Source: a virus. Taken from it: a stretch of 32,299 nucleotides of DNA. The stretch is taken from positions 1-32,299 of IMG/VR virus record IMGVR_UViG_3300046733_000148, one strand, 5' to 3'. The notes beneath the pieces are model-generated. The model did no database searches. It was not told the DNA's origin and was given only the letters and a program-made list of their open reading frames with translations. A program made the translations under genes and the position numbers. Below, piece by piece: positions 1-32,299 of the stretch (its first letter is position 1; each line of letters begins with the position of its first letter).

Positions 1-104
1 GCTATCCATACGTCGTCTTTAGGCGTAGGTGTTACAGCCGCAATGATAGACGCTACTGAGATAACGGCTGTTGCTATGTTGGCAATGTCAGAAATAGTTT
101 CCAT
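1..104 (-). CDS. small membrane protein, 3' end cut by window edge (copy A)
   Basis: This reading frame starts at the ATG at 104-102 (or the preceding in-frame ATG at 107-105) and runs off the left edge. Its 104 visible bases are identical to 31138-31241, where the complete 53-residue protein is present, so the protein is known: a single hydrophobic helix followed by a short basic tail. The RBS GGAG lies just upstream, right after the stop of the S74 fibre gene. In this copy no gene separates the fibre from the membrane protein, whereas the other copy has a 101-residue gene between them. It most likely represents an alternative population allele of the same locus rather than a second gene. 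Confidence 0.6.
   Translation of the reverse strand, partial: METISDIANIATAVISVASIIAAVTPTPKDDVWI
1..104. repeat. terminal direct repeat, left end (matches 31138-31241)
   Basis: Positions 1-104 are identical to 31138-31241. The match stops exactly after the ATG of the small membrane protein, where copy A continues straight into the fibre gene and the other copy continues into an inserted gene. Together with the right-end repeat this indicates that the window goes slightly more than once round a circular or circularly permuted genome. Confidence 0.85.
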
Positions 105-119
105 CATTAGTTAGACTCC

Positions 120-2060
120 TTAGATTGCCGCTATGATAAATGCAAGTAGTTCAGAATAACGAACACCTAGTCGTGTACGCTCTACAGATCCTTCAGGGGC
201 TTCTTCAGCAGTATTATGAGTATGCACTACTGTACGCTCTTCTTGCGCTTCTACAGCTTCTTCAACGACGTTACCTTCCTCGTCTACTACAGCCTCTTGA
301 GTTTCTACTGCGGGTATAACCTCTGTAGATTCCCACCATGTAGAGCTAATAAACATAGCGTAGCGTCCAGCGTCCAAGCCTTCAGCAGTAAATGCGTCTT
401 GTAGGTCTTGAGCAATGATACCGAAGTGAATACGGGCTTCATCGCCTTTAGCTTCAACAGAGTCAATCCAACGGAACTTACGCAGTAAACCTTTAGCCGC
501 TACAGCTACACGTTGCTCTGCGTCAGACAGTGCTTCAATGTCTTGCTTTTCGTTGCGGTCAGAGGTTTGAATGGTTCCGTTGGTGGCGTATATATCATCG
601 AAGCGTACTGCCACCCCGCCTAAATCGACTGCGTTATCTGACGTTGCGCCATTAAATGATGGTATTACTGCGTTAGATGTGGCAGTTCCAGTAAGTCCAT
701 AACCGTTTGACGTATAAGTAGTGAATAGGTTTCCTGTCCTGCTACCAATACTACCGACTGTTGTGCCGTCTTTGCGGAAGTTAGCAATTTCACCGTCTGA
801 TGCTAGTCTGTTTAACTCTAAAGCGGCAGAGCCATCAGAAGCCACTGCCACATAATTGTTATTTCTTAGGACAATACCGCCATTACCAGTGCCTGAGTTT
901 GTTTGCACTACGTTATCAGTAGTCCCCACAAGCAAATTGCCGCTTGAGTCGATGCGCATAACTTCGCTGTCAGCCATATCAAAAATAGTAGCTGTCTGAC
1001 TGTTAAGTCTAAGGTTTCCGTTTGATCCAGTAATGTCAGCAGAAGCGCCAAAGCCTGTGTCTGTTAGAGTTATTTGTGGGTCGTTAGAAGTGCTTAGATG
1101 TAAAACAGAAGAAGGCGAGGACGTACCAATACCGACGTTACCGCTGGCTTCTACAACAAGCACATCACCTCCACTGTCAATACCTGATGTATTTACACGG
1201 AAAGCACCGCCAGAACCTGATGAAATTCCAGCAACAATGTCACCTGCTTTAGAAGCGTGGCTATGACCGTATGCAATGATAGAACCACCATAAGCCGCAG
1301 AACCACCGCCTGCCTGCATTACTAAACTACCTGCATAGGCGCTTGTTTCATTGCCTAAAAGTACATATCGTGAGCCAGTTCCTGCGCCTGACATTGATAT
1401 GTTGCCGTCGCTAGTAATACCACCAACATTAGCAGTGCCTGACAGGTGAAGGTCTTTGAAGCGTTTAGAAGAAATGCCCAATGAAATGCTGTTATCTACA
1501 GTATCGTTTGCAGTCAATGAATACGGAATAAGGTCTTTCGTGCCGCCATCATTAAAGTATAAACCTGCCGCTCCGATACCAACAGAATCAGCAGTCACTG
1601 TGCCAGTTACGTCGATGCCTGTGGAGGTGGTGGCTAGTTTGGCGGCGTTGTCGTAATAAAAAGTGTTTGCGCCATTTGCAGAAAAAACAGCATATGTCTC
1701 TCCATTTGTAGGATGCGCCAAAATAATATCAGCCGCACCTCTTAGTCGCAGTCTTCCTGTTCCAGTGTCATCAATGTAGCTATCTGAGCCATCGTGATAA
1801 ATCTTTAGGTCAGAGCCAGCACCGAAGATAGCCTTGTCGTTGTCACCGAAGGACACGTCTCCAGTAAACGAGCCAGTAGTAAACGAACCTGCCGCAGGCG
1901 TAGTCCCACCGATAGTCGTCCCGTCGATAGTTCCGCCGTCAATGTTGGCTGTTGTAGAGCCGCCGTAAGTTACTTTGACGTTACCACCAGAGCGAACAGC
2001 GATAAGCGTGTCGCCCCCTTGTATTACGCCGCCATCTGATAATTCGCTGATTTTTGACAT
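120..2060 (-). CDS. tail fibre / spike with C-terminal S74 intramolecular chaperone (allele A)
   Basis: A 646-residue fibre. The N-terminal and central part is made of short beta-rich repeats such as NVGIGTSSP, typical of trimeric phage fibres. The last ~148 residues form a peptidase S74 (endosialidase CIMCD-type) domain, with TSDRNEKQDI near residue 499, GIIAQDLQDAF about 50 residues later and GVRYSELLAFI at the end. In this family the domain drives trimerisation and then cleaves itself off at a conserved serine next to SDR. The start has a fair Shine-Dalgarno (AAAAGG). It lies downstream of the tail fibre assembly chaperone. A segment of about 45 residues just before the S74 domain differs completely from the second copy at the right end, while flanks are nearly identical. 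Role: receptor binding, inferred. Confidence 0.9.
   Translation of the reverse strand: MSKISELSDGGVIQGGDTLIAVRSGGNVKVTYGGSTTANIDGGTIDGTTIGGTTPAAGSFTTGSFTGDVSFGDNDKAIFGAGSDLKIYHDGSDSYIDDTGTGRLRLRGAADIILAHPTNGETYAVFSANGANTFYYDNAAKLATTSTGIDVTGTVTADSVGIGAAGLYFNDGGTKDLIPYSLTANDTVDNSISLGISSKRFKDLHLSGTANVGGITSDGNISMSGAGTGSRYVLLGNETSAYAGSLVMQAGGGSAAYGGSIIAYGHSHASKAGDIVAGISSGSGGAFRVNTSGIDSGGDVLVVEASGNVGIGTSSPSSVLHLSTSNDPQITLTDTGFGASADITGSNGNLRLNSQTATIFDMADSEVMRIDSSGNLLVGTTDNVVQTNSGTGNGGIVLRNNNYVAVASDGSAALELNRLASDGEIANFRKDGTTVGSIGSRTGNLFTTYTSNGYGLTGTATSNAVIPSFNGATSDNAVDLGGVAVRFDDIYATNGTIQTSDRNEKQDIEALSDAEQRVAVAAKGLLRKFRWIDSVEAKGDEARIHFGIIAQDLQDAFTAEGLDAGRYAMFISSTWWESTEVIPAVETQEAVVDEEGNVVEEAVEAQEERTVVHTHNTAEEAPEGSVERTRLGVRYSELLAFIIAAI
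743..869. repeat. exact 127-bp repeat of the right end of the window (32173-32299)
   Basis: Bases 743-869 equal 32173-32299 without a mismatch, and the base before (742 versus 32172) differs. The length, 127, is a standard maximum k-mer of short-read assemblers, so the right edge probably marks an assembly-graph junction inside the fibre gene rather than a natural genome end. Confidence 0.85.
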
Positions 2061-2105
2061 CTCAATAACCTTTTAAATAGTTGGGTTAATTTTACACTAT
2101 GACGA

Positions 2106-2582
2106 TCAATCTGGCTTGTTAGGCCATACCACTTCTGACTCGTCCGTCACATCTGAATTGCTTGTCGGCATATCTCGTAACGCTTGCCTGTACGTTGCCC
2201 ACTCCGTTTTCTTTGCCGTACTTAACGGGCTGTCAGACATCTGCGTCCAATCGCTTGATGTAAGATAGAAGTCTCGCAAATTGCGAACCTCTCGTAAAAC
2301 GTCGGCAGTCTTTTCTGCGTCACTGCCATCAACTAGCCCGTCATCGTATGTGTGCCATTTGCTTGGTCTGGCAGTAAGAACGCCGTCAATCACCATAACA
2401 TTGTCAGCTATGCCCAGATCGGCCCCTAAATGACTCTGTAGGCTTTCTAGCTCTTGATCGCTTACCTCTACATAGCTTTCGTTATCGTCCAGCACATCGC
2501 CAATACGAGCCTCGTCAGCCGTCAATAAACTTTGTGACCATACAGAGCTATCGTTAAAAATGAAGTAGTGCTTCTGCGCCAT
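2106..2582 (-). CDS. tail fibre assembly chaperone-like protein (Phage_tail_APC type)
   Basis: A 158-residue protein. The C-terminal half holds the signature of the phage tail assembly chaperone (APC) family: a helix with RNLRDFYLTSSDWTQ followed by PLSTAKKTEWATYRQALRDM. Proteins of this family sit next to fibre or tail-tip genes and are thought to help assembly or attachment of fibres. The N-terminal part (YFIFNDSS, then an acidic stretch) resembles the small beta domain that often precedes this helix. It lies between the giant tail-tip protein J and the S74 fibre, which supports a role in assembling one of them. The ATG follows the J stop by two bases. Confidence 0.75.
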   Translation of the reverse strand: MAQKHYFIFNDSSVWSQSLLTADEARIGDVLDDNESYVEVSDQELESLQSHLGADLGIADNVMVIDGVLTARPSKWHTYDDGLVDGSDAEKTADVLREVRNLRDFYLTSSDWTQMSDSPLSTAKKTEWATYRQALRDMPTSNSDVTDESEVVWPNKPD

Positions 2583-2584
2583 GC

Positions 2585-5500
2585 TTACCTCTTCAACACG
2601 TTAAATTCTACGTCGCCAGAGAAAAGCGCCGTTGTGTCTGACGTGCCACCTGCTTTGTTAAATTGCATTCTTGCCTTCACTTTGACGACAGATGAGTTCG
2701 TGATTGTAAATCTGTTCAAGAACGTAAGGCCGTTGGTCGTTGCCGCGCCGCTGTAAATATTTGAGGTTGTGACTGTCAGCGTCTGTACTACCGTGTTCGA
2801 CGCGTTATAGCAGAGAAGCTGTGTCCTGATATTTGCTTGGGCATACGCATTGACCATCAACCCGCCGCCACTTGCACGAGGATACAAGAAGCTAGTAAAC
2901 CTTACGAAAACAGGATCAGTGTAATCATCAATATTGAAATAAGAGCTAGTGAAGTGCGTGACATAAGCCGACGAGCTTGCCGACGTTGTATCCGTGAACC
3001 GCTGATTCTGAGATAGGGTGATCGCGTTGCTGGCAACCGTAATCGTATCGACTTGCCCATTGCCAATAGCGCCACCGCTTATTGAGCCTGTAGCAATTAA
3101 GTCACCATCGACTTCGACATTAGCGTTAAAGCTGACCGTCCCTGTAGTCGTATCGACCGCGAAGGGTGTTGTCGTCTGTGACTCGTCCGTAGACACCAGC
3201 GCAAATCGGTCTGCCTGTATTGTGAAGCTAGAGCCACTGGCATCTGCTGTAGCCTTAAAGCCTGAGACGTTACCACCAGCACTGACGGTTAAATACGCTT
3301 CCGCTTCTAGGTCGGTGATTGAGGTGCTGTTAGCCGACGCTGTAGTCGATGCGCCAGACGCAACTGCCGCAGTAGCCGCAAGTCCCGTTGTAGGATCGTT
3401 CACAGTAGATGTCAGCGCAGTGATGCTTGAGGCGTTTGAGGTGATGTTGCCTTCTGCCGTGGTGACTCGCGTTGTGAGGCTGGACACTGCTGTAGCATTG
3501 CTCGATATGTTGCCCTCTGCGGTTGTCAAATCAGACTGTAGCGTTGTGATATCGCTTGCCTGACTTGTTATCGTGCCTTCCGCACTTGTTACTCTTGTGT
3601 CGAGCGCAGATATAGCCGACGCGTTGCTGGTGATGTTGCCTTCTGCCGTAGTCACATCTGATTGCAGGCTAGTGATGTCTGACGAGTTAGATGTAATGTT
3701 GCCTTCTGCCGTCGTTACCCTCGTCGTCAGTCCAGTAATCGCTGTCGCGTTAGTGCTGATATCACCTTCGGCTGTAGTGATGTCAGACTGTAAGATTGTT
3801 ATGTCAGACGACTGAGACGTGATCGTGCCTTCTGCACTCGTAAGCCGTGTGTCTAGTCCAGTGATTGCTGTCGCGTTAGTTGAGACGTTGCCATCGGTTG
3901 TCGTCAGGCTAGATTGCAGACTAGTGATGTCCGAAGCCTGCGAAGTAATGCTTCCCTCTGCTGTCGTGACGCGCGTAGTCAAGCTGGTGATTGCACCTGA
4001 GTTAGTCGTGACCTCACCGTCAAGTGTGGTAAGGTCTGATTTAAGCTCAGTGATATCTGTAGACTGTGATGTCAGCGTGCCTTCTGCCGACGTGATTCTC
4101 GAATCGAGCGTGTTCGTTGCGGCACTCGTCGCACTAGCCACATCGGTTGGCAAATTAAGTAGAAGGTCGTTACCTGCCTCTGTGGTAATGACATCATCTG
4201 TCTCGCCTTGAATCTTGGTTAAGTCTTCAACGGCGACCTCTAAAGCGGTTATGTTGCTTGCGCTTAGGCTCGTGATATCGTTTTCAGCACTCGTAATTCT
4301 GGTATCAAGCGTTGATATTGCACTGGCGTTAGCGGCTACGCCTGTCGAGCCATCATTTACCGTTGTTTCAAGTGCTGTTATGTCAGAGGCTTGCGAGGTT
4401 ATTGAGCCTTCTGCTGTCGTGATCCTTGTGTCCAGTCCTGATATAGCTGTCGCGTTAGCCGCAACACCCGTAGAGCCATCATTGACAGTTGTCTCTAATG
4501 CCGTGATGTCTGAGGTGTTAGTTGTGATGCTACCTTCTGCGGTTGTCGCTCTTGTTGTGAGCGACGTGATAGCAGAGGCATTCGTCGTGATGTCGCCTTC
4601 GGCAGACGTCAGATCAGACTGAAGCGTTGTTACGTCACTGGTAAGGCTAGTGATAGAACCTTCGGCGGTAGTGACTCTAGAATCTAAGGAAGTGACCGCA
4701 CTTGACGTCGCGGCAACACCCGTCGTCGCATCATTTACGGTCGTCTCTAGCGCGGTTATATCAGTCGCATTTGTAGTGATATCGCCTTCGGCGGTAGTAA
4801 CTCTAGTGGTCAGTGCTGTAACTGCGTTAGAAGTCGCTACAACGCCTGTAGATACGTCATTCACGGTCGTCTCTAGTGCCGTGATATCTGACGCATTAGT
4901 TGTGATGTTTCCCTCGGCGGTAGTGACGCGTGTAGTTAGCCCACTAATCGCCGTAGAGTTTGTCGTTATGTCACCTTCTGCTGTAGCTAAATCCGTTTGC
5001 AGTGTCGTCACGTCAGTAGTGATCGAGGTTATGTCGCCCTCGTTATCGGTAACACGCGTTGTCAGATTAGTAATTGCAGTCGCGTTCGTGGTGATGTCTG
5101 TTTGCGCTGTGCTTATGTTGCCTTCCGCTGTGGTCAGCGATGACTGCAACGTCGTGACATCGCTAGATAGCGTGGTGATCGAGTTGCCCTGACTGACCGT
5201 GGTCGTGTCGAGTACGCTGATGGCGCTTGAGTTTGCGGATATGTTCGAGTTAGCCGTGTTTAGCCCTGACTGTAGCGTCGTAATGGCCGACGCGTTGCTC
5301 GCAATACGCGGGTCAGCTAGTGACTGCCATGCAGAGCCATCCCAGTAATAAGGCTCGTTGTTATCGTCTGAGTCATACCATCGAGAAAAAGTCGGTATCG
5401 GATCAGGCACACCGCCAACGCCTGCGACTGGCGCTGAAGTTGATACAAATATATCGCTTGTTCCACTAGTCAAATCAACTATCGTTGCTTCGAGATTTGC

Positions 5501-7828
5501 CAGCGTCGTGTTAGTTGTGTTGATGCTGTTGTTAATCGTCTGATTGCTTTCATTGACGAAAATAGCGACATCGCCAAGATTCTGAATCAGCACGTCTTGA
5601 CCTGTCTCAAGGTCTAAGACATCGCCCGACTCTACTTGCACATTTAAAACATCAACAGCTTGAGCCGCACCGTTAATCAGATCGGCGACAGATGTTTCAA
5701 TCTCTGTGATCGTGACTGCGCCGCTTGCTATCTGAGCAGTCGTTACTGCGTCATCTGCAATCTGATCAGTTGTAATTGCGTCGTCTGCTACGTCAGCAGT
5801 GTCAACGAGCAAAGCCTGTGCGCTTACTACAGTCGTATAGCCTGACTTATTGCCTGAGAAGTCAACCGCTCGCAGATAAAAGAATCGGGTGTGCTGACTT
5901 AGTCCTGTAAGTATGTACTCCTCGCCACTAATCTTTGCAGAAGGCGTTGCACTGACTGAAGGGGTGCCGCTTGTCGTCGTTACGTGTACTTCGGTAAACG
6001 CGTAGTCAATGTCTGTCGGGTTAGTCCACTCACAAGTTATTTGGTTAATTCCCTCAGTCAGAGTGACCGATGTTGGTGCGCTAGGTGCGGTCGTGTCCCC
6101 ATTTAATGCAAGGTTAGTAATGCTTGTGCCAGTGCTTTGTACGCCTATGAGGTTTTGCGCTTGAACCAAAAAGTCGTAGTTACTAGCTAGGTCTAAGCCC
6201 TCGATTAAGGCTCGTGTCTGCCGCGTCTGAACTTCAAGGTAGTCAGTCGTACCGTTCTTGTTAAATCGGACCGTGTAGAATTCAATGAACGCATCATCGG
6301 GCGCAGTCCATGTAAGCTCAACAGCAGACTTGAGGCGACCATCTGGGCCGCGCAATCCTATCTCTGAGCTTGTCAGACTTGTCACATTTTCTACTGTGCG
6401 ACCGTCATACAGGTCTAGCTCACCGCCTGCTAAAAAGTCCTCTTGGTCGCTAGTCGTCCAGTCGTAGACAGCCGATGCTGTTTCGATACACGTTAGATTG
6501 ACGGCAAGCGATCCGCCGTCAGCAATAGCAAGCGAGTAGTCGATGACCTCAAACACTTTAGAGCTATAACCGAGCCGCTCGTTGGTGACGTTGATTGTGT
6601 CACCGACCTTAACCTTCAAGCCCTTTAGGTTCACCGCCATCGTGATAATGACTTGCTGACGAGACTTTAGAAGTGCGATCTTGGCTAGTCGCTGTGCCTG
6701 CGTGTTGTTAGTCACAAACGGCAAAGGCATATCAAGGAATATAGGATCGCCGTCTTGTGTGGCGAACGTAGAGCTTATCTGAGGCGGGTAATCTAATACC
6801 TTGTAGTTCTTCTCCTGTGAGACGAATATGCCCTTAACGCCATTAAAAACGCTCCTACGCGATTGTTTGGTCTGTGTCTGTATATCAGATATGCAGTCTG
6901 CCTCGTCAAACGTGACTGTCGGTGCCTGATACTCTGCGCCATCAACAAAATACTCTCCGCCCGAGTAAGTCAGTCTGCCGCCCATAGCAGACAGCAACTG
7001 CTCTATGTTGTCCTTTATTTGGTTGCCTGTGTCGAGTACGCCGTTACAGGTATAGCGATCTTGAGTGCCGCCACCATCTAACGATACCTGCTCCTCGCAA
7101 AGGTTTGCGGCATCAATAACTGATTGTGTGTTTATATTTGAAGCGGTTTCGCCGAGTCCGTAGTCTTGGTCGATCATGTAGTCACGTAAGCATAAAGCGG
7201 GGTTGTCGCTGTACGCGAATACCTGCGTGCGTGGATCGTAGACACGCTTGCCCTTGATGACAGCAGTTATGTTTGGAACGCCCTGCGGAAATTTGTCTTG
7301 GTTCCATTCTAGCTTTAATGCAATGTAAGCTATACCACTGAGCTTGTGGTCTGTCGTCCATGAGGTTATTGGCGTCAGCAAAGTTGAGGCAGATTGAGTT
7401 GTCGTGCCTAGCTTAGTTGTATCTACAGTGACATAAGTACCCCAGCCGTCTTCAAATCCACCTGTCGCTGTCCAAATTCTGTTATCGTTAAACCAAATCT
7501 CCTCGTAGCTGTTAATATGATGGGTAGCAAAAACTAAAGCTAGATGCAGGAATTTGTTGTCAGACCCAGAGTGAGCGATAAACACAACATTGCCGCCGAC
7601 GCGCATTTTTCCATAAATTAGTTTGCGTGTGCCTGCGGGTTCGCGTGTAGTCTGTGTGATTCCTCTAAGCTGTGCGCCTAGACTAGGCTTAGGCGCAAGG
7701 GCGCGAGATACAATTGAGAGTCCTGCGCCAAGAGCGAAAAAACCTACACCAACAATAAATGAGCTAACTGCACCAGCTAGAGCGGCACCACCTAATGCAC
7801 TTAATCCTGCAATCGCCGCAATAGCCAT
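2585..7828 (-). CDS. tail tip attachment protein J-like, very long coiled-coil fibre
   Basis: A 1747-residue protein, the largest here. Residues ~5-45 are hydrophobic/glycine-rich, then a J-type hub region (KLIYGKMRVGGNVVFI, then SYEEIWFNDNRIW). Two fibronectin type III-like modules follow at roughly 500-580 (VELTWTAP) and 580-675 (TCEWTNP). A short WYDSDDNNEPYYWDG motif near 825 precedes about 21 imperfect copies of a TTAEGxIT-type unit at roughly 850-1470, mostly spaced 21 residues and therefore three heptads, predicting a trimeric coiled-coil shaft. A DUF1983-like segment (FTIQADRFALV, then PFAVDTTTGTVSFNA) lies near 1520-1595 and a beta-rich C-terminus ends the chain. Family role: host recognition and DNA ejection at the tail tip. 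Antisense frames opened by the repeats are not genes. Confidence 0.9.
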   Translation of the reverse strand: MAIAAIAGLSALGGAALAGAVSSFIVGVGFFALGAGLSIVSRALAPKPSLGAQLRGITQTTREPAGTRKLIYGKMRVGGNVVFIAHSGSDNKFLHLALVFATHHINSYEEIWFNDNRIWTATGGFEDGWGTYVTVDTTKLGTTTQSASTLLTPITSWTTDHKLSGIAYIALKLEWNQDKFPQGVPNITAVIKGKRVYDPRTQVFAYSDNPALCLRDYMIDQDYGLGETASNINTQSVIDAANLCEEQVSLDGGGTQDRYTCNGVLDTGNQIKDNIEQLLSAMGGRLTYSGGEYFVDGAEYQAPTVTFDEADCISDIQTQTKQSRRSVFNGVKGIFVSQEKNYKVLDYPPQISSTFATQDGDPIFLDMPLPFVTNNTQAQRLAKIALLKSRQQVIITMAVNLKGLKVKVGDTINVTNERLGYSSKVFEVIDYSLAIADGGSLAVNLTCIETASAVYDWTTSDQEDFLAGGELDLYDGRTVENVTSLTSSEIGLRGPDGRLKSAVELTWTAPDDAFIEFYTVRFNKNGTTDYLEVQTRQTRALIEGLDLASNYDFLVQAQNLIGVQSTGTSITNLALNGDTTAPSAPTSVTLTEGINQITCEWTNPTDIDYAFTEVHVTTTSGTPSVSATPSAKISGEEYILTGLSQHTRFFYLRAVDFSGNKSGYTTVVSAQALLVDTADVADDAITTDQIADDAVTTAQIASGAVTITEIETSVADLINGAAQAVDVLNVQVESGDVLDLETGQDVLIQNLGDVAIFVNESNQTINNSINTTNTTLANLEATIVDLTSGTSDIFVSTSAPVAGVGGVPDPIPTFSRWYDSDDNNEPYYWDGSAWQSLADPRIASNASAITTLQSGLNTANSNISANSSAISVLDTTTVSQGNSITTLSSDVTTLQSSLTTAEGNISTAQTDITTNATAITNLTTRVTDNEGDITSITTDVTTLQTDLATAEGDITTNSTAISGLTTRVTTAEGNITTNASDITALETTVNDVSTGVVATSNAVTALTTRVTTAEGDITTNATDITALETTVNDATTGVAATSSAVTSLDSRVTTAEGSITSLTSDVTTLQSDLTSAEGDITTNASAITSLTTRATTAEGSITTNTSDITALETTVNDGSTGVAANATAISGLDTRITTAEGSITSQASDITALETTVNDGSTGVAANASAISTLDTRITSAENDITSLSASNITALEVAVEDLTKIQGETDDVITTEAGNDLLLNLPTDVASATSAATNTLDSRITSAEGTLTSQSTDITELKSDLTTLDGEVTTNSGAITSLTTRVTTAEGSITSQASDITSLQSSLTTTDGNVSTNATAITGLDTRLTSAEGTITSQSSDITILQSDITTAEGDISTNATAITGLTTRVTTAEGNITSNSSDITSLQSDVTTAEGNITSNASAISALDTRVTSAEGTITSQASDITTLQSDLTTAEGNISSNATAVSSLTTRVTTAEGNITSNASSITALTSTVNDPTTGLAATAAVASGASTTASANSTSITDLEAEAYLTVSAGGNVSGFKATADASGSSFTIQADRFALVSTDESQTTTPFAVDTTTGTVSFNANVEVDGDLIATGSISGGAIGNGQVDTITVASNAITLSQNQRFTDTTSASSSAYVTHFTSSYFNIDDYTDPVFVRFTSFLYPRASGGGLMVNAYAQANIRTQLLCYNASNTVVQTLTVTTSNIYSGAATTNGLTFLNRFTITNSSVVKVKARMQFNKAGGTSDTTALFSGDVEFNVLKR
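3420..5280. repeat. degenerate ~63-bp tandem repeat array inside the J gene
   Basis: The region encodes about 21 units of a 21-residue (three-heptad) coiled-coil repeat, for example TTAEGNITTNASDITALE followed by TTVND. Units are similar at the DNA level (GCCTTCTGC... on the plus strand recurs) but not identical. Such an array can gain or lose units by recombination, which would change shaft length. Confidence 0.8.
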
Positions 7829-7832
7829 ATTT

Positions 7833-8288
7833 TTATCCTAGAACTTTACTGAATACCGTCTCTATCTCTTCAAAGCCGAGCCGCTCCATGATCGGGTCGA
7901 ATGGCTGATGCGTCTTAGTGTTGATGTGTAGCTTGGTAACACCTTCTGCCTTGAGAGACTCCATAGCGAATTTTACCAGCTTCAAGCCTGTCAGTCCCTT
8001 TCGGGCTGGCTTAGTTAGGAAAACGATATCGTTGTTAGCGAATAAGTGGTCTTTATAGTGCAGTGATCGGCTGACCATGATGACAAAGTAGCCCATAAGC
8101 TCGCCGTCTTTTCTAGCCGTGTAAATACGCAAGGCGTTTAGCTCGTCAAGTCGGGCATACTCTCGCCAATCAGGGTTCAGCTTTATGATGTCTTTGTTCA
8201 GTGCAATTTCATTCCAATGCTCTATGAGCAATGGCTCAATCTCACGCCGTACCTTCGCTAAGTTTTCTATAGAGAAATCCATAACCAC
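7833..8288 (-). CDS. GNAT-family N-acetyltransferase in the tail-tip cluster
   Basis: A 151-residue protein with the GNAT order: an N-terminal helix, the beta strand RIYTARKDGELMGYFVIMV, a central strand HLFANNDIVFLTKPARKGLTGLK that holds the acetyl-CoA pyrophosphate loop region (R/K-x-x-G-x-x-x-L), then KLHINTKTHQPFDPIMERLGF, the common C-terminal strand and helix ending in RLGFEEIE. GNAT enzymes transfer an acetyl group from acetyl-CoA to an amine. It lies exactly between the J protein and a tail hub protein, where lambda-like phages carry tail tip genes K and I, which I do not see here. Whether it acetylates a virion protein, or a host target, is unknown. Confidence 0.8.
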   Translation of the reverse strand: MVMDFSIENLAKVRREIEPLLIEHWNEIALNKDIIKLNPDWREYARLDELNALRIYTARKDGELMGYFVIMVSRSLHYKDHLFANNDIVFLTKPARKGLTGLKLVKFAMESLKAEGVTKLHINTKTHQPFDPIMERLGFEEIETVFSKVLG

Positions 8289-8293
8289 CTCAA

Positions 8294-8911
8294 TTATCTG
8301 CCGTTATTGCTAGGGTCACGCTCGTCGTCTGTACTAGAGTAAGTTACTACGCCGCTCCTACCCCAAATAATTTCTTTTTCTTCCATCTCTGCGACAAACT
8401 CTAGTCCTTTGTCGGTAGGAAAATCAATCTTTTGGTCTTCTGCGGTGTAGCGTCTAACGCGCGTGCGCTCAAACTCGATCAAGCGATTTTCAACCGTAAC
8501 CTGTATTGTCGCAGTCTCGCCGCCATCGTTAATAACCATCGTATCCATGAAGCCGCTAAACACGACTATAGGGTTGGATATGACTCCGTTGACAGCATCC
8601 ATCGCGCCAAGCAAAACCTTTAGCTCACGGCCTTGGTAGTCCTCGTCACGGGCTTTAGAAAGTAACGGGCTAGTGACGCCTGACAGCGTGACTGTGATGC
8701 CGTTAGCTGATAACTCTGATGTCTCTGCTATCTCGCCAATGCTTAGTAGAGTGCCTGCACCAACGTAATCGACGCCGCTTACAGTGAGGTCGCCAATGCC
8801 GCTCCAGAGGTTAAGATTACCCGAATCGAATGCACACTGGACTAGGGTTATGGGGCGAACTAGGTCGGCGGTAACTGCCGACTCCATCGCCGACGTTAAT
8901 GATCTGCTCAT
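8294..8911 (-). CDS. minor tail / hub protein (DUF2163-like)
   Basis: A 205-residue protein. Features: an early LVQCAFDSGNLNLWSGIGDL, then GVDYVGAGTLLSIGEI, then FSGFMDTMVINDGGETATI, and a late RRYTAEDQKIDFPTDKGLEF. This beta-rich arrangement matches tail hub proteins of the DUF2163 / minor-tail-L neighbourhood in siphoviruses and gene transfer agents. It follows the distal tail-like gene with a 4-base overlap and precedes the GNAT and J genes, the expected place for the hub that joins the tube end to J. It lacks obvious cysteine clusters, so it is not a clear lambda L homologue with an iron-sulphur site. Confidence 0.6.
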   Translation of the reverse strand: MSRSLTSAMESAVTADLVRPITLVQCAFDSGNLNLWSGIGDLTVSGVDYVGAGTLLSIGEIAETSELSANGITVTLSGVTSPLLSKARDEDYQGRELKVLLGAMDAVNGVISNPIVVFSGFMDTMVINDGGETATIQVTVENRLIEFERTRVRRYTAEDQKIDFPTDKGLEFVAEMEEKEIIWGRSGVVTYSSTDDERDPSNNGR

Positions 8912-9447
8912 ATAGCCTCAACGCAAGCAAAAGTAAAACCGTACAGACTAGCAGAGTTGATATTCCATGCGATTTCATTGCTTGCTAGTCGCCATGTCCC
9001 TACGGGTAAGGTGAAGTCCAAAGACGTTGAAGTCGTAATAGCAGTGCGAAGCGGTGGCATTATATCAATGCTCGATGCCGTTGTGTCGGTCACAATGTAC
9101 AATGCGCCGCCTATTTCAAAGTAGTCACCAGCGACCGCGCCTGCGGTTGTGCCTGTTACAGTCGTAGCACCCTTTGTGCCTGCCGTAATCGTCCCTGTAG
9201 CCGTTGTATTGTGTAAGGGGTTGCCAAGGGTAAAGGTGTTTGCCTGACCCCGTAGAGCGGCAAAGAAAGCCTCTACCTGCTTTGCATCAGATCGCTTTAG
9301 TGGTGGCAATGTTACCTCTGCCTCCCATCTGACACCCTGATGCTGATAGACCTGCTGATCATAGGTAAAAGGCGACTGACTGATTGACGTTGCTGATCGC
9401 AAACGCATCGTCATGTTCTGGATGCCTACATTAGGAAATGCCGCCAT
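8908..9447 (-). CDS. distal tail-like protein
   Basis: A 179-residue beta-rich protein. It has FPNVGIQNMTMRLRSATSIS at the start, a GVRWEAEVTLPPL strand, the helix KQVEAFFAALRGQANTFTLG, and a C-terminal GDYFEIGGALYIVTD / IMPPLRTAI / FACVEAI pattern. The same order of motifs (strand, AFFxxLRG helix, GD...GxxLYxV, PPLR) occurs in proteins encoded straight after the tape measure in many siphoviruses and thought to form the first tail-tip ring. The gene starts one base after the tape measure stop. The central TTATGTITAGTKGATTV stretch is low complexity. Confidence 0.65.
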   Translation of the reverse strand: MAAFPNVGIQNMTMRLRSATSISQSPFTYDQQVYQHQGVRWEAEVTLPPLKRSDAKQVEAFFAALRGQANTFTLGNPLHNTTATGTITAGTKGATTVTGTTAGAVAGDYFEIGGALYIVTDTTASSIDIMPPLRTAITTSTSLDFTLPVGTWRLASNEIAWNINSASLYGFTFACVEAI

Positions 9448-11271
9448 TTATGCTGTCCCCATTGCCTTGCTGAATGATCCGCCTCGCATTCTAGCATCTG
9501 CGACAGCAGACTTAGCCGCGTTGCTTATCTGTGGCAGTAGATTAGCAATCTCAGCACGTACGGTTTGCTGTACGCCTGTTGTGACGTTTATGTGCTGAAC
9601 CACTGTAACACCGCCGCCGCCTAGCTGGTCATTGGGTACAACTCGGCCTGTAGTGCTTGGGATGAATAGCTCTGGCCCTTTCTCGCCTACAATTGCGGGT
9701 CTACCGCCCGTTGCCACACCGCCATTCGCAAAGGCTGGAAGCCCTGAGCCGCCGCCCCCGCCTGTAGGTGCTGGAGTAGTACCGCCACCGAGCGCGCCAC
9801 TGATAAAGCCGAATGCGGCATCAACAATGTATTTTTGTATCAGCATCTGTATCAGGCTGTCGATGACTGACTTAGCCATGTTCTTTATTGCATCGCTAAA
9901 CTTCTGTGCGCCAGTGATTGCGTCAGTAAATGCCTTTCCAAGGCCATCTATTCCTTGGTTAGCCAGCTTAACTAACCCTGTTTGCAAGTCTTCGCCTTGA
10001 GTGCGCGCCTGTTGTAAGTTAGACAGGAATGACTCAAATGCAGTCGGCAATGTTTCACTGGCTTTACTAGAAAGATTGTCAACGCTTGCACTTACATTGT
10101 CTGTAGCCGCTCGCAACATATCAAAGGTCGCCGCCGCATCTGTCGCAAACGTAAACCTCTCAAAACTGCCAAAGGTGCCTTGTGCCTCTTGAGCCTTTTG
10201 AATCGACGCCTCAAGCCCAGCAATTACTTGCTCAATGTCTGCTATTTGCTTGTCGTAAGGGCCAGCCTGACCCATATCGGTAAACTTTTTATTCTCTCGT
10301 CTAAGATTAGCAAGCTGTGCCTGCTGTATCTTGAGTTTTTCGGTAAACGTATCTACAGCGTCATTACCAAACGCTTGATTGATCCTTACTTGAAAATCAC
10401 TGACAAAGTTAGCAATAGAGACGAAGCCGTTTAATAAATCCTGTAAGCCGATAAGCGCGTTTTCTATGCCATCAAGGAATCGGCCTGCTAGCTCTTTACC
10501 AAACTCAACAACTGAACCACTTGTGCCTTCGATGCCTGCTTTAACCTTGCTAGTAATTAGCTCAGAGAAAGCCGCAAGCGCGGGCGCTAAGCCAGCAACG
10601 GTCTGCTTTATGATGCCGCCAAACAATGACTGCATACGAAATAATGCGTCGTTTGCGTCCTCAACGCCTTTTGCCGCATTTGCCGACATAACGACACCGA
10701 GGCTACGCGCTTCACCTAATAGCTCTGACAGACCATCACGACCCATTCCTAGCGTATTTACAAGGGCCGCACCCTCAGAGTCAAAGAGCTTAAATGCCAA
10801 ACGTAGGCGATCCGCCTCGCTTTCAACACCCTCGAAGGCGTCTGCTAGTACAAGCATTCGCTCATCAAGCGGCAAGCGGACAAGGCTTCTAGCGTCAATG
10901 CCTAGCTCACGAATAGCACCCTTAGCCTCACCAGTACCGACAGCGGCTTCTGACGCTCGACGAGTAAACCGCTGTAGCGCCATGTTCATCGTGTTGACTT
11001 CGACGCCAGTTAGTTGCCCCGCGTATTGCAGAGCGCTTAGGGCTTCGGTAGTCGTGCCTATTTTGCCCGCTGTTTTGGCAAGGGCATCAGTAGCTTTTAG
11101 CGAGTTAGATATGAGCAGGCCAAGACCGCCAGCACCGACGGCGGCAACTAGGGCAGTCTTAAAGTTAAAGAAGACTTTAGAGAGTTTACCGAAGGCGGCT
11201 TTTATACCGCGCAAGGCTTTCTGCGTTTGGTCAAACGCCTTGATTACTATGCTTACAGTTTCAGTCGCCAT
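9448..11271 (-). CDS. tail tape measure protein (short, 607 aa)
   Basis: This 607-residue protein has the usual tape measure build: an amphipathic N-terminus (VSIVIKAFDQTQKALRGIKA), a glycine/alanine hydrophobic segment near residues 40-55, a long helical middle (LRRENKKFTDMGQAG, QIADIEQVIAGLEASIQKAQ), a hydrophobic segment near 475-500 and a C-terminus rich in glycine with VATGGRPAIVGEKGPELFIP, a motif common at tape measure C-termini. Tape measure length scales with tail length, so the tail should be fairly short for a siphovirus (of the order of 90 nm if ~0.15 nm per residue applies). The start overlaps the frameshifted chaperone end by 11 bases. Confidence 0.9.
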   Translation of the reverse strand: MATETVSIVIKAFDQTQKALRGIKAAFGKLSKVFFNFKTALVAAVGAGGLGLLISNSLKATDALAKTAGKIGTTTEALSALQYAGQLTGVEVNTMNMALQRFTRRASEAAVGTGEAKGAIRELGIDARSLVRLPLDERMLVLADAFEGVESEADRLRLAFKLFDSEGAALVNTLGMGRDGLSELLGEARSLGVVMSANAAKGVEDANDALFRMQSLFGGIIKQTVAGLAPALAAFSELITSKVKAGIEGTSGSVVEFGKELAGRFLDGIENALIGLQDLLNGFVSIANFVSDFQVRINQAFGNDAVDTFTEKLKIQQAQLANLRRENKKFTDMGQAGPYDKQIADIEQVIAGLEASIQKAQEAQGTFGSFERFTFATDAAATFDMLRAATDNVSASVDNLSSKASETLPTAFESFLSNLQQARTQGEDLQTGLVKLANQGIDGLGKAFTDAITGAQKFSDAIKNMAKSVIDSLIQMLIQKYIVDAAFGFISGALGGGTTPAPTGGGGGSGLPAFANGGVATGGRPAIVGEKGPELFIPSTTGRVVPNDQLGGGGVTVVQHINVTTGVQQTVRAEIANLLPQISNAAKSAVADARMRGGSFSKAMGTA

Positions 11272-11754
11272 CTTTAGACTCGCTCATTATCTTGAAGTAA
11301 GCGAGCCACTCTTGAAACTCATTGACCGAAATCTGCTCGACTTCTTCGATAGTCTTGTGTAACCGATCAGCCAAGGCTATGAGATTCATCCTAGACTGAT
11401 CGGCCTTTAGTTTTTTTCGACGTCCTCAAATGCCTCGATAGTGCCGAACATCTCATTGGCAATACCAGACACAACGGTCGTCTCTTCCCCCATCAAATCG
11501 AGTCTGTCTTCGGCAGAGCTAAACAGCTTTTCGCCGTCTTTGCTTTCCGCCTTCATGACAATCAGATCGACCATTGCCGCGATGCTTGGGTTCTGCATCA
11601 CTTGCGGATGTCGCTTCTGCAACTCGTTCAGGTCATAGCAAGTCAGTGGGCGACAAAACAGAGCGAACGGCCCTGACTCATCTGCCCACTCTGCGACCTC
11701 GATCTTACGGCGGGACTGCTTACGTCTCGCTCGTAATTCCTTAGCCAGACCCAT
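11261..11754 (-). CDS. tail assembly chaperone, -1 frameshift fusion (G-T analogue)
   Basis: Reading 11754 to 11410 in frame 0 and then slipping back one base at A AAA AAC (11416-11410) gives a 164-residue product. The added 49 residues begin LKADQSRMNLIAL and contain TIEEVEQISVNEFQEWLAYF, a clear signature of the T half of tail assembly chaperones. They end at a TGA at 11263-11261, inside the first codons of the tape measure gene. In lambda and many siphoviruses the G and G-T products, made in a fixed ratio by this slip, coat the tape measure and recruit tail tube subunits. The site, frame direction, position and product all agree. Confidence 0.88.
11407..11754 (-). CDS. tail assembly chaperone, unshifted product (G analogue)
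   Basis: The frame-0 product has 115 residues. It has a very basic start (KELRARRKQSRRKIEV), then EWADESGPFALFCRPLTCYDLNELQKRH, a helical middle with a MVDLIVMKAESKDGEKLF segment, and the end EAFEDVEKN. The TAA stop directly follows the slippery heptamer. It overlaps the tail tube gene by one base (TAATG). Size and position, between the major tail protein and the tape measure, are those of gpG-type chaperones. Confidence 0.85.
   Translation of the reverse strand: MGLAKELRARRKQSRRKIEVAEWADESGPFALFCRPLTCYDLNELQKRHPQVMQNPSIAAMVDLIVMKAESKDGEKLFSSAEDRLDLMGEETTVVSGIANEMFGTIEAFEDVEKN
11410..11416 (-). promoter_or_regulatory. programmed -1 ribosomal frameshift site A AAA AAC
   Basis: On the minus strand the frame-0 codons GAA AAA AAC TAA contain the X XXY YYZ heptamer A AAA AAC, immediately followed by the stop codon. 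Slippage by one base opens a 49-codon extension with an unmistakable tail chaperone motif. The only other explanation, a separate start for the second half, has no suitable early start codon with an RBS. Confidence 0.85.
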
Positions 11755-12155
11755 TAGTTAGACTGCTCAGTGATCGCGCCTGATACCTGCACAGAGAATG
11801 ACGCTTCTACAAGGCCGTCATACGATGCAGAGATAGTCTTTGCAGTAACGATGCCAGCGCCTTCGTAATACTTCTCGCCTGCGCCTGTTCCTGTTGGGTG
11901 TATTTCCCAATCAATCGCGGCACCAGAATCAAGTACAAGATGCTGAGCATCGGCGTCATCCCAAAGCGCTTCAATAGTCAAGGTCGCGTCCTTTAGGCTG
12001 GACAGGTAAGACTTTACCGAATCGCCCATTACAGTGTCTTCGATAGTGTCCGCAGTCTCGTCGATGCTGTACGAACGTACTTCACCTACAACCGCAACTG
12101 ATCCACCAGAAGCGGCAATCTTTACGGAACCGCTTGAGCCTTTATGTGTAGCCAT
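11754..12155 (-). CDS. major tail tube protein
   Basis: A 133-residue beta-rich protein: MATHKGSSGSVKIAASGGSV, then VGEVRSYSIDETADTIEDTV, SYLSSLKDATLTIEALWD and a C-terminal GIVTAKTISASYDGLVEASF. The pattern 'VGEVRSYSIDETADTIEDT' and the 'DATLTIEALWDD' strand are typical of lambda V/ HK97-type tail tube subunits. The position after the terminator-like protein and before the chaperones fits. It is small because it lacks the extra Ig-like domain that lambda gpV carries. Confidence 0.85.
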   Translation of the reverse strand: MATHKGSSGSVKIAASGGSVAVVGEVRSYSIDETADTIEDTVMGDSVKSYLSSLKDATLTIEALWDDADAQHLVLDSGAAIDWEIHPTGTGAGEKYYEGAGIVTAKTISASYDGLVEASFSVQVSGAITEQSN

Positions 12156-12167
12156 GAATTTTCTCCC

Positions 12168-12599
12168 TTACGCGTCGCCGCGTGTGTATTGATAAAGAAT
12201 CTGAACGGTGACAATGACGCCGCCAATAGGGTCTATTGTACCATCATCTACCTCAACGCTAATAACCTGCGTATCTATAGCGTGACCGCCACGCGTCCTA
12301 TCCTCGTCGAGTTTTTCGTCGATAGCCTCCGCAATCTGATTACGGGCTGTGTCGATGTTCTTGTGCTTAACGTAGCAAATCAGTTCGTAGTCGATAGTGC
12401 CATGCCTACTGGTCAGGCTACCGCCAAGGCTGGCGTCTTCTCGTGACTCGTTTGCTGTGCGTACTAATATCGCTGGAAACTGTGCGTTAGACAGCTTGTC
12501 GAAGTCAAACGGCTCACGCGTCACCTTCTTTACATTAGGCGTAGAGATAGCTGACAGTGCCGTCACAATATTAGCGGCTATGTTTTCTCTCACGCTCAT
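12168..12599 (-). CDS. tail terminator-like protein
   Basis: A 143-residue alpha/beta protein with ENIAANIVTALSAISTPNVK, the strand FPAILVRTA, a central TIDYELICYVKHKNIDTAR, IAEAIDEKLDEDR and the final VIVTVQILYQY. Tail terminators of lambda gpU type share this order and cap the tail so the head can join. It lies exactly between the HK97 gp10-like neck protein (4-base overlap) and the tail tube gene. Sequence similarity in this family is low, so position counts heavily. Confidence 0.7.
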   Translation of the reverse strand: MSVRENIAANIVTALSAISTPNVKKVTREPFDFDKLSNAQFPAILVRTANESREDASLGGSLTSRHGTIDYELICYVKHKNIDTARNQIAEAIDEKLDEDRTRGGHAIDTQVISVEVDDGTIDPIGGVIVTVQILYQYTRGDA

Positions 12600-13027
12600 A
12601 GGTTCAGCCCTTTAAAGTAAACGTCACGGATAGCGCGTGTGTCGCTCTTGTTAAGCCCGAAGAATGGGCGCTTGCGGTTGTTCATTGCCGCCTTCTTAGA
12701 CTCTGCTCTGCTATCAAAGTAAATCAAGCCATCTTGACCACGCAAGCCTGACTGCATTGACTTACGCATTTGACCTGTAAATATCAGCTTAACTTTATCG
12801 ACCTGTCTGCCTTTGCTCTTACGAAAGCCTTTGTAGGACTCTGAATACGGGCGGAATGGTTGCTCGTTTACATCAAGGCCAAGGCTTGTGCGCTTGTTGA
12901 TTCGATTGACGCCCTCTGCCGCCGCTCGGCGCATCGCTCGCTTGTGATTCTGCGTAAACGTGCGCCCGAGCTTCTCGACCATCTTACGAAGGTCACGCGG
13001 CTTTGTGTCGATGTTGACCTTGATCAT
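12596..13027 (-). CDS. neck / tail completion protein (phage virion morphogenesis type)
   Basis: A 143-residue basic protein. It has RAAAEGVNRINKRTSLGLDV, then QPFRPYSESYKGFRKSKGR, KVKLIFTGQMRKSMQSGLRG and KRPFFGLNKSDTRAI. 'PFRPYSxSYKxxR', a hydrophobic strand with 'TGxMRxSM' and 'RPFFGL' are the family marks of virion morphogenesis proteins (Mu gpG / HK97 gp10-like), which take part in joining head and tail. It overlaps both neighbours by 4 bases, indicating translational coupling. Confidence 0.7.
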   Translation of the reverse strand: MIKVNIDTKPRDLRKMVEKLGRTFTQNHKRAMRRAAAEGVNRINKRTSLGLDVNEQPFRPYSESYKGFRKSKGRQVDKVKLIFTGQMRKSMQSGLRGQDGLIYFDSRAESKKAAMNNRKRPFFGLNKSDTRAIRDVYFKGLNL

Positions 13028-13437
13028 CTGTTAAGCCGATTAAGAGCGACAGGCTCTTTCTCTTTGTCAGTGACAGTGCCGTCGTCGTCTGCATCGTACT
13101 CGACACCATCTTGAAATACTGCGTCTAACTCTTCACCGTAACGCGCCTTGTAGAAGTCGATCATCTGCAAGAAGCGGTCGTCGTCTACCCAGTTGGTTAG
13201 CTGTGGCAATACGTACTTCCACAATACGAGGTAAGCCGCAGAGCGTGTCCACTGCGAGTCGGTCAGATAAGTTACGTCCATCTCGCCAGCTATGCCCTTA
13301 CGGTGCCACCATCGGTTACGAATCTCGCGCTCAATATCTGCCTGCGCTCGTGCGTGTTCATCAGAAAAGCTACTGATGCCGAAGTCTAAGATATCAGGCA
13401 CTAACTCTGTTAAATTGCTGTCTTCACTAAATGCCAT
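13024..13437 (-). CDS. head-tail connector (adaptor) protein
   Basis: A 137-residue protein of mainly helical character: LTELVPDILDFGISSF, EHARAQADIEREIRNRWW, WTRSAAYLVLWKYVLPQL, FLQMIDFYKARYGEELDAV, then an acidic YDADDDGTVTDKEKEPV tail. The order of helices (arrangement of LxxLxPxI, a central 'AAYLVLWKYVLP' helix and a 'FYKxRYxEELxAV' helix) is that of gp6-like connectors which sit under the portal. It lies between the capsid and neck genes. The DADDDGTV stretch resembles a metal-binding loop but may simply be acidic. Confidence 0.65.
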   Translation of the reverse strand: MAFSEDSNLTELVPDILDFGISSFSDEHARAQADIEREIRNRWWHRKGIAGEMDVTYLTDSQWTRSAAYLVLWKYVLPQLTNWVDDDRFLQMIDFYKARYGEELDAVFQDGVEYDADDDGTVTDKEKEPVALNRLNR

Positions 13438-13441
13438 GTCA

Positions 13442-13720
13442 TCACCACTTTACACGCGCCGACCAATAGACTGCATCTAATGGCGTTGCGTTCTTTAGGT
13501 TGTCACCGTGTCTAGCGTACCAAGCCGCTCGCATGGCCTTGTCGCGGGCTGACTCCCCATCACGTGGCGGGTAAGTCTTCGCGCCTTGAGCGCCAAATCT
13601 AACGAGCTTGATAGCACCTTTGTAGCGAGCTAGAACCGCATGAGACTTGTTCGGATGTCGTGGCGTTCGCTTTGCCACGTTGTAATCCTCGAACCTCTCA
13701 CCTCGGTAATTGATCGCCAT
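13442..13720 (-). CDS. DUF6321-like small basic protein, probably virion-associated
   Basis: A 92-residue basic protein. It has the pattern I associate with DUF6321: NYRGERFEDYNVAKRTPRHP, KSHAVLARYKGAIKLVRFG, then GESARDKAMRAAWYARHGDN and the end YWSARVKW. Members occur in head gene clusters of many phages, and a function is not known. The placement straight after the capsid gene and its terminator-like hairpin, with an arginine- and lysine-rich composition, suggests an internal or connector-associated virion component. That is inference. Confidence 0.6.
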   Translation of the reverse strand: MAINYRGERFEDYNVAKRTPRHPNKSHAVLARYKGAIKLVRFGAQGAKTYPPRDGESARDKAMRAAWYARHGDNLKNATPLDAVYWSARVKW

Positions 13721-13733
13721 ATAATCCTCAGAG

Positions 13734-13755
13734 TAAAGCGGCCCCGAAGGGCCGC
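13734..13755 (-). terminator. hairpin with UUCG loop behind the capsid gene (attenuator-like)
   Basis: On the minus strand a perfect 7-bp stem GCGGCCC/GGGCCGC closes a TTCG loop (13738-13755) and is followed by only three T before TTTACTC. A C(UUCG)G tetraloop is exceptionally stable. The weak T tract suggests partial termination or 3'-end protection that lets the capsid gene be expressed above downstream genes. Confidence 0.6.
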
Positions 13756-13762
13756 ATACATC

Positions 13763-14596
13763 TTAAAGTGCCGCGTCAAACAACATCTCTACACCGTAGC
13801 TGTCGTCAAGCTCGCCAACGCCGTAGACGGCAGTAGCATTAAGCTCGAATGCACGATTGGATGCGTCACGCTCAGTCTCGAGGTTAAAGTCACGCTTCAT
13901 AGCGATGCACATAGCTTCGCGAGTGAAGACACAACCCTTGGCATCGTCAGAGCCATCAACTGTGATGTTGGCTGACTGATACACTTCGATACCGCCGACA
14001 GAGCCTACAAAACCGTTGCGCATTGCTTCGTTCTGCAAGTCACCACCGTTAGGGTTAGCGAAGGTGTTAGTCAGGTTAGCTGACAACTGATAAGCGTGGA
14101 ATGGGTGAACAACTGCGTATACAGGGCCGAGTGCCTTGTTAGCTCGCAGAGTCGCCGCCGCCTTGAACAAATCAGCTACAGTGATTTCCTGACCTGCCGC
14201 ACCAAGTGAAGCAGAGAAGCCATCAAACAGAGCGATGATGTCCTTGTCCATCTTAGTAGCGATAGAGTTACCCAATACAGTGCCAAGCTCTTGAGCAGGG
14301 TTGCCCGCGCCCATTGCCGCCATGTCAGTTAGCAATACCTGCGCACCAACTTCTCCGACAGTAACAGTGACGCCAGACGTGCTGACAGTGCTTGAAGACA
14401 TATCAGTGCCTTCGGTCAAGTCAGCCGCAGTGACTGCTGGGTACTTAGGTACTTGGATAGTTGTACCAGCTACATTACCGATGTCGTAGCGAGTGATAAG
14501 GCCAGCCATGAGCGATTGCTCCTCGGCTGTGAAACGTGCCTGCATGATGATGTTTGCAAACAGATCGTCAAGTGTTGAACTAGTAGTAGCCGCCAT
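13763..14596 (-). CDS. major capsid protein (HK97-type fold)
   Basis: A 277-residue protein with a good RBS (AGGAGATTTCAATC before ATG). It starts with a short N-arm (SSTLDDLFANIIMQARFTAEEQ), then TTIQVPKYP, an E-loop-like SVTVGEVGAQVLLTD region, the spine-like helix ELGTVLGNSIATKMDKDIIA, VVHPFHAYQL and a C-terminal RAFELNATAVYGVGELDDSYG. The size, position after the scaffold and the 'MDKDIIALFDGF...VVHP' order match small HK97-fold capsids. I cannot choose the exact subfamily. There is no N-terminal delta domain, consistent with the separate scaffold gene just upstream. Confidence 0.85.
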   Translation of the reverse strand: MAATTSSTLDDLFANIIMQARFTAEEQSLMAGLITRYDIGNVAGTTIQVPKYPAVTAADLTEGTDMSSSTVSTSGVTVTVGEVGAQVLLTDMAAMGAGNPAQELGTVLGNSIATKMDKDIIALFDGFSASLGAAGQEITVADLFKAAATLRANKALGPVYAVVHPFHAYQLSANLTNTFANPNGGDLQNEAMRNGFVGSVGGIEVYQSANITVDGSDDAKGCVFTREAMCIAMKRDFNLETERDASNRAFELNATAVYGVGELDDSYGVEMLFDAAL

Positions 14597-14622
14597 GATT
14601 GAAATCTCCTGTGTTTAGCGGT

Positions 14623-15291
14623 TTATTTCTTAGCTAACATCATGGCTCGGTAAGCCTCTTTGCCACCGTTATGCCAGTTAGCTTCCATTTCTACCGCCGA
14701 CATAGGTTTCGACGTGGAACCACCTACCGACCCTTGTGATCCTGCGCCACCTGCTGACGCCTTCACAAAGTGCGGGTTCGTTGTCAAGAAATCACCGACT
14801 AGCTCATCAACGGTTAAGAGGTCGCCTTTGTCGTTGTAGCGTGGCGTTCCGTTCGCATCGTAAACTTCTGCGGTGCCGTCTTCAGACAGCCGAACCGAGC
14901 CACGTAGCAACTGACTGACTTGCTCTGCCGATACTGCATTGTTTCGGCTTGCCGCTGACAGTAGCGCCCCATCAACCAATTGGCTTTCAAGGCGTTGCTT
15001 GTACGTCATGATTTCCTGATCTTTCTTCTCAACGGTCTGCTTCAGAATTGACTCGAACTCGCCGCGCTCTTTCTGCTTCTCAATTTCAGCTTCTTGCTGA
15101 CGTTGTAGAAGCGACTTAGCCTCGTCGATGTCGATACCGTCTAGCCTCTTTTCGTATTGTCGCTTAGTGCGAGCAACACGATCAGCCACTATTCGGTCCA
15201 ACTCCTCTTGCGTGAACGTCTTTGAATCCTGAACTTCTGGTGTTTCCACTGCGGCTTCAGTTACCGCGTCTGCCATGATTTCATCGCTCAT
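14623..15291 (-). CDS. scaffolding protein
   Basis: A 222-residue, charged, mostly helical protein: KTFTQEELDRIVADRVARTK at ~25-44, then KRLDGIDIDEAKSLLQRQQ and a long coiled coil QEAEIEKQKERGEFESILKQ, followed by a glycine/serine-rich stretch SAGGAGSQGSVGGSTSK and a short C-terminal helix SAVEMEANWHNGG...AYRAMML. The opening FTQEELDRIVADRVAR is a hallmark of siphovirus scaffold proteins, and the C-terminal helix would bind capsid. It lies directly before the capsid gene. Confidence 0.8.
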   Translation of the reverse strand: MSDEIMADAVTEAAVETPEVQDSKTFTQEELDRIVADRVARTKRQYEKRLDGIDIDEAKSLLQRQQEAEIEKQKERGEFESILKQTVEKKDQEIMTYKQRLESQLVDGALLSAASRNNAVSAEQVSQLLRGSVRLSEDGTAEVYDANGTPRYNDKGDLLTVDELVGDFLTTNPHFVKASAGGAGSQGSVGGSTSKPMSAVEMEANWHNGGKEAYRAMMLAKK

Positions 15292-15330
15292 GTTTACGAA
15301 TCCTCTTACGAGTAGGTTAATTGTATCAAA

Positions 15331-15381
15331 TTAGCGTGACTTACGCTTTTTCTTGCGCTTGTCTTTCTTATGATAAGGCAT
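15331..15381 (-). CDS. 16-residue lysine/arginine-rich mini-protein
   Basis: A tiny frame encoding MPYHKKDKRKKKRKSR, too short for ordinary gene finding. It has the strongest Shine-Dalgarno in its area, AAGGAGGTCATT before the ATG, and sits in the gap between the head morphogenesis gene and the scaffold gene. Eleven of 16 residues are lysine or arginine and one is histidine. Similar MP-(K/R)-rich mini-proteins are, to my memory, common in head clusters of marine phages. A role in neutralising packaged DNA or in assembly is possible but unproven. Confidence 0.6.
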   Translation of the reverse strand: MPYHKKDKRKKKRKSR

Positions 15382-15391
15382 AATGACCTCC

Positions 15392-16132
15392 TTAGTCAGG
15401 TATTGGCACCCACCAGTGCCGACAGTTGTAGCCACCTCTCACACGGAACGGATTGCCTGAACGCTTACCTGCCCAAGTGTCGTCCCATATCTCATAGATT
15501 TCTTCGGTCGTGTATTCCTTACCGACGTGCCGCTCACAAAAAGGGCGCGTCGTTTTTATCGTATCGCCCTCGTATCTAAACGTCGTAATGCCAGCCTCTG
15601 CCGCGCTTGCGGCTACCAAAGTAGCGCTAAATTCAAACAGTGCATCGTGCAACATAGTGCCTGAATAGCGTTGCAAGTCAGAGGTCAAAAGACTATTTAG
15701 CTCGTCAAGACTTGCAGAAAAAGGCGTACCTGACAGCGTGTTGTTGTAGACCTGCTGATAAAGCGCCTCTGCAAAGTCGTCAGCCAGTGCCTCGTGGCCT
15801 GTAAAGCTGAACTGCTGAAGCTGACCGATGACCGACTGCGGTACGCGGAACTCTGCGAACTGTTCCATAAACTCCTGCGTCAATGCTACCGCGTCAGGGT
15901 ACTCGCGGATGATGTCATCAATGACCGTCAGGTATTCTTCACGGACTAGGCCGTCAATCTGTGTGCGAAGTGCCAGCGCCGCATCAAGGTCGAAGAGTTG
16001 CCCATCACGCAAAGGCAGGTTAGCAAGTGCGTCAGTCAGCCTAAGCCGTAGCGACTCCATAGCACGCAAAAGGCGACGCTCATGCGCCGAGGTCGCCCGT
16101 TCTAATGCGCGTGTAAGTTCCTCACTGTCCAT
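15392..16132 (-). CDS. head morphogenesis protein (Mu gpF / SPP1 gp7-like)
   Basis: A 246-residue protein. The N-terminal part is helical (ELTRALERATSAHERRLLRA), and the C-terminus carries the family signature TTRPFCERHVGKEYTTEEI, then FRVRGGYNCRHWWVPI. The conserved R-x-F-C near the start of the domain and GGYNCRHxW at the end are diagnostic of the Mu F-like minor head proteins, which are incorporated in a few copies next to the portal. It overlaps the portal gene end by 11 bases. Confidence 0.85.
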   Translation of the reverse strand: MDSEELTRALERATSAHERRLLRAMESLRLRLTDALANLPLRDGQLFDLDAALALRTQIDGLVREEYLTVIDDIIREYPDAVALTQEFMEQFAEFRVPQSVIGQLQQFSFTGHEALADDFAEALYQQVYNNTLSGTPFSASLDELNSLLTSDLQRYSGTMLHDALFEFSATLVAASAAEAGITTFRYEGDTIKTTRPFCERHVGKEYTTEEIYEIWDDTWAGKRSGNPFRVRGGYNCRHWWVPIPD

Positions 16133-17516
16133 CGGTTACAGGTGCTTCCGCAAACTGCCCGAGTGCCGTTACAGCGCCGTCAATCTCTGTGTGCGCCTGT
16201 GTAAGTAGCTCATCGTCAAGTAGCAAGTCTGCGATTTGCTTATCAACGGCTTTACTAAACGTCTCCGACCTAACGCCTGATAGTTTTGCTTTTTGCAAAT
16301 AGTTAAGTTCCTGCTCGTAGTCTCGGATGTCGAAGCTGTCGGGGTAGCTAATCTCTACCTCGTGCAGATTGTGACCTTGCCACGTACACCACAACTCCCA
16401 TAACTGCTCTTCAGCTAACTCTAGTATGTCAGCCTTCTCGGATAGCTTTGCGTTGAGCATTTGGAACTCTGTCTGCATAGCCACGCCTGACTGCGTCATT
16501 GCCTCTGTGCCGCGTACTGCGCCCATGTGAGCCATACGGTTAATGGACTCGATCTTGTCGTCTATAGAGGCTCTGATGGCGTCTAGGTTAGCCCCTGACG
16601 GTTGCATCTGGTACGGCTTCAGTGCCGCGTCCATATCATCGCTAATGTTGATGACCGCACCTGCGCCTGCACTAGCATCTGTGTCGTAAGTCTTAACCAG
16701 CGTCGGGTGGTTAGAGATTCGTATCAGTTGCTCGATTTCTGATAGCTCTTGGTAAATAGCCTGTTGCATATAGGCGATGTCGGAAATGTCAGATATGCCG
16801 ATACCGCGCACGACTGATCGGTTAGACGGTAAATGCACTGCGGGTATCTTGCCAATAGGGTTGTCGATCGTCTCGATAACGTTGGCCTCGTCACCGTGGT
16901 AGCGCACAAGCTGTATCTGCTCTTTGCTCCAGATGCGGAAGTACGTTTCTGTCGTCGTCCCGTCGATACGGTTTACTGACTCGCGCACCTTCATGTAGGT
17001 AAGCTCATGCCGACCGCTAGGCATCCGCTCATACTTCCAGTCGTAGACATTCTCAGGGGTTATGAGTGTGACGTATGGTCGTATCTCTTGCGCCAGCTCC
17101 TCTGCTCTTGTCCCTGCTGTAGATTGCGGCTTGTCGAGCATGATCCAGACGTGACCGTAAACGCTAGACCATATCTGCGCCTCGCGCATAAAGCTGTTGA
17201 AGTTTTGGCCGTCAAGGTTAGCGTCCTTTAGAAACGCCTCTAGGTCGGCACTGCCTTCCATCTGCTGGAAGTTACGAGTCGGCGGTACGCGCCACAGAAA
17301 CGACGAGTAAACGTGTACGACGTTACGGCAGTGGTTGTCTAGCGGTGTTAAGGCTAGGCGTCTGCTGTAGGCGTTCTTGTCCTCGTTAAGGTAGCTCGTT
17401 AGGTATGAGCCATCACGGTAGTCCTGCCCGCCCATGTACGAGCGCAGATAGAACTCCCATCGGTCTACATTGTTTTCGTAATCGGGGTGCTGGTACTCGA
17501 TATCTTCGTAATACAT
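16122..17516 (-). CDS. portal protein
   Basis: A 464-residue protein right after TerL. Features: an early RWEFYLRSYMGGQDYRDGSY, TPLDNHCRNVVHVYSSFLWR, a wing-like region with VYGHVWIMLDKPQ and LITPENVYDWKYE, then YMQQAIYQELSEIEQLIRIS and the helix-loop segment MTQSGVAMQTEFQMLNAKLS that matches the stem and tunnel region of portals. Twelve copies would form the DNA gate at a capsid vertex and dock the terminase. The ATG directly follows the TerL stop (TAAATG). Confidence 0.88.
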   Translation of the reverse strand: MYYEDIEYQHPDYENNVDRWEFYLRSYMGGQDYRDGSYLTSYLNEDKNAYSRRLALTPLDNHCRNVVHVYSSFLWRVPPTRNFQQMEGSADLEAFLKDANLDGQNFNSFMREAQIWSSVYGHVWIMLDKPQSTAGTRAEELAQEIRPYVTLITPENVYDWKYERMPSGRHELTYMKVRESVNRIDGTTTETYFRIWSKEQIQLVRYHGDEANVIETIDNPIGKIPAVHLPSNRSVVRGIGISDISDIAYMQQAIYQELSEIEQLIRISNHPTLVKTYDTDASAGAGAVINISDDMDAALKPYQMQPSGANLDAIRASIDDKIESINRMAHMGAVRGTEAMTQSGVAMQTEFQMLNAKLSEKADILELAEEQLWELWCTWQGHNLHEVEISYPDSFDIRDYEQELNYLQKAKLSGVRSETFSKAVDKQIADLLLDDELLTQAHTEIDGAVTALGQFAEAPVTDGQ

Positions 17517-18728
17517 TTACGTCCACCTCTGCGGTGCTGTTGGCTGATGCGCCTTTCTGATTGGGAATAGATACTCAACCGCATAGCCAAGTGCATCGTT
17601 CATGTGATCAAAGCCGTCCTTTTCTGGCTGGCTGGTGCCTTCCTTGTAGGTATGGCGTTCCAATGACTCAATCACCTTCTTGCACTTAGGGTCAACGTAT
17701 AACCGCCGCTGTCCATCGTTAGATAGTAAGCGACTGTTCACCGCGTTTATTCTGTCCCGTACTGCCGCATGAGAGTTTCGGACGCGTACCTCGAAACCAG
17801 CGTTTTGCAATATAGACAGATCAGTCCTGCCACCCGCACTCGTCTTACGCTGACGTGATGCAGGGTCAGGGTATATCACTATTGTACCATTTCCGTAGCG
17901 TTCGCGAAGCTCTGCGACCATCTCGTCTGTGTTACTGCCAAACATGACTATTTCGTCGAAGATGTGGAGCGTGTCTCCCTTGCGCGTCATGAGGACGGCA
18001 GACATCGGATCGAGGTTAAAGTCCATGCCTACATGGATGACAGAGCGGTCGCCATCGTGTCGCTTGACCGACTCCTCTCGCTTAAAGCCGTAGTAGATGA
18101 TGCCGCTATAATTCACAAACTGCGCTTCGTATTCCTGCTGGAATGTGCGCTCGTCTAGGTCTGCTTTAGCCGACTCTATTTCTGATGGTGCAACATTACC
18201 ACCTTGAATCGTTGTGTACTGATATGAGCGCCAACCGTCATCGCCGTCAACGCCTTTACCATACAGGTCATAAAAGTGATTGCGCCCTTTTGGTGTGCCA
18301 ATAAAAACAGCAGAGCCGATCCTGTCGCTCAGTGAAGGTCTTAGTACCTCGTACCATGCCTGCGGCCTCATATCAGCGAACTCATCAAGCACAACAAAGT
18401 CTAGCGACCGTCCGCGCAGGTTGTCGGGCTTCTCAGCGCCCTTGAGCGATATCGTCGAACCGTTTAGCAGGCTTAGTGTAAGTGCCGTTTCGTTAGTCTT
18501 GGCAATGTACTCAGGCGGTATTTGGCTGATTAGCATCTCCCACGCTATCTCTTTCGCCGCCTTATAAGTCGGCGCTACATACCAGACGTTCTGGTCTTTA
18601 GCCATAAGTGCGCGGTTAAGTATCTCTGCTGTGCTAAGGAATGTCTTGCCAAATCGACGGCCAGCCACGACAACACGAAATCGTGATGTGTCGTCAAATA
18701 TTTTAGTCTGCGGTTTCGTCAATATCAT
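17517..18728 (-). CDS. terL: terminase large subunit
   Basis: A 403-residue packaging ATPase-nuclease. Walker A is VAGRRFGKT (residues 21-29), Walker B FVVLDE (111-116), followed by the coupling motif IGTPKG (143-148). The RNase H-like nuclease half shows GMDF (D236), YPDP (D288) and DHMNDALGY (374-382), the three acidic clusters that bind metal. It pumps DNA into the prohead and cuts the concatemer. It overlaps TerS by 26 bases. At 403 residues it is compact but has both domains. The packaging type (pac or cos) cannot be read off, though the circularly permuted look of the contig would suit headful packaging. Confidence 0.95.
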   Translation of the reverse strand: MILTKPQTKIFDDTSRFRVVVAGRRFGKTFLSTAEILNRALMAKDQNVWYVAPTYKAAKEIAWEMLISQIPPEYIAKTNETALTLSLLNGSTISLKGAEKPDNLRGRSLDFVVLDEFADMRPQAWYEVLRPSLSDRIGSAVFIGTPKGRNHFYDLYGKGVDGDDGWRSYQYTTIQGGNVAPSEIESAKADLDERTFQQEYEAQFVNYSGIIYYGFKREESVKRHDGDRSVIHVGMDFNLDPMSAVLMTRKGDTLHIFDEIVMFGSNTDEMVAELRERYGNGTIVIYPDPASRQRKTSAGGRTDLSILQNAGFEVRVRNSHAAVRDRINAVNSRLLSNDGQRRLYVDPKCKKVIESLERHTYKEGTSQPEKDGFDHMNDALGYAVEYLFPIRKAHQPTAPQRWT

Positions 18729-19065
18729 CGCGTGTCAGCTTGATAACGACGGGCGGCAAATCCTGCGCTTCTGGTTGTGCTTCTTTCCAGCCTGCCTGTG
18801 TCTTAAGATAAAAAATTGCGGCAGTAGTGTTGCCCGAAGTCGCTTGACCAATGAGATTCTTAGCAACAGTTACAATGGCCCTAGCTTTTCCTTTTTTATA
18901 ATGTTCGGAAACCCGCTCATCACGTTTCATTATCTCGTGAAAAGTTGTTCGGCTCATGCCGAGGTAGTCTGCTATCTGTTCTTGATTCAACACAGACGCT
19001 AATGCGCTTATTTCGATAAGTTCATCGTCGGTCAACTGTCGCTTCGGCCTACCCCCTTTATTCAT
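18703..19065 (-). CDS. terS: terminase small subunit
   Basis: A 120-residue protein: a basic start KGGRPKRQLTDDELIEISAL, a helix-turn-helix QEQIADYLGMSRTTFHEIMK, a KKGKARAIVTVAKNLIGQA helix that fits an oligomerisation segment and the phrase NTTAAIFYLKTQAGWKE, very typical of TerS proteins (the FYLKxxxGW motif). It recognises the phage packaging site and regulates TerL. Its start overlaps the stop of the dioxygenase gene by 8 bases, so packaging and the modification cassette share one transcript. Confidence 0.9.
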   Translation of the reverse strand: MNKGGRPKRQLTDDELIEISALASVLNQEQIADYLGMSRTTFHEIMKRDERVSEHYKKGKARAIVTVAKNLIGQATSGNTTAAIFYLKTQAGWKEAQPEAQDLPPVVIKLTRDDIDETAD

Positions 19066-19843
19066 GCGGAGCCTGCTTATTTTTATCTTTGAAAGCGTCT
19101 AGCGCGTACCATACTAACGAATTACGATAGCCGCCTTTGTGCGTTGGTACGATTGGAGTAACTCCATGCATATTCCGCCAAGCAGGATAAACTAGCATCG
19201 AATCGTTAGCGCAGTTGATGGTAGTGTCGTAATCAGGCAAAAAGAGATTGCCGCCCTTGCTGTTTCGCCGCTTCGTAATGATGACGTTAAGAGCGCCCTT
19301 CACATTCAAGTTGTCACGATGTATCGCCGCCGCGATATTGTAATTACTAATCGAACTTGTGAATAAGTCACAGAAGCGCCATTCTTCAGGCACCGCTTTC
19401 TCCACGCTATTCTTGTGCGTTTCATAAAGCTCTTTAGATACGCTTTCGATTACTTCTAATGCGTTTTTGCCTGCAAGCGTCATCGCTTTAATAAACGTCG
19501 TTGCTGACTTAACGCCATGTACTGAACTGCGTGTAGCATACGACCTTCTCATATGCGGCTTAGGTGGAACCGAACCGATAATGCAAGAGTGTTGTAAGAC
19601 TGGTTTGCCCTGCAGTGAGCTAGAGCGCTTCATAACGCTCTTAGGCACTCTCGCAGAGTTAAGCTCGAAGTCTGCGATATCCGTTAGCTTCTTGAGCTTC
19701 TCTGGCATCTTCTCCAGATAAAACCCTATGGGCTTGCCGCCATTAACAAACAGTGCGTCGCCAGTGAAAGAGGGCGCTAACTCTTGCGGCTGATCGCCTA
19801 TCTTGTAAGCGTGAACGATTTGTTGAAGCTCGATTGTCTTCAT
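19058..19843 (-). CDS. 2-oxoglutarate/Fe(II) dioxygenase, TET/JBP-like
   Basis: A 261-residue protein if started at the ATG that overlaps the FkbM stop (ATGA, 19843-19840); a longer 277-residue form from 19891 is possible, with no good RBS for either. The C-terminal half shows a double-stranded beta-helix oxygenase: iron ligands in IHRDNLN (H175, D177), GGNLFLPDYD, then the distal MHGVTP (H226) and GGYRNSLVWY (R240, the predicted 2OG carboxylate ligand). The spacing, the GG(N)LxLP strand and HGVxP resemble the TET/JBP family, which hydroxylates the methyl group of thymine or 5-methylcytosine. Substrate is not shown; a protein or nucleotide target remains possible. It sits between an FkbM methyltransferase and TerS. 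Confidence 0.75.
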   Translation of the reverse strand: MKTIELQQIVHAYKIGDQPQELAPSFTGDALFVNGGKPIGFYLEKMPEKLKKLTDIADFELNSARVPKSVMKRSSSLQGKPVLQHSCIIGSVPPKPHMRRSYATRSSVHGVKSATTFIKAMTLAGKNALEVIESVSKELYETHKNSVEKAVPEEWRFCDLFTSSISNYNIAAAIHRDNLNVKGALNVIITKRRNSKGGNLFLPDYDTTINCANDSMLVYPAWRNMHGVTPIVPTHKGGYRNSLVWYALDAFKDKNKQAPHE

Positions 19844-20532
19844 CGAAAGCAGAACAAATTCGTACAGGCTGGAAACCAGTTTTTCGGCCATACTTCGTGT
19901 TCACGCGACTCATAGCAAATCTGCTTCCAAGCGCACTCAATGCGATAAATGTTTTTTTGTCTGTCGATCAAGCTCCACAGCCTTTTCAGGCTCGGGTCTA
20001 TGTCGAATGACCACTCATAAACTAGACGATCAAAAACGGCGCTAGTGTTTTCTAGTATTGGCATCTCTGCGCCTTCAATATCCATCTTACAGCAATCCTT
20101 GCCTTTAGCCTCCACCTCAAAATTTATCGCAGGTACTTTAATGCCTTTGTCATTCCATTTTTTGACAATGCTATTACGCCAGACATTGCCATTATTGCCG
20201 ATGAACAGGTGAACGCTTTTTGTGTCGTCATGCACTAATGCGGCTTGTTTAATATCAGCCTTGAATCCGTTCAGCTTGAGGTTTTTTTCGATCATCTCGC
20301 AATTGAATGGGTCAGGCTCGTATATAGTGGCTTTTGCGCCCTTAGAGATTGCCAATAATGAGAAGGCCCCCACATTGCCGCCACAGTCCATCCAATGCTG
20401 ATCTGGCTCAATCCTCATTCCTCGCTGTTGATAGACATTCGCCCCGATCACTTCCTCGAACGTTTTAAGATCGCTCATTCCTTCGCGGTGATAAAACTTT
20501 ATGCCTTTAATGCTATTTCGCTTGAGCTTCAT
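19840..20532 (-). CDS. FkbM-family SAM-dependent methyltransferase
   Basis: A 230-residue Rossmann methyltransferase. Motif I is WMDCGGNVGAFSL (47-59), the acidic end of strand 2 is IYEPDP (70-75), followed by EMIEKNLKLNG, and a late CCKMDIEGAE (147-156) is the FkbM-family signature. FkbM enzymes methylate hydroxyl oxygens on sugars, polyketides or other small groups. The start at 20532 is chosen because GGAGAAGG sits 6 bases upstream; it lies inside the last codons of the ParB-domain gene, and a longer frame from 20586 would overlap that gene by 74 bases. It overlaps the dioxygenase by an ATGA junction. Together they may form a hydroxylate-then-methylate pair, which is inference. Confidence 0.8.
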   Translation of the reverse strand: MKLKRNSIKGIKFYHREGMSDLKTFEEVIGANVYQQRGMRIEPDQHWMDCGGNVGAFSLLAISKGAKATIYEPDPFNCEMIEKNLKLNGFKADIKQAALVHDDTKSVHLFIGNNGNVWRNSIVKKWNDKGIKVPAINFEVEAKGKDCCKMDIEGAEMPILENTSAVFDRLVYEWSFDIDPSLKRLWSLIDRQKNIYRIECAWKQICYESREHEVWPKNWFPACTNLFCFR

Positions 20533-21133
20533 GTCTTGCCTTCTCCGCTTTAAGGTGTTGGATGAGCATATCTCCGACATAGGCATCTTGCTGTCGCCAC
20601 CACTTTACAAGCTCTTGAGCTTCTTCATAATGCTCTGGCAGAAACTCTATTTGAATGGCTTTCCTAACGCCGTCTGTCATGGCTTGCATTTCATCGGCAA
20701 GGTTATCATCATTTAAAATGCTGTAATCAGGCGTTGATGCGAATTCTGGCAACTCATCGAAGCCTAATATCTCTAGATCAAAGTCTAGCTCCATAAGGCG
20801 CTCTAGCTCTACAGATAGCTTTTCGTCATCCCATTCACTATTTAGAGCTAAATTATTATCGGCAATAACATATGCCTTCTTCTGCGCCTCTGTTAGGTTT
20901 TCGAGAGTAATCGTAGGAACCTCTAGCAGACCTAGCTTCTGCGCCGCCAGTAGCCTGCCATGCCCTGCTATTATCGTCTCGTGATCATCTATTAAAATCG
21001 GGTTGTTGAATCCGAACTCGTTTATACTCGCGGCTATCTGGGCAACTTGAGTTTCAGAATGCTTGCGCGAGTTCATGGCATACGGAATCAGGTCGTTTGT
21101 CGGGATGTACTCAATTGATAGGTTCATAGTCAT
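20513..21133 (-). CDS. ParB-domain protein (phage/methylase-linked type)
   Basis: A 206-residue protein. Residues ~8-75 are a ParB N-terminal (ParB/Srx fold) domain: IPTNDLIPYAMNSRKHSETQ, ASINEFGFNNPILIDD, TIIAGHGRLLAAQKLGL. The GHGR (57-60) takes the place of the GERR box that binds CTP in chromosomal ParB. This variant, followed by LTEAQKKAYVIADNNLALNS, is the type usually fused to or placed next to DNA methyltransferases in phages; here the methylase half is absent and an acidic alpha-helical C-terminus follows. No parS-binding HTH is visible. The start couples by ATGA overlap to the small gene upstream. Confidence 0.85.
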   Translation of the reverse strand: MTMNLSIEYIPTNDLIPYAMNSRKHSETQVAQIAASINEFGFNNPILIDDHETIIAGHGRLLAAQKLGLLEVPTITLENLTEAQKKAYVIADNNLALNSEWDDEKLSVELERLMELDFDLEILGFDELPEFASTPDYSILNDDNLADEMQAMTDGVRKAIQIEFLPEHYEEAQELVKWWRQQDAYVGDMLIQHLKAEKARHEAQAK

Positions 21134-21330
21134 ATAGGTGATGGGATACTCTCAGCCCACAAAAGGCCATGAGATTTCCCGTCTCTCACTTCTCCGCGTT
21201 GGATATCTTGGTCAGACATAGGGTATGTCTCTACTGCCCCGTCATCAAATGCGACAAGGTACGTTCCTTCATGTCTCGGCATACCGCCCTGAACTACAGG
21301 ACGCCAATCTATAGTTACTATCTGCAACAT
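21130..21330 (-). CDS. small protein, DUF551-like, first gene of the late operon
   Basis: A 66-residue protein starting MLQIVTIDWRPV. It has W-x-P-V near the start, then HEGTYLVAFDDGAVETYP and a final HGLLWAESIPSPI, a pattern (W...P...G.YLV...DG) reminiscent of the DUF551 group of small phage proteins, function unknown. I chose the ATG at 21330 because the predicted -10 box overlaps the upstream ATG (21387), which therefore should not be on the mRNA. The last G run of the leader repeat (GGGGGAC, 5-6 bases before ATG) would serve as RBS. It is coupled to the ParB gene. Confidence 0.6.
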   Translation of the reverse strand: MLQIVTIDWRPVVQGGMPRHEGTYLVAFDDGAVETYPMSDQDIQRGEVRDGKSHGLLWAESIPSPI

Positions 21331-21337
21331 ATAGTGT

Positions 21338-21385
21338 CCCCCGAAGTCACCCCCGAAGTCACCCCCGAAGTCATTCCCGAAGTTC
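21338..21385. repeat. 12-bp tandem repeat, four units, G-rich on the minus strand
   Basis: Units CCCCCGAAGTCA at 21338-21349, 21350-21361 and 21362-21373 are identical; a fourth, degenerate unit (TTCCCGAAGTTC) fills 21374-21385. On the transcribed minus strand this gives four G runs (GGG, then three GGGGG) separated by 9, 7 and 7 bases. It lies between the predicted late promoter and the first late start codon, so it is either a 5' leader structure or an operator array. Confidence 0.85.
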
Positions 21386-21413
21386 ATTATACATAATATT
21401 GTGGTTATGCAAA
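21386..21413 (-). promoter_or_regulatory. putative late promoter TTTGCA-N16-TATAAT
   Basis: On the minus strand -35 TTTGCA (21413-21408) and a perfect -10 TATAAT (21391-21386) are separated by 16 bases. The -35 overlaps the T tract of the upstream terminator, so the boundary between early and late transcription is compact. The -10 context TGTATAAT and the N16 spacing are shared with the small RNA promoter at 26069-26096. Confidence 0.65.
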
Positions 21414-21435
21414 AAAAAGCCCGCACTAAGCGGGC
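21411..21435 (-). terminator. intrinsic terminator of the early operon
   Basis: On the minus strand GCCCGC TTAGT GCGGGC (21435-21419) is followed by eight T (21418-21411). It is a textbook Rho-independent terminator, 11 bases after the stop of the last early gene. Confidence 0.93.
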
Positions 21436-21446
21436 AACTCACAAAG

Positions 21447-21662
21447 CTACGGATCGTAGCGGATAATTTCGAGCGGTGGTTCGTCGTTCGTTCTTAGCTT
21501 TACCACCCTAAAGTCTGACAGTACGGCGGCGTCTTCCTGCCACCTCTTAGACATGGACTCTGCCGCTCTAAGGGCAATAATCCAGTCTTCAGTATCCTCA
21601 TCACTCAGCGACGCAAGTCTCGTCATAAACGCCTCTAAAGTCAGGGTGTCCGTCCTGCCCAT
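21447..21662 (-). CDS. unknown small acidic/helical protein, last gene of early operon
   Basis: A 71-residue protein from 21662 (GGGAG 7 bases upstream), or 59 residues from an internal ATG at 21626 that also has a fair RBS (AGAGG). It reads LSDEDTEDWIIALRAAES, then DFRVVKLRTNDEPPLEIIRY. I do not recognise it. It overlaps the previous gene by 26-62 bases depending on start and is followed directly by the early terminator. Confidence 0.5.
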   Translation of the reverse strand: MGRTDTLTLEAFMTRLASLSDEDTEDWIIALRAAESMSKRWQEDAAVLSDFRVVKLRTNDEPPLEIIRYDP

Positions 21663-21816
21663 CTGTTTTCTCCCACAACTCTACGAACTCGCAGTAAATG
21701 TCTTGCTGTAAGACTGCCTCTTCGTAGTCACCCTGCCCTGCTATCCCGAATGCAAACAGGACTAGCACTATCCCTATTATCAGAACCGCATACGCGTCCG
21801 TTGATAAGTCCCTCAT
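21601..21816 (-). CDS. small single-span membrane protein, unknown
   Basis: A 71-residue protein with a hydrophobic helix at residues ~9-27 (AYAVLIIGIVLVLFAFGIAG) followed by a hydrophilic, mostly acidic tail with two cysteines (QQDIYCEFVELWEKTDG, then DETCVAE). An RBS (AGGGATATTT) precedes the ATG, inside the C-terminal codons of the sigma-region-4-like gene. It predicts an inner-membrane protein with the tail on the periplasmic or cytoplasmic side undetermined. It could take part in superinfection exclusion or host membrane takeover, but nothing in the sequence proves this. Confidence 0.6.
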   Translation of the reverse strand: MRDLSTDAYAVLIIGIVLVLFAFGIAGQGDYEEAVLQQDIYCEFVELWEKTDGQDGHPDFRGVYDETCVAE

Positions 21817-21952
21817 AAATATCCCTCACTTTACTATTGTTGCGCAACTTATTTAAAGCCGCTTCCTCGATTTGTCTTACACGCTGACGGCTGATGCCAA
21901 GCTCTGCGGCTATCTCAGCGTAGGTCATCTTCTCTACGAATTTGCTGTCCAC
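21728..21952 (-). CDS. sigma-70 region 4-like HTH protein
   Basis: A 74-residue protein with GTG start (GGGGG 4 bases upstream). Its first half is nearly a free-standing sigma-70 region 4.2: MTYAEIAAELGISRQ and GISRQRVRQIEEAALNKLR, the HTH that reads -35 boxes, lacking regions 1-3. The remainder (residues ~38-74) is polar and may be poorly folded. Phage proteins with only this module can act as transcription activators or as partners that alter sigma choice. Its location, next-but-two from the early/late boundary, makes it a candidate controller of the late promoter. It could instead be a simple DNA-binding repressor of the same fold. Confidence 0.7.
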   Translation of the reverse strand: MDSKFVEKMTYAEIAAELGISRQRVRQIEEAALNKLRNNSKVRDIYEGLINGRVCGSDNRDSASPVCIRDSRAG

Positions 21953-21999
21953 GCTACCCCCGTAAAGTCCGCTTATACAAAGTTAATCTCTAGTAAGCC

Positions 22000-22206
22000 C
22001 TAATATGGGCCGCTTGAGTATTCGTACCAAGTGCCACGCTTGCCAAGCCATAGGCTGTACTTGAAACCGCAATCAGTTTCAATTCGCACGTGAGTCCGAC
22101 GCTCCTCATACATTGAGCTTACGGGCCAGACTGCCTTGTGACCTCCAGTTGCAATTTCTTTAGCAATGGCGCGTTCTTGCGATGGCGTTAAGTGAACTTC
22201 TGTCAT
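22000..22206 (-). CDS. unknown 68-residue protein with its own duplicated leader
   Basis: The product reads MTEVHLTPSQERAIAKEIAT, then RRTHVRIETDCGFKYSLWLG and TWYEYSSGPY. The N-terminus is a helix, the rest looks like a small beta sheet rich in aromatic residues. I do not recognise the family. What stands out is its 5' region: promoter, hairpin and RBS (GAAGGGAGA) nearly identical to those of the plus-strand gene at 28109, so both are probably made at the same time and strongly. Confidence 0.6.
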   Translation of the reverse strand: MTEVHLTPSQERAIAKEIATGGHKAVWPVSSMYEERRTHVRIETDCGFKYSLWLGKRGTWYEYSSGPY

Positions 22207-22211
22207 GTCTG

Positions 22212-22280
22212 TCTCCCTTCGTCAGTGGCTGTGTCCCCAGCCGATGAAAGAAGTATTGACCAACTAATTAACATTCGCAA
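22212..22280 (-). promoter_or_regulatory. promoter plus leader hairpin (module copy 1)
   Basis: On the minus strand: -35 TTGCGA (22280-22275), 17-base spacer, -10 AATACT (22257-22252), then a leader with stem-loop GGCTG-GGGACA-CAGCC (22242-22227) and the RBS GGGAGA (22217-22212), 6 bases before the ATG at 22206. Positions 22248-22212 match 28066-28102 at 36 of 37 bases, with the same 15-base offset from -10 to the hairpin. Confidence 0.75.
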
Positions 22281-22282
22281 GC

Positions 22283-22306
22283 ACTTTTTTATCTTTTTTT
22301 GATAAT
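22283..22306. repeat. AT-rich inverted repeat TTATC-N7-GATAA
   Basis: The stretch at about 22289-22305 reads TTATC, seven T, GATAA on the plus strand, directly upstream of the -35 of the leader promoter. It may be an UP-like element or an operator. A similar AT-rich stretch (GATAATTATTTTTC) precedes the copy at 28 kb. Confidence 0.45.
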
Positions 22307-22351
22307 TAATGAGGGAGAGTTTCGTTGCCTTGTTAGGCGAGGGCAGATTAA

Positions 22352-22540
22352 TTACCCGTAGTGGCGGGCAATCTCTGCTATGAAGTGGTCTTGGCTAGGC
22401 TTTCGACAAAGTAGCTTCAGGTACTCTTCCTCGCTTACACCTCTGTCTCTGCCTAATCGCTCAAGTAGCTTTTGGATTCTGTCAGTAACGACGATGTGAT
22501 GCCGCTCTGCAAAATACTGCCGTTGGCTTTGTACACACAT
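22352..22540 (-). CDS. unknown 62-residue helical protein
   Basis: The start at 22540 is fixed by GGAGGT 5 bases upstream. The product (MCVQSQRQYFAERHHIVVTD, then RLGRDRGVSEEEYLKLLCRK) is mostly helical and basic. The second half, LERLGRDRGVSEEEYLKLLC, looks like a ribbon-helix-helix or small HTH-like helix pair but without a convincing family signature. It has its own extended -10 promoter just upstream, separate from the preceding gene. Confidence 0.55.
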   Translation of the reverse strand: MCVQSQRQYFAERHHIVVTDRIQKLLERLGRDRGVSEEEYLKLLCRKPSQDHFIAEIARHYG

Positions 22541-22564
22541 AACAACCTCCATAGTTGCCCCGTC

Positions 22565-22573
22565 ATTATAGCA
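22565..22573 (-). promoter_or_regulatory. putative extended -10 promoter TGCTATAAT
   Basis: On the minus strand TGCTATAAT (22573-22565) is a perfect extended -10 element, in the last codons of and just behind the HNH gene, about 25 bases before the next ATG. No good -35 is seen, as expected for this promoter class. The lysis promoter at 30849-30857 has the same form (TGATATAAT). Confidence 0.6.
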
Positions 22574-22582
22574 CAGAGGCAA

Positions 22583-22966
22583 TCAGTTATACGAAACCAT
22601 CACGTATTCTGGATTTTGTTCCTTGCGTTTAATCTCTTCTCGGTAGTGCTTGGCTATTTCATCGCGGGTGGCTTTGTTGTCCTTCATGATGCCGCGAGAC
22701 TTTTCCCGCAGTATCTCCATGTGACCCTCGCCGAGGTATGAATTGCAGAAGTCGGCAAACATGATTGGCGACTCGGTAAACAGACGATGGCAGGTGTAAC
22801 AGCCAGTAAGCAAGTTATCTAGTGAGTAGCGAACGACCTTGTTTCTGCGACCATAGATGTGCATGGCCTGATTCGTTTCTGTGTTGCCACAACGGACACA
22901 AGCGCCGTCGCGTAATCTGACTGCCTTACTGCACCATATGTCGGCGTTCGTTCGCTTTATTGCCAT
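22583..22966 (-). CDS. NinG / HNH-like nuclease
   Basis: A 127-residue protein with the start chosen at 22966; a longer GTG-started frame adds 10 residues. It has CVRCG (C23, C26), then H36 in MHIYGRR, N51 in YSLDNLLTGC, and C56-x-x-C59-H60. This is the order of a treble-clef HNH nuclease with two zinc knuckle pairs, and the GRR...R..N..LL.GC.tCH layout is that of the lambda NinG (Rap) group of recombination endonucleases. It is likely a structure-specific or nicking enzyme in recombination or packaging; which one cannot be decided. Basic C-terminal helices (AKHYREEIKRKEQ) may bind DNA. Confidence 0.65.
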   Translation of the reverse strand: MAIKRTNADIWCSKAVRLRDGACVRCGNTETNQAMHIYGRRNKVVRYSLDNLLTGCYTCHRLFTESPIMFADFCNSYLGEGHMEILREKSRGIMKDNKATRDEIAKHYREEIKRKEQNPEYVMVSYN

Positions 22967-23114
22967 AGTACGTCTCTGTTGTGTATTGCCGTTCACGTAG
23001 GATCGCTGACTCGGTATGACCGCAGTTGCATGACCAGCCTTCTAGCCTTCCGCCCTGTCGCGTAAATTGCGGCACCATTTCCTTGTAGCACTCAGTGCAT
23101 TTCACGATTAACAC
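22926..23114 (-). CDS. small zinc-ribbon protein
   Basis: A 62-residue protein with GTG start (GAGG 6-7 bases upstream). CTEC (C6, C9) and GWSCNCGH (C29, C31) could bind one zinc in a ribbon, a fold often seen in small phage DNA- or RNA-binding proteins. The remaining C-terminus is polar. It overlaps both neighbours: 23 bases with the upstream gene and about 40 with the HNH gene. Function unknown. Confidence 0.6.
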   Translation of the reverse strand: MLIVKCTECYKEMVPQFTRQGGRLEGWSCNCGHTESAILRERQYTTETYYGNKANERRHMVQ

Positions 23115-23337
23115 CTAAATCCTCAATTGTACTTAGAAGCGCAGACAGCCAGCTGATAGCAAACGACTCGATATCGACGTCAATAGTAATGCCTTCAGGA
23201 CACAGCACATCAACATAGACATCTGTCAGATGATCGTTTCTGGTGTTGGTTGTTGCGCCGATAACTGCGTCTACCCTGCAGACCACTTGCCCGCCGTCAG
23301 GTAGCGGCATAGCAATGATCGGTAATTTTTTGCTCAA
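23092..23337 (-). CDS. unknown 81-residue protein
   Basis: The frame starts at TTG (23337), with GAGG seven bases upstream, overlapping the stop of the phosphoesterase gene; an ATG at 23310 is an alternative. The product (LPIIAMPLPDGGQVVCRVDA, then DVYVDVLCPEGITIDVDIES) is beta-rich at first and ends with a helix (WLSALLSTIEDLGV). No family recognised. Its place in the early recombination cluster is the only hint. Confidence 0.5.
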   Translation of the reverse strand: MSKKLPIIAMPLPDGGQVVCRVDAVIGATTNTRNDHLTDVYVDVLCPEGITIDVDIESFAISWLSALLSTIEDLGVNREMH

Positions 23338-24494
23338 GTTAAAGCCTCAATGCCAACTTTAAAGCGGCTGTGTTCGCCGTAATTCTTATCGAGTATGACA
23401 CAGGACATAGACCTTGCGGAACCATAGCCAGAGGCTGAGTGATAGGCATCGGGCGGACACAACACTCCGAACGATTCTAGGTGCAAGCCGCCTAGCTCTG
23501 TGACTGTGCGGTGATGGATGTGACCGTGATACAGGTATCGGTATTTAGTCCTGCCCCATTGCTCTGCGTAGTCTCGTGTGACTGCCTCGTAAAGCCCTTG
23601 CGTTTTAATCCTGTCGCCGTGGTGCATCACCACTAGAGTCTCGCCCCACTCGAAATGTGTCCACTTAGAAAAGTTGTCAAATACCTTGACGCGTGGCTCG
23701 CTTGCAAAGTACAGCCGCATCATCTCGTTAAGCCACAAACTGGCATCGGGGTCATGGTTGCCCCTTACGTTGATAAGCCACACCTCTTTGTGCGTCTCTA
23801 GCATACGAGTAATTAAGACTCGGAACAGGTTGCCGACTACTCTGATGACACGGCCTAGCCTGCCATCAACATCGACAGGCGTACCCTTCGCCGTCTTGTT
23901 GTCGCTCGAATTTGCGTGCAAAAAATCACCGAGGTTTATTAGTGCGCCGACCTCCGATTCACCTGCCGCCGATACGAGCTTATCGACCGCCTTAATCAGT
24001 ACGTCTTGCGCTATGTTTGTGTCCCAATCGTCACCACCCGTCTCAGGCGACCAGCAGAGCGCGTTCAGGTGATGATCGCCTATTAAGTAAGCCGACAACC
24101 TATCTGAGTTTTTCGCCGCCTGTGGCGCTTCTATGGGCTTATAAAGGCCATCTATTTCTTCGAGGAATCCAGCCTTGAATGCCTCAAGCGCGGCCTCAAG
24201 CATTGCCTCTTTATCTGCAATGGACTTAACCCATTGACCGACTGGCTTGCCTTCATCATTGTAGTAGGTAGATACGCCGCGAACCTTAAAGGTGTCGGGT
24301 ACGGTATGGTGCATATCGTGTTGCGGTGAGTAGCCCTGTACTTCAGCCCTGCCTTGCACCAACTTTACCACGTCTCGAACGCTCCACTTAGAGCAATTAA
24401 GCTCGTTGGCTATGGTGGTGTAGCCCATGCCGCGCTCGTGCATCTCTATGATCGTTCGCTGTCGATCTGTAGTGCAATACTGTAATAGGCTCAT
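23334..24494 (-). CDS. HTH-metallophosphoesterase fusion
   Basis: A 386-residue protein, start at 24494 because GGGGGGAT precedes it. Residues ~10-42 form a helix-turn-helix (RQRTIIEMHERGMGYTTIAN, then SKWSVRDVVKL), the rest a calcineurin-type phosphoesterase with its five metal-binding blocks: GDHH (139-142), GDFLH (189-193), GNHD (245-248), HHGD (291-294) and GHIHH (324-328). Such enzymes in phages are likely DNA exonucleases or nucleotide phosphoesterases; the HTH suggests binding to DNA. Similar fusions occur in replication clusters of siphoviruses, but the substrate is not known. Confidence 0.85.
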   Translation of the reverse strand: MSLLQYCTTDRQRTIIEMHERGMGYTTIANELNCSKWSVRDVVKLVQGRAEVQGYSPQHDMHHTVPDTFKVRGVSTYYNDEGKPVGQWVKSIADKEAMLEAALEAFKAGFLEEIDGLYKPIEAPQAAKNSDRLSAYLIGDHHLNALCWSPETGGDDWDTNIAQDVLIKAVDKLVSAAGESEVGALINLGDFLHANSSDNKTAKGTPVDVDGRLGRVIRVVGNLFRVLITRMLETHKEVWLINVRGNHDPDASLWLNEMMRLYFASEPRVKVFDNFSKWTHFEWGETLVVMHHGDRIKTQGLYEAVTRDYAEQWGRTKYRYLYHGHIHHRTVTELGGLHLESFGVLCPPDAYHSASGYGSARSMSCVILDKNYGEHSRFKVGIEALT

Positions 24495-24496
24495 GC

Positions 24497-24934
24497 CTAT
24501 CCCCCCAGTTTGCTGTACTCCGAGTTTTGAGGTTTGGTCAGTTTGACACCTAAGTCTATGCACCATGCCTCAACTTGTTCCATGAAGTATAGCATCTCGC
24601 CGCGATCTAGCGTCGAAGTGCGCCGAACTTGCGCGGGTATGGTCGTTTTTGACACCTCGATGTCTTCTGTACCGAGAAACTTGTACTTGACCATCAGCTT
24701 CAACTCTTCTTCTGTGCCAGTAAAGCCGCCGCTTTTTTTGAAGTGTCGGTGCATATCTCTAACCCACACATGAAACAGATCATTTTGACTTATGGAACGA
24801 CGAGGCTTGTACTCCTTGACCTGCCATGCTACAGGCTTATCCCAGCACCATTCTGTTTCAAGAAATTTCTTGAAGGCTTCGGTGCGGTCTTTTATTTCTA
24901 AAGGGTCTTTTATTAGCCAGAATTCGCCAAACAT
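24497..24934 (-). CDS. NinB-like recombination protein
   Basis: A 145-residue protein with the two blocks of NinB (lambda Orf): PVAWQVKEYKPRRSISQNDL followed by FHVWVRDMHRHFKKSG, and at the end RRTSTLDRGEMLYFMEQVEA then LGVKLTKP. The 'RSxxQND' and 'STxxLxxxEMxxFMEQVExW...GVxL' pattern is characteristic. Lambda Orf binds single-stranded DNA and helps load the annealing protein in place of host RecFOR. The SSB-like and annealing candidates are in the same operon, which supports this reading. RBS AAGGGGG. Confidence 0.75.
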   Translation of the reverse strand: MFGEFWLIKDPLEIKDRTEAFKKFLETEWCWDKPVAWQVKEYKPRRSISQNDLFHVWVRDMHRHFKKSGGFTGTEEELKLMVKYKFLGTEDIEVSKTTIPAQVRRTSTLDRGEMLYFMEQVEAWCIDLGVKLTKPQNSEYSKLGG

Positions 24935-25425
24935 TTTGCCCCCTTTGCAAGCTGTAGCAATTGGTCGATAGGTATTAGCCTAGATTGAGCAAGCGCATAG
25001 GTCGGCTTGTAGCCTTCTTTAAGTACCTTTAAATTTTCGGGTTGCCTTATGACATTTACGTGCGCTACGCCGCCACACCGCCAGACATCACGCTCACCAC
25101 ACATAAGGACGTAAAGATCGCAGAGCTTGCGCTTGTCTGTTTCTAAAAGCAGGCGACCGTTAGGTTGCTTAGTAGCCTTAACGTCTATCTGATAGCCCAT
25201 CCATTCGCAATCAGCCACCTGCGGCGTATCACTAAAGTCTGGTCGAACTCCGATCAGCTTGCAGAAAGCCATCTCTGCGGCCATACCATTTGTTTCAACT
25301 TCGTACTGGCTATCGGTCTTAGACATCTTGCGATTTACAGCACCAATTTTTCGGGACGCTCTGTAGCGTCTTATCCCTACCTCGCAGGCTATTTCATATT
25401 CTCGCGCAGTCAGCTCAATCATCAT
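24913..25425 (-). CDS. PD-(D/E)XK-type nuclease-like protein
   Basis: A 170-residue protein with TNGMAAEMAFCKLIGVRPDF (E51), then DCEWMGYQIDVKATKQPNG (D81-x-K83) and LYVLMCGERD. Helix with E, a strand IDVK and a following strand make up the core of the restriction-endonuclease fold. Small phage proteins of this kind are often resolvases or DNA-processing nucleases. It overlaps the gene upstream by an ATGA junction and the NinB-like gene downstream by 22 bases. The specific substrate is unknown. Confidence 0.65.
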   Translation of the reverse strand: MMIELTAREYEIACEVGIRRYRASRKIGAVNRKMSKTDSQYEVETNGMAAEMAFCKLIGVRPDFSDTPQVADCEWMGYQIDVKATKQPNGRLLLETDKRKLCDLYVLMCGERDVWRCGGVAHVNVIRQPENLKVLKEGYKPTYALAQSRLIPIDQLLQLAKGAKCLANSG

Positions 25426-25796
25426 TGCGTCACCCTCTGCCCATCAAAGGTCACATATTGCCCATAGCGTTGCAGGCATGACTGTCTAAAGGCTTCGCTT
25501 TGCATGAAGTCGTGAGTCAGATCATCTAACTGAGTCCATTTCTTCATCGGTATTTTACCTGTCTGCTCCTGCTCCTGTTGAGCAAATGGGCTACCGCCTT
25601 TCTGATTCGCGCGTGAAAGCCAGCTTTGGCAAAAACGCGGCATTCCTTTTACAGTCTTGATGCGACTAGGGTTAGCCTCTAACCAAGTCGCCATTACATT
25701 TAGTTCGGCAAATACGTCTACTTCATGGAATGCGTGTTGCCAGCTTAATAGTTGCTCATCTGTTGGTTGCCAGTCTTCGCCGCTTTTCGTAATCAT
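25422..25796 (-). CDS. replication-associated small protein (DnaT/primase C-terminal-like)
   Basis: A 124-residue protein, start at 25796 after a very strong RBS (AAGGAGAAGGGA). It contains LSWQHAFHEVDVFAELNVMA, then WLEANPSRIKTVKGMPRFCQ and SWLSRANQKGG. 'E...M..WL..NP..KT.KGM.RF...WLSRA' is the helical domain found at the C-terminus of phage replication initiators and DnaT-like proteins, used for binding ssDNA or the helicase. Here it is free-standing; no initiator, helicase or polymerase is found in the window, so the phage probably recruits the host replisome. Confidence 0.55.
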   Translation of the reverse strand: MITKSGEDWQPTDEQLLSWQHAFHEVDVFAELNVMATWLEANPSRIKTVKGMPRFCQSWLSRANQKGGSPFAQQEQEQTGKIPMKKWTQLDDLTHDFMQSEAFRQSCLQRYGQYVTFDGQRVTQ

Positions 25797-26068
25797 TCCC
25801 TTCTCCTTTTTTTTAGACAATAGGGGTCATTAGAGGACGACTGTTGCCCTATACAAGTATCTAGCTAATCCATCATCCCTACAGTATCAGTGCAGATCAT
25901 TAACGGCTCTGTCATCACCGCGCCCTTACTACATGGCAACTTAACCACTGTTCGTCCCCGTCCTCAAAGGTCGTAGGAATGATTCGGCTTTTGTGAGCGA
26001 CTGCACCTGAGACAGCACTATTTGACTAGGCTCGACTAGGCGTGATTAAAAAGAGGATAGGTGATAGG
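25797..26068. other. non-coding gap upstream of the small RNA
   Basis: The 392-base interval between the replication-associated gene and the HTH gene is the largest without a convincing protein gene. The left part (25820-26068) holds a direct repeat T(T/C)GACTAGGC at 26022-26031 and 26032-26041, a GATAGGT duplication near 26057-26070 and no clear terminator or coding frame; the right part holds the small RNA. It might be the replication origin or a long 5' leader of the minus-strand gene, but I see no iteron or AT-rich unwinding region in it. Confidence 0.4.
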
Positions 26069-26109
26069 TATACAGACAGCTAGATTGCTGTATAATTTTC
26101 CCTATCCTC
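26053..26109. repeat. 9-bp inverted repeat flanking the small RNA promoter
   Basis: GAGGATAGG (26053-26061) and CCTATCCTC (26101-26109) are perfect inverted copies 48 bases apart, one just upstream of the -35 and the other at the predicted start site. That arrangement would suit a repressor that bridges both sites. The HTH protein encoded next door is one candidate binder. Confidence 0.6.
26069..26096 (+). promoter_or_regulatory. promoter of the small RNA, TATACA-N16-TATAAT
   Basis: On the plus strand TATACA (26069-26074) and a perfect TATAAT (26091-26096) are spaced by 16 bases, in the same form as the late promoter on the other strand. The predicted start is near 26103. No protein gene lies downstream before the terminator. 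Confidence 0.7.
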
Positions 26110-26190
26110 AATGCACGCAAGCTAAGGATGCCACGAGCGTAACCCTTCCGCAAGTGGTCTGGCCCCGTCTCAACAACGGGGCTTTTTTTT
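26103..26190 (+). ncRNA. candidate structured small RNA, about 88 nt
   Basis: Between a good promoter and an intrinsic terminator there are about 88 bases, antisense in direction to all neighbours. They fold by eye into three stems: ATCCT/AGGAT (26104-26108 with 26125-26129), CCAC-GA-GCG / CGC-AA-GTGG (26131-26139 with 26149-26157) with a symmetric purine internal loop, and the terminator stem. No plausible protein (no ORF with RBS) and no tRNA cloverleaf is present. Role unknown: a regulator of early mRNAs, of host mRNAs, or of replication (as in RNA-controlled origins) are options. Confidence 0.6.
26162..26190 (+). terminator. intrinsic terminator of the small RNA
   Basis: On the plus strand a 7-bp stem GCCCCGT/ACGGGGC (26162-26168 with 26176-26182), loop CTCAACA, is followed by eight T (26183-26190). 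The last T residues overlap the stop codon of the convergent HTH gene. On the minus strand no T tract follows, so it acts in one direction. Confidence 0.93.
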
Positions 26191-26398
26191 ACCTCCCCAA
26201 TCTCTCAAACTCTTCTAGCGATAAATCAAGCCGCTCCGCTAGTCTGACAACAAGGCTAAACTTCATGTCGTCCTTATGCCTCCAGCGACAGATAGCAACC
26301 TTGTTTACGCCAAACTCTTTTGCCAACTGGTCATTACTCACACCTGCTAACGCCTGTGCTTTCTTGAGTGCGCGACCCGTACTAGAACGGTAGGTCAT
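26189..26398 (-). CDS. XRE/Cro-type helix-turn-helix protein
   Basis: A 69-residue protein, start at 26398 with GGAG 7 bases upstream, inside the end of the SSB-like gene. Its helices AQALAGVSNDQLAKEFGVNK and VAICRWRHKDDMKFSLVVRL and ERLDLSLEEFERL make a Cro/C1-type HTH, with the recognition helix around VNKVAICRWR. It has no oligomerisation or self-cleavage domain, so it is not a classical prophage repressor. It may control the small RNA promoter or the early operon. Confidence 0.75.
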   Translation of the reverse strand: MTYRSSTGRALKKAQALAGVSNDQLAKEFGVNKVAICRWRHKDDMKFSLVVRLAERLDLSLEEFERLGR

Positions 26399-26672
26399 CT
26401 TCAAACTCCTCACTAGGCTTCGCGGCTTGACGGGCGTTTGCTATGCCTTGCTTTGCCACTTCACTTTGGTCAGGCGTCCACGTGTCGAGCTTGGTGTACA
26501 GCTTGTCGCTCGCCTTAGCCTTTAGCACTTCCATGTTGACCCAATCACCTGCCTGATTGTTGAGAAACGGAATAAGCTCCGACTTCTTAACCGCCAGCTT
26601 GACTATCGCGTAGTCAGGTGCGTTAGCGTTTCGCTTGGCTATTAAGCCATCTACAAATTTAATATCAGCCAT
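26382..26672 (-). CDS. single-stranded DNA-binding protein-like
   Basis: A 96-residue protein with the acidic end EEFEDDLPF, which resembles the DDDIPF-type tail of SSB proteins that docks recombination and replication partners. The body (MADIKFVDGLIAKRNANAPD, AIVKLAVKKSELIPFLN, WVNMEVLKAKASDKLYTKL) is beta-rich and could be a short OB-like fold, but it is not a clear E. coli SSB homologue. The start lies in the end of the preceding gene, with RBS AAGGAG. Sits between the annealing candidate and the HTH gene, as expected for a recombination operon. Confidence 0.65.
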   Translation of the reverse strand: MADIKFVDGLIAKRNANAPDYAIVKLAVKKSELIPFLNNQAGDWVNMEVLKAKASDKLYTKLDTWTPDQSEVAKQGIANARQAAKPSEEFEDDLPF

Positions 26673-27261
26673 TTACTAGCTCCTTTCTTGCTTGGTTAAA
26701 TGCGTCATTGCCCTTGCAGGCCGAACGCTCTTCGGTGGTAAAAATGCCGCCCTTAGTCGGCGCCCTAAACAATGTCGCCATTGTCTCGTGGTCGATGTCC
26801 TGCCAGATAGCCGCCAGCGCCTGCCAATCCTCATTGGCGATTGCTTCCTTGGCGTACATGACCCAATCAAAGTGATCACGGACCAGCTTCATGTACTCGA
26901 TAAACTCGCCGTCATTCTGCTGGCTTATCGCGTTGGCTACCTCATCGGCTGATGCTATCTCGGTACCCATCAGGTCGCGATGCAGTAGGCTTATTGCCCT
27001 ACCACAAGCACTTGTCTCGCATATCTCTAGACTGCTTGTCGTGTGTAGCCTAGACGCGTCTCTGCGCTCCTCTGCCCATCCTGTGGACACTAGACGGTCA
27101 TCTGTATCAAAGACCTTAGAAACCATCACCACGCGCTCGTCATCGGCTGACACTAGCTCAGTGACTAGGCGGTGATTAGGGTACTTGTCACGGAAGTCTG
27201 CGACCCGCTTTGCAACGGTCTTGTACTCCTTGCCGTGAATCTTAACTATGCCGTCAGACAT
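26665..27261 (-). CDS. single-strand annealing protein candidate (Rad52/Erf-like)
   Basis: A 198-residue protein. The front half reads GKEYKTVAKRVADFRDKYPN, LVSADDERVVMVSKVFDTD, GWAEERRDASRLHTTSSLE and then SLEICETSACGRA followed by ASADEVANAI. The order 'Y.TVA.R...F...P', beta strands, 'G.AEE', 'ETSA.GRA' is a widespread phage family found in recombination operons next to SSB and thought to be Rad52-like annealing proteins. Its C-terminal half is unusual and contains helices. I hold the annealing function as likely, not proven. RBS AGGAGAATAAT. Confidence 0.55.
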   Translation of the reverse strand: MSDGIVKIHGKEYKTVAKRVADFRDKYPNHRLVTELVSADDERVVMVSKVFDTDDRLVSTGWAEERRDASRLHTTSSLEICETSACGRAISLLHRDLMGTEIASADEVANAISQQNDGEFIEYMKLVRDHFDWVMYAKEAIANEDWQALAAIWQDIDHETMATLFRAPTKGGIFTTEERSACKGNDAFNQARKELVNG

Positions 27262-27262
27262 A

Positions 27263-27526
27263 TTATTCTCCTCTTATTGATGGGAAGTCAGGCATCGGAA
27301 ATTTCTCCTCAAATGCCTCAGTTGCGACGTGCGAGGCATCGCGCATCTGTGTTAGTGCGTACCCATCGGCATAGCCTGACAGGTACATATCGGTGGCGGG
27401 GTAGCGTTGGCAGTTACAGCGCAAGCCATCCTCAAAGCCGTGACGGAAATCACGACTAGCAACCTTGAGAAAGTCCTTGAACCGCTCTTCAAGGAAGTCG
27501 TCATCTGACTTAGTAAAGTCCAGCAT
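27263..27526 (-). CDS. unknown 87-residue early protein
   Basis: It starts after a strong RBS (AGGAGGCGCTCA) and overlaps the preceding gene by 17 bases. The product reads LDFTKSDDDFLEERFKDFLK, then DGLRCNCQRYPATDMYLSGY and ADGYALTQMRD. 'YLSGYADGYAL' is a recurring short motif in small unknown phage proteins. Function unknown. Confidence 0.55.
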   Translation of the reverse strand: MLDFTKSDDDFLEERFKDFLKVASRDFRHGFEDGLRCNCQRYPATDMYLSGYADGYALTQMRDASHVATEAFEEKFPMPDFPSIRGE

Positions 27527-27914
27527 TGAGCGCCTCCTTATACGCGGTTATGTCACAGCGATAGCTCATCTGTCGCTGATAGGCTTCTTCTTCGAGTAGC
27601 AGGTGTTCATGTATTGCGAACTTGGCATAGTTCCAGTGCATGGCCTGTGTCTGCAAAGTCCATGCGTCATGAGTGCGGTTGTTCGAAAACATATTCATAA
27701 ACCACTCTGCCGCGTCACGTCGCCATGACTGACCGCTAGACTTGTGTTTGCCTTCGTCGTCACAGTTACAGCAGATAGCCTCTGAGACTAGCTCGTCGTG
27801 ACCGTTTAGGATTGCCCACGCCAACAGCTCACCGCGCATCTCGCCAGTGATGTTGTCGATGTTTTCTTGCCAGTTGTGATGATCTACTGACAGTTTCCAG
27901 ATATCAATTTGCAT
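27510..27914 (-). CDS. unknown 134-residue protein, first gene of the early operon
   Basis: The start at 27914 is set by GAAGGGAGA 6 bases upstream, the same RBS as in the two leader modules; a longer frame from 27941 would start inside the operator-like palindrome. The product is rich in Trp, His and Cys: MQIDIWKLSVDHHNWQEN, AICCNCDDEGKHKSSGQSW, DAAEWFMNMFSNNRTHD, AKFAIHEHLLLEEEAYQRQ. CCNC with later His could bind a metal, unproven. As first early gene it may act on the host, but I do not recognise it. Confidence 0.6.
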   Translation of the reverse strand: MQIDIWKLSVDHHNWQENIDNITGEMRGELLAWAILNGHDELVSEAICCNCDDEGKHKSSGQSWRRDAAEWFMNMFSNNRTHDAWTLQTQAMHWNYAKFAIHEHLLLEEEAYQRQMSYRCDITAYKEALNAGLY

Positions 27915-27932
27915 TGCTTTTCTCCCTTCAGC

Positions 27933-27980
27933 GTTCCACATGGAACACCTACATTATGCACGATAAAGGGCAACACGCAA
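27933..27980 (-). promoter_or_regulatory. early leftward promoter with parS-like palindrome at the start site
   Basis: On the minus strand: -35 TTGCGT (27980-27975), 16-base spacer, -10 CATAAT (27958-27953). The palindrome GTTCCACATGGAAC (27933-27946 on the plus strand) begins at the predicted start point. It equals the core of chromosomal parS (GTTCCACGTGGAAC) except for one central base. It could be an operator, a 5' hairpin, or a real ParB site. Confidence 0.65.
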
Positions 27981-28033
27981 CCACTAAAAGATAATTATTT
28001 TTCTTTTTTTGTTAATTTATTTTCATCTAGGGG
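27981..28033. other. AT-rich spacer between divergent promoters
   Basis: These 53 bases separate the leftward and rightward promoters and are almost pure A/T in the middle (GATAATTATTTTTC and a seven-T run). They may be an UP element shared by both promoters or a DNA-unwinding element. No coding frame is present. Confidence 0.5.
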
Positions 28034-28102
28034 TTTACATGGTTATCATTTTAGGGCAAAGTGTATTCATCGGCTGGGGACACAGCCACTAACGAAGGGA
28101 GA
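28034..28102 (+). promoter_or_regulatory. promoter plus leader hairpin (module copy 2)
   Basis: On the plus strand: -35 TTTACA (28034-28039), 17-base spacer, weak -10 CAAAGT (28057-28062), then the leader with stem-loop GGCTG-GGGACA-CAGCC (28072-28087) and RBS GGGAGA (28097-28102), 6 bases before the ATG at 28109. Spacing is identical to copy 1 at 22212-22280, so the alignment itself supports the promoter call. Confidence 0.7.
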
Positions 28103-28108
28103 AGTAAG

Positions 28109-28420
28109 ATGCAAAACTGGATTCCAAAAAAGCACCAAGCAATTGTCGCGTTTGCTGAATCAACTTCTGAGTGTTGGGAAGTCGGCCTCAAAGACGGCTA
28201 CATCAACGAGTATTGGGGCCAAGAGATTTGGGCTTGCGATAAGTCAATAAGCAACGTCAGGCAAGCCAAAGCGGAGTTACGTGAGTTTCTTAACGGTGTA
28301 GTGTCAAAAGCAGACATTGAGAAACGCGCATACATCGCAGAATTGCGCGACGAGCTACACGACGAATGGCATCGACTAGAGATGCAACGCGATTCGCTTG
28401 CAACGTATGGCCGCTTGTAG
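28109..28420 (+). CDS. unknown 103-residue helical protein, first plus-strand gene
   Basis: Start at the ATG after GGGAGA; an upstream GTG frame through the hairpin is rejected. The product is MQNWIPKKHQAIVAFAEST, CWEVGLKDGYINEYWGQE, then a helix-rich half VRQAKAELREFLNGVVSKAD and ELRDELHDEWHRLEMQRDSL. It is mostly helical, with aromatic residues in the N-terminal part, and I recognise no family. With its own strong leader and opposite orientation it is a good candidate for an early host-takeover protein. Confidence 0.6.
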   Translation: MQNWIPKKHQAIVAFAESTSECWEVGLKDGYINEYWGQEIWACDKSISNVRQAKAELREFLNGVVSKADIEKRAYIAELRDELHDEWHRLEMQRDSLATYGRL

Positions 28421-28428
28421 CGGCCTTT
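28409..28428 (+). terminator. hairpin over the stop codon, weak terminator or attenuator
   Basis: On the plus strand a 6-bp stem GGCCGC/GCGGCC (28409-28414 with 28420-28425) with loop TTGTA is followed by TTTACC. The gene's TAG stop lies in the loop and first stem base. Like the hairpin behind the capsid gene it ends in only three T, so partial termination is more likely than a full stop. Confidence 0.55.
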
Positions 28429-28444
28429 ACCAAGGGAGAAGGGA

Positions 28445-28708
28445 ATGCAAATTAAACTTAATCAAAGAGAAGTAGAAATTTTCTACGCGGGTTTATTGTT
28501 AGGCAAAACTTTAGATGTCGATCAGGAATGGGAGACACATGACTGCGTCGGGTTTGGAGATTTTGAAGGCTTGCTGATACAGTTGTGCAAAAAAACACTG
28601 ACGCTCGATTTCGATCATACCGATGGTCGCGATAAGTATTTTGCAAGCATTGGCATTATTTACGAAGTCGAAAGAGAAGTTAATAAATGGCTTGGTGGAG
28701 AAAAATAA
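28445..28708 (+). CDS. unknown 87-residue protein
   Basis: It starts after AAGGGAGAAGGGA. The product reads MQIKLNQREVEIFYAGLLLG, then DVDQEWETHDCVGFGDFEG, LLIQLCKKTLTLDFDHTDGR and IYEVEREVNKWLGGEK. It appears alpha/beta and acidic. No known family. Second gene of the plus-strand operon, two bases before the third. Confidence 0.55.
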   Translation: MQIKLNQREVEIFYAGLLLGKTLDVDQEWETHDCVGFGDFEGLLIQLCKKTLTLDFDHTDGRDKYFASIGIIYEVEREVNKWLGGEK

Positions 28709-28709
28709 T

Positions 28710-28859
28710 ATGTGGGGATTTACAATCATCGGCCGAGACGGGGGCGAGGCTTACACGTCTGAGCCTGAGTACGAATCAGAAATGGAAGCGTACAAGGCTG
28801 GCGACTTAACCTTGTGCGACATGAACGAAGGATCTATGGAAGTTTGGAAGGAAGATTAG
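28710..28859 (+). CDS. unknown 49-residue acidic protein
   Basis: It starts at 28710 after GGAGAAAAATAAT, inside a larger frame that has no RBS. The product MWGFTIIGRDGGEAYTSEPE, then MEAYKAGDLTLCDMNEGSME is a small acidic beta-like protein. Its TAG stop interlocks with the TAA stop of the convergent endolysin gene (shared bases 28857-28858), and no terminator is visible between the two. Confidence 0.5.
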   Translation: MWGFTIIGRDGGEAYTSEPEYESEMEAYKAGDLTLCDMNEGSMEVWKED

Positions 28860-29206
28860 CCATAGGTCCACATAACAGGCGTGGTCGCTCGCATATCAAT
28901 ATGTACGAATGTACGCGCTACGCCGATTCCACCGAAGCCCATCTTCAAAGCCTCGTGGACAATGTTCATACGCTCGAAGCCATTAGATACTGCAATGTCT
29001 ACTGCAATACCCAAAGTATGTGTCCCGCCGCCATTTGGCTTATTAATTTCCGCGCTGTGCTTGACTGATCTGTAGCCCGACGTTATGACGAACGGAAATC
29101 CACACCGCTCACGTAGTTCGTCGAGCATATGCAAGAACGACTCATCCATGTCGTTTTCTTGAGTCTCTTTGCATCTAAATTCTGATATATGAAAATGTTT
29201 AAGCAT
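28856..29206 (-). CDS. endolysin, M15A-type peptidase
   Basis: A 116-residue protein starting at a TAATG junction with the holin-like gene. It begins LKHFHISEFRCKETQENDMD, then LRERCGFPFVITSGYRSVKH, THTLGIAVDI and the end FVHIDMR...W. The motifs SGYR (43-46), H63 and D70 in HTLGIAVD, and H102-I-D form the zinc site of peptidase M15A (D-Ala-D-Ala carboxypeptidase-like, as in VanY-type and phage endolysins). It would cut cell wall peptides during lysis. It has no signal peptide, so it depends on the holin to reach the wall. Confidence 0.85.
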   Translation of the reverse strand: MLKHFHISEFRCKETQENDMDESFLHMLDELRERCGFPFVITSGYRSVKHSAEINKPNGGGTHTLGIAVDIAVSNGFERMNIVHEALKMGFGGIGVARTFVHIDMRATTPVMWTYG

Positions 29207-29550
29207 TACCCTTTCCATTTAGTAAGTCCGCGAAGTCCGACACTGCTCGCAACAAGCCCTGCCAGCATCGCCTTGTACCATTCAGGCATCGTTTGTAATA
29301 CATCGAACCCAGCTTGAACATAGGGTACGCAAGGACCGATGAAAGATAGCACAAGAGGCACAGCAAAAAGTACGCTAAAGAACTCATCACGCCAGCTATT
29401 ATTAGCATTAGAAGCATGGATATTTTCCCAATTGGTATCCTGCTTAATTGCTTCCATTTTGCGCTCATGAACTGCGCGCTTCTCTTCAGCTTTACGCTCA
29501 AAGTGACCCCCTACCAGACCGATGACAGGCCCGATCAAATTCTGCAACAT
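29206..29550 (-). CDS. holin-like membrane protein (GTA 3TM holin type)
   Basis: A 114-residue protein: amphipathic N-terminus LQNLIGPVIGLVGGHFERKA, a charged helix KAEEKRAVHERKMEAIKQD, then two hydrophobic helices at ~57-80 (FFSVLFAVPLVLSFIGPCVPY) and ~93-107, and the end WKG. The order W(R)DE - hydrophobic - 'PEWYKAML' is the pattern of holins of the 3-TM gene-transfer-agent type. It directly precedes the endolysin (TAATG overlap). Membrane permeabilisation for endolysin release is the likely role. Confidence 0.75.
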   Translation of the reverse strand: MLQNLIGPVIGLVGGHFERKAEEKRAVHERKMEAIKQDTNWENIHASNANNSWRDEFFSVLFAVPLVLSFIGPCVPYVQAGFDVLQTMPEWYKAMLAGLVASSVGLRGLTKWKG

Positions 29551-29553
29551 AGC

Positions 29554-30273
29554 TTAGTCCTTGATCAGTACGAGGTCAAAGTTGGCAGTGACTCGTGCGT
29601 CGTTACCACTAACCTCATTGATGCGGATGTCGATGTCTGTTTTCTCGGGTACGGTGAGCGGAGCAGTAAAGTCATATCGGTAGTGACCATCTGACTCTGC
29701 TACGTGTGCAATTCTAAACGGCTTGCCAAAGAGCCTGTGGTACATCAGCATCTGACAAGTCTTTGTTCCGTCGATGGTTGCGTCAAGTGCCACGAGGTAC
29801 GCTGTAAAGCCCGCAGGGACAGTGTAGACCGCCATAAGGGTTTGTGCATAGCCTGCGTCTATCTGCGCCACAACGGTGCCTGACGCGCTCACAGTGCGGG
29901 CGGTAATTGTGCCAACATTTATTGCATCGTAAGTCATCCGAAATACGCGTAGGAACGTGTTGCTGGTCGTGACTGCCGACGTGCCTGTCAGCGTAACCGT
30001 CTCACTTATCTCATCGTAGTTAGCGTCTAAGCCTTCAATGGTCAGTGTGGTCGTGTCGCCTGCGTCAGTAGATAGGCAGTAGATAGTTTGTGCGCTAGAA
30101 AGTGATGCCCAAGGGTAAACACCGCCGCCTGTCCATACACTCTCAGGGTCAGTCGCTTGGTCGATGTCAAAGTTAGCGCCGAACTTATGCACGATCTTAG
30201 AGTTAGAGATTGAGCCTCGGGCTATGTCGAGATAGACATTCGGGGTCGGGTGGTCAGTGTGAAATTGATACAT
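29554..30273 (-). CDS. virion structural protein, marine-phage type
   Basis: A 239-residue, almost entirely beta-rich protein: VHKFGANFDIDQATDPESVW, GGGVYPWASL, GDTTTLTIEGLDANYDEISE, GTSAVTTSNTFLRVFRMTYD, then YAQTLMAVYTVPAGFTAYLV. The phrase order 'DxxSVWTGGG.YPW', 'LDxxYDEIxExVTLxGT' and 'YTVPAGFTAYL' recurs in virion proteins of many aquatic podo- and siphoviruses, which I recall as capsid decoration or spike components. It sits in the lysis region rather than with the other structural genes. Exact role is not settled. Confidence 0.6.
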   Translation of the reverse strand: MYQFHTDHPTPNVYLDIARGSISNSKIVHKFGANFDIDQATDPESVWTGGGVYPWASLSSAQTIYCLSTDAGDTTTLTIEGLDANYDEISETVTLTGTSAVTTSNTFLRVFRMTYDAINVGTITARTVSASGTVVAQIDAGYAQTLMAVYTVPAGFTAYLVALDATIDGTKTCQMLMYHRLFGKPFRIAHVAESDGHYRYDFTAPLTVPEKTDIDIRINEVSGNDARVTANFDLVLIKD

Positions 30274-30620
30274 TATTCCTGCTCCGTTGCGTAGAGTGAC
30301 TCCATAGTCCCTATACGAATCGTTAAGTCGTGGACGTCATCCTGCATTTTACGCAAGTCGCCAACGTCTAACTGTACACCTTCGATCAACATATCCTGCC
30401 TAGCATCGTCGGGAAGGCTTCCTAATTCGCCTCTAGGCCACAGTATGCGAAACTCGGTGTTTCGCTCTATCTCCATCTGCGACTTGTCTAGCGAGTGTTC
30501 TATGGTGTTCAGGCGCTCTTGTATGCCGAAGTACGCCATCGTCGCGATAGACGTGGCGACAACCATCGCAATTAGGTTGCGTATCGGTATGGTGATATCG
30601 GTAGAGTCATTGATATCCAT
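30273..30620 (-). CDS. membrane-anchored coiled-coil protein
   Basis: A 115-residue protein. The N-terminal TITIPIRNLIAMVVATSIA...TMAYFGI part forms a membrane helix at ~12-32, then a coiled coil (ERLNTIEHSLDKSQMEIERN), a fixed phrase FRILWPRGELGSLPDDARQD and another helical stretch. A small family with PIRNLI...YF, N-x-x-F-R-x-x-W-P-R-G-x-x-G-x-L-P is widespread in marine phages. An inner-membrane spanin-like lysis role is conceivable but not shown. Confidence 0.55.
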   Translation of the reverse strand: MDINDSTDITIPIRNLIAMVVATSIATMAYFGIQERLNTIEHSLDKSQMEIERNTEFRILWPRGELGSLPDDARQDMLIEGVQLDVGDLRKMQDDVHDLTIRIGTMESLYATEQE

Positions 30621-30624
30621 AGCC

Positions 30625-30810
30625 TTACTTTATCCATTGAGCAAATACCACGGCTCCGAAAATGAATGGATACAGGGCGAATACCGCTGTCCTGTTGCTG
30701 GCTATGTCTTTGTGAGCCGCGTCGATTTTCTCATCAAGACGCTTTAAGCGTTCTTCGCAGAGTTGTTCGTGATGCGCTAGTTTCTCAAGTGCCTTCTCTG
30801 CCAAGTCCAC
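30625..30810 (-). CDS. XhlA-like haemolysin/holin-associated protein
   Basis: A 61-residue protein, GTG start with GGGGGA 6 bases upstream. It has a helix of heptad type (EKALEKLAHHEQLCEERLKR, then DEKIDAAHKDIASNR) followed by one C-terminal hydrophobic helix (VFALYPFIFGAVVFAQW). This layout, coiled coil then a single C-terminal membrane span, matches XhlA-type proteins that help lysis. The RBS lies inside a stable hairpin (see next entry), so translation may be delayed. Three other small membrane proteins are nearby, so which one is the main holin is uncertain. Confidence 0.6.
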   Translation of the reverse strand: MDLAEKALEKLAHHEQLCEERLKRLDEKIDAAHKDIASNRTAVFALYPFIFGAVVFAQWIK

Positions 30811-30817
30811 AAAGAAT

Positions 30818-30846
30818 CCCCCATAAAAAGTAAAGTCTATGGGGGG
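30818..30846 (-). promoter_or_regulatory. hairpin that covers the RBS of the XhlA-like gene
   Basis: CCCCCATA (30818-30825) pairs with TATGGGGG (30838-30845) with a 12-base loop. In the transcript of the minus strand the 3' arm TATGGGGG contains the Shine-Dalgarno GGGGGA for the GTG at 30810. The mRNA would start almost at the 5' arm. An 8-bp GC-heavy stem would hide the RBS unless opened. Confidence 0.65.
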
Positions 30847-30848
30847 TA

Positions 30849-30857
30849 ATTATATCA
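30849..30857 (-). promoter_or_regulatory. putative lysis promoter, extended -10 TGATATAAT
   Basis: On the minus strand TGATATAAT (30857-30849) is a perfect extended -10, at the end of the DUF6447-like gene and upstream of the lysis genes. The -35 (TAGAGC) is poor, which is normal for this promoter class. The start would fall near 30842, at the base of the hairpin. Confidence 0.6.
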
Positions 30858-31067
30858 CTCGTCTGGCTCTTGCTCTAAGGATTCTGCAAGCATATTCACA
30901 AACGCGTCACGACCTACTGATAGCTGGTCCACGTTGAACTTTGCGCTTGCTAGTTTGCGGTCTAAGTCTTTAATGTGATTGATCACAGTCTTTTGCTGGT
31001 CGGTCATGTCGTCAACAAAATACTCTTTATCGTTTACTGTGATTGGGGTCTTTTCATTTTTTCCCAT
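30855..31067 (-). CDS. DUF6447-like small coiled-coil protein
   Basis: A 70-residue protein with strong RBS (AAGGAGTAACGACG). It reads TPITVNDKEYFVDDMTDQQK, then HIKDLDRKLASAKFNVDQL and AFVNMLAESLEQEP. A 'ITVNDKEY.VDDM..' strand pair followed by a coiled coil 'I..LD.KLA..K...DQL...R.AF...L' is the layout of DUF6447, frequent in marine phages next to fibre genes. Function unknown; a role in fibre assembly is a guess from position. Confidence 0.65.
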   Translation of the reverse strand: MGKNEKTPITVNDKEYFVDDMTDQQKTVINHIKDLDRKLASAKFNVDQLSVGRDAFVNMLAESLEQEPDE

Positions 31068-31079
31068 CGTCGTTACTCC

Positions 31080-31241
31080 TTACTGCTTTGCTTTGCCAAT
31101 GTTAATAGCCATTATGTCAATGAAACGGTACAGCTTAGCTATCCATACGTCGTCTTTAGGCGTAGGTGTTACAGCCGCAATGATAGACGCTACTGAGATA
31201 ACGGCTGTTGCTATGTTGGCAATGTCAGAAATAGTTTCCAT
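31080..31241 (-). CDS. 53-residue single-span membrane protein, holin candidate (copy B, complete)
   Basis: The frame METISDIANIATAVISVASI continues with IAAVTPTPKDDVWIAKLYRF and ends in IGKAKQ. Residues ~5-24 form one hydrophobic helix; the rest is a short amphipathic, basic tail. 'TPTPKDDxWxAKxYxxxDxxAxNIGKAK' recurs in small marine-phage proteins that are sometimes labelled holins. It is coupled by a TAATG junction to the preceding DUF7936-like gene. An incomplete copy stands at the left edge of the window. Confidence 0.65.
   Translation of the reverse strand: METISDIANIATAVISVASIIAAVTPTPKDDVWIAKLYRFIDIMAINIGKAKQ
31138..31241. repeat. terminal direct repeat, right copy (matches 1-104)
   Basis: Identical to bases 1-104. 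It contains the 5' part of the 53-residue gene up to the ATG. Beyond that point the two copies diverge: here the 101-residue gene follows. Confidence 0.85.
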
Positions 31242-31546
31242 TACCAAGGCATCCCAGAGCCAGTGACAGGATTCTTCTGCGCTTCAATGTTAGCCGTCAG
31301 TGCCGCTTCAGTGGCGTCTTGGTCTACTTCTGCGTGTACCCATACGAGTACGTCAGCTTCTGTCAGGCTGTCATAAGCAACAAAGCCATCAGCGTCAGCA
31401 TCAGGTGTAAACCCACACGTACCGTATGATGATGCAGTGTAAGTCACGTCACCAACAGTTTCAGATTCAGTAACACGCCAGTGTGCAACGGTTACACCGC
31501 CGTCTGACAGGTTACGCTCAAGTGTTGAGATAGTCCATGTAGCCAT
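31241..31546 (-). CDS. DUF7936-like 101-residue protein, absent from copy A
   Basis: The product reads ATWTISTLERNLSDGGVTVA, then HWRVTESETVGDVTYTASSY and the end NIEAQKNPVTGSGMPW. 'TWTI..LER...DGGV.VAHWR', a beta core with 'YG', 'VWVHAEVDQDATEAALTANI' and a C-terminal 'GMPW' form the DUF7936-type family I associate with marine phage fibre loci. Function unknown, probably fibre associated. It uses the same RBS and start point (GGAGTCTAACTA before ATG) that in copy A belongs to the membrane protein, so it looks like a clean gene insertion or loss. Confidence 0.7.
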   Translation of the reverse strand: MATWTISTLERNLSDGGVTVAHWRVTESETVGDVTYTASSYGTCGFTPDADADGFVAYDSLTEADVLVWVHAEVDQDATEAALTANIEAQKNPVTGSGMPW

Positions 31547-31558
31547 TAGTTAGACTCC

Positions 31559-32299
31559 TTAGATTGCCGCTATGATGAATGCAAGTAGTTCAGAGTAACG
31601 AACACCTAATCGTGTACGCTCTACAGATCCTTCAGGGGCTTCCTCAGCAGTATCATGAGTATGCACTACTGTACGCTCTTCTTGCGCTTCTACAGCCTCT
31701 TCAACGACGTTACCTTCCTCGTCTACTACAGCCTCTTGAGCCTCTACTGCGGGGATAACCTCTGTAGATTCCCACCATGTAGAGCTGATGAACATAGCGT
31801 AGCGTCCAGCGTCTAAGCCTTCAGCAGTAAAAGCGTCCTGTAAGTCTTGAGCAATGATGCCGAAGTGGATACGTGCGTCGTCGCCTTTGGCTTCTACAGC
31901 GGACTTCCAGCGAAACTTGCGTAGTAAGCCTTTAGCCGCTACAGCTACACGTTGCTCTGCGTCAGACAATGTTTCAATGTCTTGCTTCTCATTGCGGTCA
32001 GAGGTTTGAATGGTGCCGTTAGTGGCGTAAACGTCATTGAAGCGGAAACTTCCTGTTCCAATATCATATGCGTTATCAGTAAGAGTCCCGCTACCATTAA
32101 CTGGAAGAACAGCAGTATTGCCCATAAGCAACCCAGCAGAACCACCTTTAATGTCAATAACTCCGTAGCCAGTACCAATACTACCGACTGTTGTGCCGTC
32201 TTTGCGGAAGTTAGCAATTTCACCGTCTGATGCTAGTCTGTTTAACTCTAAAGCGGCAGAGCCATCAGAAGCCACTGCCACATAATTGTTATTTCTTAG
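31559..32299 (-). CDS. tail fibre with S74 chaperone, 5' part beyond the window (allele B)
   Basis: The frame stays open to the right edge and ends, like copy A, in the S74 domain (TSDRNEKQDIETLSDAEQRV, GIIAQDLQDAF, GVRYSELLAFI). Up to TTVGSIG it matches copy A; then a ~45-residue segment (GTGYGVIDIKGGSAGLLMGN... in place of SRTGNLFTTYTSNGYGLTG) is unrelated, and the remainder is again very similar with scattered changes. If the contig is circular, this C-terminus joins the N-terminal two thirds seen at 870-2060. It is best seen as the second allele of the same gene. Confidence 0.85.
   Translation of the reverse strand, partial: LRNNNYVAVASDGSAALELNRLASDGEIANFRKDGTTVGSIGTGYGVIDIKGGSAGLLMGNTAVLPVNGSGTLTDNAYDIGTGSFRFNDVYATNGTIQTSDRNEKQDIETLSDAEQRVAVAAKGLLRKFRWKSAVEAKGDDARIHFGIIAQDLQDAFTAEGLDAGRYAMFISSTWWESTEVIPAVEAQEAVVDEEGNVVEEAVEAQEERTVVHTHDTAEEAPEGSVERTRLGVRYSELLAFIIAAI
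32173..32299. repeat. right-end repeat, exact copy of 743-869
   Basis: The last 127 bases of the window repeat an interior segment of the S74 fibre gene. See the left copy for the length argument. Confidence 0.85.

Follow-up and report, generated by a model that had tools for sequence, protein, structure and literature searches.

A predicted small RNA opposite a probable pseudoknotted leader RNA, between a CII-like gene and a possible replication gene of an uncultured phage

Most of what is known about the regulatory RNAs of phages comes from a small number of temperate model phages. The OOP RNA of lambda overlaps cII by about 55 nt and has CTGT-N8-ACAG as the LexA box of its promoter, while among plasmids RNA I/RNA II of ColE1 and Inc RNA/repZ of IncB/IncI each form a two-RNA architecture. 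The OOP promoter lies near the origin and opposes the early operon, and its RNA is antisense to cII (PMC3985674; reviewed in PMC12197685). In sX13, C-rich loops act on G-rich start-site motifs (PMC3771888).

The phage described here is uncultured and known solely from metagenomes. An OOP-type layout is present in the window, which is the whole 32,299 nt stretch of DNA that was analysed and is itself a virus record, and in its relatives, although the gene assignments behind this comparison are weak (a CII-like PHROG match with an E value of 0.002 and a replication match in some relatives).

The small RNA gene and its neighbours

A small RNA (sRNA) of approximately 89 nt is predicted on the plus strand at 26102-26190, its fold being kept in relatives and its 5' end placed from the promoter TATACA-N16-TATAAT (26069-26096; hexamers at 26069-26074 and 26091-26096). 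It would form hairpin 1 (26104-26129), hairpin 2 (26130-26158), and a terminator hairpin followed by eight T (26161-26190). The loop of hairpin 2, CCCUUCC (26143-26149), stays C-rich while the stems change and is the proposed seed against ribosome-binding sites. The promoter, a stem CCAC-GA-GCG/CGC-AA-GTGG, and an intrinsic terminator with eight T had been named in an earlier, sequence-only reading of this DNA and are present in the sequence as claimed. By count alone such patterns are ordinary, with 16 promoter-like sites versus 14.3 +/- 3.5 in shuffles and 14 terminator-like sites versus 10.7 +/- 3.4, both at chance level, and the case for the sRNA therefore rests on its relatives.

There are 46 relatives of the neighbouring helix-turn-helix (HTH) gene in IMG/VR, and the plus-strand element is found at all 46 of these loci (46/46); in pattern scans the core of the sRNA is present in 62 IMG/VR contigs. 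The candidate gene proposed in the sequence-only reading is thus confirmed by conservation. Relatives with broken and uncompensated stems were looked for, and instead the three-hairpin fold and terminator are kept in 41 distinct sRNAs, some with wholly different stem sequences. The terminator stem occurs as GGCCCCG/CGGGGC, GGGCCAC/GTGGCCC, GGGCCAG/CTGGCCC, and other variants, with pairing retained, and the divergent loci L228-L233 have nearly no stem sequence in common with the window while retaining the three-hairpin plan. In addition to CCCUUCC, the hairpin 2 loop is found as UCCCUUCUC (L141), UUCCCUU (L228-L230), UCCCC (L231), and CCCUCC (L233). By comparative standards the predicted sRNA gene is real, and would be transcribed from the promoter described here; it stands up to the comparative tests usually required of such genes, and it does so in 62 uncultured viral contigs.

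The promoter is enclosed by a palindrome, TATACAG-N12-CTGTATA, which covaries as TGTACAG/CTGTACA and has the counterpart ATACACA...TGTGTATAAT in the L228 group. The palindrome arms do not include the AAT of the -10 hexamer, which shows no variation in alignment A1; part of the family has TACAAT in place of TATAAT. In L231 and L233 the promoter is different and less clear, with a -10-like TAAACT and a palindrome that is not obvious. No LexA box was found at the sRNA promoter, where the palindrome TACAG-N12-CTGTA has the inverse arrangement.

The sequence-only reading had the sRNA facing away from its neighbours, which is incorrect, as it points at the 3' end of the right-hand HTH gene (26189-26413, minus strand). 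This gene encodes a CI/CII-like regulator (Pfam Phage_CI_repr, 2.5e-5; PHROG CII-like, 0.002), and the sRNA terminator adjoins its stop codon, the T-run overlapping it by 2 nt. The statement that there is no open reading frame needs amendment, since a chance plus-strand frame of 110 aa (26061-26393) crosses the sRNA; coding is nonetheless unlikely because single-base indels separate the relatives across this region.

In L231 and L233 the terminator adjoins HTH genes whose sequences differ. In L003, L007, L014-L016, L018, L027, L028, L031, and others, the HTH gene and the terminator are separated by differing sequences, apparently small genes, and because of these differing insertions the junction looks like a site of gene exchange. 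Divergent relatives keep the order ERF-like gene, SSB-like gene, HTH gene, element, small variable genes, possible replication gene, NinB, and exonuclease, with the possible replication gene no more than about 1.5 kb downstream of the element; the names ERF-like and SSB-like are our presumption, neither protein having a family match.

To the left of the gap is the possible replication gene (25422-25796, minus strand). The window's own copy of its protein has no Pfam or PHROG match, while PHROG 1032, 'replication initiation protein', is matched by 4/17 members of the family, with a best E value of 3e-4. A PDB search by sequence and a search by fold with a structural model (mean pLDDT 88, pTM 0.57) both gave no match. 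We had presumed this protein to be DnaT, an identity supported neither by Pfam, the PDB sequence search, nor the fold search, and the 'replication initiation' match of the relatives is weak.

Elsewhere on the minus strand, the CDS at 21728-21952 encodes a small protein that carries a sigma-70 region 4 domain (Pfam E 3.5e-13) with the rest of the sigma factor absent, and is possibly a phage transcription regulator. For the frame at 27510-27941, an internal ATG near 27915 is the likely true start, with GAAGGGAGAAAAGC ahead of it; no comparable ribosome-binding site was seen before the start of the longer frame at 27941. Near each end of the record (120-2060 and 31559-32281) there is a copy of the C-terminal part of a tail-fibre-like gene, the two being nearly identical in encoded protein; they are either paralogues or an artefact of assembly at the record ends.

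The structured leader on the minus strand

The sRNA is part of a larger conserved element than had been supposed from the sequence alone, as conservation spans the whole gap at 25797-26190. This 392-nt gap is the best-conserved part of the locus, with a mean identity to the window of approximately 89%, compared to 58-86% nearly throughout the aligned neighbouring genes; a few bins farther right, where one to seven loci are aligned, have 88-90% identity. Within the gap, covariation and wobble asymmetry indicate a structured, pseudoknotted leader RNA at 25817-26118 on the minus strand, read leftward to the gene at 25422-25796. The interpretation given in the earlier reading is partly supported, and it missed this opposite-strand leader, to which the sRNA is antisense.

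Helix a is predicted to pair its 3' arm (25830-25839) with its 5' arm (25959-25968), with the arm pairs TTAGAGGACG/CGTCCTC, TTAGAGGCGG/CCGCCTCTAA, TTAGAGGGC/GCCCTCTAA, and TTTAGAGGAC/GTCCTCTAAA among relatives (2/300 permutations). Nested with it is helix h, in which GTTGCC (25935-25940, 5' arm) pairs with GGCAAC (25843-25848, 3' arm), these becoming GGTGAC and GTCACC, respectively, in four relatives. Helix b (5' arm 25973-25982, 3' arm 25873-25882) crosses both, which makes the structure a pseudoknot. There are 28 distinct arm pairs for helix b, with a mean duplex energy of -13.9 kcal/mol versus -10.4 kcal/mol for permuted arms (0/300). In L032, the sequence within helix a is wholly different, yet helix b is rebuilt as CCAACAAC/GTTGTTGG. 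In alignment A2 (49 sequences), 93.9% of cells in helices a, b, and h are paired versus 89.2% when shuffled, and there are 46 double changes versus 8.0; 0/500 shuffles, which ignore kinship, match the observed pairing or double changes. When the partners are slid by one to three columns, pairing falls to 37-53%.

A long hairpin, c/d (26040-26118), surrounds the palindrome of the sRNA promoter, its arms being found as GCGTAC/GTACGC, GCACTC/GAGTGC, GCACAC/GTGTGC, and GCATAC/GTATGC. Support is weaker for helix i (3' arm 25888-25892 with 25946-25950; CAGTG/CACTG changing to CAGCG/CGCTG) and for hairpin j (25903-25921; CGG/CCG, UCG/CGA, or AGG/CCU by class). Helices f and g are plausible, but covariation support for them is absent.

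Two further observations concern this region. In L032, L125, and L127 the sequence within helix a is unlike that of most relatives while the helix and its flanks are kept, which resembles a domain swap. At approximately 26013-26041 there is a near-invariant block, GACAGCACTATTTGACTAGGCTCGACTAGGC, containing the direct repeat GACTAGGC-TC-GACTAGGC and kept in 62/62 contigs; a pairing partner with covariation support was sought for this block and none was found.

Since a G.U wobble on one strand corresponds to mismatched A.C on its complement, such pairs can indicate which strand carries the structure. Among the distinct arm pairs of helix b, 16 wobbles are valid on the minus strand versus 2 on the plus strand (p = 0.001, kinship ignored). 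Those of helices a and h, taken from the same alignment, leave the strand undecided at 29 versus 19 cells, in part because window-type rows are out of register at these helices. Eight variants of helix c (26040-26045 with 26113-26118) form a duplex that is better by approximately 3-5 kcal/mol on the minus strand, with a slight lean to plus in the window and L004. From the helix b wobbles and the helix c energies, the minus strand is the most likely carrier of the pseudoknotted RNA, which would run leftward from the HTH gene into the gene at 25422-25796; the sRNA would then be antisense to its 5' part and directed against the early operon.

It was also considered whether the whole gap might be a single plus-strand RNA, or a DNA cruciform alone. 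The former is rejected because of the wobbles in helices b and c, which point to the minus strand, and because a conserved plus-strand promoter was not seen at the left edge of the gap. The latter is not compatible with the interleaving of helices a and h with b, which is impossible for a simple cruciform, nor with the asymmetry of the wobbles.

The conserved part of the leader stops a few bases short of the ribosome-binding site of the next gene, and the gene directly after the leader varies between phage groups, which together make the leader look like an independent module rather than a riboswitch bound to one gene. The predicted structures of the sRNA and of the leader RNA are well supported by these comparisons, from which we infer their expression and function.

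Loops and ribosome-binding sites

The gene at 25422-25796 has the ribosome-binding site GGAGAAGGG (25798-25806, minus strand), within which GAAGGG is complementary to the CCCUUC of the sRNA loop. In the window this match is found at 25798-25803, near 27920, and near 22210, ahead of genes whose starts are at 25796, near 27915, and at 22206, respectively, with the base beside the six-pair core mismatched. In L228-L230 the loops AUUCCCUU face AAGGGAAU ahead of the same gene, and in L229 and L230 the AAGGGAAU site stays with its gene despite another gene having been inserted before it. In L231 it is the terminator loop, UCCCUCC, that matches GGAGGGA at four start sites. As judged by sequence, there are C-rich apical loops to which G-rich motifs at start sites are complementary.

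Loops with U-CCC occur together with GGG-A sites and those with A-CCC mostly with GGG-U (Fisher p = 3e-5, distinct elements, kinship ignored), and an element's pairing with its own ribosome-binding site is better than permuted pairing (0/200). In class A phages the density of start sites with GAAGGG is 2.98 per 10 kb and that of start sites with GGAGGG is 0.65, while in class C phages (loop CCCUCC) the corresponding figures are 0.52 and 3.66, the loop classes representing only a few independent events. Within the window the loop has no overall start-site preference (162/200 shuffled loops are as good or better), and the G-rich motifs near starts are in part plain Shine-Dalgarno sequences. In some relatives the pairing is broken, through a GAAAAG ribosome-binding site in L021/L022 and a CGCUUC loop in L026.

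The fact that the C-rich loops match and covary with the ribosome-binding sites of early genes makes regulation of early mRNAs the best supported of the three roles suggested in the sequence-only reading. The other two, priming of replication and titration of a host factor, are without direct support, although the sRNA does have a possible replication gene next to it.

Possible function and comparison with described systems

On balance it is probable that this is an antisense RNA, placed like OOP, that represses early translation through anti-Shine-Dalgarno loops. With a promoter and a terminator of its own, the sRNA would be transcribed counter to the early operon and stop at the 3' end of the HTH gene, while the minus-strand leader would be a pseudoknotted stretch of the early-operon transcript directly ahead of the next gene. 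The C-rich hairpin loops may pair with G-rich Shine-Dalgarno sequences ahead of early genes of the same phage, here the GAAGGG of the three genes named above, and such pairing would lower their translation. The sRNA is also fully complementary to the leader's 5' portion, and should block the folding of that portion when paired with it. The module as a whole may restrain early or replication genes while genome copies rise. The structures, strands, and synteny of the two RNAs and the matching of loops and ribosome-binding sites are supported by comparison between relatives; transcription, pairing in vivo, and the direction and timing of the effect we infer.

Alternatively, control might be in cis, as by OOP in lambda, through collision of polymerases and cleavage of the duplex by RNase III, acting on the HTH message and on read-through into the replication genes, with the loops unused in trans. 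The layout resembles that of lambda, in which pO is near the origin, against pR, and OOP is antisense to cII (PMC3985674), and the terminator is beside a CI/CII-like gene here and beside differing HTH genes in L231 and L233. However, the overlap is a mere 2 nt and in many relatives another gene intervenes, and a pure cis duplex explains neither the persistence of C-rich loops amid changing stems nor the tracking of distant ribosome-binding sites by those loops, making this explanation unlikely. If only the minus-strand leader matters, hairpin d would resemble a plus-strand promoter by accident and the terminator would do no more than stop stray transcription. The promoter hexamers are indeed in the arms of a hairpin that covaries for structural reasons, in a region where promoter-like sites are at chance frequency, but the invariant AAT is outside these arms, a -10-like TAAACT is retained in L231/L233 where the palindrome is not obvious, and all relatives have the plus-strand terminator and C-rich loop, even where the sequence has been replaced; this is considered improbable.

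Copy number control of the plasmid type, on the model of ColE1 RNA II or IncB/IncI repZ, would make the leader a pre-primer or translational pseudoknot and the sRNA the equivalent of RNA I or Inc RNA. Here too a pseudoknotted RNA next to a possible replication gene is faced, over its 5' part, by an antisense RNA, and no DNA polymerase, helicase, or primase was noticed in an unsystematic look at the frames of the window, which makes host-driven replication plausible. Yet the gene directly after the leader varies among relatives, unlike repZ, and a plasmid collection contained no match, so that such control is decidedly improbable here. Titration of a host RNA-binding protein, or mimicry of a host sRNA, with no pairing to phage messages, could account for C-rich loops, which recur in host sRNAs such as sX13 (PMC3771888). 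It would not, though, require loop variants to track the variants of phage ribosome-binding sites, and is highly improbable.

Repression of early translation by anti-Shine-Dalgarno loops would explain, in a testable way, how such a phage keeps its early genes in check, and if the co-change of loops and ribosome-binding sites is real it would be a rare case in which the phage targets of an sRNA are legible from evolution. It is possible, although short of probable, that the whole represents a new class of control module in phages, in which a pseudoknotted leader of approximately 300 nt contains a promoter for an anti-Shine-Dalgarno antisense RNA encoded on the other strand. Together the two would time early expression, or start and limit replication of the genome, in a lineage absent from the named phages searched.

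A limited literature search found no published description of such a two-RNA module. With Rfam 15 at the gathering threshold, on both strands, there were 0 matches in the window, L032, L229, L231, and L233, so that the large covarying pseudoknotted RNA opposite the sRNA matched no family; at E values up to 10 there were only sub-threshold, mostly terminator-like matches. The sX13 family (RF02232) scored 13.4 bits against a threshold of 50. No tRNA or tmRNA was found, and named phages and plasmids gave chance terminators and nothing beyond these. The 37 pattern matches in bacterial genomes were, judging by their flanks, chance occurrences in other contexts, and neither these nor three whole genomes, in themselves uninformative, indicated a host.

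Like OOP, the sRNA is short and antisense, lies between a CII-like gene and a possible replication gene, has a promoter that opposes the early operon, and has its terminator at the 3' end of the regulator gene. Unlike OOP, its overlap with the HTH gene is 2 nt here, another gene lies between the two in many relatives, and its C-rich loops match ribosome-binding sites; to our knowledge, lambda has no comparable pseudoknotted leader. In its three stems and in the C-rich loops that face G-rich ribosome-binding sites, it is similar to sX13 of Xanthomonas, RNAIII, and LhrC, whereas it is phage-encoded, antisense to an operon leader, and C-rich in only some of its loops. An antisense RNA opposite the 5' part of an RNA that is pseudoknotted, by sequence comparison, is shared with ColE1 and Inc RNA/repZ, from which this locus differs in being in a phage, in its variable gene after the leader, and in having no plasmid match. 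As a long, conserved, structured RNA in a phage intergenic region, the leader recalls GOLLD, HEARO, ROOL, and other large Rfam RNAs. The sRNA is not a member of the OOP, sX13, or RNA I/Inc RNA systems; its closest analogues are OOP, in its position, and sX13, in its loops.
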